Source of the DNA: Craspedostauros australis | Lineage: Eukaryota > Bacillariophyta > Bacillariophyceae > Mastogloiales > Achnanthaceae | Assembly (NCBI GenBank): GCA_026770025.1 | Contig: JAMXDE010000006.1 | Span: 2,424,001 to 2,488,000 of the forward strand | Length of the DNA stretch: 64,000 nucleotides | Reading direction: 5' to 3' | Part shown: positions 1 through 64,000 of the stretch, one piece after another | Position numbering within the stretch: the stretch's first letter is position 1 | How the letters are laid out: each line of letters opens with the position of its first letter | Notes under the pieces: generated by a model | Seen by the model: the letters and a program-made list of their open reading frames with translations, nothing else | Databases searched by the model: none | Told to the model about the DNA's origin: nothing | Made by a program: the position numbers and the translations under genes

Positions 1-1140
1 GCGGGCATGGGGAAGACCCAAGGCACCAGCTTCATGACAGAAATCAGCATCATGTTCAAACGCCATCTGCTATTGATCGGCCGTAATCCCATCTTGTATC
101 TCGGACGTTGCCTCGTCTTCCTCATGATGAGCACGGTGATTAGCTTCGTGTTCTGGAATGCGCAAGACAACGAGTTCGATCAGCTGTACAACAAGATGTG
201 GAGCCAGGTCTGGTTTGTGAGCATCTCGACCAAGAGTACGTGGTGAATGGCTCGAAGCCAAGAAACGAAATGAAATGAACTGAAATGGAAACCGAGACAC
301 AACATATCTTTTGTGCATCTTCCGCCTTCTATTGCAACTGTCAATATGCGCATGCCAACGACTATGTACGAATAGGGCGGCAACGATGATGATGCTCACA
401 TTGTCTACTCTATCCCATTCTACTCCATCCTACTCTACTTTACTCTGTGCCTACTCTACTCTGCTGCATTCCATATGATCTGAACGCGAACAGTGGGAAT
501 CGTCGCGGTGTGCGCATTAAACAATGAGTTCAAATCCATTCAACAAGAATCGCAGAATGGAATGGTCTCCGCAGCCACCTATGTCATGGTCAAGTCCATC
601 CTCGTCGTTCCCATCTTCATCCTCTTTGCGATCTTCTCCCTCCTTATTCCAGCATACGCCATCCACGGCTTGCCGTGGGAAGCGTTCGGCATACACATTA
701 TTCTGTGCGCAGCCATCATGTTCGTCTTCGAGAGTGCTGCGGAGGCACTGTCCGTGCTGGTTGACGATCCGATCATCGGCATGATGCAATTCATGATCTT
801 TTAGTCTGGAAGCTTCCTCTTCAGTGGCTTCCTCGTCCCTGAATCGGATCAGTACTGGCCATTGAAGTTGTTCTATTACATCATGCCGTATGGATACTAC
901 ATCCACAGCATGATGTACACCATCTTACACGACACGGACTTCGACGATAGCCTGACCAGCGAAGAGGCGCTGGAGAAGCTACACAGGGTGTTCCCCGTTG
1001 TGGAGAACAAAGACAACGTGGGACAGGACATCGCCATCTTGCTGGCCATCGGCGCATTCTACAAGATCCTGTACATCGTGGCCGTCATGATCAACACCCG
1101 CAAGGTCGCTGAGGTTCAGGCACCGAACCAATCTCCATGA
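1..1140 (+). CDS. ABCG-type ABC transporter, C-terminal membrane half (5' partial, in-frame stop)
   Basis: The reading frame is open to the window edge, so the nucleotide-binding domain lies upstream, outside the window. What is visible is an ABC2-type membrane domain as in eukaryotic ABCG half-transporters. Exon 1 runs 1-235; a 258-nt intron with a GTACGT donor and a CAG acceptor at 493 follows; exon 2 runs 494-1140. Hydrophobic stretches VKSILVVPIFILFAIFSLLI and IHIILCAAIMFV are followed by the family's extracellular-loop pattern FSGFLVPESDQYWPLKLFYYIMPYGYY and a last helix near IAILLAIGAFYKILYIVAVM. The frame contains a single TAG at 802-804, between QFMIF and SGSFLF; coding similarity continues in the same frame on both sides. 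TAG is used as a normal stop at 33965 in this window, so the codon is not reassigned. It is either a disrupted allele, a sequence error or readthrough. The substrate cannot be inferred. Confidence 0.75.
236..493 (+). other. intron of ABCG gene, CTACTC-rich
   Basis: The donor GTACGT at 236 and the acceptor CAG ending at 493 join frames as a phase-1 intron. Positions about 402-466 hold an imperfect array of TACTCTACTC-like units, a motif that recurs in gaps across the window. Confidence 0.6.
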
Positions 1141-1756
1141 AGAAGCACCAACTGGACGCCTTCACGCACCATACACGCTGTTCCATTAATTGCGTGGCTC
1201 GTAGTACTCTGTACCATGTTGACATCACACCCACAGTGCTGCAATCAATCCCGTTCGACTCTAATCTACTCTACTCTGGTGCCATGCTCGTGTACTTGAG
1301 GCGCTCACATTGCATGTGCCCGTATCACGCGAGTGCATGGAGCCGGCTAACTTGACTCTCGCTCCCCTGTTGCGAACGGAATTGGCTTCCATGGTACCAA
1401 GTAGAATGGTACTCACGAAGGGATACTGCTTCTGGTTCAGTCCTCGAACGCAAAAACGAAAACAACGCAACACAACTGACGCACTTTTATTCGCCTGTTC
1501 GCAACATTTGGATTCTGAAACATTCACCACCAACCAAACACTTGCTTTGACACCTGCAGCCGAATGAACCTATGCGCAAATGTGTTGCGGACAAGGGTCT
1601 CCGTCACAGCGAGGAAGCGACCATGGCGATGATCACAAGAAAAGCTTGGTACCCGCACAATAACGAGAGACTGCGGAGTAGTCCATCTGCACCGTCATCA
1701 TCAGCGCCGTCAAACCCGTCGAACCCATCACACTCACAGAACGTAAGAGCAGCATC
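1141..1756. other. intergenic gap between ABCG and ADH
   Basis: No supportable gene is seen. An exact CTACTCTACTC copy lies at 1266-1276. The last about 60 bases are C/A-rich and look like the 5' leader of the dehydrogenase gene. Confidence 0.5.
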
Positions 1757-2821
1757 ATGGCACCAAACATGAAATCAGTCCGTTACCACGGTGCCAACGA
1801 ACCACTCACCTTCGAGGATGTTCCCGTGCCCGATGAGCTGGCCGAGGATGATGTGCTCGTGAAGATCCATGCGGCCGCGCTGTGCCACACCGAGCTGCAC
1901 TTCAGCAATGGCACCCTCGATTTGGGCGTCAAGCCGATGACGCTGGGCCACGAAGCTGTGGGTGTGATCACCAAGGTGGGATCGAAGGTTTCCGAGAACC
2001 GCATCGGTGAGCGCGTCATCGTCTACTACTACGTCGGTTGCGGAGACTGCCGTTGGTGCAAGCAGGGCGACGAGCAGGTCTGCCCAGCTCTCAAGGCCGA
2101 GTACGGTTTCATCAGCGATGGCGGCCTCGCCGAGTTCGTCGCGGCACCAGCACGCAACGCCGTTCAGCTGCCGGATTCGGTGGATTTCGTGCACGCAGCA
2201 CCGATCGGATGCGGTGTCACCACGGCTGTGCACGCCGCCAAGCTGGCCAAGCCGCAGGAGGGCGAATGGGCCATGATCTACGGCGTGAACGGCGTTGGAT
2301 TCGGCCTCCTGCAATTGCTGAAGAACAAATTCAAGACCAAGGTGCTGTGCGTGTGCCGTTCCCAGGCCAAGATCGATATGGCGAAGGCGCTCGGCGCCGA
2401 TGCTGTGGTGGATGCCAGCGAGGTCAAAGACGTGGCAGCCGCAGTGCGTGCTGCAACCGACGGCAACGGCGTGGACATGATCTTCGAGTGCGTGGGACAC
2501 CGCGAGACGATGGATGCCTGCGCCGGATGGGTCGGCGCGCTGGGAAGACGTGGTAGGTTGGTGCTGATCGGATACCATGCCGGATCCGACCATGACTTCC
2601 GCTGCCATCCAATGCCCCTCATCGTGTACGAGCAGCAGATCATCGGCAGCGTCGGTGCGACGCTGGAGGATTTGAAAGAGGCCGTTGACCTCGTTGGCGA
2701 CGGCACAGTGAAAACCATCGTTGATTCCACCATCGCGCTCAAGGACTTCCAAGTCGGTCTGGAGAAGATCAAGTCGTGCCAGTGCGTTGGAAAGGTGGTG
2801 TGCTTGCCACAATCTAATTGA
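1757..2821 (+). CDS. zinc-dependent alcohol dehydrogenase (MDR superfamily)
   Basis: An intronless 354-residue protein of the medium-chain dehydrogenase/reductase family, which interconverts alcohols and aldehydes with NAD(P)(H). Catalytic-zinc ligands fit C43 (ALCHTEL), H65-E66 (LGHEAVG) and C152 (PIGCGVTT). The structural-zinc lobe has four cysteines, C95, C98, C101 and C109, with standard spacing. The Rossmann nucleotide loop is GVNGVG at 176-181, one residue off the usual GxGGVG. The length is typical. The start at 1757 has a favourable context (ATCATGG); a second ATG four codons later is possible. No targeting peptide is evident, so it is probably cytosolic. Similarity is closest in style to bacterial and plant NAD-dependent ADHs; substrate specificity cannot be read from the sequence. 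Confidence 0.93.
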   Translation: MAPNMKSVRYHGANEPLTFEDVPVPDELAEDDVLVKIHAAALCHTELHFSNGTLDLGVKPMTLGHEAVGVITKVGSKVSENRIGERVIVYYYVGCGDCRWCKQGDEQVCPALKAEYGFISDGGLAEFVAAPARNAVQLPDSVDFVHAAPIGCGVTTAVHAAKLAKPQEGEWAMIYGVNGVGFGLLQLLKNKFKTKVLCVCRSQAKIDMAKALGADAVVDASEVKDVAAAVRAATDGNGVDMIFECVGHRETMDACAGWVGALGRRGRLVLIGYHAGSDHDFRCHPMPLIVYEQQIIGSVGATLEDLKEAVDLVGDGTVKTIVDSTIALKDFQVGLEKIKSCQCVGKVVCLPQSN

Positions 2822-5030
2822 TCAACAACAGCCACAGCAGCGGCCCCATCCGCAGCAACGGTAGCGGCAGCTCTCGCTCTACAGAGAGAGAGAGAGAGAG
2901 CAAGTGTGTAACTAAATCCTATTAAGAGCCACAAATAACTTGCAACACGCCACCTGGTTCTGATCAATCGTGGCGCTACACCTGCTGCTGTAGATACTCC
3001 TGGAGCGGAACATTTGCTTTGCTGGACGATGGTGCGAGGATCTCTTGAGAAGTTGGACCATGCAGGCGAAGGCATTTTGGAACAACGCAGACAGCAATGT
3101 AGTGCTATTCTGCCTTTGATAATACTCCACCATACGGTACTCGTACGCTACCGGTACAAACACTGGAGCGTCCTCTGGTCTCCTATGCTCTACTCTACTC
3201 CATCGTTAACTTTACACCATGCAAGTGTGGATGATAGGTGAGGCTGGTCGATGCCCTGGTGTTCATCTGAGTATGTACATAATATAATACGATCTACGAG
3301 CAAGAGTAGAGATAGATACTGCGATCCTCTCTACCAATCAGGAGCACCAAATAGATTCCAACATCAACTTCTCAGCCCAAAAGAAGAACATGACTCTGAG
3401 AGGGCTCCAGATCTCGGTGGGAGAAAGATGTGTCACCATTTGGGAAGCCTCTTGTCATCCGCGGTGAAGAAAAGCAACAGCAGCATCAACAAAAATGACA
3501 GGAACCGTTTCACCTCCACATGACGCGATCGCCAAGGGAGAGTCCAAGCCCTGGTTTTGTTGGTGCTTTGGTGGCCTCTCTCGACCCGTTCGCCGCACGC
3601 TTCCCAACAGCAGTCCCCATGTTGATCCAGCTGTACTATTAGAGAGTTGTATTCTGGCCTACGAGTATGCACCTCTCCACTCTGGACGAGTATTGAGAAG
3701 AAAGGCCGTGGCAGGTCGCGCCTCCCTGATGAGACAAATCAGAACCACCTTTCGTGGAGAGGGACTTTCGCTGTTTCGTGATGACAACAAGATGATGGAT
3801 GTGACGGGAGAGGAGGGGAGTTGACACCCAGGCCATCAGAGCCATCGAGGCCCCCAGATGCGAATCATGGCACTTCGCACATCACTCAACAATTCCGCCG
3901 CATGGTGTCACATCGCAACATCCGTCGACGTTCCATGACCATGTCACCCGCGACTCGATTTTGTATTGGAGAGTGTAACTGCTCAGAACGCCGCGCATTG
4001 TTCTCGATGCTCTTCTGGTTGGGAGCTTCTCTCCAGAGCCTCGTCGTGCGCCCACCAAACAAAGTACGGAAGCTTTGCAACGCATGCGAGCTACCACGCT
4101 GTGCATAGTCGTGTAGTCGCAGTGCTGAGCAACGACACGACACTCCATTCTCCCATAAAGCAGCCATCGCGGCCATTAACTTCGGGTCTCTCTATCAGGC
4201 TTTGAAACGAGTGAGTGAATGTGGCATTCTTACTGCTGTGCTGCTGCCATCGTCGCCGTCGCACGGATGTTGGCGTGCGAGTTGTCGATTGCGGAAAGCA
4301 GACAGTGGACTTTGACCAGATGAGTGGACGCAAATGGTCTATAGAAGGCACATCATGGCTGGTGTCGCATGCGGCAGTTGACACCATCAACGCCACTGCC
4401 ATCATGATCGTCGCCATGGTCATGGCCCCAGTCGCCCTGCAGGATGCGTGGAGCGGGAACGTGTCGACATGTGCGTGTGTTGTTTTTTGCGTTGTTTTGC
4501 GTTGTGGCGTTGGTGTCGGTGTTGATGTGTTCGTTGGTGTTCCTCTCTTTCTCTCTTTGGCTTCGAATTTACCACGATTTCGGTGGTTGTCTTCGCGATT
4601 TGATGTTCATTCATTTCGTCACGCTCGCATAGCGAATAGAAGACCTCTCAGCCAATCAGAATTCTCCACTCATTCTCTTTGTGCTTCTTCACAGCTCTTT
4701 TCCGCGCTTTTGATTGGGTCACGTCAGCTTGATTTTGTGTCCGTCAGTCGTGTTGTTCAAAACGGAACTCTTGGCGCGTCTCCGAAGTCAGACAAACACG
4801 CACAAAACATCACAGACCTCCTTCACGAACCGCCTCGCCGAGAAGTCCGACACAATCCCGCCCTCCTCCGGCTCCTCAAGATCATCTGCAAAGGGTCATT
4901 TCACAATTGAGCATCGCAAAGCAGCAACCAACCGAGGAATTACACCACATCGCATTACATTACACCAAGAGCATTCACGTTCTCGCAGGCAACCTAAGAG
5001 CAAGCCAAGAGACGGGCACAGGAAGTATCG
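2822..5030. other. 2.2-kb gap without recognisable gene
   Basis: Open frames here (for example 4215-4910 + and 3495-3824 +) have no recognisable domain and read like chance translations. An (AG)9 tract lies at 2883-2900, a CTACTCTACTC copy at 3190-3200, and a TACTCGTA copy near 3138. From about 4780 the sequence becomes C/A-rich and looks like the leader of the next gene. Confidence 0.5.
2883..2900. repeat. (AG)9 microsatellite
   Basis: Uninterrupted dinucleotide tract about 60 bp downstream of the dehydrogenase stop. Confidence 0.95.
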
Positions 5031-6698
5031 ATGGCATCATTCTTGATGAACCTATCGCGGCCACTGCAATATCGCGCACGCAATACGACCGACGAGCATG
5101 TCGATGCCTCGTCCACTCAAGATCAACACAACGAATACGAGAATGAACATGGACACGAACATGAGCGCCTCTTGGCACGACAAGGGGTGAGCGATGTCAC
5201 TCCAACTTCCATCGGGGCGATGGGTTTTGCGGGTCCCGGTGCGGCCGGAAGCGCCCTCGCCGCTCCAACTTCTGCTCCTGATTTGGCTGCGATGACCATC
5301 GCCAGCAATGCAACGTCGAGGGACACCAGCAATCACCCGATTGCCAATGTCCACGCATGCGTGAGGAGTGTGCCGCATCGTCGTCCAGGACGAAGGTCGG
5401 TATCGATGGTGACACCACTGGTGGCACGGTTGCCGGTCCATCAGTTTGACAGAAGCGAGTCCGTGCAGTTGGAGATGATCGAACAAGGAGCAGGCAGACA
5501 CGGCGGTCTCCGAGGCACGATGAGTAGCCCTGGTACAGAGCGAGCGCCCCAACGTACCAGCGCCCAAATCAACAGCAACATCGCATTCGCTTCATCATCA
5601 GCGCTGACTTCACAGGTTGAGATTGGTTCAGAGCGGGACAAACCACCAGCATTGTCGTCATCAGGAAACGAGGAAACCTTGCCCCTCGCAGCGGATCGTA
5701 GCAGCACACATGAGGCTGGTATGCTCCTCAGCCCGCGGTTTCCGGGTCGTCATGCAACTGACTGCAGCAAGGATGACGACGAGGACCTGAACATCAGCAA
5801 AGCAGCATCTTCGGACACGAGCGCCTCATCATCGCCGGAATCCGGCGACTCACTGGTCACGTTCGCCAAATCTCAGCTCATCTCGGACGTCGATGTGGCT
5901 GCATACATGGCAGGTCGTGAGATGACGCCGCTTCAGGAGAGGATGAACGCCATCACAATCGTCCCCAGCGTCGTCTTCTGCCTGTACTTCCTTGTGTCCG
6001 GCGCCTGGCTATCCAAATCCCTTCTCATGAAGTACGCCGATGGCAACAATGACGTGCCACCAACACTGACACATGCAGCAGCGGCAGACACGCTCGACAT
6101 GCCGTTTATCGACACATACGGTTGCGTCCATTCATCATGGTTTCCCAATCTCTACGCGCTGCCACCGCTGCCGGTTCTCGCCGCAGCATTTGGCATCATC
6201 GTGCAAGCGCCGTTCTCAATCATCTACCACTGGAAGTACGCGCACCGATTGCCACCAGGATTTGCGCGCACCGATCATTGGAGTCGTCGCATGGACCAGG
6301 CCATGATCCACGTGACCTCCGCCTCCATGTCGTACGCCACATCTGGGCGGCTTGATTTCTTCCTGGCCAACGCCTTGTTCAACCTGGACTGCATGTTCCG
6401 GCAGTTCAAGAAAAGGGTGCGTCCGCGTGCCAACAAGATTCGGATCGGAATCAGCGTCCTCGCATACACGATCCCGGTCTTGCGCAGGGGCGATATCCTC
6501 TTGTTCTCAAAGCTGTGGTGCAACTTTGCCATCTGCGGATGGCTCTTCGCCAAGTATCCCATCGGTGGCTGGTCACACTCCGCTTTCCACTTGGTCATCG
6601 CGTTCGTCCCTCCTCTGCTCATGACAGCAGCGCTGGAGCTGCCGGCCTCGCAGGACCAGGTGCAGCTGGCCGCGAAGTGCTTTGCCATGCGTGGCTAA
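5031..6698 (+). CDS. multi-pass membrane protein with CREST-superfamily signature
   Basis: A 555-residue intronless protein. Residues 1 to about 290 are low-complexity and probably disordered (Ser, Ala, His and acidic rich). The rest has several hydrophobic helices (IVPSVVFCLYFLVSGAWL, LPVLAAAFGIIVQAPFSII, FHLVIAFVPPLLMTAAL). Three spaced motifs match the CREST superfamily (alkaline ceramidase, PAQR receptor, Per1, SID-1, TMEM8): S396-x3-H400 in FSIIYH, D422 in RMDQAM, and H516-x3-H520 in HSAFH. In known members these residues bind a metal and are thought to make the proteins amide hydrolases in the membrane. That this protein is such a hydrolase is inference from the motif pattern; the exact subfamily is not clear, though TMEM8/DUF3522-like or Per1-like are candidates. 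It is followed by a 350-bp gap and a convergent gene. Confidence 0.75.
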   Translation: MASFLMNLSRPLQYRARNTTDEHVDASSTQDQHNEYENEHGHEHERLLARQGVSDVTPTSIGAMGFAGPGAAGSALAAPTSAPDLAAMTIASNATSRDTSNHPIANVHACVRSVPHRRPGRRSVSMVTPLVARLPVHQFDRSESVQLEMIEQGAGRHGGLRGTMSSPGTERAPQRTSAQINSNIAFASSSALTSQVEIGSERDKPPALSSSGNEETLPLAADRSSTHEAGMLLSPRFPGRHATDCSKDDDEDLNISKAASSDTSASSSPESGDSLVTFAKSQLISDVDVAAYMAGREMTPLQERMNAITIVPSVVFCLYFLVSGAWLSKSLLMKYADGNNDVPPTLTHAAAADTLDMPFIDTYGCVHSSWFPNLYALPPLPVLAAAFGIIVQAPFSIIYHWKYAHRLPPGFARTDHWSRRMDQAMIHVTSASMSYATSGRLDFFLANALFNLDCMFRQFKKRVRPRANKIRIGISVLAYTIPVLRRGDILLFSKLWCNFAICGWLFAKYPIGGWSHSAFHLVIAFVPPLLMTAALELPASQDQVQLAAKCFAMRG

Positions 6699-7048
6699 GT
6701 TCACGGGATGACCACTGCCGATCCGTTCATGATACTCTACGATAAAATGCAGAGTCGTATTATATGTACACTACTCAGCAGATATAGAGTAACACTTTGA
6801 GATATACTCGTAGAGGAGTCGTCTCGCTGCTCTAGAATACTAGTAAATCACATCTTGTGCCATGCCAACATGCAAGCGCCGTGTAACAACACTCTACTCG
6901 TATTCATATGAACCATACCTGCGCTCTTATTTGTGCATGCGTCTGCTGCACGCGAAGAGAACGTGAGTATGCGGAGTACGTGCATTAAACTTTCCGTGCC
7001 TCACCCAATTCCTAACGATTGCGGTATCCATCCGAAGTTGGTGTTTGC
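6699..7048. other. short gap between convergent genes
   Basis: Only 3' flanks are expected here. The AT-rich stretch near 6755-6772 resembles, in reverse complement, a GTACATAATATAATACGA stretch near 3271. TACTCGTA-type motifs occur near 6804 and 6895. Confidence 0.4.
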
Positions 7049-8275
7049 CTACCTTCGTTCGTTCTGTTTTTGCTCTTGCTCTTTCCTTCGCCTTGCCGCA
7101 GCCCGTTTGCGCGCCTTGTTGTTGGGCCGCTTTTTCGTTTTGTCAAACTCTCCCTTGAAATCGCGTGGGATATCCTGTGCGCAGCTTGCGTACTGCAGCT
7201 TGCGATGTCGGTCGTACACACCGCTTCTCCCAAATGTCCGCTGCAACCAATCTTTGCCGATACCAACATTGGTTGGAACGTGGCAGTACCAAAAGGTTGG
7301 GAAGGGCGCCGTTTGCGTCTTGCCTTTAGCAAGCGCTGTTGATCCTTCCGCGTGCGAGGCCCACGCCGGTGGCACGTAGGAGTACCGCGCTTTCGGAACC
7401 AGAAAGAAAATCTGCTTGCTGCCGTGTCCTTGCATGCTGCCTCTGTAGTATTCCTTGGTGTATACGAAGTGCGGCAGCAGCAGGAGGAACGGCTTGCCAC
7501 TCGACATTGCGAACTTGAGAAGCCGCTCAATGTGCACGCCAGAGTACGGTGGATTCGTCACGAGGATATCATGCTCTGGCACGGTATCGTCCGCAATGTC
7601 TCCATAGAAGTCACGGTTCTGGTTGATGACGTTGGCAAATCTCAAGGACGCCAGCTTTGTCTGGATCCCACCATTGCAGTAGTACGGATCATACACCGTG
7701 ACGGTTTTGCGTGTCTTGCTCAACCCTGCAATGAGCTTGTCGATCAACGGCAGAGCGTCGCGATATGCCTGCATCGGAGTTTCGCAGTGATCGCTTTCAT
7801 CGGTGACGAATGCGTGCTCCACCTTGGCGGACGGTTTTGCTGTGTCTATTTCTGTTGCTGTTGACGACGATTGTGATTCTTTTGGATGTGGCTGTGACAG
7901 TGACTTCGATGTCGACGGTGACGCCGAAGAACCGCCGTTGGGGCCGCCTCGGCTCGATGGGATGGGTTTGCTCTTATTCTCTCGTTTCGTCTCGTTCCGT
8001 CGTCTCTTCTTGGCCTTCCTCTTCTTCTCAATCGATTGATCGCCATGTGTTTCACCCTGCTGCGATGAACCAGAAGGTTGGGGTTTGACCCCGCCATCTT
8101 GCTGCGAATCAGACGATCCTGATGTGGATTTCGATGGCTTGGCCACGCTTGCGGATGCTGTCGACGGATCGCCTGTGACGTCTTGGTCTCCTCCATCGAT
8201 TTGAGTCTGTGAGCTTGGCTGGTTCAGTCGCCGCTTTTTGGACTTCTTACGCTCCTTGTTCCTTTGACTCGCCAT
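7049..8275 (-). CDS. putative SAM-dependent methyltransferase-like protein with NPPY motif
   Basis: Reading down from the ATG at 8275 gives 408 residues; the frame stays open a little further up, but only with a TTG start. Residues 1 to about 130 are very basic and Ser/Gln-rich (KERKKSKKRR, KKRKAKKRRRNE), resembling nuclear or nucleolar localisation tracts. The C-terminal half has DPYY at 196-199 and, about 40 residues later, N241-P-P-Y244 in ILVTNPPYSG, then FLLLLPHFVYTKEYY. The order of a D-P-x-Y loop, a GDI acidic turn and an NPPY strand resembles a Rossmann methyltransferase, where NPPY positions the target amino group. I do not recognise a named family. The catalytic role (N6-adenine on DNA or RNA, or protein glutamine) is inference. 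The C-terminus is again basic (NNKARKRAAARRRKEQEQ). Confidence 0.75.
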   Translation of the reverse strand: MASQRNKERKKSKKRRLNQPSSQTQIDGGDQDVTGDPSTASASVAKPSKSTSGSSDSQQDGGVKPQPSGSSQQGETHGDQSIEKKRKAKKRRRNETKRENKSKPIPSSRGGPNGGSSASPSTSKSLSQPHPKESQSSSTATEIDTAKPSAKVEHAFVTDESDHCETPMQAYRDALPLIDKLIAGLSKTRKTVTVYDPYYCNGGIQTKLASLRFANVINQNRDFYGDIADDTVPEHDILVTNPPYSGVHIERLLKFAMSSGKPFLLLLPHFVYTKEYYRGSMQGHGSKQIFFLVPKARYSYVPPAWASHAEGSTALAKGKTQTAPFPTFWYCHVPTNVGIGKDWLQRTFGRSGVYDRHRKLQYASCAQDIPRDFKGEFDKTKKRPNNKARKRAAARRRKEQEQKQNERR

Positions 8276-9777
8276 GATGATGGACACACTTCTGCACAAA
8301 GGTGGCAGTAACGCGCCTGTACTTGTAGTGTCGCCAACGTTGCTCGCAGATGCTGCTGTGGACGGCTGCGGCCTCAGCAACAGGGCGGCCGCGGGCAACT
8401 CGTTGAAGGTAGTGCAAGATCCGTGCCGATGTGGTTGGGCTTGTCCTTGTGTTCGTGCGTTCCAAATCGTGGCAGGATACGATCTTGTGACGACAACGAC
8501 ACGGGAATGGAACAGAGCCGAGATCCGGTACTTAATCAGGCCCTGTTCTGTAGATTTTCGTGGATCGAACCAGTCGAATAGAGTCGAACAACAAAGATTT
8601 GTTCGCGCCTTTCTCTTGCGACGATTGTTGACACAAAACGCACCGCGATCTCATGGGCGAAGAGCTACATGGATCAATGTGTTGTTGTTGTGTTGATCGC
8701 GATGCGCTCTGTTGTGGACCCGAGGACCTCTGTGGGCATCGGTTGTTGGCCACGGCACACACAAATGGGGTAGGTCGTCGAGCCTTCGACACTGTGTCGG
8801 CAAGGAGTGGAATGCTCGCAGTCCTTGTCGGAATGATCTACGGGTCTGAGCGCCTGCCTGTTCGCCAGAAGGTGGAAACTCATCCAGGCGCTCCGGCATC
8901 GCCGGCATTTAGTGGAAGCAAGCGCGGTCTCAGCCGCCCAGAGAGAGAGACATGTCACCAGACCAAAGCGCGGTCGTTACCAATCCGTAAGAGCTATCCT
9001 CTGCCTTCTGCTCTCTCTAGAGATCGCAGAGAGACAGACGCCACGTTGACACGGTCCCACCCTCTTCCAGCACGAGTAGTCGCCTCACCAATACGGAGGC
9101 GAGTCAGCCGATGATGCCATTTGGGTGGAGTGATGCAAACGGTTCCCCAAAGCATCATCCCTATTCGCGTGGGTGCAATGAGGATGAGCTTTCAACTATT
9201 CTACTTCACAACTCGCATACGAGGACTCATACAAACGCAAGCACGTGCAGCATGCGTAGTACGTACGCAACATTATGCGCCCACGAAGGCGTAATGCTCC
9301 GTCCGGCTGTCGAACTCTCCATGCACAAAAGCGCCAGAGTTATCCACACAAAACATGAGCAAGACCTGATCAAAAACGACTTCGCCATTTTGGAACGTGA
9401 TTTCCACACTGCAGTACCCCTCCATCCTCCCAGCGCGAATACTTATTGATGGTGCGGAAGCTATGGTCGGCATCAACCAATGCTACCACTCCAATCGATG
9501 CAGTTCCAGCCCTTCGGGAGTATGGTGTGGGTCTGAAGGCTGAAACTCCAATGATCGGGGGAGTACGGTCTTGAAGAGACGGGAAGAGAAAATCTGCGCA
9601 ACGAAGCATCTGCCTCCGAACGATCCAAAGACACTCAACCAGCTCCATGGTCCAAGGTCTCTCGATGGGTTTGAACGTACAATTGATCATCTTTCAAACA
9701 TCAAACCAAACCAAGCGCCACAATAATCTTTCATCAACAAACCAGCCACACCAATTCCTACTGATGCGCAAGCAACA
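8276..9777. other. 1.5-kb gap between divergent genes
   Basis: It lies between the starts of the NPPY gene (minus) and the ATPase gene (plus), so it should contain both promoters. No further gene with recognisable features is seen; small frames on both strands lack domains. Confidence 0.5.
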
Positions 9778-12700
9778 ATGACAGGCACTGCAAACCGCGC
9801 CCACAAGTCCGATGCAGCCTCAGCGGCATCATCGGTGTCATCAAAGGGCAAGTCCACCATGGCGCGTTCTGCGATGCATGGCATGACTGCATCGCCCAGC
9901 AATACTCGTACAGATGATCATCGACACCATGACGTTCGAAGAAGTGTTGACGCACCCCAGATCTTCTTCAAGAAGAGCTATGAATGCGGTCGCGGCAACG
10001 GCCATGGGGACGGCCACGGAGATGGCAATGCCACCAGCTGTTACGGTAGAGATCAGGAGTTGAAAACGCTACATCAAGTCTTCAATCAGATCGTGCGCAA
10101 AGGCACTGTTACTTCCCCGGCATCATCGACTGTTTCCACCCTGCCATCAACAGCGTCATCATCATCTTCTTCTTCCACCCCTGCCTGTACCCACAAAGCT
10201 AGATCGAACAACAATGACGCTTCACCATCCATCCCGGCCGCGTTCGTCTGGGGTGGAAGCGGAACCGGCAAGTCACATCTCGTGGACGCCTTTTGCAAGC
10301 AGATTCGCAACAAACAACTGAACAAGGCCGCCGGCATGGGCATTCGTATCCTCAAGGGAAAGTTCGAACAGCACCAGCAGAACGATCCCTACTCCGCCAT
10401 CACGCAGGCATTTTCAGGATGGTGCAATGCGCTGGCCACTTCTACCGCACCGCATACAGACAACCACCTCGCAACCAAGAGCCGCAAATCCAACACCAGT
10501 GCTTGTGCGGGCACAACGGATTTACAGCGGCTGAGGTCCCAGGTGAAGGCAAGCACGTTGACATCCGAACAGATCAACCTTCTGCTGTCTTTCGTGCCAT
10601 CGCTCTCCATCCTCATCAACAACGACAACAGCGACCAATCGCCAAATGCGAAGTCCCAATCCCAGTCACGATCTGAAGCGGTTTCCTCTCAGATCACCGC
10701 CAACGACACCATCTGGAACAGATTCCAGTACGCCTTCTCCCAGCTCTTGACCGCCATCTCGTCGAAGGCATCCCCAATGATACTGGTGCTCGATGATCTG
10801 CAATGGGCATCCCAGCAGAGCATGGAGCTCATGTCCACCACGATGAATCATGCCAACTTCCTTTGGATCGGTACGATCCGACAAGACTACAATCCCCACT
10901 CGCCAACTGAGCTGTTGGATCTGGATCCCCAGGTCCCGTTCATGAAGCTTCTGAGTGAGATGCGTCAAGCCCAGGTGAATGAGTCGCAAGATGATGCATC
11001 GCAGTGCGTTGACCAGGACGACGGCAACGACGACGGTGAAGATGATGAAGTTGATAATGACGACGGCACTCTGAAACCACCGTACACCAACATCCACATT
11101 GCGAACTTCACGAAACAACAGCTCCACTTATGGTTGACCCAACTCCTTCACCGGCACAGCACCGTCGATGCTGGCATACCAGTAGCGAACGGCGACGACG
11201 AAGATGGCACAGCTGTCACAGCCAAGATCGCTGACTACCTCTACAAACAAACCAACGGCAACATCTTCCATTCCGTACAGCTGCTCCAGGATATGGAGCG
11301 CAAGACCATCCTCAAGTACAACCGCATCATGTCCAAATGGGAGCTGGATGACGAGTTTGACACCGACGGGGTCTCAGACTTCGGTTCATCATCATCGACC
11401 GACCCAAGAGACGTCATCCGTCTCATCTCATCCCAGATGAAGACTTTGCCTGTCGCCTTGCAGAAGGCGCTGGCCATCGCATCGTACATCAGATCATCGT
11501 TCGATTCTGATTTGCTGCAGATCGTGCTGGACTACGAAGAGGGCCACAATCGCGCCAGTGATGATATCATCGAAAGTGCTGTCAGCCGTGCCCATTCCGG
11601 CCCTGCGCTTGTTGCGAACGAACGCGGCAGCGACCTTTCCGAGCTGCTGGAGCAAGCCGTGCTCGAAGGTCTCTTGCACAATGCTATCGGCGGAACCACC
11701 TACCGCTTCGCTCATGATCGCATTCAGGAGGCAGCCCGGGGACTGGTTGCGATTGGGGAACTCCGCACCAAGCTCCGGCTGCGTATCGGGCGATGTCTGT
11801 GGGAGCTGTGCACAGATCCATCACTCAGCCACAGTCGTAGTCTGCAGAACTCTTCTGCCACAACTCGTGCGCGCACTTCGGCTGGCAACGACGCCAGTTT
11901 CATGTTCATAGCGACGGACCATCTGAACTGTGTGGCCAGCAAGGATCATTTAGAAACGTTGCAGCGCAATCTTCAAACGGGCGAGCATGCGCTGCAAATG
12001 GCCGCTCTTTCGCCTGCTGCGACGTACCTCCGGCATGCATCGACAGCCCTCCGCAAGCTGAAGGGCGATCCTTGGGAGGACCACTACGACTTGGTGCTTC
12101 GATTGCTTCGCAGTCAATGCGACATCGAACTCTTGCTGCGCAACTATGAGCAAGGCTTCGCAATTGGCAACGAAGTTGTGGAGCGTGCCACATCCATCGA
12201 TGACAGACTTCCTACATACGCCACAATGGGAAAGGCTCTGGGCCATCAAGGCGAGCACGCCCAAGCACTGCGACTGAGCGAGAAGGCCGCGCAGCTATGT
12301 GGCGTGTATCCCAAGCGCGGGTACTTGCTTCATGTTGCTCGCCAGATGATGTCGCTGAGGTCATACTTCCGCCGTGTCTCCAATGAGGAATTCTTGCGAC
12401 GAACCCCGATTGTGACAAATCCAAAACATGTGGCATCGATCTTGCTGCTGTACAACATCATAACTCGCGGCTTCATCAGCAACGACACGATATCGTGCTT
12501 GTTAGGGGTGGTGCGCATGATCAACTACACGAGGCGCGTAGGATTTCGCGGGGAGTCAGGCTATGGCTTTGCCATCCTGGCGACAGTATACAATAGCCTT
12601 GGAGATCCCAAGAGCGCTCGGAGATACATCGAGCTGGCAAAAGCTATTGTTGACAAGGCCAGCACTCCCAGCACCGCCAATGGGACGGTGTATTTGATGG

Positions 12701-13872
12701 CAGCATCATTCATTGATCCATTCTACAAGTCGCCCTCGGAGATTGCGCAAGACTTTCGGACTGCGAGCATGGAAGCGATGTCGGCGGGGAATTTCGAGGT
12801 CGGTGTTTTGGGGCGTTTTGGGAGCATCGTCTACGCTTTCGTCCAGGGTTATCCTCTTGCGACCCTGTTGCCCAACATCGATTCAGTCTTGGAACAAGAA
12901 AAAGCGTTGAAGGTCAGCTCGCATAAGCATACCACGAGAGAGTACAGCAACAGCGCCAAGCAAATCGCAGGTACACTCTCGATTGATTGGCAGAATTTCA
13001 CAAACGTGAATGGGCATGACAACGTCAACCACCTCTCCGGCATCGCTGTCTACTGGAGGCACCTGTTCCTTGCCACTTACCTTGGCAGATATGAACTTGC
13101 AGAGATCGTTTATGACAAAATGATGGCAGCCAAAATGGTAGGCAACGACTTCACTTCACAAACCACGATCCCACTCTTCGTTGGACTGATGGCCTCCAAC
13201 CGATACTGGCAGACAAATCAACGCAAGTACGCAAACCTGCTCCGCAAATGCAAGAAACAACTCAAGAAGATATGCGACACCAAGGGCAAGATCGTGCTGA
13301 ACCGATACCTACTCCTCAGAGCAGAGGCGAAGTCCATCACTTCCAGCACAACTATGCCAACCTACGTCCGTCAGTGCTATGACAAGACAATCGACCTCTC
13401 CCAGCGCAACGGCCAGATCCACGAGGCCGGATTGGCATGCGAGATGGCAGGCGAGCACATACTGAGGTCCAGCATCGATGGCGATGATCTGGCACGTGAA
13501 TACTTCACCCGAGCAATGGAGTTCTATCAGGCCTGGGGTGCAGGTGCCAAGTGTGACGACTTGCGCACCAAACGTGGCAATTATATCAACAATGAGCAGG
13601 TCAAGAGATCCGCCAGGAATAGCATCTTTGGAGAGAAGACGATTGAGTTCACGCCTCAGCATCAAACGTCAATCAACTTTGACTTAGCGACTGTACACTC
13701 CCCGGAACATGCTGGTGCGCCGACGATTTCAGGTAGGAACTCAACAACAAACGGCACAAAGACTTCGACGGCGAAGGAAAGTGTTGATGGAGGGCCAAGC
13801 ACCCACTGGAGTGGATATGCTGAAGATGTGGATGATGGTGACGAGGATTCCGTGCTGACGGACATTTCATGA
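9778..13872 (+). CDS. large STAND-like AAA_16 ATPase with helical-repeat C-terminus
   Basis: A 1364-residue intronless protein. After a Ser/Asp-rich start, a GRDQELKTL box opens an AAA_16-type ATPase module. The Walker A motif is GGSGTGKS at 159-166. The Walker B motif is MILVLDDLQWA at 334-344, with tandem aspartates 339-340. An acidic linker (residues about 405-430) interrupts the module. The remaining about 800 residues are alpha-helical with TPR-like spacing (YATMGKALGHQGEHAQALRL, AILATVYNSLGDPKSARRYI). The architecture matches the predicted-ATPase part of stramenopile and bacterial signalling proteins of the PknK/LuxR-MalT type. In many relatives a kinase, PAS/GAF or cyclase domain is attached; none is visible here. 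It probably acts as an NTP-dependent switch or scaffold; the ligand is unknown. Confidence 0.85.
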   Translation: MTGTANRAHKSDAASAASSVSSKGKSTMARSAMHGMTASPSNTRTDDHRHHDVRRSVDAPQIFFKKSYECGRGNGHGDGHGDGNATSCYGRDQELKTLHQVFNQIVRKGTVTSPASSTVSTLPSTASSSSSSSTPACTHKARSNNNDASPSIPAAFVWGGSGTGKSHLVDAFCKQIRNKQLNKAAGMGIRILKGKFEQHQQNDPYSAITQAFSGWCNALATSTAPHTDNHLATKSRKSNTSACAGTTDLQRLRSQVKASTLTSEQINLLLSFVPSLSILINNDNSDQSPNAKSQSQSRSEAVSSQITANDTIWNRFQYAFSQLLTAISSKASPMILVLDDLQWASQQSMELMSTTMNHANFLWIGTIRQDYNPHSPTELLDLDPQVPFMKLLSEMRQAQVNESQDDASQCVDQDDGNDDGEDDEVDNDDGTLKPPYTNIHIANFTKQQLHLWLTQLLHRHSTVDAGIPVANGDDEDGTAVTAKIADYLYKQTNGNIFHSVQLLQDMERKTILKYNRIMSKWELDDEFDTDGVSDFGSSSSTDPRDVIRLISSQMKTLPVALQKALAIASYIRSSFDSDLLQIVLDYEEGHNRASDDIIESAVSRAHSGPALVANERGSDLSELLEQAVLEGLLHNAIGGTTYRFAHDRIQEAARGLVAIGELRTKLRLRIGRCLWELCTDPSLSHSRSLQNSSATTRARTSAGNDASFMFIATDHLNCVASKDHLETLQRNLQTGEHALQMAALSPAATYLRHASTALRKLKGDPWEDHYDLVLRLLRSQCDIELLLRNYEQGFAIGNEVVERATSIDDRLPTYATMGKALGHQGEHAQALRLSEKAAQLCGVYPKRGYLLHVARQMMSLRSYFRRVSNEEFLRRTPIVTNPKHVASILLLYNIITRGFISNDTISCLLGVVRMINYTRRVGFRGESGYGFAILATVYNSLGDPKSARRYIELAKAIVDKASTPSTANGTVYLMAASFIDPFYKSPSEIAQDFRTASMEAMSAGNFEVGVLGRFGSIVYAFVQGYPLATLLPNIDSVLEQEKALKVSSHKHTTREYSNSAKQIAGTLSIDWQNFTNVNGHDNVNHLSGIAVYWRHLFLATYLGRYELAEIVYDKMMAAKMVGNDFTSQTTIPLFVGLMASNRYWQTNQRKYANLLRKCKKQLKKICDTKGKIVLNRYLLLRAEAKSITSSTTMPTYVRQCYDKTIDLSQRNGQIHEAGLACEMAGEHILRSSIDGDDLAREYFTRAMEFYQAWGAGAKCDDLRTKRGNYINNEQVKRSARNSIFGEKTIEFTPQHQTSINFDLATVHSPEHAGAPTISGRNSTTNGTKTSTAKESVDGGPSTHWSGYAEDVDDGDEDSVLTDIS

Positions 13873-15206
13873 AGTCGTCGCAGCGTAGTAAACATATGGT
13901 AGCACAACCCAATGCATGTGAACCTTAGATTCCGGTGTGGCACATGCCGCATCGCGTATTGAGCTACCATGTCGTCAGACCACAAGTGTTGGGCACATTC
14001 ATATTCGTGACTTGTATCCGTTGGTGCTGAGGAATGCGCAAGGTACTCCTGTCATGCACATCTCACGGCCATCTGGAAAGATCTGAATCAGGCCAATCCA
14101 ATTCAGGCGACGACCACCATTCGATCGTGCCAACCTCCGAAGTTTCGCTGCTCTGATTCTCAAACACCACGCGAGGAGGTTGTGCTGCGGCTGGCATACG
14201 GCGCAATCGATGCACCATGCACAGGTTGTCGCCGCGTGTGAAGCGTGTGAACACTCCTGCTGATTTGTTCGCCACCGCCCCACTCTGATCAACGGCGATC
14301 TCCAAGGCGACGCCTTGAACGAAGTGATTGCCAGCAGTGTTGGTGTCGCTTTCGTCGTTGTCGCTGCGATTGTTATCTCCATGTTCCTCCTCGCCAGGCA
14401 TGACGGCCGCGCGAGGTAAAGAAGTGGTGGATGAGCTTGGACAGATCTGTTGTGGTACCATACAAGTGATGGCGAGCACCATTATCTTGGTTCCTACGCG
14501 ATTGAGGGCCAACGGCCATGCCTCAATGTGGATGTTCGTGCTTGTGCTCCATCATGGTGACAGTTGGAGGATGAAGATGGTGATGTGAGAGGAGCAGATC
14601 CATGGGAAGGCGCAACTCTTGCCGATGGATGCTGCTTCGTGGCTTGGCTGGTTGGTCGATTGCTTGGTTGGTCGATTGCTTTGTTGGTCGATTGGTTGAT
14701 GGATTGGACGTCCCAAACAGTAATTTGATGCGTCGATTTGTGGCGACAAAGATTTGAATGATGACGAGTATTAGGGGCGGGGAACGATCCAGCTTTCATT
14801 TCCCCGTAATATTAGGGGTGGATGTCGATTCCCCCTTTTAGTACAACAAACAACTTTGTTGATGTAATCGAAGTGGTCCAATTTTGTGAGAACAATGACG
14901 CAGGCGAAAATGAAGAAAGAAAAATGAGACCGACACAACACCAACAAAACTTTCAATCAACGCTCCGTCAACATGACGTTGTTACGGGAGGTGGACAACG
15001 CCCACACATTTCTATCTGTATGGCACTATACCATACACACCTTCGACTCTTCTGCTCTTCCATCGCACGTGCAGACTGGCTCCGGCTGACTCTACGCACT
15101 GACATCAAGATCTACTCACTCACGCGTCTCCATCAGTAACAGCCGCAGCAACAAACATTCCACCCATCACGTGCTGCGAGAACAGACAAAATCGAGAGGC
15201 ATCAAA
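13873..15206. other. 1.3-kb gap; doubtful minus-strand frames
   Basis: A 149-residue minus frame at 14063-14512 is the longest candidate, but it has no recognisable domain, so it is not called as a gene. Positions about 14640-14705 hold a short imperfect tandem repeat. The last 100 bases are the likely leader of the MATE gene. Confidence 0.4.
14640..14705. repeat. imperfect tandem repeat of TTGGTCGATTG units
   Basis: Three to four copies of a roughly 16-18 bp unit centred on GGTTGGTCGATTG lie head to tail, with small differences between copies. Confidence 0.8.
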
Positions 15207-16973
15207 ATGAGGAACCACTTGATCGCCGCCTCCGCAGTGTGGCTCTGCACAATCGAGCAATCGACATCGTTGTCAGTTCGGCGTTATTCGGTGCGGCAGC
15301 CACGCGCAACGGAGCATCGGCGAGAAAGCAACAAGATTGCGATTGGTAACAGGATCAGGACTGTGCCATCGAGCCTCTCCGGATCACGGTCGTTGGGAAG
15401 CACCCAATTGTGGGAAAAGCAACAGACTACGAACGAAGCTGACGTCCCAGCCAAGGCGGAAGACAGTACCGATACCAATACAAATACTGATGATCAAGTT
15501 AATGCAAGAAATGATATCGATAGCGCTGCCGTGAACGGTGCTGAGGCAGCCAAGCCCGTGACACCATCCGATTCAGCCGCTCCACAGAAGTCGAGACTGC
15601 GAGCCGCCCTGCCCAACAACAACGCCAATGACAAGCTCATTCTCTCCACGGCGATCCCCAGCATGGTCAACCTTGCCGTCGTGCCGTTGGTGAATGCCGT
15701 GGATACCTTCTGGGTCGGGAGAATGGGCATCGCCCTTGCACTCGCGGGTCAATCCGCCGCCAACTCCGCGTTCTTCACGCTGTACTTCCTGGTCGCCTTC
15801 GTCCCCACCATCACTGCACCGCTCGTGGCGGAAGCCGTTGCATCGGGCGATCTCGACAAGGCGCAAGATCGCGTATGCGAGAGCCTCTTTCTGTCCAACC
15901 TCTTCGGTGGGCTCGGAACGATCGCATTGGTTCTGTTTCCGGAGTCCATCCTCAAGATGGTTTTGCCAAGCGGTGCACCGGCCATGAAGTACGCCGTGCC
16001 GTACTTGCGGTTGCGAGGTCTCAGCATGATCCCAGCGCTCACGTCGGCGACCGGATTCGCCGCGTACCGTGGTCTGCTGAACACCGTGACGCCGTTGAAG
16101 GTGTCGCTGGCTGCCAATGCGTTGAACCTCGTGCTGGACCCCATGATGGTCTTCCCACCATTCAACCTGGGCTTCATCGGAGCGGCGTTGGCCACTGCCG
16201 CATCGGAAACGATGTCCGGCATGGTCTACATCCGGCTGCTGGTGCGGCGGAAGCTCGCCACAGTGCGCAAGCTGGTGCAGCCACCGAAAATGAAGGCCCT
16301 GCTCCCCATCCTGAAGGGAGGCATCTCCATGCTGTCTCGACAGGCCGCCATCAACATCGCTATCATCTCCGCTGCCCGCCGAGCGCAAGTCATGGACCCG
16401 TCCGGCATTTCAGCGGCGGCGTTCGGCATTGTGAATCAGCTCTACTCCGTTGGTATCGTGGTGCACATCGCCATCCAGGGCACCGCCGCCGCGCTAATCC
16501 CTGCAACCAGAGCCAAGGAGGGTGACGACAAGGCAGTCGAGATCGGGGATCGCATCTTTTCATGGAGCATGATCGTTGGCCTGGTGCTTGCCGCCCTCCA
16601 GCTGCTGGCCTTGCCATTCCTGGTCCCCATGTTCTCCCCCATCCCGGAGGTGCAGCAAGCGGTGAAAACGCCGGGCATGATCGCAGCGCTGCTGCATATC
16701 TTGAACGGCCCCGTCTTTGCCGGCGAAGGAGCAATGCTCGGCATGAGCCAGTTCCGCGACCTGGCCGTCATCACGGCGGCGAGCACCGCCGCGTTGGTCG
16801 GAATGCTGCGCCTGCCATTCGCTCAAAAGAGCATCGGCGCGATCTTTGCAATCGAGGTCATTTTCACGCTCATCCAAGGCGTCGGCGTTGCCTGGCATTA
16901 CTTGAAGCTGGGGCCGCTGGCGAGAGGTAGAAGGTCGAAAGAGAGCAAAGCACCCGCGAACGGCAACGCATGA
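15207..16973 (+). CDS. MATE-family multidrug/organic compound efflux transporter, probably organellar
   Basis: From the first ATG at 15207 the protein has 588 residues. The first about 30 residues form a hydrophobic segment with a basic end (NHLIAASAVWLCTI... SVRRYSVRQPR). A Thr/Asn/Asp-rich spacer follows, and the transporter core begins near KLILSTAIPSMVNLAVVPLVN. Twelve hydrophobic segments can be drawn. The repeated MATE pattern is visible in both halves (VDTFWVGRMG, PLKVSLAANALNLVLDPMMV). Such proteins export organic compounds using H+ or Na+ gradients. The N-terminal extension and the DinF/EDS5-like core suggest a plastid or other internal membrane; that location is inference. No introns are seen. 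The upstream neighbour is unrelated. Confidence 0.9.
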   Translation: MRNHLIAASAVWLCTIEQSTSLSVRRYSVRQPRATEHRRESNKIAIGNRIRTVPSSLSGSRSLGSTQLWEKQQTTNEADVPAKAEDSTDTNTNTDDQVNARNDIDSAAVNGAEAAKPVTPSDSAAPQKSRLRAALPNNNANDKLILSTAIPSMVNLAVVPLVNAVDTFWVGRMGIALALAGQSAANSAFFTLYFLVAFVPTITAPLVAEAVASGDLDKAQDRVCESLFLSNLFGGLGTIALVLFPESILKMVLPSGAPAMKYAVPYLRLRGLSMIPALTSATGFAAYRGLLNTVTPLKVSLAANALNLVLDPMMVFPPFNLGFIGAALATAASETMSGMVYIRLLVRRKLATVRKLVQPPKMKALLPILKGGISMLSRQAAINIAIISAARRAQVMDPSGISAAAFGIVNQLYSVGIVVHIAIQGTAAALIPATRAKEGDDKAVEIGDRIFSWSMIVGLVLAALQLLALPFLVPMFSPIPEVQQAVKTPGMIAALLHILNGPVFAGEGAMLGMSQFRDLAVITAASTAALVGMLRLPFAQKSIGAIFAIEVIFTLIQGVGVAWHYLKLGPLARGRRSKESKAPANGNA

Positions 16974-19687
16974 ACTAGTGGAGGGGCGTACTGGCAGTGA
17001 TGCGAGGATGGTGGCTGCAGGTGGAAGTATCGAACATACATGGACAGAACAAAAGGATCCATTTGGTTAGATAAGGCCGAATGGAAAATAGAGTACTTGC
17101 ACTTGCACTTGCACTTGCACTTCTAGCTTGTATGGTGTGAACGGAAGCTCGAATGCATTGTATTCCATCAGCCAAAGATTCCGCGTAGGATGTATAGTAG
17201 CAGCTGCAAGTCATTGGCTTTGCGGCATCCAACAGAGTTTTCCTGTTACGGCCTACAGCACCAATACAACACGGAACCATTTTCGTAACAGGATGATGCA
17301 AACAAACCTTTGTGGGTTGGATCAACTTTGACAGGGTATCAGGAAAAGAGAGGATCAATGATTGGCATAGTAGCCGGGTCCGACACACAAGCATCTCCAT
17401 TTGTTGTTAGCATCATTGTTGCCGTTGCCGCGGTCTCCTCTATCTCTGCATACGGCCCATGTCTCGATGTGCGTACCCTTGAGGTCTTGGGTTGAGTCGC
17501 GACGACAATGGTGAAAACGACGATGAGTCCTGTTCCTCCGTGAATGACTGACGTGAGCAGCGCGACAACCGACAACATCAACGTCGTCGCCCTTCACATT
17601 GTTGAAGTAACTGATGGAATGATGCACTCTGGAACGTCGTTAGCGATCGCCTTCCCAACACAAGACTAGTTTTCAAGGATTTTCTTGTAACGGGGCTTTT
17701 GTAGGATTCTGTGTGCCTTTCGATCGTGACGCCATTCGACAGTGCCACATCTCCTACATCATGAGCACCACGTGTTCATAAATCTTTGATGTTTCTGAAA
17801 CCACTTGCGAACCACTCTGATAACCACCAGAAGTGAAACTGCTCACACCCCCGTTCTCACGCTGCAGGCGCCTACTTGAATGTGTGGACACGCGTAGCTC
17901 TGGATGGTGTGGTATTGGCAGTCTTGCCGATCGTTCGCTTCCTTGAATTCAAGAGCGGCGAAGTTTGTGCTCGGCCACTTTCGTTTCCGCTGGGCCGCTC
18001 GCAAGCATCCAAACTCATGTTCGTAGATAGCAGTCGTACCATCCGCTGTCGCGCCGTCCCAACACAGATTCCTCTATCTCTCTTGGAATTGATTCGCAGT
18101 GGCAGGGATGGTGACGAAGACGCCACCACGTGGTCGCACGGACCTCCCGACACAATGAGGGTTTGGGATACCAGCAGAGGATTCGGATTTGGTACACATC
18201 GCGAGAGCGGTTCGTTGGTACGCAAGGGTGTGGAACCTATAGGCCGTATTACATTACACTTTGCCAGATTTGGCTTTCTCCAGAACGTTCAACGTAGCTC
18301 GCTTGGGTAAGATACGGAGACTTCCGTCGGTTGATCCGTCATGCATGAACACGGGCTGCGTCTGCTTGTCTTGCTCTGTACTTGGGTTTCTGCATTTTCG
18401 TTCTCCAGATACGGTTGCTTCGCACTTAGTTTGTTGTCGTTGTGCGTGTGGAGAAATTGAAATTGTGGAGTTTGGGTGAGACAAGGAAGTCTCACGACCA
18501 AATGGATTTCGCAGCTGGCTCCAGCTTGGAGCATGTGGCACTCGTACTTATGGGCTCGGAAATTCTCCCGTATGACGAAACGTCCACCCATGACGTGGAA
18601 CGACAAACGCCAGGGTCCACTTATGTGACATCTGTTTCTCGCTCCCCACACGCAATGCTGCAATCTGCTGACGCGTCCCCATTGGTGTCTGCGTGGTGCA
18701 TGTTGTGATGTCGCCCTTGTCACAAAATCCACGACCTGTTGTTGATTCTGTGATGCAGCCAATCGCTAGTACCGATGTTAGGTCTTTTCTCTCGTGTACC
18801 GAGATGGGCAAATCGCCGCGCTTTGCGGTTGACAGAATCATCCCGCCACGCGTTCGCGGCCAAAGATGAACCGAAGCGAGGTATGGAGATAGCACGAGAG
18901 CGACAACGAAAGGTGCCGAACCGTGGATTTGTAACCGCCACATCACACCTTCCCTTCGTTTTCTGCGATCTTTCAGTGCTCTTCGCTCGGCAGATTCTGT
19001 CGGAAAGCCACGCTCGGCTCTCCAGCGTGGGTGGTTCTGACGCTCCCCCTTGCCGACTACTTCGGCGTATCATCGTACGGACACCAATTCCGCACTGGTG
19101 CGATTTCACTTGCCCACCTTCTTGTTTGTGACCACTGATCAACTGTGGTGTAATCGAACGACTGCGCGCTCTATCCTCCACAAGCCATTGGTGCTTTTGT
19201 CGTTAGCAACAGCACCGTCGTCACCTCCGATTCTTGCAGGAACCCCAGTATCGGCGACCGCATAAGAAGAACCAAGATCAGCCACGATCCGGACCGACCC
19301 GATACAAACAACGTGGAGAGCCAAAAAGCGTCGCAAGTGTCGGTGCTTCGCGACGATTCCTCCTCTCTGAGCTGGCCTCCCGCAGTCAATCCCATCTGTT
19401 GACATCGGGCATCATAGATCGTACTCGTACAAGCCAGGACCACCAATCGTTGAGCGCGATCGACTCACCTCTTTGTTGATGGCACTTGGCTTGCGATTCC
19501 TGCTCCTGATGCTAGTGAGAGTCCTGTTGTTGTTCACAACATCATCTCAACTCCCAATCAACTTGCCAGAAGACGTGCGCAACTCATCCATCCCACAAAA
19601 ACGAAAGCCCAACAAAGCAGCCCCCACCGCATCCACCAATCACCAACATCACACCGCAGAAGAACTCATCATCGCAGAGTGCAATAG
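16974..19687. other. 2.7-kb gap without supported gene
   Basis: Several 100-150 residue frames exist on both strands (for example 17876-18310 + and 18289-18762 -), but they overlap each other antisense and show no domain. A hexamer repeat lies at 17095-17122. A TACTCGTA motif is near 19425. A spliced gene of unknown type could be missed here. Confidence 0.4.
17095..17122. repeat. (ACTTGC)n hexamer repeat
   Basis: Between four and five head-to-tail copies of ACTTGC, shortly after the MATE gene. Confidence 0.95.
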
Positions 19688-20611
19688 ATGACGACGAGTA
19701 CGATGGAGCATCCGCATGACGAGCAGTCGCACCTGGATCTGCAGGAGCAGCAACTCGAACCATCGATTGCGGCAACTGCCAATCCCCAACAAGTTCAAGG
19801 GCTGATCCATCAATCGGCCGCACAGACGCCGGCCTTCGACACAACCCACCAGCTCACGTCGGCACAGCACGAGGTTCCCTCCGAATTCATATGCTCCATC
19901 CTCGGCACCGTCCTCACGTGCCCCGTGACAAGCTCGGTGACGGGCCTGCACTACGAGTGCAGCGCTCTGTCGCTGTGGACCATCAACTTCGGTGACTTCT
20001 GTCCCCGCACGGGGCAGAACCTGGGCGATCTCACGCTGAATCTGGGACTGCTCATGCGCATCATCGTGTGGCTGCAGCAACGGGCAGCGGCCATCCGGCA
20101 CGAGCAGCAGCAAGAGCAGGAACAATGGCAACAGCAGCAACGGCTGAGGGACACGCTGAGCCGCCTGCACTCGGACCACACTTCGCCACCGAAGACGAAG
20201 AGGCGGAGGACGGAGAGGCACAGCGAGAGCAACGACGATCAAGCCAAACGCAAGCCCTTGGATGCCAAGGTCATGGATGTGTACAGCCAGATAACGACCG
20301 AACTAATCAAGGCACACACTCAGTTCCGGATTGAAGAGAAGGCCAAGGCCGATGAGATGGAACGACGCAGGACGCAGAGGCGAGCAAAGCGCAGCGTGAG
20401 ACGACGGCGACGACAGCAACAGCAAAGCCCACAGCGCCGAAGGCGACGTCAGCACTACTGCATATTCCGATCCGGGCCAAGGCTGTTCGCGCCAACGCCC
20501 TTCGCTGCATCAGCATCAACAGTATCGACATCCACGCCTGCAACACTCGCACTGACGGTGGCAGCATTGTCGTCGGGACAAGTGCCAGGAACGGCAGCAA
20601 CGCGCGCATAA
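19688..20611 (+). CDS. U-box domain protein, putative E3 ubiquitin ligase
   Basis: A 307-residue intronless protein. Residues 63-130 form a U-box: VPSEFICSILGTVLTCPV, then GLHYECSALSLW, CPRTGQNL and LTLNLGLLMRIIVWL. These match the family pattern P-x2-F-x-C-P-I ... PV ... G-x2-Y-E ... W ... CP-x-T, with S70 where Pro is usual. U-boxes bind E2 enzymes without zinc and transfer ubiquitin to substrates. Downstream is a Gln-rich coiled region, then two strongly basic blocks (KTKRRRTERH and RRTQRRAKRSVRRRRR) that look like nuclear localisation signals. No ARM, WD40 or TPR partner domain is present, so the target cannot be guessed. The 3' third is repeat-like and could be partly mis-framed. Confidence 0.8.
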   Translation: MTTSTMEHPHDEQSHLDLQEQQLEPSIAATANPQQVQGLIHQSAAQTPAFDTTHQLTSAQHEVPSEFICSILGTVLTCPVTSSVTGLHYECSALSLWTINFGDFCPRTGQNLGDLTLNLGLLMRIIVWLQQRAAAIRHEQQQEQEQWQQQQRLRDTLSRLHSDHTSPPKTKRRRTERHSESNDDQAKRKPLDAKVMDVYSQITTELIKAHTQFRIEEKAKADEMERRRTQRRAKRSVRRRRRQQQQSPQRRRRRQHYCIFRSGPRLFAPTPFAASASTVSTSTPATLALTVAALSSGQVPGTAATRA

Positions 20612-21177
20612 CCATAGACAGAACTAACATAATTTTTGAGTCCACATTACCAACATCGTACGAGCTCTACCTATGGTCCCATACATCCACGTGTGTGTCT
20701 ATGTTGTGTTGTTGTGCGCAACCGCACTGGAGCAGAGTACTTATACAGGACTCTCCTTTGTTCTATTCTAGAATAGCATACTACTGTTTTCGAATCCTCT
20801 CTTGTGCTGGCGGATCGCAAACAAAGCCGAGTTGAGGATGCGCCACCTCACGATCATTTCCTATCCTCGGTATGTGGCTGAAGATGCGTTTCTCCCCCGT
20901 TCTAGGCCTGACTGGAGACAGCAAGACGCGCTTCCTCGTACTCGTACGAATACGAATGGGGGGCGAAGGCTTTTGTACCAACCCACCAAGCAATTCCTAC
21001 ACTGCCGACCACATTCGACATTTCTATCGATGCTATTCTCAGCCCAGCTTTGAAAAATGTGTACTCCTATGTATGCACTTAACGTAGTTTGGCCGTACCA
21101 TAGCTGAGAGTCTCTCTCTCTCTCTCTCTCTGTCGATCGATCGATCATAGTCGCACCGATACCTGCGGTATCCGTGC
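20612..21177. other. gap between convergent genes
   Basis: Only 3' flanks are expected. It contains ACTCGTACGAATACGAAT near 20940 and a TC tract at 21111-21131 followed by GATC repeats, about 30-65 bp from the aminotransferase stop. Confidence 0.5.
21111..21147. repeat. (TC)n tract followed by GATC repeats
   Basis: About ten TC units, then three to four copies of GATC. It lies just beyond the 3' end of the minus-strand aspartate aminotransferase. Confidence 0.95.
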
Positions 21178-22518
21178 TTACGCGCTGGTGATGCTCTTGC
21201 CATCCGTCACGGCGTGGATGGCCTTGGCAACGTACTCCAGGTTGTTGTCGTTCACTCCGGCGATGCTTATGCGGCCATCCTTGGTGAGGTAGATGGCGTA
21301 CTCGTCGGTGAGCTGATCGCACATGTCGGCGCTCATGCCCGTGAAGGCGAACATTCCAATCTGCTGCGTGACGTGAGACCAGTCGTGCGTGCTGCCAACA
21401 TCCTTGAGGGCGTCCACCAGCTTGGTCCTCATGGCGTTGATGCGGTCGGCCATCTGCGCGCACTCGGCGTAGTACTGCCCCGTCAGAGTGTCATCCGAAA
21501 GGACCGTCTTGACGATGGAGCTTCCGTGCTTGGGTGGGGAGGAGTACATGGGCCTGATGATGCACTTGAGCTGGCTCATGAGGATGTCCTTCTCGGCAGC
21601 GTCCTTGCACACGACGCTGAGGGTGCCGCAGCGCTCACCGTACAGGCCAAAGTTCTTGGCGAAGGACTGGGCCAGCATCACCGGAAGTCCGGCATCGACG
21701 ACGGTGCGGAATGCCTTCGCGTCGGCCTCAGCGTCTCCGCTAGCGAAGCCTTGGTATGCGGAGTCGAAGAAGACCAGGTGTCCCTTCTTCTCCAGCAGGG
21801 CAATGAGCTCCTTCCACTGTTCCGGGGTTGGGTCGCAACCGGTCGGGTTGTGAGCGCAGGCGTGGAGGAGGATGATGGATCCATCGAGGGCGCCCTCCAG
21901 GTCCTCCACCATTCCGGCCAGGTCCAGGCGGTTGGTGGAGCGGTCGTAGTAGCGGTAGGTCTGCACGTCGAGGCCGCACTCCTGGAAGATTTTGTGGTGA
22001 TTGCCCCAGGTCGGCACCGGCACGTAAATAGAGTTGCTGTTTGGGTAGAAGGCCTCGACGAACTTTCCGCCGATGCGGCAGGCGCCGGTGCCGGACAGGG
22101 TCTGCACTCCAGCGATGCGCTCCAACGGAGCGTCGGCACCGTAGGCGAACTTCAACGCGCGCTGCACGAAGTCCTGGTCACCATCGATGGGAAGGTACTC
22201 CTTGTTCTCGTCGTTGTCGAGCATCTTGCTCTCGGCCTCGCGGACGCTGGGCAGCACCCACGGCTTGCCCGTCTCATCGCGGTACGCACCCACGCAGACA
22301 TTCACCTTGCGCTCGTCGGTGGATGCGCGGAAGGCCTGTGCGATGCCGAGGATGGCATCCGGCGGACCCTCTGGCACGGCCTCCCAGACGGAAGCCGCTC
22401 TGGCGCTGGCGGATTGAGTCGATCGGCTGTTCTCGCCATTGACCGGGACGAATGCGCCGGTCGATGACAGGCTGATCAGCACGCAAACGACGGAACTCCA
22501 GGTGGCAGCGATCTTCAT
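21178..22518 (-). CDS. aspartate aminotransferase, plastid-targeted
   Basis: From the ATG at 22518 the protein has 446 residues; the frame upstream has only a TTG. It transfers the amino group between aspartate and 2-oxoglutarate with PLP. A class I aminotransferase fold is clear: NVCVGAYRDETGKPWVLP, the ligand motif HNPTGCDP (Asn at 224), and the PLP lysine K288 in SFAKNFGLYGERCG. Arg in GRISIAGV near the C-terminus is the substrate-carboxylate position. The N-terminus MKIAATWSSVVCVLISLSS followed by TGAFVP is a signal peptide plus the Phe-containing cleavage motif typical of import into red-derived secondary plastids of heterokonts. Plastid location is therefore strongly suggested. No introns. 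It could feed aspartate-family synthesis or C4-acid exchange. Confidence 0.95.
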   Translation of the reverse strand: MKIAATWSSVVCVLISLSSTGAFVPVNGENSRSTQSASARAASVWEAVPEGPPDAILGIAQAFRASTDERKVNVCVGAYRDETGKPWVLPSVREAESKMLDNDENKEYLPIDGDQDFVQRALKFAYGADAPLERIAGVQTLSGTGACRIGGKFVEAFYPNSNSIYVPVPTWGNHHKIFQECGLDVQTYRYYDRSTNRLDLAGMVEDLEGALDGSIILLHACAHNPTGCDPTPEQWKELIALLEKKGHLVFFDSAYQGFASGDAEADAKAFRTVVDAGLPVMLAQSFAKNFGLYGERCGTLSVVCKDAAEKDILMSQLKCIIRPMYSSPPKHGSSIVKTVLSDDTLTGQYYAECAQMADRINAMRTKLVDALKDVGSTHDWSHVTQQIGMFAFTGMSADMCDQLTDEYAIYLTKDGRISIAGVNDNNLEYVAKAIHAVTDGKSITSA

Positions 22519-24896
22519 TGTTCTACTGTGTTGGACACGCGTGGTGATGATATGAAACGGAGTGCAATGCAATGCTCGTGGTAGAGTGGTGATGCTCTCT
22601 TGTGTTGTGAAAATAGGTGTAATAGTTTATGGCGTGATGATGGAGGTCAACAGGCATTCCAAGAGGTCTTCACACGAGCAGGGGGTCACGCCGTTCGCTT
22701 TGTTCGGCTGTGTTTGGAATGCTGCCGCCAAAGATGTCCAACATGGACGTGGACGTGATGATGTGCAGATCGTCGGCCGCAGAATGCCGACCATGACGAA
22801 AGTGCAGAAGATGTGAGTTGCTGGATCCGGAGTTGATGGCTCCGACCAAATTGCCGGAACAAAAACGTAGTGCTCGAGTGAGTCCATGTTCTCAGTTGGA
22901 CATCGACGATTCATTCCAGTCTTGGGAGTTTACTCCCGTAGACGTTATAAAGCGTTATTGAATACGGCAGAAATTGAAGTGCTGTAATAATATATGTCTG
23001 GATTACCCTCAGCTCCCATTTCAACAAATCAAAACCAACAACATCGTGTGAATCGGAACACTCTAACGGCACAGCAAGAAGAAGCATGGATACGGCAACA
23101 GCCTTGCGTACGTATGCTCATGGGTGCCTCGTCACAAGAGGTCAAGAGCGCGAGTCTGCAACGGCCACGCATTCGTCGTTGTTCCGGATCAATCAATCGA
23201 CGCAAGCGACGCCACGTTCATCGTCATGGTTGTTTGAGTGTTCATCATAGTTGCAAATACAGCTGCCGCAGCATCGGAATGTGGTGCTCCCACGAACATT
23301 GTGTCAGCCTTGTGCCCTCTGCTGTTCTTCTGCATGAGGTTCGGGATGGTGCCGATGGTCGGAATCGCTTTGCTGTCCGCAAGGAAGGAAGCGGAGAACA
23401 ATAGGAAGACCCGCCACCGAAAGGAATCCGTCGAACGTGCCGATGGTGATCGCCGAATGAGCGAGAGAGAGGCACAGAGAAAGGTCGCGATCTTGCAGAT
23501 GCCGAGGAACAACTGAGCGTTCTCGTTGCGTGCTTTCCGTTGGACGTCGCTGCCTCCGCACGCATCTACCTACTCATACCGCCCACTCCTTGCTGAACGT
23601 CGAGGAGGAGGAGAGAGACGGAACGAATTTGCTGTCCTCCCCGCACCTCATTGATCAACTCCATCGATGGCCTCGTTCGGTTCGGCAATCGAACCCCTCC
23701 TGGAACGGACTTGTTCGCGATCGTTCCTTGGTATGTTCGCACAGACAGCTTCCGCTCACCTTCCTCCCCAAACACTCGGAGAGGTGGAGTGAGGAAGATG
23801 TCAATAAGAACGCTTGGTGTGGGAGTATCGGTGGATGGCTGACACCTCATCTGTTTGCTTCTCCAATCAGAGCCGACGATGACACCACTGTTCGGATAGT
23901 CGATGATTGTGCACTCACGGATACAGCACATTGGTATTCCAGTTGTCCACGCATGTCAACCTTGGTGTTCTAAAAACATGGATGCTGTGAGCCACCCGGC
24001 TGATCATGAGACGTCGACGAGACCGGTTGATGTTTTGCTTGCTAAGTACGGAGGCGGGAATAACGTCGATTCGATATCTGATACGACGTTGGAGGGACAA
24101 ATACGCTATGAGAACGCAATCAACAAGGCGAAGACATAGTTTTCGCGAAGGATGGAATTTCCCCATTCGGCAACAGCAGAGCAAACGTGTTGAACAGTAC
24201 CGAGACAAGAGAAGCGCGAAAAGCGTGGTGCGATCGACGCGCCAAGACAACAAGCAAGAAGAGACACAAAGAGAAACGAGACACGTTCGAGCACACACGA
24301 GAGTTCGCTTCTTCCATTGACATCATCATCATCATCGTCGTCCTCGTCTTCGCCACCATTGTTGCCATTGCCATCACCACTCCCGTTGCCATCACCACAA
24401 TCACAACCACAGGCTCAACGCAGACAGAATCCAAGACCAAAGCAGTGGCTGTCAGACAACAGAAGGCAGGTGTCAACCCTCTCCGAAGCCGACGTTCCGA
24501 TTTGATTCCGTTTCAACAACACTTCAACAACGCAACAACACTGCAGCAACGCAACAACAACAAGAGGAACAGAGTGGGCTTCGCACCGCTCCCAAGGTAA
24601 GTTCGTGTGAGACCGGAAGCGAGAGAGCGAGAACCATCCGAATCGCCTGCTTCCTTCGCAGTGAGCTGAATGAAAAGAGAAAAGAGGAGAGCGAGAGTTG
24701 CACTCCTCACATAAAATCAGAAGGAAAGATCCACAGATTGATTACTGCTGATTACTGCTGAATACAAGCACAAGTGCATACATACTTTGCACCCCATACG
24801 AGCACGTTTCACGCCGAAGTGAAAGCAAACAAAGCGCATCAAGCCACAACCAACACCAACAACCACAACAACCAACAAACCGAGACAACGACGACG
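22519..24896. other. 2.4-kb gap between divergent genes
   Basis: Both neighbouring genes are transcribed away from it, so it holds two promoters. Overlapping small frames at 23189-23516 on both strands are not convincing. From about 24600 the sequence is A/C-rich leader of the pyrophosphatase. ATC/GTC triplet runs lie near 24321-24350. Confidence 0.45.
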
Positions 24897-27800
24897 ATGG
24901 CGACAGTGGACGAAGGAACGAGGATCTTCCTCGGCTTGGATCCCAAGCTGCAAAAGATTCTGGACAGCTACGATCTCAAGGACACTTGCTTCGATGACAA
25001 CCTCAAGAATGATTTCCCATGCAACCTCAACGCCATCGAGGCAGCGTCCTTGGGACTGGCAGCCTCCGTCCTTGGCCTCATGATGGTCTTCTTCCTCTCA
25101 GCTCAGGTAAGTCAAACGGCTTTGGCACTCGCGTGCTTGCCTATTTGCGTGTTTCCGCGTTGGCGTGGGTGAAATGCATGGCGACGATCCGGGGTTTATG
25201 TCCCAACTTCAACTTGGGCCGTCATGGTATCATCAACCTGCCGACGCTTCTGTCTTCTTACCTAATCTCATTGTCCTTATACTCTTCCCGCCTCTTTTCC
25301 TCTCTCCCTGATCTATCGTGCCTGGCCTACCATGCCTGACGGACCATACCACACTTGATCTTCCTTGCACACACACCACACTTATCGATCACAACAGCTG
25401 AGCAAGGCCCCCCGCGGATCGGACCTCATGAACAAGATCTCGGACCAAATCAAGTCAGGTGCCAGAGCTTTCCTCGTCACCGAGTACAAGTACCTCGCCG
25501 GATTCGTCGTCGTCGTCTTCTTTGCCCTGCTCGCTCTCTACAGCGCCGACCCACCGTCAGGTGATGAGACCGACGGAATCCGTTACGCGGCTTGCTTCTT
25601 GGCTGGTGCCACTCTTTCGGCCGCGGCAGGATGGGGCGGCATGTCCGTCGCCACCGACGCCAACGTCCGCACGACCCAGGCAGCCGAGCAGCACGGATTG
25701 GCAGTCGCCCTCCGTGTCGCATTCACCGGCGGTGCCGTCATGGGCTTCACCGTGGTTGGATTGGGCCTCTTCGGAATCTCCCTCTTCTTCTACCTCGTGA
25801 CGTTGGGATATCCCGACGATGTGTTCGAGGCCAGACTCATCTACGCTGCCGATTCCTTGGCAGGGTTTGGATTCGGTGCCTCGTCCATCGCCCTCTTCGC
25901 TCGTGTCGCAGGTGGTATCTACACCAAGGCAGCCGATGTCGGTAAGTACCACTGTGCTTGTACTATTCTGTGTCATGCTAGGCCATGCCATGCTATACCC
26001 AACAGGGATGTCCCCGGCAGCACTCCTGCTCTTTCATCCCATTTGCTTCGTCCGTGCATTTTGCATGCATGCCTGTTTCCCTTTGCGCTCTTGCCCTTGG
26101 CGTCATGTCCAAATACTCACACACAACTTTTCTTCTCTGCACTCGACCACAACCCCCGTCACGATCATTACCGTCCAACACCAATAACAACAACAACAGG
26201 TGCCGACTTGGTTGGCAAAGTGGAGATGGACATCCCAGAGGACGACCCACGCAACCCAGCAGTTATTGCCGACAACGTCGGTGACAACGTTGGAGATGTG
26301 GCTGGCATGGGCGCGGATCTGTTCGAATCCTTCGTCGGTTCCATCATCGCTGCCATCACCTTGGCAAACGGTGACCTCGCCCTCGTCATGCTGCCGCTGT
26401 GGGTTGCCGGAGTAGGAATCGTCGCATCCATGATCGGTTTCTTCTTCGTCAACGCCAACGACGCTGCGGGCCAGAAGGAGCTCATGTTCGCCCTCCACAA
26501 GGGAACCATCGTCTCGTCCATCTGCGTCACCGGATTCACCGCAATCATCGTCTCGCAGCTCTTCGACGGACGCGAGGAGGAAGGATGGGAGATCTTCGGT
26601 TGCATTGTGATTGGCCTCGTCGCCGGCGTCCTCATCGGGCAGGTCACGGAGTACTTCACCTCCTACTCCTACTGGCCAGTCCAATCCATCACCGACGCCG
26701 GTGTCACAGGACCAGCCACCGTCATCATCCAAGGTCTTGGAATCGGAATGATCTCCACCGTCTTCCCCGTCCTCATCATCGTCGCCACCATCCTCGGATG
26801 CAACGCCCTTGCAGACGAGTACGGCATTGCCATGGCCGCTGTTGGCATGCTCAGTACTCTCGGAATCACCCTCGCCACCGATGCTTACGGTCCCATCGCA
26901 GACAATGCTGGAGGAATCGCAGAGATGGCGGAGCTTGAGGAGCGAGTTCGCGACACCACCGACGCGCTCGATGCTCTCGGCAACACCACCGCCGCCACAG
27001 GAAAGGGATTCGCCATCGGCTCTGCCGTCTTGACCGCCCTCTCCCTCCTCTCCGCATTCAAGAACAAGACCAACATCGACATCGTCGACATCGGCGAGCC
27101 GATCGTCCTCAGTGGTGTGCTGGTTGGATCCATGCTCCCGTTCCTCTTCGCCGCATTGACCATGCTCTCCGTCCAGAAGGCTGCCGGTGCCATCATCATC
27201 GAGGTGCGCCGCCAGTTCGCCGAAATCCCAGGACTCCGCGAAGGAACTGCAGAGGCTGATTCTGACAAGTGCGTTGCGATCTCCACCCAAAGCTCCGTCG
27301 AGGAGATGATCCTCCCCGGACTCTACGGCGTCCTCTCCCCGATCTGCGTCGGCTTCCTCATCGGACCCCGCTGCCTCACCGGCATGCTCGCTGGGTCCAT
27401 CGCCTCCGGCATGATGCTCGCCATCATGATGGCCAACGCCGGCGGCGCATGGGACAACTCCAAGAAGTACATCGAGATCGAAGGAGCCAAGGGCGGCAAG
27501 GGAACCGAGACGCACAAGGCATGCGTCGTCGGCGACACCGTCGGAGATCCATTCAAGGACACAAGCGGACCCGCGTTGAATATCCTAATCAAGTTGATGA
27601 GCATCATCTCCCTCACGATCGCCCCGTTGATGGAGGGCGACGACGACTGGGATGTGTGGTACTATGGTTTGATTCCATTGGGAATCATGGTTATTGGCAC
27701 CTACGTGGTGTACAGGCTCTTCTGGCGCAACATGACCGACATTACAGCCGATGTGAGTTCCCCCAAGGAGGGCAAAATGGATGCCGACGCCGATGTCAAC

Positions 27801-27899
27801 AAGGCAGTGGAGACCGACGACGTCCCACTTGCGGATGACATGGGCAAGGGCGAATCCAACGACGAAGAAGCAGAAGAAGGCATCGAGGAAGACGCCTAA
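24897..27899 (+). CDS. membrane H+-translocating pyrophosphatase (type I, K+-dependent)
   Basis: Three exons: 24897-25106, 25398-25941 and 26200-27899, giving 817 residues. It hydrolyses pyrophosphate and pumps protons into vacuole-type compartments. The substrate loop [11 protein letters not shown] begins at residue 250 and spans the second splice junction. [31 protein letters not shown] and [14 protein letters not shown] are all intact Mg-PPi binding motifs. The determinant [10 protein letters not shown] has Ala where K+-independent enzymes have Lys, so the K+-dependent class is predicted. Both introns have GTAAGT donors and CAG acceptors (phases 0 and 1). Fifteen or so hydrophobic segments are visible; the C-terminus is a long acidic tail. 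The start at 24897 gives the usual short N-terminus. Confidence 0.96.
25942..26199 (+). other. intron 2 of pyrophosphatase, length divisible by three and stop-free
   Basis: The 258-nt intron keeps the reading frame open if retained, adding 86 residues inside the [11 protein letters not shown] catalytic loop. Splicing restores the motif exactly. Confidence 0.85.
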
Positions 27900-28885
27900 G
27901 CGTCCAGGACAACGATGACAGCAGACGACAGTGACAGATTCTCAGATTTCCGTTCTTTTCGTGTATGTACCCCCCATGTGACCCCGTATTTCATTTGCAT
28001 CTTTGAAACAAAAAACAACCCGATACTCTCTATTAACATTATCCAGGCTCCAAGTGCGAAGAAACCAGGCAAGCTCCCATCCTCTCGGGGACCCATCGAT
28101 GGGGTCCAGGAGAGTGGTGCAGCTCCATTATCTAACCTGATCTAATACCAAACAAAATACATCTCAGACAAGTGTATCGATGTACAGCCTATGGTAGCCC
28201 GCAGTCGCCACCACCACGAGCCACAAACAACATACTATACGAGTATCTACAAGGTACGATCCACGCAAGACAATGCCATGGCAGAGCAAATCAACGCACC
28301 GGCACTGGCACTGGCATCGGCACATAGCTCGTGCTCATGCGTTCACCCTCTGCCTCGTGAATCTCACACCTGCTTGAGACTGTTCCATGTTGATATCCTC
28401 TTGGGTTATGGGCCTATCTGTCTCTCTCTTACTATCATGACATTGTAGCTAAAGATTGGATCAGAGATGACATCATCGTCACCTCGTGGATGTGGATGGA
28501 AGGACCACTCGCATCCAAAATGCAAACCACGCGGCAACTGATGCTGCAATGAAGCGCGTAGAACTCGTCGCCAATCTTCGGCGGTGCGACCGTGAAACAC
28601 AGCCATGGTCGTCTTACACCGGAAGCGGAGCCCAGAATGAGCACGGATGGAGCCCTGCAAATAGCGCAGTGTATCGTGTAGTCTTAGAAGCACCAAACAC
28701 TTTCCAATCTGCGACAACTATTGCGATTTTGGTCTGATGACTTTTTCTTGGAGGATGTAGTTTTTGAGTCCTGATCGTGAATGGAGGAGAATGTTGATGC
28801 ATTGCGCACACAGCGAGTACTCTCCCTAAAATGTGTGCTCTCTATGATGCTGACATGGAAGTGACAGTGATGTGGCTTACTCTCT
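27900..28885. other. 1-kb gap between convergent genes
   Basis: 3' flanks only. A TACGAGTA motif lies near 28236. A 103-residue minus frame at 28406-28717 has no domain and is not called. Confidence 0.45.
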
Positions 28886-31714
28886 CTAGACAGATCGGAC
28901 GTTGCGTAGCTGCGTTTCCAATGGAGACTCGTCGTAATCATCGAGCAATGAGGATCGCCGCTGCCCAGAGGATGACGAGGTACCCAAGATTGAAGTCGGT
29001 GGTGGTGGCACGCCTCCTGGTAATGGTGCGGCCGGCATGCTGACAGCCTTGTTCATCACATTAACATTGGCCTGCGCTGCATTCTGGTTCATTGGGAAAC
29101 CGGCGAACGGTGGTGGGACCATCTGAAGTTTCTTCACGGGCTTTTCCTGCGGCTTCTGCTGCGGTGCGGGCTTTGGTGCTTGCTTCTGGAGGGCTGCTTG
29201 TTGGTGCTGTTTCGCTTGCTGCTTCTGCTGCATTTGCTGTGCTTGTTGCATCGTTGGTTGTTGTTGCGATTGTTGTTCACCTTGCTGACCTGACTGCTCT
29301 TCCTCCCCTTGCTCACCTCCTCGGAAGTATGAAGTCATCCCAGTGCGGAAGTTGTTAATGATTTGAGATGGAGACGACGCCAGTTTCAACAAGGTTGTGC
29401 TGATTCCTGGTTCCAAGCTCGTCGGTAGTGCTATTGGCCCGGAGGTAATATCTTCGTCTTCATTCGCCCCATTGCTTTGACTGGCTTGCTGCTGCTGCTG
29501 CTGCTGTTGACGTGCTGGCTGCGGAGTCTGTAGTGCTGGTTGCTGCGGTTGCGATCTACCCTGATTCTGTTGTTGCTGCTGTTGCGGGTTACCGTTCGGG
29601 TCCTTCCCCAAAGGCCAGAATGAGACCAACCAGTCCGACATTTGCGACGTCAAGCGATTCATCGGGGGAGGATCGGAACCGCCTTGCGCGCCGTTGGCTG
29701 GACCGTTTGATGCATTCGCGGTATCTTGCTGCGGCTGCTGGGCTTGATCCTGTTGGCCATCGTTGCCGGCTTCTCCCGGTTGCCCATCCTGCATTCCTTG
29801 CATGAGCGACTTCATCATGTTGCCAATCTGCGCTTGACGAGGGTTGGCAGCTGCGTTGCTACCAGCATCGGTCAATGGCAACGGCATTGGGTCTATGCCA
29901 CCTGCACGTGCCGCACCCTGTCGTTGATTCATTGCCAACTGGCTGGCACGGCGTTGCGCGTCGAATGCTTGGACTGCTGCTGCGGCTGCCGCCATGGTGT
30001 TCGCCGTGGTGGAGAGCCTTTGGTTGTCCATGAACTTCTGCACTTCCGCAAACGACTGAGGGTTCGTGTTTTGATTTTGCGCCGGCTGTTGTGGTTGTTG
30101 CTCCAGCTCTTGCTTCCTCTCCATCTCTCGCACCACGGCTGCTGCGGCTGCCATGCTGTTGTTCACGCTGATTGGTGCGATGGCACTGGTGCGTTGCAGT
30201 GCGTTGTTGAATGCCTGTTGCGATTTGCGCAACATTTCGTACGCGTTCTGGACTTCTTGCTGCTGGGCAGCTGAGAGGTTTGCCATTTGCATTGGATTCA
30301 TCTGCTGCTGCATCATTGCCATGTTGTTGCTCATCGAGTTCATAAAAGCGTGAGCAGCGGCCGGATTAGCGATGCCATTTACAGCGGTGTTCATGTTTGC
30401 AGGTTTGTTGCTGGCGGCACTTTTCTTGTTGCCGGCATTATTGGTTTGGTTTCCAGGGTTGCCACCAAAACCAGCAAATGCTGCAAAGGGTGGGAATCCA
30501 AAGAGACTGCTCGACGATGACAAGGGCGCTGGCTGCACGGCTCCACCAGCGTTTCCGTTGTTGCTGCTGACATTTGCGTTGCTCTTTTTGGTGGACGAAG
30601 AACCGAAGAAGCTGGAACCATTGAGGAAGCGGAACAGGGAGGATTGTCGCGCTTCCAGTGCCTTTGGTGGAAGAGGGACCAATTCTTCCTCGTCTCCCTG
30701 CTTAGTCGCTGTTGTTCCCCCGTTCATATTGCCACTGACACTGGCATTGGTGCTGGCAATGCTGTTATTTGCTGAATTGCTGTTGTTCGCGTTGAAGGCC
30801 TGCTGCTGCTGGTTGTTGTTGTTGTTGTTGTTGTTGTTTTGGAAGCAATTTGCATTGGCGCCGTTCCCATTGATTCCCACGTCGTTGTTCATCTTGATTC
30901 GCTTCTGCATGGATGCACCGCCATTCATCTGCATGGCCATCCCCATGGCATTCGCCATGTCCATCGGCGTTCCATTGATTTGCATGTTGGCATTGATGCC
31001 TGCGGCCATCCCCCCGTTGATTTGCATGGCGTTGCCCTGTTGGTTCGCGTAAGTATCCGCATTCCAGCCCATGGTCGCCGCGCTGGGCGGTGCCCCACGG
31101 CTCCACCAGGCAGGTTTGACGAAAGCAGCCGCGGCCTCCTTGGCCTTTCGTTTGCGCGCGGCCTTGGTCTTTGTGTTGGGTGGCGGGATCTGCTTGGTGT
31201 CTGCTGGCGGTGGAACTCTGACCGTGATGGTGGCACCCTGCGCGGGTTCTTCCGATGTATTGGCGTCGAACGTGGCGGGTTTCTTCCCCACATCCTGCTG
31301 GAGCTGGATCTTCGTCTTGCTGGCCTTCCCCTGCGCGGCGCCTTGCTTCTTGGGTCCCTTTCCAGCACCCGCATCCTTGACAGCTGGGTCCTTCTCTCGC
31401 AATGCCTGCGACGTTTTGTCCACCGAGCGTTTGTAGGTGATGGTGCGCCATGCGCCCTTGGATACCTTATCTCCCTCTAGGAATCTGCCTGGTGGCTCCT
31501 GCTGCTCGACTGCCTGAACGATGGCCTTGGCGACCAGCAGCTTCGTATGCTTGGGACATGAACGATACAGCGCGCGGTTACTTCTGACCAATCTGCGGAA
31601 CCATTCGTTGCCTGGATGCTGGTTCGTCAAACCTCCTCTTCCACACAGCACATCCTGCAGGTCGTTGTGCACGGACACGGTGACAGAGATGGATGAGCCG
31701 ATAGCCATGATCAT
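28886..31714 (-). CDS. DUF6824 protein with Gln/Asn-rich tail
   Basis: A 942-residue intronless protein. Residues about 18-110 contain the DUF6824 domain: DVLCGRGGLTNQHPGNEWFR, then LVRSNRALYRSC, KAIVQAVEQ, PPGRFLEGD and WRTITYKRSVDKTSQALREK. This domain is found chiefly in stramenopiles, expanded in diatoms, and its function is not established; a DNA-binding role has only been guessed from its basic, compact form. The next block is Lys-rich (KTKAARKRKAKEAAA). The rest is dominated by Gln, Asn, Ala and Met, with pure Asn and Gln runs (poly-Asn encoded near 30812-30838). Such tails are common in transcriptional regulators and prion-like proteins. A second ATG two codons in is possible. Confidence 0.85.
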   Translation of the reverse strand: MIMAIGSSISVTVSVHNDLQDVLCGRGGLTNQHPGNEWFRRLVRSNRALYRSCPKHTKLLVAKAIVQAVEQQEPPGRFLEGDKVSKGAWRTITYKRSVDKTSQALREKDPAVKDAGAGKGPKKQGAAQGKASKTKIQLQQDVGKKPATFDANTSEEPAQGATITVRVPPPADTKQIPPPNTKTKAARKRKAKEAAAAFVKPAWWSRGAPPSAATMGWNADTYANQQGNAMQINGGMAAGINANMQINGTPMDMANAMGMAMQMNGGASMQKRIKMNNDVGINGNGANANCFQNNNNNNNNNQQQQAFNANNSNSANNSIASTNASVSGNMNGGTTATKQGDEEELVPLPPKALEARQSSLFRFLNGSSFFGSSSTKKSNANVSSNNGNAGGAVQPAPLSSSSSLFGFPPFAAFAGFGGNPGNQTNNAGNKKSAASNKPANMNTAVNGIANPAAAHAFMNSMSNNMAMMQQQMNPMQMANLSAAQQQEVQNAYEMLRKSQQAFNNALQRTSAIAPISVNNSMAAAAAVVREMERKQELEQQPQQPAQNQNTNPQSFAEVQKFMDNQRLSTTANTMAAAAAAVQAFDAQRRASQLAMNQRQGAARAGGIDPMPLPLTDAGSNAAANPRQAQIGNMMKSLMQGMQDGQPGEAGNDGQQDQAQQPQQDTANASNGPANGAQGGSDPPPMNRLTSQMSDWLVSFWPLGKDPNGNPQQQQQQNQGRSQPQQPALQTPQPARQQQQQQQQASQSNGANEDEDITSGPIALPTSLEPGISTTLLKLASSPSQIINNFRTGMTSYFRGGEQGEEEQSGQQGEQQSQQQPTMQQAQQMQQKQQAKQHQQAALQKQAPKPAPQQKPQEKPVKKLQMVPPPFAGFPMNQNAAQANVNVMNKAVSMPAAPLPGGVPPPPTSILGTSSSSGQRRSSLLDDYDESPLETQLRNVRSV

Positions 31715-31906
31715 GAGAGGAGTGGGGGAATGGTTGAAGTGATGAGAAGATGAGAGTGGATGAGCAAAGTTGCATCGTCAACAATGCAGCATTGTATAAT
31801 ACAATACATCGCTTGCACGGTACCATAGCTGAGTTGCATTGACTTACATGTGGATGTGGGGTTTGGATGAATTCCCCAGCGGGAGTGCGTCCTGGTAGCT
31901 CTGACA

Positions 31907-32010
31907 TGGCTGTGTATATTGGGTGTAGTGATGGATGCAGTTATGGCTGTGTATATTGGGTGCAGTGATGGATGCAGTTATGGCTGTGTATATTGGATGG
32001 AAGTATGGAT
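31907..32010. repeat. 37-bp tandem repeat, about 2.8 copies
   Basis: Copies begin at 31907, 31944 and 31981 with TGGCTGTGTATATTGG. The first two differ at one base; the third diverges after 20 bases. Confidence 0.9.
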
Positions 32011-32270
32011 GGTGTACGTATTTGTGCGTATTGTACGTCCTTCGCAACACAGCTCAGCACAATACTCGCAGTATTGCCGTAACCGTCTGGTGAAGAGCGA
32101 AGAGTGAATGGAGAAGCCTTGCGTATGCGATTACTTCCACAAGCAGCGCGCTCCCTCACGTTGTGACGCTCCGTTCGCTTTGGATGATGGCGCCGATGCT
32201 TCGCAACTGCGCTTCTGCACTTGCTTGGACTCCAACCAGCCGCAGTTGCTGTCTCTGATGCAGAGTGAAT

Positions 32271-32312
32271 CAGGGTATGTCTCAGGGTATGTCTCAGGGT
32301 ATGCCTCAGGAC
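32271..32312. repeat. 12-bp tandem repeat CAGGGTATGTCT
   Basis: Three full copies in a row, the third with one change (GCCT), followed by a partial copy. Confidence 0.9.
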
Positions 32313-33219
32313 GTTCTCGTCTCCTCTGCAGTCGTCGAGAGTTATTTCTCCGCCCTCGACGCGTCGCGCAGTGCAGTTCTCCTCTGGGATGATGCTGGGG
32401 CTTCCGACCAGAGCGTCTCTTGTCTCCGAGAGCGTATTCTCTGCTTCCCTCGCTGGCGACTCGTGTTGTTTTCTGCCACTTTCAATCGTTGTTGATGTTC
32501 GCAGTGCGGATGGCTGCGGAGGTCGCTGTGCAGTTTTGCTTCTCCCTTCCGTTCTTTGGGTTGTACTGCGTTCTGTTGCGCTTCGAGTAGCAGCTCGTTC
32601 GTCGTGTCGTTCTGTGTCCGTTGCGCGAAGCGGTTCTGCTTCCAAATTGACGCTGTTGTCTCGCTGCGAACACAGTCAACCAACACAACCACGGCAGCGT
32701 GAAGAACTCTCCACGATTCGCAGACAAAAACATGAAGAAACACGTTGACCCCATCGACTTCACGATGTTTCTACTTAACGGATATATGTCGCATTGACCG
32801 TTAGACCGTTACATATACCAGTGCTGACTGGGGCACACAAAATGAATAGAAGATGGATCACTTGAGTCGAACGCAACATGCTTCGATTCACATCGTCTGT
32901 CCATCATCGGTAGATCTCGGATTCATCAGCCTCTCGTTTTCGTCGTGGTGGTTGTTCTGTCTCTTCGCGCAACACGGAAGACCGCGAACAGGAAGGACGC
33001 CAACAGCACCGACAATGGAGATCGCGAACGGCAGCACCAACAGCGAAGCAACACAACCACACATCCACACATCCACGCTCACTGCATCCGACAGTCCAAA
33101 GCAATTGCAGCAGCAACGACCAGCCAGCGTTTTGAAGAACCAACCAAGCAAGCAAGCAAACAAGCGAACAACCTAAGCTATTCCACAACTCTCTACAACA
33201 CTGTAAATACCGATCCAAC

Positions 33220-33967
33220 ATGGCCACTTGCACTTGCGTCCTCCGCAGCGAGGGAACCGCCGGAGTCAGCGGCACCATCCGTCTGTCCCAGGCCTCCGAA
33301 TCGGCACCCACCGTCATCCAGGGTCAGCTGCGGGGATTGACCGCCGGACAGAAGCACGGCATCCAGATCTGCACGTACGGCGACATCACGGGATCCGGCG
33401 TCTCCTGCGGACCTATCTTCAATCCATTCGGTATGTCGATCTCATGCTTGTTTCCTCGTTACTCTGCGGGCGGCGGATGTGATGGTGGTAGTGATAGTGA
33501 TAGTGGTGGTAGACTGCAATTGTTGCCAGCAACCTTTCCAAATCCAAACCAATGTTCAACTCCATTCCATCTCACCCAATTGTCTCCTGCTTTGTTGCAA
33601 CGTCCTCCTTCATCTTTCATCCTCGTTTCCAATACTCCCAATATTCCATTCCACATATGCACGCACATGCACTCTCGCGTATACGCTCGCACAAACAGGC
33701 AAAACACACGGCGCCCCAACCGACGATCCAACCCAGCGAATGGTCGGAGACATCGGCAACGTCGAAGGCGACGAGGCCGGTGCTTGCGCCGTGCAGATCG
33801 AGGACAGCCTGGTCAAGCTCATTGGACCGCATTCCATCATCGGCAGATCGCTGGTCATTTGCGCTGGACAGGACGATGGCGGCAAGGGCGGACAGGAAAA
33901 GTCACTGGAGACAGGCAACGCAGGACCACGAGTGGCATTCGGCGTCATAGGTTTGGCGCAGTCGTAG
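33220..33967 (+). CDS. Cu/Zn superoxide dismutase-like protein lacking the metal ligands (pseudoenzyme)
   Basis: Two exons, 33220-33430 and 33699-33967 (GTATGT donor, CAG acceptor, phase 1), give 159 residues, the usual length of a cytosolic Cu/Zn SOD. The fold is unmistakable: GTAGVSGTIRLSQ, VIQGQLRGLTAG, VGDIGNVEGDEAG, HSIIGRSLVI, TGNAGPRVAFGVIGLAQ. Yet the ligands, in standard numbering, are changed: His46 to Q49, His48 to C51, the bridging His63 to I66, His80 to M85 and His120 to C125. Only His71 (H74) and Asp83 (D88) remain, with the guiding Arg143 (R148). The disulfide cysteines 57 and 146 are G60 and F151. It cannot hold the normal copper site, so dismutase activity is very unlikely. 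The frame is clean, which argues for a retained, repurposed protein. No targeting peptide is seen. Confidence 0.88.
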
Positions 33968-34652
33968 AGTAGAGCAAATGTCATACCATACTCTCGTCAT
34001 ATCGTATCATCACCGCCCATCGTGCCATGCCATGTATGGACAGCGTCGCGAGCTACATATGTATGATACTCCACAATCACTCTTGTCCCTGCGGAAATGG
34101 AGAAGTTGTGTCGTATTCTTCAATAGAGTAGAGAAGCACAGCAATGCGCCAACTTCCGTTGCGTGCGACGTTTCGAGTGAAGCTGATTGCACTCAACCGG
34201 AATTTGGGATCAGTGGTGACGATGTGTTCTCTCGGGAATTGCTCTTTGTTCAGTTAAATTTCTTCTTTGTATGATATCTCATGTTTATGATAGTCCTGCT
34301 TGCGTGAATGGTACATTGCTCTGCTTTGTGTGTCGCTTCCTGTGCCCAATAGCATGCGAACAGATCTCTGGATGACTGTGTCCAACAAATGGCATCACGC
34401 CACGCTCAACCGTCGCATTCTTGTCAACTACACCAAAGAAGCGCCGTTGTTTGCGTGTATAGGTACGTGAATGATGTGGAATCCAAACAGCCACATGCAG
34501 CCACGAAAGCTTCAATCACACGCCAATCAATGATCATGCCAACGGGCGCCATCCTGCACCAATCACCATTCGCCGCAATACTCGTAGAGTCCACGAACCC
34601 GACCTCTAGTTCAGCAGAGCACATCGCATCACGGTGTAACGCAATGAACTGC
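33968..34652. other. gap between convergent genes
   Basis: 3' flanks. GAGTAGAG-type motifs occur at the SOD-like stop codon and near 34125; a TACTCGTAGAG lies near 34578. No gene seen. Confidence 0.5.
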
Positions 34653-36218
34653 TTAGAGCACCTTCGTGACGATACCGGTGCCGACAGTGAGGCCACCCTC
34701 ACGCATGTTGAAACGAAGTCCTGCCTCCAACGCGATTGGTGTGATGAGGTCGACGACGATGGAAGTGTTGTCTCCTGGCATGACCATCTCCGTGTCGCCG
34801 ATGAGATCCAACGCTCCTGTCACATCTGATGTTCGGAAGAAGAACTGCGGTCGGTAGTTGTTCATGAATGGCTTGTGACGTCCACCCTCCTCCTTCGTCA
34901 GGGCGTAGATCTCGGCCTCGAACTTGGTTCCCTGCGTGACGGATCCTGGCTGGCACAGCACCTGTCCACGTCGCACATCCTCACGCTTCAAACCACGCAG
35001 CAGCGCGCCGATGTTGTCTCCAGCCATACCCTTGTCAAGAAGTTTGCGGAACATTTCCACTCCGGTGCAGGTGGTCTTGTTGTCCATCTTCATACCAACG
35101 ATGTCGAGATCGTCTCCGACATTGACCTCTCCCTGCTCGACACGTCCAGTGACGACGGTACCACGTCCGGCGATCGAGAATGTGTCCTCGATCGGCATGA
35201 GGAATGGCTTGTCCAACACACGCTCTGGCTCTGGGATGTTCGCGTCGACGGATGCCATCAGCGACAGGATGGCCTCCTTTCCGATTTCGTCATCACGTCC
35301 CTCGGCGGCGGCCAGGGCACTTCCGCGGATAATCTCGATGTCATCACCTGGGTAGTCGTACTGGTCCAGCAACTCGCGGATCTCCATCTCGACCAACTCC
35401 AACAGCTCCTCATCATCAACCAGGTCACACTTGTTGAGGAAGACGACCAAGTTGGGGATGCCGACCTGCTTGGCGAGCAGGATGTGCTCGCGGGTCTGTG
35501 GCATGGGACCGTCGGTGGCGGCGACGACCAAAATACCTCCGTCCATCTGCGCGGCTCCGGTGATCATATTCTTGACGTAATCGGCGTGACCCGGGCTGCG
35601 AGCATCAGCGAGTGTTGTGTTCAGTTGGGATGCATTGAACAGAGAGATGGGTTGGCACAACAAGAGGGAAGAGACAGCGAAAGCTTGGGTGAGATGGAGA
35701 AATTATCCTGGAGTGGTAGAGCAGCATTGGCAATAGAATGGAACGCTGGTGTCCAATGAGGCAGCACTCATGCCCGCATTTGTAATCCGACTCGCAACAT
35801 GCGATGTAATTGATGATTGCACAATCATGCACAAAAGATACACAAGCACATCAGCACACATGAACTCATGCACTCACCAATCGATGTGACCGTAGTGACG
35901 GGTCGCCGTCTGGTACTCAATGTGGGACGTGTTGATGGTGATCTTGCGGGCCTTCTCCTCTGGAGCACGGTCGATATCTTCGTACGTCATGGCATCGGAC
36001 CATCCCTTCTCACTGAGGACCTTGGTGATGGCCTGCGTCAGCGTGGTCTTTCCGTGATCGACATGACCGATGGTTCCAATGTTGACGTGCGGCTTGCTGC
36101 GGTCGAAGTTGGTGGAGAAGGCCCTTGCGAAGGTCAGCACGGTCTGGCGGCTTGTCGCCTGGCGCTTCAGGGCATTGCCCAGGCTGCTGGCAGTGGTTGC
36201 GGCGAATCGGGACAACAT
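34653..36218 (-). CDS. tufM: elongation factor Tu, mitochondrial
   Basis: Two exons on the minus strand: 36218-35878 and 35595-34653, joined by a 282-nt phase-2 intron with a GTGAGT donor, giving 427 residues. The factor delivers aminoacyl-tRNA to mitochondrial ribosomes using GTP. The G1 loop is [10 protein letters not shown]2 (the T in [13 protein letters not shown]); G3 D-C-P-G-H, whose Cys codon spans the intron; and G4 NKCD. Domains 2 and 3 are complete to the normal C-terminus ([16 protein letters not shown]). The N-terminus [20 protein letters not shown]... ARAFST is Arg/Ser-rich without acids, a mitochondrial presequence. Being nuclear with such a presequence, it is not the plastid tufA. 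Confidence 0.96.
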
Positions 36219-36943
36219 GCTTCAATTCAGTTCACTTCAGTTCAATTCGATGCAGTGCAATATAATTTAATCGGCGCCTTGCAGCAGTGTATGTATGGTA
36301 TGGCACGAGTACGTTTGTGTACTGTGATGGCTTCAGTTGCTGCGATACCTCTCTCTCTGTTGGATGATTGATGGCGACAGATGCGCGCGTCAGGCAGCAC
36401 CATGTTTCACACAAAAAGATGCGGCTGGTGATGTGTCCGTTTCGATCTTTGGTCTCCTTCCTTGTTTTCTCGGGTTTGTCGTTGTCGGGTGACAGACAGA
36501 CCCTTTTCTTCTGAGTCATCCGAATCGAACCCTTTCTCTCTTCGTTTTCTTCCCCCGAGACCATAGCATTCAAACGAAGCTAGATAATGCGATTGCTGTG
36601 AAAACGACCATTCTGTCCACAGCAACCCACGTTTGTGCAGCGCCACGTTCGTCTGAACATGCGTGGATCGGTGAATCCTTGTACTCTCACACCTGCACAA
36701 GCGCACTTGCGATGTATGTCGACATACGGGTACGAGTACAAGCGTCCGGAGAATCCGGAACATGTTGCAATACCACAAGGATTTTCCGTCTTGTGGTTTC
36801 GGCCACTTCTGTTTTCTCTCTGCAATCGCCTCCGTGATGGGGAACGCTTTTCGGCGTTTCCATCTCACTTTTTCGTGTCTGTTTCTCCACCGAAAGCCAA
36901 AATGATGCCTGCAAAATCCATCCGAGACATCCAATGCCAAAGA

Positions 36944-36972
36944 ATGCCATGCCATGCCATGCCATGCCATGC
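36944..36972. repeat. (TGCCA)n pentamer repeat
   Basis: Five to six uninterrupted copies of TGCCA. Confidence 0.95.
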
Positions 36973-37194
36973 AACGTATGACAGCTGCCCAAACGCCATC
37001 ACCTTAAGTCAACAAAGTGCTTTAATCTTTGTCATCTTCCCGATCCGGGCTTGTTCACATGCTTGATGTTGATGCCCCTCGTTGAACATTCGGAGAAAGG
37101 TAGGAGAACCTTGGAGCGAGGAAGGTCACAACGTTCGATTCATGCGCAACTATGAGCACTCTAACATCTCACTTTACTCCGCCATACTATTCTG

Positions 37195-37219
37195 TCTCTC
37201 TCTCTCTCTCTCTCTCTGG
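37195..37219. repeat. (TC)12 microsatellite
   Basis: Uninterrupted dinucleotide tract about 490 bp upstream of the start at 37709. Confidence 0.95.
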
Positions 37220-37708
37220 AGTAGAACACACACGTGGATGCATCCACTGCGTCAGACGATTGTGACAACTGCGTATGTACCATGGAACACACCATCTACT
37301 CTACTCTATCCAAAAGACGCTTCTTTCCATGTGTTCTGTGGAACAAGATGCGGAACAACGGTGGCGTGATCGCCACGTTTGCTTGCACTGGACTTCGCAA
37401 CTGTGCATCAGCATGTCATGCGTGCCATACATACCATAGGTCCGAATACCGTGCGAGTACTCCAACGAATGGCCGCATGAAATACGGAGTGGTTGGGCCA
37501 AGCTCCACATCTTGCTCACAATTTCCAAACCAGCACAATCAGCCCAGCCCAGTTTCCACAATCAACTGCAACATCCACGGCAATACACCACAAGAATCGT
37601 CCACAGTACTTTACAGCACCAACAGTAATCACCCACCCACCAACTCTCTCTCAAACACAAACAGCACAACACAAACAACCACGACACCATCCAATCCAGC
37701 AAATCAAG

Positions 37709-38383
37709 ATGACCGACCACATTGCAGTATTCTCCAACCAAATCCACGAAGTCCCAGAGACTCCGATCGACTGCATCCAGATGGATGATATCATCCCGGG
37801 ACAGATTCAGGCAGCCCTATCTTCCACCTGCCAGCTCCCGCACAGCGTCCTCAGATATTACAGCCACCACAACGTCCCAAGCCCGGGAAAGTTGCCATCT
37901 ATCAATATCTGGGAACAGCAACCACCACGTGTGGATGAAAACCAGCTGGCAAGACCGTCGCACATCGCCGCGCGTTCCGACGAGCGACTTCGGTTGTCGT
38001 CTTCCAACCTCGCTGCAGCCATCCATCAACCGTTCGCGAACGCAGACCTTGCTCCACAGAACAACGCGACATTCTTTAGCAGCAGCCAACGCCAAGCTCC
38101 AGAAAAGGCGGCTGCTCCCAGACTGCGCAGCGTCGGCAAGCAGCTATCCAAGATCAAGCAGATCCAACAGCTCAAGTCCCGACCGCAATCCAAGTCCAAG
38201 CCAACGGCCAAGAAGACGGCTGGCAAGACCAGACCGGTAGAGCTCAGCGGCATGACACGCCGGGTGAAGGGCCCAGCCGCATCGCTTCAAGTGAAGACCA
38301 ACGGACCAGTTCGAAGAGTGGGCGTGGGATCTCTTCTGCGATTGCGGAGAAAGGTGTGCAAGCCAAAGATGGTCAGAGCATGA
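37709..38383 (+). CDS. unknown basic protein
   Basis: The ATG at 37709 (AAGATGACC context) follows a C/A-rich leader and gives 224 residues; the frame is open further upstream but reads like untranslated leader (Thr, Pro, Gln, His). The N-terminal 60 residues are moderately acidic (PETPIDCIQMDDIIPGQIQ), and from residue about 140 the chain becomes strongly basic (KQLSKIKQIQQLKSRPQSKSKPTAKKTAGK and VRRVGVGSLLRLRRKVCKPK; shown in part). No domain is recognised. The acidic-to-basic layout and Lys/Arg clusters would suit a nuclear or nucleic-acid binding protein, but that is a guess. Supported as a gene by its long open frame and leader, not by homology. Confidence 0.6.
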   Translation: MTDHIAVFSNQIHEVPETPIDCIQMDDIIPGQIQAALSSTCQLPHSVLRYYSHHNVPSPGKLPSINIWEQQPPRVDENQLARPSHIAARSDERLRLSSSNLAAAIHQPFANADLAPQNNATFFSSSQRQAPEKAAAPRLRSVGKQLSKIKQIQQLKSRPQSKSKPTAKKTAGKTRPVELSGMTRRVKGPAASLQVKTNGPVRRVGVGSLLRLRRKVCKPKMVRA

Positions 38384-38704
38384 GCATCACAATGGGCACA
38401 CAAATAGCTACATACAAGTAAACACAGACACAAATACAAACACAATCATTGCCGTTTTCGGGGTACTTACACAACACGGCCGTGCTTGAAGATGGTAGAG
38501 TAGAGTAGAGTACAGTACAAGTTGGTGCACCATTATGTGTACATTTCGACGACTTGACTTTGCTTCATGTGGTGATCCATTTCACCGCTTCGTATCACGG
38601 ACAGTAGCGAGGATCGAATTGCACATCCTGGTTGGACGCATCCCATACGCATGTTAGCATTCCGCGCAGAGCTAAAACGAAAAGCTAATCTACGCACGCC
38701 GTGA
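38384..38704. other. short gap between convergent genes with GAGTAGAGTAG motif
   Basis: 3' flanks. A perfect GAGTAGAGTAG lies at 38498-38508 within a longer GTAGAG run. Confidence 0.5.
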
Positions 38705-40462
38705 TCATCGCAGCACCTCGTTGAGTTCGACCATCGCGCCTTCTGCCGCCCGTCGACACATCTGGTTGTACTCGCAGAGCATGGAAAGAGCAGTCGATGC
38801 ACTGACCTCATGCCGTGGTTGCCCGCGGCTGGAAACAGCCTTCGGTTCATTCTGCCGAATGGTACCGTACTTGGTGGCCACCAAACGCACCAGATGACTT
38901 CGCAACTCCAAGGCAACTTCGCGTTCGTATCGCCGGTGCAGTTCAAGCACTGTACCTTCGTTCTCCAACGTATCAATCCCTTTCAACGCCAAGAGGAAGC
39001 GTTCGCTATCTCTGGGAGCACCGCCGCTGCCGCTGCCGTCGCCGCTGCTGTTGTTCCGTAACAGAATATTGTAAAGCATGGCATGCCACACAGCATCTGG
39101 GATGCGGGACCCTCTGGATGCATCCGTGTACAAAACCAGCTCATCTTGCGGAAAGACATCGCCAAGTTGAAGCTCCGCCGCATGCGTGGCGACCTGTGCT
39201 GCCGTCCCGTTGTCAATGATGATATCTGCGGGTATGGCCTGGCAAGATTGGTCCACAAACCCGAAGGTAACGAGGAATCTGCCAGGGTGGTGCGTCAAGC
39301 CATAGGATAAGTAGAGCGCGTCGCCAGACGCCAAGTCTTTCGAGGCTTCAACTTGGATCGACGAAGAGCGGGCTTGTATCACGTGGTCCGCGTTCCTCGG
39401 TTCACCGCCTTCGCTGCTCCCGAGGTTGTGAACGCTGTTTGGATTGATATTGACTCCATTTAAGCCGCCACTGGCGGAATCTGCAGGAGCGACCATGCGC
39501 ACGATGACGTTGGGCTGCGCGGAGTTGTGATTGAACATATCACCGACCGGAACAATCATGGCATGCTGAGCACATGGCGTGCGCCAGCTCCGACTCCATA
39601 CCATGGAATACGCCCATTTGATCGCCATGCGCAGGGCATGGATCTGAATCTTGGGATCTATTGGTGGATGTGCAGATTCTGGAGTGTCCGTGGTGAAGCG
39701 CTGCACCAGAGCGGAGGCGAACCTTTCGTTTTGCCGGAACACGTCGAGCATAACATCCACGCATGCCTCGAATTGGAGCTGGTGTTGCTCCACGTACTGC
39801 GGCGCCAGTCTCCTGACCACTCGCTGCGCTTGTTCGCATTCATAGTACAGGGGAGTGTCCAGTGTCTCTGGCAGACACTGCATCCAACCATACCACCTGC
39901 TGGATGGACCACGAGAACATTCCTTGAGAAGCTTCCAGGCCAGAAGAAACTCCGGACGGCACTGATTGAGCAATGCAGGCGGCATGCGCTGTTCCATCGA
40001 CTGCAGGAGAGGATCCAGGTCAGAACGAGGCGTTGATTCCAGGATGGCGCTGGAGGAGAGGATCGCGTGTGATGGCACCGTCAACAGCGTCGTTCCCTTC
40101 GCCTTGTCCTTCGTTAGCCGCACTCCCCAATCACGGGCATTGTGCTGAATCAACTGAACGCCATCTCCCAATTCAATACCCACTTCGTTCGCAAACTGAA
40201 GCAGCTGATCGTCTATGCCCTCCCTCGACATGCACGTCAGCGCCGTCAATTCACAACCATCGTTGCCGTCGGCTCTTCGATGATGCGGCCGCAATGAAAT
40301 GGTTGCCGGAGATGCTGCTGTTTGTGTGCGTGAAAGGCTCTTGAAGATGTTGGCGTGAAGCCCAACGCAGGGCGCCGCCAAGATGCACACTCCGAGTATG
40401 CTGATGGTCGCTGTCCGTGCCAGTGTGCAGACAGTACTGCGCCCCATCTTGACATCGTTCAT
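38705..40462 (-). CDS. SET-domain protein methyltransferase, Rubisco LSMT/SETD3-like, probably plastid
   Basis: From the ATG at 40462 the protein has 585 residues; a second ATG at 40447 is five codons in. The longer frame upstream relies on a TTG. The start STVCTLARTATISILGVCIL followed by CVGLHANIF reads as a signal peptide with a plastid-type junction. A split SET domain follows: RDWGVRLTKDKAKGTTLLTVP near the front, VPVGDMFNHNSAQPNV near residue 310 (the NH-S motif, here NHN-S) and SGDALYLSYG, with Tyr as the catalytic-site residue. A C-terminal helical region resembles the Rubisco LSMT substrate-binding domain. Such enzymes use SAM to methylate lysine or histidine in plastid or cytosolic proteins; the substrate here is unknown. 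An insert of Ser/Gly/Asn lies between NHN and SYG. Confidence 0.85.
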   Translation of the reverse strand: MNDVKMGRSTVCTLARTATISILGVCILAAPCVGLHANIFKSLSRTQTAASPATISLRPHHRRADGNDGCELTALTCMSREGIDDQLLQFANEVGIELGDGVQLIQHNARDWGVRLTKDKAKGTTLLTVPSHAILSSSAILESTPRSDLDPLLQSMEQRMPPALLNQCRPEFLLAWKLLKECSRGPSSRWYGWMQCLPETLDTPLYYECEQAQRVVRRLAPQYVEQHQLQFEACVDVMLDVFRQNERFASALVQRFTTDTPESAHPPIDPKIQIHALRMAIKWAYSMVWSRSWRTPCAQHAMIVPVGDMFNHNSAQPNVIVRMVAPADSASGGLNGVNINPNSVHNLGSSEGGEPRNADHVIQARSSSIQVEASKDLASGDALYLSYGLTHHPGRFLVTFGFVDQSCQAIPADIIIDNGTAAQVATHAAELQLGDVFPQDELVLYTDASRGSRIPDAVWHAMLYNILLRNNSSGDGSGSGGAPRDSERFLLALKGIDTLENEGTVLELHRRYEREVALELRSHLVRLVATKYGTIRQNEPKAVSSRGQPRHEVSASTALSMLCEYNQMCRRAAEGAMVELNEVLR

Positions 40463-40904
40463 GGTGGCTGACAAGAGCGCATCGACATCATGTTCCAGGA
40501 ACTGCCGCCTGGTCTGTGACAACGAGCGCGCCAACGAAGATTTGTGCACGATGTGTTGGATGGAAGCCTGCGAGCACCAGCCGACTGCGTGGACCCAAAA
40601 TCCGTGGATCAAATCTCGGACAAACTTGGTCGACAGGTGGCGCGATCCGTCTCTTCTCTCCTCTTCTCCTGTTGGCTGAGAAAGCAAGAGAAGCGCAAGA
40701 CCGCTTTCGTCAACTAATCATTTCATCACCACAATCATTGACAGCAGCATCGATTGCACCCAAGTCGCAAGCAAATGAGCGGCACAGTCTCAAGCACAGT
40801 TGACTTCGTTCCTCAACGATCATCTTGGAAAGAGCCACGGAGTCATATAACAGTCGCAAACGCAGCCATCGCCGCTCGGGTGACGCGCACGATTCGACAG
40901 CAGC
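40463..40904. other. bidirectional promoter gap
   Basis: Only about 440 bp separates the starts of the SET gene (minus) and the first glycosyltransferase gene (plus). Confidence 0.5.
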
Positions 40905-42155
40905 ATGGCGATCATCCGACGGCCGGATGGCAAGAAGCGTAGATCGGCGTTGAGCCAATGCGTCGCATCGTTCGCGCGTTCTCGCAACTGCTTCATGGTC
41001 GGCATGATGGCGATCGTGGTATCCTTCGCCTTGTTCGGAAAGGATCTGTTCGTGCAGCCGACATTTGTGTTGAGCGATGACGCAGCAGCTGTGCGAGCAG
41101 AATACTCGTACGCAGAACATCCAATGCAACCGGCCCCGATTGATACAGCTCGCCCTGAAGGAGATAGCGTTCAATCTTCGCAAGTTGGAAGCGCCGCACC
41201 GAAATCCATTCCAACCAACGAGGATGGCAAGGTGGTTGTGTACTTCTCTCCAGGCCGCGGCGACAGATCCGGTGCCACCATTCAGGACATTCTGCTGTGC
41301 CATGCATTCGTCTTTCGACGTGGCGACGGCGTGTACGCTGGGATCTGCCCCACGGGAGCGCCGGGGTGGGAAAGGAACAAGCACAAGCATGCGGAGCTGC
41401 TGCAGGCCATCGGATTGGACCGCATCGTGTCCGTGACATGCCCACGCGACATCAAAGAGAACAGGACCCACATCCATTCCCTCGATGACGTGCCACTCGC
41501 GATGCCGTTGCAGCCGAAGCTTCTCAAGACGGAGATGTACAAATCGGACGATACCCGAATGTGGACGCCGCAGTACATGAAGTACATCCAATCGCAGATC
41601 CGATATGCGCGTCCTCAGCAATTCGGCGATGAGGCCAGCGGTCCGCTCGTGGCCGTGCACATTCGACGTGGTGATATCGTCCCATGCCGACCCAAAACGC
41701 GGGGGTACGATCGGTATCTGCCCAACTCGCACTACCTGCGATTGATTCAGGAGTACCTGCCGAGCTTGAATGATCAGAAAGGTGCGCAACAGCAACCACG
41801 AGTGGTCGTGTTCTCTGAATCCCAATCCTTTGAGAACTTCACAGATTTCACAGACCGAGGATACGAGGTCGTGCTGGATGGAGACATCGGTTTGGTGTGG
41901 CAGACGATGGTCGTTGCCGATCTACTCATCATGAGCCGCAGCAGCTTCTCCCTCGTTCCGGGGTTGCTCTCCAGAGCGAAGACCGTGGTGTTCACTCCGA
42001 TGTGGCACCAGCCATTGGCCAGCTGGGAGGTGGTGCCTCCACATCTGATGGACCAAAGCATGGCGGAGCTGAAGCGCATGCAGGATACGAAATGCCTGCC
42101 AGGATCGCTCAAAGTCAAGAAGAAGGGAGGGGCGAAACGAACCAAGCAGACCTAG
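40905..42155 (+). CDS. fucosyltransferase-like glycosyltransferase, tandem copy 1
   Basis: A 416-residue intronless type II membrane protein: a short basic tail, an anchor near residues 29-50 (FMVGMMAIVVSFALFG), a variable stem, then a luminal catalytic domain. VAVHIRRGD at 249-257 is the HxRR(G)D motif shared by GDP-fucose enzymes of the GT11/GT23/O-fucosyltransferase superfamily, where the arginines bind the nucleotide sugar. RYLPNSHYLRLIQEYL, VVVFSESQSFENF and WQTMVVADLLIMSRSSFS follow; the last resembles the GT11 NSSFSWW segment. It probably works in the Golgi on glycans. The donor and the acceptor are inferred only. It is the first of three same-strand paralogues spaced 700-740 bp apart, and the only one with the GD intact. 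Confidence 0.8.
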   Translation: MAIIRRPDGKKRRSALSQCVASFARSRNCFMVGMMAIVVSFALFGKDLFVQPTFVLSDDAAAVRAEYSYAEHPMQPAPIDTARPEGDSVQSSQVGSAAPKSIPTNEDGKVVVYFSPGRGDRSGATIQDILLCHAFVFRRGDGVYAGICPTGAPGWERNKHKHAELLQAIGLDRIVSVTCPRDIKENRTHIHSLDDVPLAMPLQPKLLKTEMYKSDDTRMWTPQYMKYIQSQIRYARPQQFGDEASGPLVAVHIRRGDIVPCRPKTRGYDRYLPNSHYLRLIQEYLPSLNDQKGAQQQPRVVVFSESQSFENFTDFTDRGYEVVLDGDIGLVWQTMVVADLLIMSRSSFSLVPGLLSRAKTVVFTPMWHQPLASWEVVPPHLMDQSMAELKRMQDTKCLPGSLKVKKKGGAKRTKQT

Positions 42156-42223
42156 GAACATTGACGATCCACAATACGAGTCCCAGTGCTGCCTGCCATC
42201 TTTGGTATGAGCACAATCCTGAA

Positions 42224-42275
42224 CATGGGCATGGGCATGGGTATGGATATGGATATGGATATGGATATGGATATG
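42224..42275. repeat. (GGATAT)/(GGGCAT) hexamer array
   Basis: About eight head-to-tail hexamers, drifting from GGGCAT to GGATAT, 70 bp after the copy 1 stop. Confidence 0.95.
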
Positions 42276-42659
42276 CACCCCCAGGTCCTTTGCGAGTGCG
42301 AGTATGGTGAGTGAGATGGCGCAACGAAGTTGGGTGTATGTTTGCAGTCCAAGGTGCACACCATGAAAACGAAAGAATCAATCACGATCGTGACTGGAAC
42401 TGAGAAATGCGGAGAATGACTTTTGGGCACGGACAAACCGCCATTCAGCGGCGGAGAGGTCGATGTGTCCGTCCAAACACACCCAAAGAACAGCACCGAA
42501 ATTTGAGACACCTCTCCCTCATCGCCATCAACGCCTCACAGCACCACAGCTCCATCCGTCCTACGGATACAAGTACCTCGCACCATAGTCGTACCATACG
42601 GACTCTGTTGCCGAAGTGGTGCAGTGCGTCGTTGGCTGACAGCACGAACATCCGCCAAA

Positions 42660-42681
42660 GAGAGAGAGAGAGAGAGAGAGG
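42660..42681. repeat. (AG)n microsatellite
   Basis: Pure AG tract about 215 bp upstream of copy 2. Confidence 0.95.
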
Positions 42682-42895
42682 CAAAAGCAAAGACAATTGA
42701 CAAGGACCTCCATCAGCTTGTCCGCTGCAGTCAAACACACGCCAACAATCAGCCCTTCCAAAGACAGATCACGGTCGCTTGTGTGAGGCTATAGACACAC
42801 ATCCTATTCTCCATACTTGCCATACTTGCTCACACACGTGTACAGACAAAGGAGCAGACACACTGATGCACAACGACCGTACTGCTGTTGGCAAG

Positions 42896-43963
42896 ATGGC
42901 AACGCGACTGAAACAGCGCACGATGAGAAGCCCATCATGGCATACGCTGGCTCTGCATGCGCTTCTGGTGCTGGTGATGCTTGTCACCACCCCTACACCA
43001 GCAATGGGCCAGGATGAAAACGATGCGTCGTCTGCGATAACAGGAGAAAAGCGAAAATCATTGATACGAAAGATCCCGTACAAGCAGACGGATCTGTCAA
43101 CGCCGCAACGCGTCGCGCTCTTTGAAAAGAAGCACACTGCGGTGCAGTTTTCGTCGGACCGTGGCCGCATCGCCCGAAAGCCGCGCGATGGGAGAGAGCT
43201 GTACCTGTACCATCACTGCGAAAAGGGAAAGGCGGCCGTGACTCTCGAGAAGCTCATCATGTCTCATGCCGTCGCATACGGCAGGGGAGCCAAGTTCGGC
43301 GGCAGCTGCAACGCGCAGGATATCGATCGGACGAAGCAATGGAAGCTGGTGGAGGCGCTGGGCATGCAGGAGGTCACGCCGTTCGAATGTCCCAGGGCCC
43401 GCTCGTGGGACAAAGAGTCGCGGCGCTCCGAGATGGCGCCGTCGGAAGTTGCGAAGCAGGGATACCGTGTCTTCACGCCGGACTACATAGAGTACCTGCA
43501 TTCCCACGTCAAGTACGAACCGAAGGGTGAGGAGGATCCGTACACCATCGTCGTGCACATGCGAAGGAAGAAGCTGAAGCCGTGCAAGAAGTTGCGGAAA
43601 GGGTTCCTCCAGTACCTTCCCAACTCGCACTACCAGACCCTGATCGACAAGTACATGAAGCCTGGCGCCAAGGTGATCATCTACTCGCAACCGAAATCGT
43701 TCGAATCGTTGGATGACTTCACAAACAAGGGATACGACGTGCAGCTGACTGCCGACGAGACAGTAATTTGGAAGGACATTGCGAATGCGGATGTCGTCAT
43801 CCTCTCCAGAAGCCAGTTCTCCTCAACTCCAGCTGTGGTCGCGAGAGGCATTGTCGTTTACACGCCATTTTGGAGAGAGCCGCTGAAGCACTGGGAACAA
43901 GTCGATGCGCAGACCATGCAGGAGACGGAGGCGGAAATAGAGCGGCTGAAGGAGTTTTGCTAG
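42896..43963 (+). CDS. fucosyltransferase-like glycosyltransferase, tandem copy 2 (divergent motif)
   Basis: From the ATG at 42896 (AAGATGG context) the protein has 355 residues; an ATG at 42866 is possible but has a poorer context. The N-terminus SWHTLALHALLVLVMLVTT is a signal or anchor, and PTPAMGQ could be a cleavage site. The family blocks are in order: HAVAYGRGAKFGGSC, IVVHMRRKK (His about 221), QYLPNSHYQTLIDKYM, VIIYSQPKSFESLDDF and WKDIANADVVILSRSQFS. The usual G-D after HxRR is replaced by K-K, in a region otherwise well preserved, so donor binding or catalysis may differ or be lost. It is intronless and intact in frame, on the same strand as its paralogues at 40905 and 44668. Confidence 0.78.
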   Translation: MATRLKQRTMRSPSWHTLALHALLVLVMLVTTPTPAMGQDENDASSAITGEKRKSLIRKIPYKQTDLSTPQRVALFEKKHTAVQFSSDRGRIARKPRDGRELYLYHHCEKGKAAVTLEKLIMSHAVAYGRGAKFGGSCNAQDIDRTKQWKLVEALGMQEVTPFECPRARSWDKESRRSEMAPSEVAKQGYRVFTPDYIEYLHSHVKYEPKGEEDPYTIVVHMRRKKLKPCKKLRKGFLQYLPNSHYQTLIDKYMKPGAKVIIYSQPKSFESLDDFTNKGYDVQLTADETVIWKDIANADVVILSRSQFSSTPAVVARGIVVYTPFWREPLKHWEQVDAQTMQETEAEIERLKEFC

Positions 43964-44667
43964 AGACTAACCCACGAGCTATGGATTGCTGTATGTGTAC
44001 ATAATACATGTTCAACATCCAAAGAGGCATTATCATGCGTAGTGCAGCGAGAATGAGTGCAGATGCGGAGCATTTGCGAGGAGGTGGAGTGTAGGTAGGG
44101 CGCATACACATACGACTATGATGTCCATTCGTAATTGTAGGTAGATCGGTGAAGCGCCAGCTTCGTTTGTGTCTTGGTCTGCCCCCGCCTTCCACTCGTG
44201 GTGCGGTGACATCTGTCTTTGTGCACGACCAGAAGAAAGGAAGAATGAGTCATGGATAATGCGGACGACACCACAACCACGACCACCAACACGAAAACGT
44301 GGGTCACTTGTCACAAATCCAAAACCTTCCAAAATGACCGCAAAAGAACATCCAAACCGAACCGACGCACGCAGGAAGTGTGTTGATGGGATGTGTCTGT
44401 TTGTGCATCTGTGCGCAAGCTAATGCCCCAAAGCATTCCTTCACCATACTTGCACCGACATCCCCTGCGCTCTGGAATCATCATCAATAGAACTCCGACC
44501 AGCAATAGAACTCAGCATAGTTGCGTCTCAGCTTGTCAACAACAGAGAAGTGGCAGACCACCGTCAGACGTTCACAAGAGGGCAATCGGCACACGCTTCC
44601 ACTCCAAGTATACGCACCATACCAGACTCCGTGCAGCGCAAAGAAGACAGAAGGCAGAACGTTCACG
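43964..44667. other. gap between glycosyltransferase copies 2 and 3
   Basis: No gene seen. GTGTACATAATACATG, an imperfect palindrome, lies 30 bp after the copy 2 stop. Confidence 0.5.
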
Positions 44668-45936
44668 ATGACCCAGATCTCGAGCGCCGCCATCAACAAC
44701 CAGGCGCAGATCACCAGGGCCGTCATCAGCAGGCACACCAGTGCGGCCACAACCGCCATCCGCAAGCATGCAGCAGTTGCCGCAGCTGCTGGCCGGAAGC
44801 ACGCCCAGACGGCCAAGGTAGTCATCGACAGGCAAACTCAGGTGGCCAAGATTGCGATGGAGAAGCACGCACCTGGCCTCAAGGCATTCCTGGACAAGAA
44901 CTGCGGCGATGATCCTCACGCCGTCGTGATGGGAGTGATCCTGGTCGTCCTTTTCATCTGGATCCTGCTCACGCCGTCCACATCCAGTGCCAACCTGATA
45001 GAGCAGAACATGGTCGGCAAGGCCCCCGGAAAGCCAGCAGCGATCCGGATCCAACCGAAGGAAATACTGGGATCGAACGGTGGCATTGTCGCCGCAGTGC
45101 GTCCGTACGACCCCAACGCAGCACCGTACAAGCCCAAATTCATCGACGACAACAGAGTCATCTTCAATTCGTACGCAAAGAAATCGGACGGGCTCGTGAT
45201 GAGGGATGTGGTCATGGCGCATGCCCATGCTTACGAAGAGGGCGTCCTGTACGGTGGTGCCTGCGGCGGGGACTTGACCAACCACGACACCCACCGAGCC
45301 ATGCTGGACGCGCTCGGGCTTGGCGAAGAGATACAGTTCCGGTGCTCCCATGATCTGGATGACCAGTCGGTACGATCGAGCACCGTATCCGACTACCAGT
45401 ACAAGAAGCGCGGCATGAAGCTGTTCACTGCGGAATACCGAGAATTCCTGAGATCCAAGGTGGCCTTCCCACCCAAGGCCGACAACAGGTTCACCATCGC
45501 GGTTCACATCCGCAGAGGTAGATCGTACGACTCGCCGTGCACCGCCAAGATGCAGCATGGCTACTTGCGCTACCTGCCCAACTCGCACTACCAGAGGCTC
45601 ATCGACGTCGCCATGCGCCCTGGCGCGAGAGTCGTCATCTACTCCCACGCTCCATCGGTCGAGGACTTTGATGACTTCCGGAAGCGGGGCTACGAGGTCC
45701 ACATCGACGAGGATGTGGGCGAAGCGTGGAAGACGATGGTATCATCCGACGTCCTCATCATGTCCCGCAGCATGTTCACTCTCATACCCGCGCTCGTGCA
45801 CAAGGGCCGCGTTTTGTACACGCCGTTCTGGGAGAAGCCGATCGACAGCTGGGATGTCGCGAGCAACGAGCTGCTGAAAGCCACCAACGAGGAGCTGGAC
45901 GAGCTCAAGGGGCAGCTGGGCTGTGGAACGGAGTAA
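44668..45936 (+). CDS. fucosyltransferase-like glycosyltransferase, tandem copy 3
   Basis: The ATG at 44668 gives 422 residues; the frame extends upstream only from a TTG. About 90 residues of Ala/Lys/Gln-rich heptad-like sequence (RKHAAVAAAAGRKHAQTAKV) precede a single membrane anchor, VVMGVILVVLFIWILL, so the cytosolic part is unusually long and may be helical or coiled. The luminal part carries HAHAYEEGVLYGGACGGD, FTIAVHIRRGR (His 280), RYLPNSHYQRLIDVAM, VVIYSHAPSVEDFDDF and WKTMVSSDVLIMSRSMFT, collinear with its two upstream paralogues. The motif is HIRRGR, so the acidic residue of HxRRGD is missing here too. A Golgi glycosyltransferase using GDP-fucose or a related sugar is the best guess. 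Confidence 0.8.
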   Translation: MTQISSAAINNQAQITRAVISRHTSAATTAIRKHAAVAAAAGRKHAQTAKVVIDRQTQVAKIAMEKHAPGLKAFLDKNCGDDPHAVVMGVILVVLFIWILLTPSTSSANLIEQNMVGKAPGKPAAIRIQPKEILGSNGGIVAAVRPYDPNAAPYKPKFIDDNRVIFNSYAKKSDGLVMRDVVMAHAHAYEEGVLYGGACGGDLTNHDTHRAMLDALGLGEEIQFRCSHDLDDQSVRSSTVSDYQYKKRGMKLFTAEYREFLRSKVAFPPKADNRFTIAVHIRRGRSYDSPCTAKMQHGYLRYLPNSHYQRLIDVAMRPGARVVIYSHAPSVEDFDDFRKRGYEVHIDEDVGEAWKTMVSSDVLIMSRSMFTLIPALVHKGRVLYTPFWEKPIDSWDVASNELLKATNEELDELKGQLGCGTE

Positions 45937-47259
45937 TGGTGGCAACTGTTTGTAGTACTTGCATTGACAAATATGAAACGAGATGAGATGAGACGAGACA
46001 GCAGTGCACCATACAATACATACTCATAGAACAGGAGCCCAGGGCAAACCGTTCAACCGCAATCAACATCATTGGATCCACGTATTCATCTGCTCTCTTT
46101 ATCTGTCGAGTGTGTATGGTACCAGTGCGTGTATGATCCCGTGACGGAGATGAGGTTGAAATCGTGAAACATGATGATTGTGCATACTCTAGCTTAACAA
46201 ATCGTAGATACATGTGCTACCCAGGACTCAATGCTAGTCCAATCGCGAGTGCTTTGGGTCCGACCGTCATCCCAACAGATCGTTGGCCAGTCACGTTTTC
46301 AGGAATTTCTGCGGCGAAAAAAGTATCATTGAACATGATCAACGCACCCAACCAATCACCTTCGTTCTGTGAATGGGGTCGTGTCCTCAAGCAAACATCG
46401 TCGCGGAGCTTCCGGCCACGCAAATGCATCCACAGGACATCGGCCAGATGGTCGCAATGCATCGTGACGATGACGATGACGAAGAAGAAGGACGGGACAC
46501 AGTAAAGAGTACTCCAACGTACTTGGACAATGAGAGGCTGGTAAGAGACTGATCACTTGACGACTGCGGTCAAGAGCAACCAAGCGTGACGATCATAGCT
46601 GTTCGTCGGTGTCCACACAACCACACAACAAGCGCCAATCAAACGAGAGGCTACGGATCATTCCGTCCCACGCCTCCGAGCCACAAGCGAGTGCCACATA
46701 TCATACGCGTACATCAACAGTCTCGCAACATACTCTCACCATACCATCACCCACGATCATTCATCAGGCGCCACCCATGCATGCCAACCCCGCAACATGA
46801 TGGCGCAGCAGTAGCCACTGCTGCTTGTCGAACTAAGCTGGCAATGAATCCAGCATCGCCCACTTCCCATGGACAAGGTGCTGGCCAACAAGTGCCGACC
46901 GACTGGCTGGTCTTCTACCACACCATGCCAACACACAGAGCCAGCACACCACGAGCCCAAGACGGCCAAAGAGACAACAATGCTCTACTCGCACATTTGA
47001 TGAAGTTGAAGGCATGGTCATGTCCACACATTCACACACCAGCTACGACCCATCAGGGCGCAACGACCAAACTGTCACGAACATGGGCGCGAACATCAGC
47101 ACGTACACACACATCCATGTGTACCGACGCAGTTGCGACGATGCAAGACAACACAAGATGAGATGATAGAAAAAATGAGATCGTGGTGCTATGCATGTAT
47201 GATACTTGCGCAAATGGTGTCCAACGCGCGAACGGTTCGTCCCCAAACCAAAGAAGGGT
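45937..47259. other. 1.3-kb gap between convergent genes
   Basis: A 191-residue plus frame at 46586-47161 is Thr/His/Pro-rich without domain and is not called. ACCATACAATACATACTCATAG near 46009 belongs to the recurring short intergenic motifs. Confidence 0.45.
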
Positions 47260-49850
47260 TCAAGACTCCTCCTCCATGTCGCTCCTCTTCACGAAGCGTC
47301 CCTTGATGCGTGGGCGGCTGTCGGCCAACTTCTTGCGGCAATCGTACTTGATGCGCTTCCTCCAGATGCGCATCTTGCGCTTGGCATGGAAACGGGCGAT
47401 ACGGGCCTTGCGTGCCTCGGGCAGGTAAATGCCGATGCGGCCACCCTTGTTCAGCAGGTCCATTTGGAACGTCGCCGGGGCTGTCCCGGCCGCGGTGCTT
47501 GCATTCAGCGAGCTCGGCAGCGTAGCCATCTGGCTGGACACGTTGCTGCTGGTCGGGGTGACGACAGCGTTGTACGACACCGGGGCGCGACGTGGTGGAG
47601 CCGACAACGGCGCGACAGGCTGCGGCAACGATGTTGCGGTGATGCCAGTATTCGCGGTGGAGAAGTTGGGTTCGGCGGAGACAATCTGCGCGGGGGTAGG
47701 CGCGAGCGCGGATGCACGTGGCTTCATCAATGCATTCTTCTCGTGGATGCCACCTTCCTGGAAACTGATCGGGTCGAAGATGATGGAATCGCCTCGTGGA
47801 CGAGTGAAGGAAGTCGGCTCATCAGCCCTAGTCGGGTCAGGCAATTCGCTGGAAGATGCCGGCAAGGCTGGGGATGCAGGCAACAACTCGTCGCTGGGAA
47901 AGTTGAAAAACTCAAAGGAGTATCCTCTGTCGCGCTGAAGAATGGAAGCATCGGAGGCCGGTGCGGTCAGATCCTCCAAGGTTTCGGTCTTCACAGAAAC
48001 AGACGACGATTCCGCGGTCATGGTTGAAAAATCGAAGGTCGCGGCTGTTGTTTCATGAGGGTGCAGAATAGCAAATAGAGATGGATGAAGTATTTGGTGG
48101 AGACGTTGATACGTGAGTGATGAGTAAGAGAGTGAGCGACAATGTGTTTTCATGCATGCTCCATCCAGTTCATTTCATTTCAGTCCATATCGATTGGCAC
48201 AGCAACAGGCACAGTCAGATAGTATGTGATCAACGCTCACAAGGGCAGTGCAAACTTACGATCAATATCCACAGAAAACACACGTGCTCTTCCTGCCGGT
48301 GCGGGAGGCGCCGATGAGGACACTACCAATGGTGCCGGAGCTGACGAGAACGGAACCTCGGGTTCCGCAATGGTCACCCTCTTTTCCACTTTAGCAGGCG
48401 CCAACGGGGCTTGCGCAAAGACTGGTGGCGGTGGTTGCGGGGCAAACGGAGGCAACTCCGATTGCACCTTGAAGGGTGCATGAGGCAGCGGGCATGGAAC
48501 TGGGTTTGTCAGTGGGCATGGCACGGCCGCATCGCTGCTCTTAACAGGCAGGGTTCGTGGTTGTGCTGGTGCTGGAAGCAAGAGCGATGTCGGGGCGATC
48601 GGCTTGGAAAGAGGATTCGGCACCGATCCCATGCTGGGCAACAAGTTCGACTTCAGCCCCATGTGCTGACCCTGCTTGGCATGCTGCAGCAAGTGCCTGG
48701 GCACCACGGATAGCGGTGCAGCAGTACTGGGCACCACGGATGGTCGCGCTTGCAATGGCGGTCGTTGTCGCGCAGGAAGCGAAGCTGGTGTTGCGACCAT
48801 GGCCTGTGATGGCGCCGCCGTCCTAGTGATGGCAGTAGCAGCAGCAACCATGCCGACCCTTGCCACGGAGACGGAGTGACGAATACCGATCGGAACGTGT
48901 CTGGCTTGAACCGGCACTTGTTGCCGAGGTTGGACAGGAACGATCGGTTTGGGCGGTGGGTTCGGCGCAACTTGTGACGGCATCACCCTCATGGGCAGGA
49001 TGGCTCGTGGCATGACCGTCACTGGTGGCGGCGGCGGCGCTGGTACGATAGGAATCGGAGGTGGTTTGGTTGGTTGCGTCGTCACCGGCCTTGCAACCAT
49101 CAAGGATATCCGTAACGGGTCTGGTCTCGATGGTAAAATCAATTGGTTCTGTTGTGCTCCTGTCTGTTGTCTCCCACCTCCGGGTGCCGGTGTTGGCACA
49201 GGCGGTTTGGCTGCAGGCATGGGTATCGCTGCTGCTATCGGTAGTGGTGCCGCTATCGGCGGTGCTTTTGATGGTGGAGGTGCTGATGCTATCGGTAACG
49301 CCGCTGCTATCGCCGGGACCGGTGGTATGTTACTGGTCGGTTGTTTGATGGTGTTGCTGGCGGGTGCCACGTGCGAAGTCTGAGGGGCTTGTTGTTGCTG
49401 CGACGGCGCGTTCGGAGGAACGGCCGAGCTACCTGCTTCTTCGGGATTGGCAGGAGCCAGCCCGGATGAAGGCTTGCCAGCGCTGTTGGAAGGGTTTCCA
49501 ACCTCACCAGCGGCAGCAGCATCTGGTTGGTGCTGAGACTCGCTTGGGCGACGTCGCTTGCGTGGTCCGTACCGTGGAGATCCATCGGACAGACGATGTG
49601 CCTTGACTGGTGTGCGGGTGTGCTTGACGCTCTCCGCGATCGCAACCTGCATCATGTGGTCTTCAGAGGCCTTGACTGGGCAATCCTCATCGTCGCTGGT
49701 GAGCTCCTCATCCATCTGCTGATCTTCCTCCCGCTTGATGGCGGACTCCACCATGGCAGCTTCGACCATGGCGGCTTCAGCTGCAGATGAGACGGCCTTC
49801 GACCCTGCGGGACGCAGAGCAACAGGGTGTATCTTGTCAACGGTTGTCAT
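47260..49850 (-). CDS. CCT-domain protein, putative transcriptional regulator
   Basis: Two exons on the minus strand: 49850-48260 and 48044-47260 (GTAAGT donor, CAG acceptor, 215 nt, phase 1) give 791 residues. The join makes VFSVDIDPATFDFSTM; without it the upstream frame stops almost at once. The last about 50 residues are a CCT motif: ARKARIARFHAKRKMRIWRK, then YDCRKKLADSRPRIKGRF. CCT motifs in plants and algae bind DNA with NF-Y-type partners or mediate nuclear import, often in light or clock control. The first 500 residues are Pro/Ala/Val-rich with an early acidic segment (QQMDEELTSDDEDCP) and a basic block (GPRKRRRPS). Short conserved-looking pieces RGYSFEFFNFP and RPRGDSIIFDPISF lie between. 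No receiver or B-box domain is seen. Confidence 0.85.
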
Positions 49851-52754
49851 GATGGTGGTGGTAGTGGTGCTGATGATGATTGCTTGAAATGTGAAATACG
49901 GTTGGGTTTAGCGATCTGTTCGGTTTTGATGCAGTCCATGGATGTGACCATTCCAAGAAGTTTGATGACAGCGTGGGCGGTGTCAAGATCGAGGAAGCAG
50001 AAACGATGAGAACGATACGATAAGATTGGGTAGAGTAGAACAAAAGAATAGGATTGAGTTGATGTTCGTTTGTCTGTTGCTGTTGCCTAGAGAGCAACGT
50101 ACAAGACTGAATGGTCCGCGCACGAGGATGGGGGCTGTTCGATGGGCTCCCCACATGCCGAGTCATCTGTGCCCTATGCAACGTTTCCACACAATGATGA
50201 TGATGATGATGGTTGTGATGATGATGGCGACTTCCGAAGTTGGGAGAGTGATGTGAGCCTTGGCATCATGAGAAGGTGTGAATGGTGGATGTACAATGGA
50301 CGAGTAAAACACACACCAAGTGTGTTCATCTATGCCACGTATCCATCCACGCATCCATTCATCTAACCATCCCCTCTGAAGAGCCCAGTGCGATCTCTGC
50401 TCTGGTGTCCACCGATAAACTGGAAGGAACGAAACCGAATCAAAACGGACGGAACGGTAGTTCGTTTTCAGCGATGACAATGGTGAAGGATGTGCGCGTT
50501 ACATGAGAGTGCCAAGGAGCTCGGAAGTAGGTGAAGTGTCGACGAGGCGGATAGGTGCGTTGGTCTCGGAGCGTGTGCTCGTGCGGCTCTTGACAGTGAT
50601 CGAAGACTCTCGGCCTGTGCTGCCATCATTCGGAAGGGCACCCACCACATCACATGTTCTCCCATCACACATCCGTTGTGCCCGTGGCAGTGCTGCTGCA
50701 GCTCCTTACTTCTTGTGCGAACCAGGAAATGAGATGGACTTGCCGCCAGCACGTTGTACTCGCAGCTGATGGTGATGCACTGATGGGTTGATGATTGTTG
50801 ATGTGAATGGTGTCTGTTGGTGTGGGGTGCCCATTCAATTCCGAAGATGATGTCACTCTCAGCTTCGATCGTGACACGGCAGAACATGGTGCTTCTGATG
50901 CAGTTGTTCTGCAATGAAAATTATTTCCACCACGAGAACTGCCGCCAGCACACGCGAAGCAACCCATCACTGATCCTCTCGACTCTGCTTCTTCCATTGC
51001 GCTCCGTGATGCCTATCCCCCATCCAACTGCATGAATTGCGTGGTTCTTGTGGTTACGTTGTCTCCAATGGCGCACGGCAGGAGCACCACCACACATCCA
51101 CACAACTGCATGGAAGCATGATGGCATCTGTGTACGACACATCACCATCACGATCATTGTGGATCCATCACTGAACACGAAATCTGCGTTTTTTCCCTTC
51201 CTTCCTTCCTTGCTCCTTCTCCCATGTCAATCATTCTGCCCTGCTTCTGCCATCTCCAACGACCCGTATCATCACCATGATCATCAACTTCGTCGTCGTC
51301 ATCATCGTCATCTGCATCATACCGTTCCGAAAAAAACCAATCGTCGATACCCGCACACCGTCATTGCCGCTCACCCGAGTGAAAATCGCTATCGTTGTTC
51401 AGAAGAAAGGAGGAGTCTTGATACGCAGTTTCGTTGGGCAGCTGCCTCGAAAAATCACATCGACAAACAGAAATCAAATCACGCAGACAACAAACGAAAC
51501 CAAAACGGGCCTCTTGATTGGTTTCCCAAACCCAATTCCATCAACTTCTCTCTCTACTAAAATTGTAGCACTCTGATTGGTCAAAGCGAAACAAGTTGCT
51601 ATATTCATGGCTGAATGCATCATACAATATCACAGGACACTCCAGACATGTATGGTCCAATCATGATGCTTCGATCCTGAACACTGTGTCGCTCACCCCG
51701 AACGGTCGCACAGGCTAGTAAGCGGTGGGAGGTAAACCAAACCGCGTCATGTTTTTGCGCGTTGTTCTGCAGAATTGCAGATTTTGGGAGTGGTGATTGT
51801 TCTGTCTCTTGTGCGCCTTCCTTTGTGGCGGTTCTCCTGTTTGGCGATGCTCCGCGAACCCTCTCAAGAAAGCTTCAGAGCCTCATGGGAAGGGTGCGAA
51901 AGTTGGCTGTATGCACGTATTACATGTATTAGTGGATTTAATGTGTATAATATTTTGTAATACGAGCTATGGCATTATTCTACACTCTTCACAGAGTGTT
52001 CGAATAGTGGGTATACCTGACAGGATAAGATGAAGTGAGGTCACTCTCTCGAGAGAGCGTCTGGTGCTCGTAGAGACATTCAAGACAGCAACAAATCCTC
52101 ATTGCGTAAAACAATGCTCCACATGCTACAACAGCACCTGTGTCGCAAAAATAGAAACTCAGAATCTACGCCGATTCCTCTTGAAGTATTATACGACCCA
52201 TTCGTGCAGCCAACGCATCATGGTGGCGAGGCTAGCCTTTTGTTGTTGGCAAGGAAGCCACGATGAAAATCCGTGTCAGCTGTTGGATGATTCTTAGACA
52301 TTTGCATTGGTCTTGCCATCTCGGTGGTAAGACGAGCACGAATGCAAGTCACCCCCGAGATTTTATTTTCTTCGATTCAGGTTGATGGCGTGAGTCTACG
52401 CTCAGCCTCCATTCTACAACGAGACACGCGAAGAACACAATTCGGTTCTTCTTCGGAACAGGTATCTGCCGGAATCGCGCCCATCGGCGGCGTACAGACT
52501 TCGTGTTTGTCGACCACTTCGATCAACACAACACCAACCAAAGCCAACACTTCGACAACAACCTGAGATCGCGGAAAATGGCCCGACCATGGCGGTTCCT
52601 GCCGCAACAGACAGTTGCATCGATGTATCGATGTATCGATGTCTCGACCTGTCAGCCCATCAACCCTGCTACAACAGGGATCAATACTACGAGCACCATA
52701 CGACTACGGGGGAGAGAGAGAGGATAAACAGAACAGCACAGCATCCGAATCACG
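49851..52754. other. 2.9-kb gap between divergent genes
   Basis: The largest stretch without a gene call. Frames such as 51048-51560 (+) are low-complexity and have no domain. GATGAT runs lie near 50194-50230; GTAGAGTA at 50030; a CGATGTAT repeat at about 52618-52642. A small spliced gene or an RNA gene could be missed. Confidence 0.45.
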
Positions 52755-53300
52755 ATGAGAGAACTAAAGTACCATGAGAAGAAGCTGCTCCGCAAGGTGG
52801 ACCTGTACTCCTGGAAAGGTGAAAACAACCTCCGGGTGGCCAAGATCCTCAGACGGTATCACATCCAGAACAGGGAGGACTACACTGCCTACACCCGCAT
52901 CTGCGGCATGATCACGAAGCTGGCCGCCAAGCTCAAGACGCTGGAGGCCAGCGATCCGTTTCGCGTGGCCATGACGGACCAGCTGCTCACCAAGATGTGC
53001 GATCTGGGCCTGATACACAAGGTGACGTCGCTCAAGAACGCGGAGGACGTCACGGCATCGGCGCTGTGCAGACGGCGGCTGCCGGTGATCATGGTGCGAT
53101 TGAAGATGGCGGAGACCATGAGGACGGCCGTCACCTTCGTGGAGCAGGGGCAGGTGCGCGTGGGTCCGCACGTAGTCACGGATCCCGCCTTTCTGGTCAC
53201 CAAGGCCCTGGAGGATTACGTCACATGGGTGGACAGCTCCAAGGTGCGACGCACCGTCGCCAAGTACAATGACAAGCTGGATGATTTCGATCTGCTGTAA
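52755..53300 (+). CDS. IMP3: U3 small nucleolar ribonucleoprotein IMP3
   Basis: A 181-residue intronless protein, collinear with eukaryotic IMP3 from end to end. Starting MRELKYHEKKLLRKVDLYSW, it has RRYHIQNREDYTAYTRIC in the N-terminal S4-family region, then the S4 RNA-binding fold with ASALCRRRLPVIMVRLKMAE and FVEQGQVRVGPHVVTDPAFL, ending YVTWVDSSKVRRTVAKYN. IMP3 works with IMP4 and Mpp10 in the nucleolus to bring U3 snoRNA to the pre-18S rRNA for processing of the small ribosomal subunit. Length and ends match the family. The leader is preceded by a short CGATGTAT repeat. Coding GC is high (many CTG/AAG/GTC codons), consistent with a highly expressed gene. Confidence 0.96.
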   Translation: MRELKYHEKKLLRKVDLYSWKGENNLRVAKILRRYHIQNREDYTAYTRICGMITKLAAKLKTLEASDPFRVAMTDQLLTKMCDLGLIHKVTSLKNAEDVTASALCRRRLPVIMVRLKMAETMRTAVTFVEQGQVRVGPHVVTDPAFLVTKALEDYVTWVDSSKVRRTVAKYNDKLDDFDLL

Positions 53301-54116
53301 GCACACCAGATGGAGTCTATGTCGTGCCAGGATGCTGGTGTTTGTGCTGGTTCCTGCGCTTGTGCCGTTGCCGGTGATAGGGCCACCATTCAACGCATCT
53401 ACGTGCAGTCCACCTGCCCCATCCTTGACAACATGCTGATGCACTGGAGACTCGGAAGAATGATCACGCATGCACGCTGTACCATTAGTAGAACTGTATC
53501 CGTAGGTTGCGAATCGAACAGTTTAGATCAGCGCATCATACTGTACATACTGCAGATGAATGAAGTCGGCGGGAACGGTGGTGCCAATCGTGTGCTCATC
53601 CCTTTGGAGCTTGTTCTTGACGTCTTTACGCACATGCTTGTGGAACAGTATATTCGCATGCAATGGTGTCAAATCCTTTTTAGAGTTATGTATGAGTATA
53701 GTAAGCTGTATGTTGTTCTGTATGAAGTAGGTAAGTGCCGTATGAAATGCAACGCAATGAACAAAGCCTGATCCTTTGTGGAACGGAATGTTCGTGCGTT
53801 GGCACATGTATAAATAAATCGAGAGGACTTCGATACTCTCCACCAGGAGGAGCGTGCATTGGCAGTCATCCCCGATCAGCCAATTCCACTCAAGAAATGA
53901 GGTAGGCTGTGGATCGTGGCACATTGGCAAAATCACGAATGCCGAGATGCCATCAGGTGTGGAGTACGGCACGAGTATGGAATACAGGTATGGTCCAGCA
54001 ACGATAGAGGAAGCGTAGGCACTGCTACTTGCCTCCTTTCTGCTGTGCATTGTTTGTTGTGTGTCGCGTCACGAGGAGCTGCCTCTGTACTCACACTCCA
54101 GCATGTGTACTTGATT
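53301..54116. other. 0.8-kb gap between convergent genes
   Basis: 3' flanks of IMP3 and PEP carboxykinase. A 175-residue minus frame (53523-54050) has no domain and is not called. Confidence 0.45.
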
Positions 54117-56863
54117 TTAGATGGTTGGTCCGAATTGCGTGTAGTCAATGGATCCCTTGCCTTCGTACTGCTGGAAGTTGTCTACGTACATGTCTGCAAG
54201 CTTCTTGGCCTGAGCATCGTACTTGGCACCGTCCGCCCAGGTTCCGCGGATGTCAAGCACGGCTGGATCGACACCGTCAAGCGCGACTGGGACATCGAAA
54301 CCGAAAATCGGGTCCTTCTGGAATTCGGCCTCCTGGATGGAACCGTTCAGGATGGCATCGATGCAGCTGCGCGTTGTCTTGATGCTCATGCGGTCACCTT
54401 CGCCGTAGGGACCACCAGACCACCCGGAGTTCACGAGATAGGCGTGCGATCCGTACTTGTCGAGCTTGTGCTGCAGCAAGTCGGCGTACCGAGTTGGGTG
54501 CAAGGTCATGAACGCCGCACCAAAGCACGTGCTGAATGTTGCCACGGGCTCCGTGATGCCGCGTTCTGTACCCGCGACCTTGGCTGTATAGCCGGAGAGG
54601 AAGTGGTACATGGCTTGGCCGGAGGACAACTTCGCCACGGGTGGCAGCACTCCGAATGCGTCACAAGACAAGAAGATGATGTTCTCTGGGTGGCCAGCCA
54701 TTTGCTTCTCGTGCTGTTATTCGCATTGGCGAAGATGAACGAATTTCAAATGCAAGTGTCAGGCAGTACAGTTGATAGTGTTATGAATGTTGACGTTGAT
54801 GTTGACGTTGATGATACATGATCGTGATGAAAGAAGGCGTGTGAGCATCGACTTGTGGTGGCAAATGATGGTGTGCTCAGCAACTACCCATACCATGTGG
54901 CTGTGCAAGGATTCATAGCGGTGGGAACAACACAGCGATTTGCGATGATGCAATACGTCATATCACAAGACACACTTCAACAGGGATGGATGGACGTACG
55001 TAGTTTGGGATGTGGAAGATTGGGTAAGAGACGCGGCCGTTCTCTGTCTTGGAGACATCGAAGAAATCGGGCGTCGCGTCATCTTGGATCTTGACATTCT
55101 CGAGAAGAGCATCGGTTTTGATTGCGTGATAGATATCGGGTTCTGTTGGGCAGCGACATGGAGAAATGAGGAAGATGACAGATGAAGAAGCAACGTGTGA
55201 GTTTCGACGCATTATTGAACAGCGTCAACAGCGCCAACGTTATTGTTGCACAGAACCAGATCATGGGGTTGCCTGAGTGGGCAGCATGCCTCATTGTCGT
55301 GTTTGGAAACAATGGGCAGCGGCGCAGCGATGCTTTACCAGAGTCATGGCAGTAGACGTACCTGTGCTCTCTTGCAAGTTGATGGTCTTGGCGTAGCAGC
55401 CACCTTCGAAGTTGTAGACACCATCCTCGTCCCATCCGTGTTCGTCGTCTCCGATGAGAGCTCGGTGCGGATCAGCGGACAAGGTGGTCTTGCCGGTACC
55501 GCTCAAGCCAAAGAAGAGGGCCACGTCACCCTCCTTGCCGACGTTGGCAGAACAGTGCATGGGGAACTGTGGTGGGTCGCTCATTGGCAGCCAGTAGTTC
55601 ATGAGGGAGAACACGCCCTTCTTGTTCTCGCCTCCGTACCACGTGCCGAAGATGACTGCCTTCTTCTCTTCGATGTTGAAGACGACCGCAGTGTCGGAGT
55701 TGAGGCCGTGTCGCTCCCATTCCTCCTCCACCTGGGAGCAGCAGTTGATGATGGTGAAGTCAGGTTCGAAGCCGTCCAGTTCCTCTGGAGATTCTGGCCG
55801 GATGAACATGTTGGAAACGAAGTGCTGCTGCCACGCCATCTCGTGGACGAAGCGGACCTTCTTGCGTGACGCTGGGTTGGCTCCAGCGTACCCATCGAAG
55901 ATGTAGGCGGTTTCACGAGTGTTAAAATGTGCGACGGCCTTCTCGTAGAGGTCCTTGAAGACCTGTGGTGTCGTGGGCTGGTTGACGTCGTTCCAATCGA
56001 TGTTGGCCTCGGACTCGGAGCCGGCATTCTTGACGACGAACTTGTCCTTTGGCGATCGTCCCGTGAATTTGCCAGTGTCGACCGTAAAGGTGTCGCCGTT
56101 GTCCGCCTTGGCCACGACGCCTTCGTTGTTGGCCTGCTCGTGCTCAAAGAGCTCTTGGTAGGTCAGGTTGCGGTAGAGGGTGGTGATTCCGGTGATGCCG
56201 AGATCGTCCAATCCAACCTGCTTGCAAGCATCGGTACCCACGACGGTGCGGGACACGTTGTAGGTATCCCTCGATTCTGCCGTCGTTCGGCCGCTGGGAG
56301 GGTCAAGAGGCATGGTGCTCTTCCAACGCATGCGTTGGTTGGTCAGCTTGGATGGCGCCCAGACGGACGATGGCTGGGACGGGGAGGCAGTTGGAACACA
56401 TGGCAGAGCCATTCACAAGTACATGCGCCGATAAGATTTCGTCGAACGTAGGAGTTCAGCACAAACAGAAGCCGAACCATCATGCAGAGAGAAGGAAAGC
56501 AAGCAAGCAAGCAACCAAGCAAGCGTGGTTTTGTGAGTCGATGAGGGCTGACGAGAGATGACGAGAGATGACGTGGCTGTTGCTTGTGAATTTGCGTTCG
56601 ATTGCGTTGCCTCGTCGAGGATTGGGTCATGTCGAAGCAAAGCAGACATTGAAGCACAAGCACGTGCATGCATGCATTCTTGCATTGGAGAGTGCAGTAT
56701 CGTCTGGTGAAGATGTCAGACATACCTTCGACGGAGCCTGGGCGGCGGCGAAGCCAGAGCCCATCGTGACCGCAGACGTGGACAGAGCGCGGCCGAGCAC
56801 ATTCGGTTGCTGGCGCAACAGGTGGCGGAAGAAGATACGGCTTGCCGATGGTGTCGTCAACAT
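54117..56863 (-). CDS. pckA: phosphoenolpyruvate carboxykinase (ATP), mitochondrial presequence
   Basis: Four minus-strand exons: 56863-56726, 56373-55362, 55142-55000 and 54713-54117, giving 629 residues. Introns are 352, 219 and 286 nt with GTATGT, GTACGT and GTACGT donors and CAG acceptors. The enzyme interconverts oxaloacetate + ATP and PEP + CO2. Motifs: [30 protein letters not shown], the kinase-1a loop [11 protein letters not shown] (from about residue 335), LIGDDEHGW and CYAKTINL. The join at exon 2/3 restores [11 protein letters not shown], and at exon 3/4 [19 protein letters not shown]. Exon 1 is a separate 46-residue Arg/Ser-rich piece ([20 protein letters not shown]), a mitochondrial transit peptide. 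The exact edge of exon 2 (56373) is chosen for its pyrimidine tract; an ATG at 56412 is an alternative start. Confidence 0.92.
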
Positions 56864-58293
56864 GGTGGAACGATTTTATTGTTGATATGGCGTGTTGAGT
56901 GGAGCAGAGTGGAGTATTGGAGTTGATGGATGGAGGCTTTAGCAGCAAGGAAGGGGTGTGTGTAGCTGGATCGTCGGCAGTTGTCGGCGGTTCTTCGTTT
57001 TTTTTGTGAGCGGTTGGTGGGAAACGAAGCGGAAGAAGATTCAGGAAGAAACGATCGCGTGGCGTCGGATCCAAGGGCGGACAGGCACAGAGGAGAGGCG
57101 TGAAGTGCGAGTTCTGGTTTGGGGCAGGCAGAATGCGATCCCTCGCGAGTGGTTGGTGCGCTGGGTACGTATGGCCGAGATCTGCGCAATTGCGACCCTT
57201 CTTGTCGTGTGTGATTGGGGGTGTCAGCCGATGTCCCTGTGATGGTGTGACGGGCGTTGCTTTCGCTGTTTGCGTTCGTTTCTGTGCGCGCGCGAATTGG
57301 TGATGGTGTGGGTGCAGAAGCTCGTGGGTGTGGTGTCTCTGGATTGCTGCTTCGTCTGTCTGCTTGTTTTGTGAGCTGGAAAGCCTCCGCAGATTTCTGC
57401 AGATGTCGCAATCTCGTGACAACAAACGAGAAGCAGTGGCTCGAGAACGCGAACCTTCAAAGGATTCCTCGCGTCAACAGAGATGATAAAATGGTATTTT
57501 TGTCACCCTGACGTCAGAGCTTCTGCAATGAAGAACATCTTCGTTGATGTCAGATGTCACAAAGTGAGGGACGCGATGCTGTTTTTCTCCACAACATCAA
57601 CGACGGCGCCATTTTGTGCCGTCCGCTCCGCGAAGAGCAAAGAGGAGGAGAACAATGTATGGTATCTGTGTGCTGGTGGACAGGAGTCATGATTGGAGTT
57701 GACATCGATGTGACTGCTCGTCATGTGACCCATGTCTTGTGTGATGGGCATCATGATGCCGATGTTGATGCTGCTGCTGATGTCATTCTCCTCCCTTGCC
57801 GTCAGACCACACGCGGTGCGTCACTGAAGGCATCATGGATGGCATCACTGACTGTCGACTTCACCGCCATCACGCGTCCTCAAGCCCGTGTCGATGACGG
57901 AGACGAATTAGAGAGAGAGAGACAGAGAGACGGAGAACGTCGGCCGGAGGCGCAGCTACGATTATGGCAACAATCTTCGCCAAGACTTTCTCTTGCGCCG
58001 TCACTGGATGCGGGTGAGTGACTTCGCTGTTCACCACCAACTGTGACTCTCCGCAACACGACTCGTGCACGATCCATCGCCAAAGATATGATTGACTGGA
58101 GCGGGGATACATAATCGTGTTGGCAAGGTTTCTACTCTACTCTATGATGGGTTGCCTATGATACGAGTGATATGTATGCCTTACATGGTATGGTATGGTA
58201 AGCACCCTGCCCGATTTGCTTGTTTGGCGCCAAGTCCCAGCAGTCCAACCGCTGGAACTCTTCGAGCGTATTTGCCACGCCGTCAATGCAATC
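56864..58293. other. 1.4-kb gap upstream of PEP carboxykinase
   Basis: Contains the PEPCK promoter and the 3' flank of the subtilase. A 360-residue minus frame extends from PEPCK through this stretch, but its extra part has no domain and includes an evident intron. CTACTCTACTC is at 58132-58142; an imperfect AG tract is near 57908-57930. Confidence 0.5.
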
Positions 58294-61200
58294 TCATATT
58301 GTAAGCAGTAGGAGGCAAGTGATGATGGATGGAATCACCAGTGTCGTCGCGCACTGATGCCATGCGGATCTTGCGTCGCTGTCTTGGAGCAACGCGGTTG
58401 AGGTTGGAGATTCCACCTGAGGATTGCTTGGCGATGAGGTGGGCACGAGGCTTGTGGGGCCGCTCGGCATGCTGGAAGGAAGCAAAGACGGATGCGAGGA
58501 CGGCGAATCGCTCGGCGTCGACGAAGGCAGACCGGATGGTTGATCCGACGGACTTTCTGAGGGCGGAGTCGATGGTGACGGAGACGGTGCGCTGGAAGGC
58601 ACTGTCGAAGGACTCCGTGTTGGCGTCTGCGTTGGGAGAGTTGTAGGGGTTGCAGATGGAGTGGACGAAGGTGACTGCGACGGCAGTGGTTGGCTCGGCG
58701 ACTGACTTGGCGATTGACTGGGTTGCTGGCTGGGTTGCTCACTTGCCAGGCTGGGGCTACTCGATGATACAAGGCTTGGTCCGCTAGTTGGCATCGTCGA
58801 TGGGGAGTCCGTGTCGGTGTCAAAGATGTTCTCAGAAGTCATGCTTGGTGGTGACGTGTTTTGGCCCAGCGGGCTGTCGAAATTCACGCCGTCGATTGGC
58901 CCCAATGATCGTTGCTCACGTGAGACGGTGGGGGCGCTGCTCGGCACAGAACTGGTTGCCGTGGATGTGGGCCCTTGTGACAGAGTCATCGAAGGAGGCG
59001 CCGACGAAACCGTCGGCCTCTGTGAAGGCCTCTTCGAAGGACCCTTCGAAGGACTGAAAGTTGGCATTGGGGTGGGCGCATGAGTTGGCGCGCTTGTTGG
59101 CAACGATGTCGGTGACAGCGTTGGTGACAGTGTTGGCGATAGCGTCGGGGACAGCGTTGGTAGCAATGTGGGCAACAACGTCGGGGATAGCGTTGGTGGC
59201 AGCGTTGGTGACAGGGAAGGAGATGAAGTTGGTGGCGCTGTCGGTGAACGAGTTGGCGATGCTGTTGGGAAGTTTGTTGGCGAAACGGTCGGAAGAAGGG
59301 TCGGCGTGGCAGTCGGTGTGGCAGTGGGTGAAGGAGTTGGACCCGACGTTGGCTCGCTCTCGCTGTGACCGTACACCACGAGTTTCCAGGAATGCAGAAC
59401 ATTCGTGACGTCCGAACTCCGTTGGCCGCCGCCGCACAGACAGCACGACTCTGCCAATGTTATCCCATCAGTAGACTTGATCTCAAATGCCGTATCTTCC
59501 ACAACTTCGCCATCCTCGCAGATGGTTCTTGTCAACGATGGAACGTCGCTGCATTCGAAGGACAAGGCACCAGCATTAAAAGTGGATCGAAAGTCCGTGC
59601 ATCCCTCATCATCGTGGCTCGGATTTTCATCCTTGATGGTCAGAGTCCAATCGCCGGCAATAGTCTCTCCCCAATTTCGTACCGTCATCAGCTTCATCCG
59701 CTCTTGCTTGCCCAGCTGGTTGCTCTCTGGGCGGAAGCTTGGGTGTAACACCGACTGCGTGCCGGATGGCGACTCCAATGTGATCAGTAAGTCGCCACGC
59801 GTTGCATGGCTGAGGTCCAAATACACGAGCACAGATTCGGCGACCATGCCTACTTCACCCTCGATCTTCAACGTGGACTCGATCCTTGCGCTGTCGTCTG
59901 TGATTGCCACATCCAAGCTGTCGGATTCTGTCATCACCATCTGCTCTTGCTCGTAGTTCGTCCATGTTCGTGCCAAGGCAACAGCAGAATTCGCATTGAC
60001 AATCCCAAACCCGTACAGATTGGAATGGCTGTATCCTGCCGCGTTGGTCGCGTAGGTCTTGTCGAAGATGTCCTGAACATCCACAGACGTCTTGGCGATG
60101 ATACCTTGCACGTCTCTCCAGCCAAGATCTGGATTTGCCTCCAGCATCAACGCCAGAACGCCCGATACCACAGGCACCGCGAACGAGGTGCCCTGTCCGC
60201 TGTGGCGGCAACCACCTCCAGCCCGAGCAACGAGCTGGTGGTTGATATCTTCGGAATCGCCGCCCGGTGCACTCACCAGCAGTGCTGCGCCGGACGTCGA
60301 GTACGCGGCGTGTTTTCCGTCGCGGCCCACCGAACCCACCGAGATGGTGAACCGCGAATTGACGAGACCCAAGAAGTTTGTGTCATCGCCCAGATGAAAG
60401 CTGTTGCCCGCAGCGAATGCAAAGAGAATTCCCTTTCCATCTCGTCCTTGCGTGACGCCCTCATTGAGCACCCTCTGATCATGCTGGGAGAGGGTGTTGT
60501 AGTTGCACTCCACAAAGAGATCCAGAAACTCCACGCACCCAGCATCCGCCTCGTAGTTCGTTCTGACCCTGCAGTAGGAGATGATATCCTGTTCGCAACG
60601 GCTGGACAATGTGTCGGCGGAGAAGTCGCAGCTCACGCAAGGGAAGCCGGTTTTGGGGATAAGGGGGCATTCAGCGGTCTGCAGGTTCCTTCTGGATTGC
60701 TTCTTTGATCGGCATGCCGAGACTCCCCATGAGTTCTGGCTGATGTCGATGGTTTCGTGCTTGCGACCGAAGGAACGGCGATCCAGGATGATGTCGCACG
60801 ATGAGAGCGTGGTCTCCGGCGCTATGCCCACGGAGCATTGTCCGTTGTTCTTGCCGCCGGCCATGATGGATGCGACGGTGGTTCCGTGCTGCGCGCTCCT
60901 CTGGGATGGGAGGTAATTCTCGCAAGAGTTTTCGATGTCTGCCCGTCCTGCGAATTCTGGATGGTTGAAGTCCACTCCAGCGTCGTTGATTCGAATGTTC
61001 ACGCCGTTGCCGTAGATGTTCTGTCTCCAGACCGGTTCCACATCGATCATGTCAAAAACCCACTGCTGCGCCGAGTACAAGGGGTCACTAAAACGATTGT
61101 GCCAAGAAAGGAATTCATAGACGTGCAGCAGCAAGCGCAGTGCGAGTGCAGTGGAATAGAGTGCAATATAATGGAGGAGAGTTGAGGAGAGTGCAACAAA

Positions 61201-61937
61201 GTAGAATGGTGTAAGTTGACGCGGAATGAAGTTGATTGAATCGAATTGGACCTGCATCAATGTTGGCAGATCATGGGCATGATACATAGGAGGATGCGTG
61301 CAACAACGATGACATACCTGAAGACATGATTGCTGTCATCGCACATGTTTGTCGCCTTCCAGTCTGATGCCAACGGGCAGGACGTTTGGAAGTGGTTGCC
61401 AAGGTTGACCTTGTGTCCCACTGATGAGCACATGGCATCACCCGGACACCACCGGCATTCCGGCTGGCTGGAACAGCCGGCGCAATCCAAGTCGTGAGCG
61501 CGGCATGGATCGCAATCGAAGCAGTCTCCGCTGTCATCGCAGCCTTCGATGCCCAATCCTCGGTTACAGGTTCGATCAAACTGGAACGGACATCGATCAC
61601 GTGATGGTTCGCAAGCGAAAGGGGAGATCTGTGCATGAACAACGACGATGCCGTTGTTCCGTGATGAGGTCTGAAGAATGAACGCAACCGCGAAGATCAG
61701 AATGGCATAGCGGTTGATCCTGCTGTTGGCATGTAATCTGGATGTCAAGCTGTTCGTCGTGGTCATTGTCGTGGTCGTCGTCGTGGCAGTCGTTGTCGTC
61801 TTCCTCCTCCTTCGTGTTCTTGCAGTTGATCCGGACATCGATGCACTCTTCGTGAGGGCACGTGCTGGCTTGGTTTGACGTCGCACCATGTTGTTTGATG
61901 ACTCTGTGGTGTTGGCGAGTGGCATGTCGGTGTACAT
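58294..61937 (-). CDS. kexin-like subtilisin protease with P domain and Pro/Ser/Thr-rich tail
   Basis: Two minus-strand exons, 61937-61318 and 61087-58294 (GTATGT donor, TAG acceptor, 230 nt, phase 2), give 1137 residues. Order: basic/Thr-rich start; membrane anchor about 77-92 (YAILIFAVAFIL); a Cys-rich luminal region with a PSI-like C-x2-C ... C-R-W-C-P-G-D-A-M-C at 152-170; the S8 catalytic domain starting DPLYSAQQW at 208; P domain about 600-780; a Ser/Thr/Pro-rich tail 785-1115 with SPTxxPT repeats; and a hydrophobic C-terminus that could be a GPI signal or anchor. The triad is D242 (INDAGVDF), H274 (AQHGTTVAS) and S508 (GQGTSFAVP), all present. Proprotein convertases cut at basic residues in the secretory path. 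A Cys-rich insert (717-763, ending SCCLCGGGQ) splits the P domain. Confidence 0.9.
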
Positions 61938-63170
61938 AGCTCGCTCGGGTACGTATGTGTAGAGTCGGTGAGATGGTGTCTATCCGTTCCTCTGCGTACT
62001 AATATGTATGATGCCCTCTTCGCAGGTTTCGTTTCGCATCTATTTGTATAGTAGGACCGGACACCGAGTGCTTATGTTCACTTCGAAGCGTTCAGTAGGT
62101 GATGACCATCAATGGAGACTCCAAAGCCGACATGTATGGTGCAAGCACAGTTGCTCGTGTACGAGTACGCGTCTCGATCAAATGCAACGCCTCCTTGTTG
62201 GCCGTGTCTCTTTGGCAATGTTGATGCGGAAGATTCGCCCCCGTTGAGCACTCGGACGAGCAGAGTGATGCCAATGCAAAGCAGCTGTGTGTGGTACTCG
62301 CACGGTACGTGAGCTAATTGATCTGCTCGCAATGTGGCGGAGAAAAAGTGAGGTGGCTGGACAATGGAGTATGGTGCGGGTATGTATGGTATAATAGGTG
62401 GCAGGCAACTTCACCAATGCCTTCCGGTGACGATAGATGCATTCGTACTTCCGTAGGTCGTACTTGTACGAGTATGCCTCCTGTGGCTCGTATGGTGTTG
62501 CTATGATGCCCCACCGCACGAATGCGATGTTCTGAAGCAGCGGATCACGTCGCAGCCTCTCCTCTCGCTCTCTATCTGGGCCCTCTCTCTATCTATCTGG
62601 CTCTCACAATCTGGAGATGGCGTGCCTTTGCACACGCAATACCCAGAACATGATTGATGTGCATCGATGATGGACTGCCGATCCTGCACTCGCGCACGAA
62701 CTACCCTCCACCGTCAGCTTCACGATCGCCTTGCTCTACTTCTGATCGGTCGCCGTCTTGTATGGCGACAAATTCGTGCGGACACTTGCGACGCACCAAA
62801 TTGTGGCGAGTCATGCACATCTTCAGTCGTGTTGGATGGCGCAAGTCGGACGGCGCAATTTGGATCCCGACAGGAGTCGTGAACGTCGCTTGCGCGGCAT
62901 GAACTTCGACAACTCCGATTCGAAGTCCGGGAACTCGCGCTCTTTCTGTTTCTGCTCATCGTTTGGGAAGAAGTCAGTCATGGAAAACCATGCACGTGAA
63001 TGAATATGTCGTACTTTTATCTAATACTATTATTACCGCGTATCCCATGTTGAATTGAAAACGGGATGACAGGGAGATCGATCTCAGCGCTCTTCTACCG
63101 AAGAGCAAGACTCACTCTCACACATTCGTAGAATACATGCAACTCTCCTGAAGTCTCCTTGCTTTCGTTC
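61938..63170. other. 1.2-kb gap
   Basis: Promoter of the subtilase and 3' flank of the SET-like gene. GTGTACGAGTACGCG near 62156 and TGTACGAGTA near 62466 belong to the recurring intergenic motif. A (TCTC/TATC)-rich run lies at about 62560-62600. No gene seen. Confidence 0.5.
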
Positions 63171-64000
63171 TTATTTCTTCTCCTTGGCTGCGGCTGCTGC
63201 TTCCGGCGTATCGTACTTTCCGGTGCTAAGCGCGGTAGTCGTCTCGCCCCAATCGCCAAGGCCGAGATCGATCCACCCTTGCAGATCCTCGAAGGCGTCG
63301 TACTTCGTCACGAGCTGGTCTCCCGCCTCGATGTCTCTGATGGCCACCTGGTAGTACGATTCGGTTGCATTGTCGAACCAGGTTGCGATGTTCTGCGCCA
63401 TCACGTCGTCGCCCATCGACAGCCACTCGAAGTCTCCGAAAGTGGCAGAATTGATCAGCGAACCTTCATCGAGATCGACGCACACCTCCATGTCCAATGT
63501 GTACGCCCAGTCCATGACATCGCATGCCACGTAATCTGGCAGCACAGAGAGGAAGAAGCGGAACTTCCGGCCGGTCGAGAAGCACGCCTCGTAGGCTCCT
63601 TCCCACACCTTCGTGCCGTTCGCAATTGCGCCAGTGGCAAAGACGGCCCTTCCAGCCTTGGGTATTTGCTTAACCTCGAATGGCACGAGGAAGCCATCGT
63701 CAAAGTCGATGGGCACCGCAGCTTCGCCAGGCCCGTTGATGCCCATGAAAGCACCGCGCAACATCGCCCAGACGGATTCGTTGTGGATCGGGCGCTCGCC
63801 CAGGAACTTGTCGCAGTCGAGGATGTCGTCGTAGACGGTTTGCAACGTCAGATTCGCCTCCTTCCACCAACCCCGATCATCCTCGTCATGATCACCATCC
63901 TTGCCGTCATCCTCGTCATCGTCATCTTCCGCGATGACGCTGGCGGTGGTGTTGCTCGCAACATCCTCGTTTGCACAGGATCCAGATGCAACGTCGGTGT
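63171..64000 (-). CDS. SET-like domain protein, 5' end cut by window
   Basis: The minus frame is open through position 64000, so the N-terminus is outside. The visible about 275 residues begin with an acidic, Asp-rich stretch (AEDDDEDDGKDGDHDEDD), then WWKEANLTL. The rest has a SET-domain layout: IPKAGRAVFATGAIANGTKVWEG (the G-x-G-V-F-A and K-G-T beta strands), FRFFLSVLPDYVACDVMDWAY, LDEGSLINSATFGDFE in place of the usual N-H-S/C-x2-P-N, and YYQVAIRDIEAGDQLVTKYD corresponding to the G-E-E-L-x-x-D-Y end. N-H is N-S here, so methyltransferase activity is uncertain. The C-terminus is an Ala/Lys-rich tail. Confidence 0.7.
   Translation of the reverse strand, partial: TDVASGSCANEDVASNTTASVIAEDDDDEDDGKDGDHDEDDRGWWKEANLTLQTVYDDILDCDKFLGERPIHNESVWAMLRGAFMGINGPGEAAVPIDFDDGFLVPFEVKQIPKAGRAVFATGAIANGTKVWEGAYEACFSTGRKFRFFLSVLPDYVACDVMDWAYTLDMEVCVDLDEGSLINSATFGDFEWLSMGDDVMAQNIATWFDNATESYYQVAIRDIEAGDQLVTKYDAFEDLQGWIDLGLGDWGETTTALSTGKYDTPEAAAAAKEKK

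Follow-up and report, generated by a model that had tools for sequence, protein, structure and literature searches.

SOD folds that lack a copper site are already on record and include domain II of CCS, oyster dominin and some CSRPs (PMC13017621). The closest described group for the gene reported here is found in the diatoms. In the portion of their article considered here, Groussman et al. (2015; PMC4460010) describe the majority of diatom sequences as lacking the canonical ligands while His71 and Asp83 are retained, a sentence that may instead refer to the sequences taken together and not to each one singly. The same portion gives 39-70% identity to yeast SOD1 for the diatom sequences, names four diatoms in which His46, 48, 63, 80 and 120 are all kept, reports transcription in 18 of the 18 Bacillariophyceae examined and retains the name Cu-ZnSOD despite the ligand losses (PMC4460010). 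Among the papers on diatom SODs retrieved from the openly licensed PMC literature, none was seen to assign a function to the ligand-poor proteins.

The gene studied here lies on the + strand of a stretch of 64,000 nucleotides of Craspedostauros australis DNA (assembly GCA_026770025.1, contig JAMXDE010000006.1, positions 2,424,001 to 2,488,000), which is referred to as the window. Exon 1 (33220..33430, 211 nt), defined by conceptual splicing and translation and by alignment, encodes residues 1-70 and the first base of codon 71, and carries Q49, C51, G60, C63 and I66 at positions 46, 48, 57, 60 and 63 of human SOD1, whose numbering is used for all comparisons. It is followed by a predicted GT...AG intron of 268 nt (33431..33698) placed by homology across the junction. 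Exon 2 (33699..33967, 269 nt), defined in the same way as exon 1, completes codon 71, runs on to the stop and carries H74 and D88, the kept residues 71 and 83, together with M85, C125 and F151 at positions 80, 120 and 146. In the spliced translation the frame is uninterrupted and yields a protein of 159 aa; G+C amounts to 47% in the intron versus 62% in the coding sequence and to 72.5% at third codon positions.

The sole Pfam match of the protein is Sod_Cu (PF00080) at residues 16-154 (E 4.6e-36), with a score of 124.6 bits against a curated cut-off of 28.9 and all profile positions, 1-133 of 133, covered, which places the protein in PF00080. It shares 83 of 145 residues with yeast SOD1 (57.2%), 72 of 150 with human SOD1 (48%) and 76 of 156 with a SOD from a cyanobacterial MAG. 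A PDB sequence search returned 123 distinct chains at E 0.001 or better; among the matches listed, the best 60 of the 123, the highest single-domain scores belong to yeast SOD1 chains (166 bits), with human SOD1 at 129 bits, and the top row is a tandem human construct because its chain contains two SOD copies. An unbroken yeast SOD1 alignment crosses the exon junction, so that splice, Pfam match and alignment agree with the two-exon, full-length gene of Cu/Zn SOD fold proposed in an earlier note made from the sequence. The protein is a single domain with no leader by eye and has six cysteines, at 4, 6, 51, 63, 100 and 125. Yeast-like stretches such as THGAPTD and KLIGP can also be recognised, and the protein is closer to yeast than to human SOD1.

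Five of the seven metal ligands are replaced (H46Q, H48C, H63I, H80M and H120C), as are both cysteines of the disulfide (C57G and C146F), and the only ligands kept are H71 and D83. The copper ligands 46, 48, 63 and 120 therefore read Q, C, I and C, the zinc ligands 63, 71, 80 and 83 read I, H, M and D (two of four kept) and the pair Cys57-Cys146 reads G and F, none of which is the state of a Cu/Zn SOD enzyme. All seven replacements listed in the earlier note were recovered at these positions by alignment, its list being correct as far as it went while passing over the two retained ligands. Its further statement that two of the cysteines C51, C63 and C125 take the place of copper ligands also holds, as C51 corresponds to position 48 and C125 to position 120, C63 falling on the non-ligand position 60. 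Many of the other changes likewise fall in active-site elements, namely F45I, E49T, G56S, A60C, L126G and the charge swap E133K with K136E. R143, T137 and D124 (R148, T142 and D129 of the protein itself) and H43 are kept, and loop VII is present by alignment. Of the dimer positions, as read from the alignments, G51, D52, T54, I113, G114 and G150 are kept, and F50 and I151 are changed to Y and L. The fold tolerates a cysteine at position 48, since the solved yeast chain 1b4t bears one there.

Two comparison sets were used to ask how far these losses stand out. With 29 rows, seven of the nine metal and disulfide columns are changed versus 10 of the 48 other near-invariant columns (Fisher p 0.0018, two-sided). 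With 72 rows, comprising 70 distinct locus sequences plus yeast and human SOD1, the counts are 7/9 versus 13/52 (p 0.0040, one-sided), at least four of the 13 changed columns (54, 79, 103 and 131) having a consensus that is set by viral rows. This leaves 38/48 and 39/52 of the other near-invariant columns kept. All nine metal and disulfide residues are intact in 70/70 distinct locus sequences, a set gathered with patterns that favour intact sites, and the only one of the 72 rows to depart is the human chain, which carries the engineered change D83S. The comparison rows come almost entirely from viruses and were gathered with patterns of the same motifs, and therefore show the normal state and not its frequency. 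The search based on the canonical SOD of the cyanobacterial MAG (L009) gave 36 relatives among 40 stretches, and that based on a three-row alignment gave 242 relatives among 420 stretches, of which the best 80 of 242 were used; in both cases these are viral SODs with intact sites. The three-row pattern was relaxed at four positions to admit Q, C and I; since both patterns contain the motifs of the nine residues, neither could fairly find losses. Judged from the alignments, the metal sites and the disulfide are lost selectively, beyond chance, with the SOD1 fold kept.

Searches for relatives of the protein itself gave one pattern match and no confirmed relative in viral contigs, no confirmed relative in plasmids, none at E 1e-3 in phages and no family in NCBIfam. 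The genome contigs contained two loci, both from one cyanobacterial MAG (QS_4_48_99). One (L009, 3001-3459) is a canonical SOD that shares roughly half of its residues with yeast and human SOD1; the other (L010, 2929-3339) is a broken SOD fragment on another contig, just upstream of an intact Fe/Mn-SOD-like ORF. No diatom orthologue was found in the viral, plasmid, phage and genome-contig collections searched. The viral contig L050, retrieved with the GPIFNPFG DNA pattern, proved to be a chance match confined to a stretch of 11 residues in a frame without SOD. In four further viral contigs (L030, L035, L036 and L039) a SOD domain with intact metal ligands starts a much longer ORF. These long ORFs also contain a stretch which we take to be ParB-like.

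Set beside the known systems, the protein shares with yeast and human SOD1 a full-length fold by sequence and most dimer positions, and differs from them in seven of the nine metal and disulfide residues. With the SOD1-like domain II of CCS it shares a SOD fold without a working copper site; human CCS, however, keeps three of the four copper histidines, the zinc site and the disulfide (PMC13017621). A CCS would moreover combine its SOD-like domain with an ATX1-like HMA domain in one chain, and Sod_Cu is the only domain on this protein. Position 150 is a near ubiquitous Gly in SODs and an Ala in CCS (PMC6383938), and the protein has Gly there (G155). Oyster dominin and the arthropod and tardigrade CSRPs are likewise SOD-like and without an intact copper site, but dominin is extracellular and the CSRPs consist of several repeats (PMC13017621), unlike the single-domain, apparently leaderless protein described here. 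Cu-only SODs and CSRPs, as defined in the same source by an intact copper site and disulfide together with loss of the zinc site and loop VII (PMC13017621), present another combination of residues. The SOD homologues of leporipoxviruses and capripoxviruses are inactive as well, and that of lumpy skin disease virus also lacks both disulfide cysteines; they differ in keeping some copper ligands and in losing R142/143 (PMC7712962), which is kept as R143 in the diatom protein.

The best agreement is with the ligand-poor diatom 'Cu-ZnSOD' sequences: the pair His71 and Asp83 is the only one left, the canonical histidines are lost and the 57.2% identity to yeast SOD1 falls within the published 39-70% (PMC4460010). 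Because the gene fits these sequence statements, it can be regarded as an addition to a group that is already in the literature, though under a wrong name. The view taken in the earlier note, that no diatom family with this set of changes had been described, has to be given up, as ligand loss sparing His71 and Asp83 has been in print since 2015 (PMC4460010); the portion of that text considered here is silent on the replacing residues, on the disulfide cysteines and on a pseudoenzyme reading. The earlier note also held that orthologues with His at these sites would point to a decayed copy or an assembly error; the literature cuts both ways, with four named diatoms keeping all five histidines and the majority not (PMC4460010). 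Ligand loss being common in diatoms by this account, an assembly error or a decayed copy private to this species is disfavoured.

The remaining SOD complement was surveyed in the whole assembly (74.8 Mb, 90 contigs). Searches with the Sod_Cu profile and with the protein both match just the two exons of this gene, so that no other Sod_Cu gene was detected. Two Fe/Mn-SOD genes are present, whose GGGH and NQD motifs, read by eye, are of the Mn type according to a published rule (PMC4460010). Ni-SOD exceeds the cut-off at one place, where a first exon (L008, 718-1278) links ubiquitin with the beginning of the Ni-SOD domain; taken by itself, the short Ni-SOD piece of this exon reaches 21.7 bits and stays below the cut-off of 25. 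The fusion is in frame, and its Ni-SOD hook, HCQVPCGIF, ends in Phe in place of the Tyr of the published motif. Two Mn SODs and a ubiquitin-NiSOD without an Fe type match the pattern given for pennate diatoms in the part of the article considered (PMC4460010). This SOD set, the ubiquitin-NiSOD fusion and the DUF6824 domain of a neighbouring gene fit a diatom origin of the DNA. The HMA profile gave three matches in two long ORFs that have P-type ATPase motifs and resemble copper P-type ATPases, and no HMA domain joined to a SOD domain was found in the assembly. As the HMA matches all lie outside SOD domains, no CCS was detected, in a search that could overlook a CCS split into short exons or one that has diverged to the extent seen in yeast. 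The plastocyanin family had no match in the assembly either, and a scan for bacterial promoters and terminators, of a kind unsuited to this genome, gave nothing.

Taken together, the gene probably encodes a SOD1-fold dimer of the diatom family of Groussman et al. (PMC4460010) that is not a dismutase. The pseudoenzyme reading of the earlier note is thereby retained as the best one, since the fold is kept by sequence, the metal sites and the disulfide are selectively lost and the gene is intact and single-copy. The protein would have preserved the SOD1 fold and the dimer contacts, while its copper site, half of its four zinc ligands and its structural disulfide are gone. Cu/Zn dismutase activity is presumably lost, because a histidine stands at none of the four copper-ligand positions. 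By established SOD1 chemistry, the reaction cannot run without the copper histidines. Dismutation in C. australis would then be left to the Mn- and Ni-type SODs. With dimer and barrel kept, the product is expected to be a folded protein with a job, most likely a small soluble homodimer whose preserved dimer and barrel surface may serve as a binding platform. The seven key losses and the other SODs of the cell would also be expected of a neutral relic or decaying Cu/Zn SOD copy on its way to loss, but such a fate is unlikely given a frame intact over two exons, a third-position G+C of 72.5% and the preservation of most other near-invariant columns; the same class of loss in the diatom majority and transcription in 18/18 Bacillariophyceae are likewise unlike recent decay (PMC4460010).

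What the former copper pocket of such a non-dismutase does can be envisaged in more than one way. Thiols C51 and C125 stand at ligand positions 48 and 120, with the nearby methionine M85 at position 80, and may form a soft-metal (Cu+) or thiol redox-responsive site; with two ligands turned into Cys and one zinc position into Met, the former copper site could take up Cu(I) or serve as a redox switch. This part of the reading is offered tentatively: a two-metal site is disfavoured by the loss of the bridging residue H63, and H63I together with H46Q would argue against a properly built metal site with the original geometry. The full proposal, a thiol-based dimer made from the SOD1 fold that handles Cu(I) or senses redox state and that in most diatoms is no dismutase, is less likely than not. 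A metal-free scaffold, in which the SOD1 barrel and dimer bind a partner by surface contacts and the pocket cysteines are incidental, has a considerable chance of being right, if somewhat under an even one. The kept dimer positions, the vacating of two ligand positions by H63I and H46Q without a soft-type ligand and the precedent of functional SOD folds lacking an intact copper site, e.g. the SOD1-like domain of CCS and oyster dominin (PMC13017621), would favour it; the change of two of the five replaced ligands to Cys and of one to Met may count against it. That the protein is still a dismutase or another redox enzyme with a different metal set, for instance copper bound by Cys, Cys and Met, is very unlikely. 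The cysteines at two copper-ligand positions and the retained R148, T142 and D129 (SOD1 R143, T137 and D124) could be cited for it, but no copper histidine remains, the bridging H63 is Ile and the charges of the guiding loop are altered (E133K, K136E). Among the matches listed for an engineered H120C SOD in the openly licensed PMC literature, no paper contained that term. Hardly to be expected is a role in which the protein serves a genuine Cu/Zn SOD as decoy or chaperone, comparable to CCS itself or to the inactive, CCS-binding SOD homologues known from Shope fibroma and myxoma virus (PMC7712962). The poxvirus homologues are viral decoys (PMC7712962), and both the decoy and the CCS model are disfavoured because their possible targets, another Sod_Cu gene or a CCS, were not found in this assembly, although a yeast-type CCS, barely recognisable by sequence, could be missed (PMC13017621). 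The Gly at position 150 also agrees with SOD1, CCS having Ala there (PMC6383938).

If the ligand-poor diatom proteins are not dismutases, accounts of metal use that are built on them change. The portion of the Groussman article considered here deduces that pennate diatoms have shifted to Cu-Zn SOD (PMC4460010). Elsewhere, a rise of Cu-Zn SOD protein of centric diatoms under high CO2 is read as possible replacement of an iron SOD (PMC10632500), and SOD3 of P. tricornutum, called CuZn, goes up 2-3 fold late in high light (PMC2766053), the link of both to the ligand-poor group being one of name. Should the non-dismutase reading be true, a protein that oceanographic surveys record as Cu-Zn SOD would be no dismutase in most diatoms, and a conserved non-enzyme would need a new function.

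The gene is flanked in the window by two neighbours on the - strand. At 34653-36221, an EF-Tu gene is present in at least two pieces, and at 28886-31777 lies the gene of a DUF6824 protein that contains long runs of glutamine and of asparagine. DUF6824 is a domain of diatoms.
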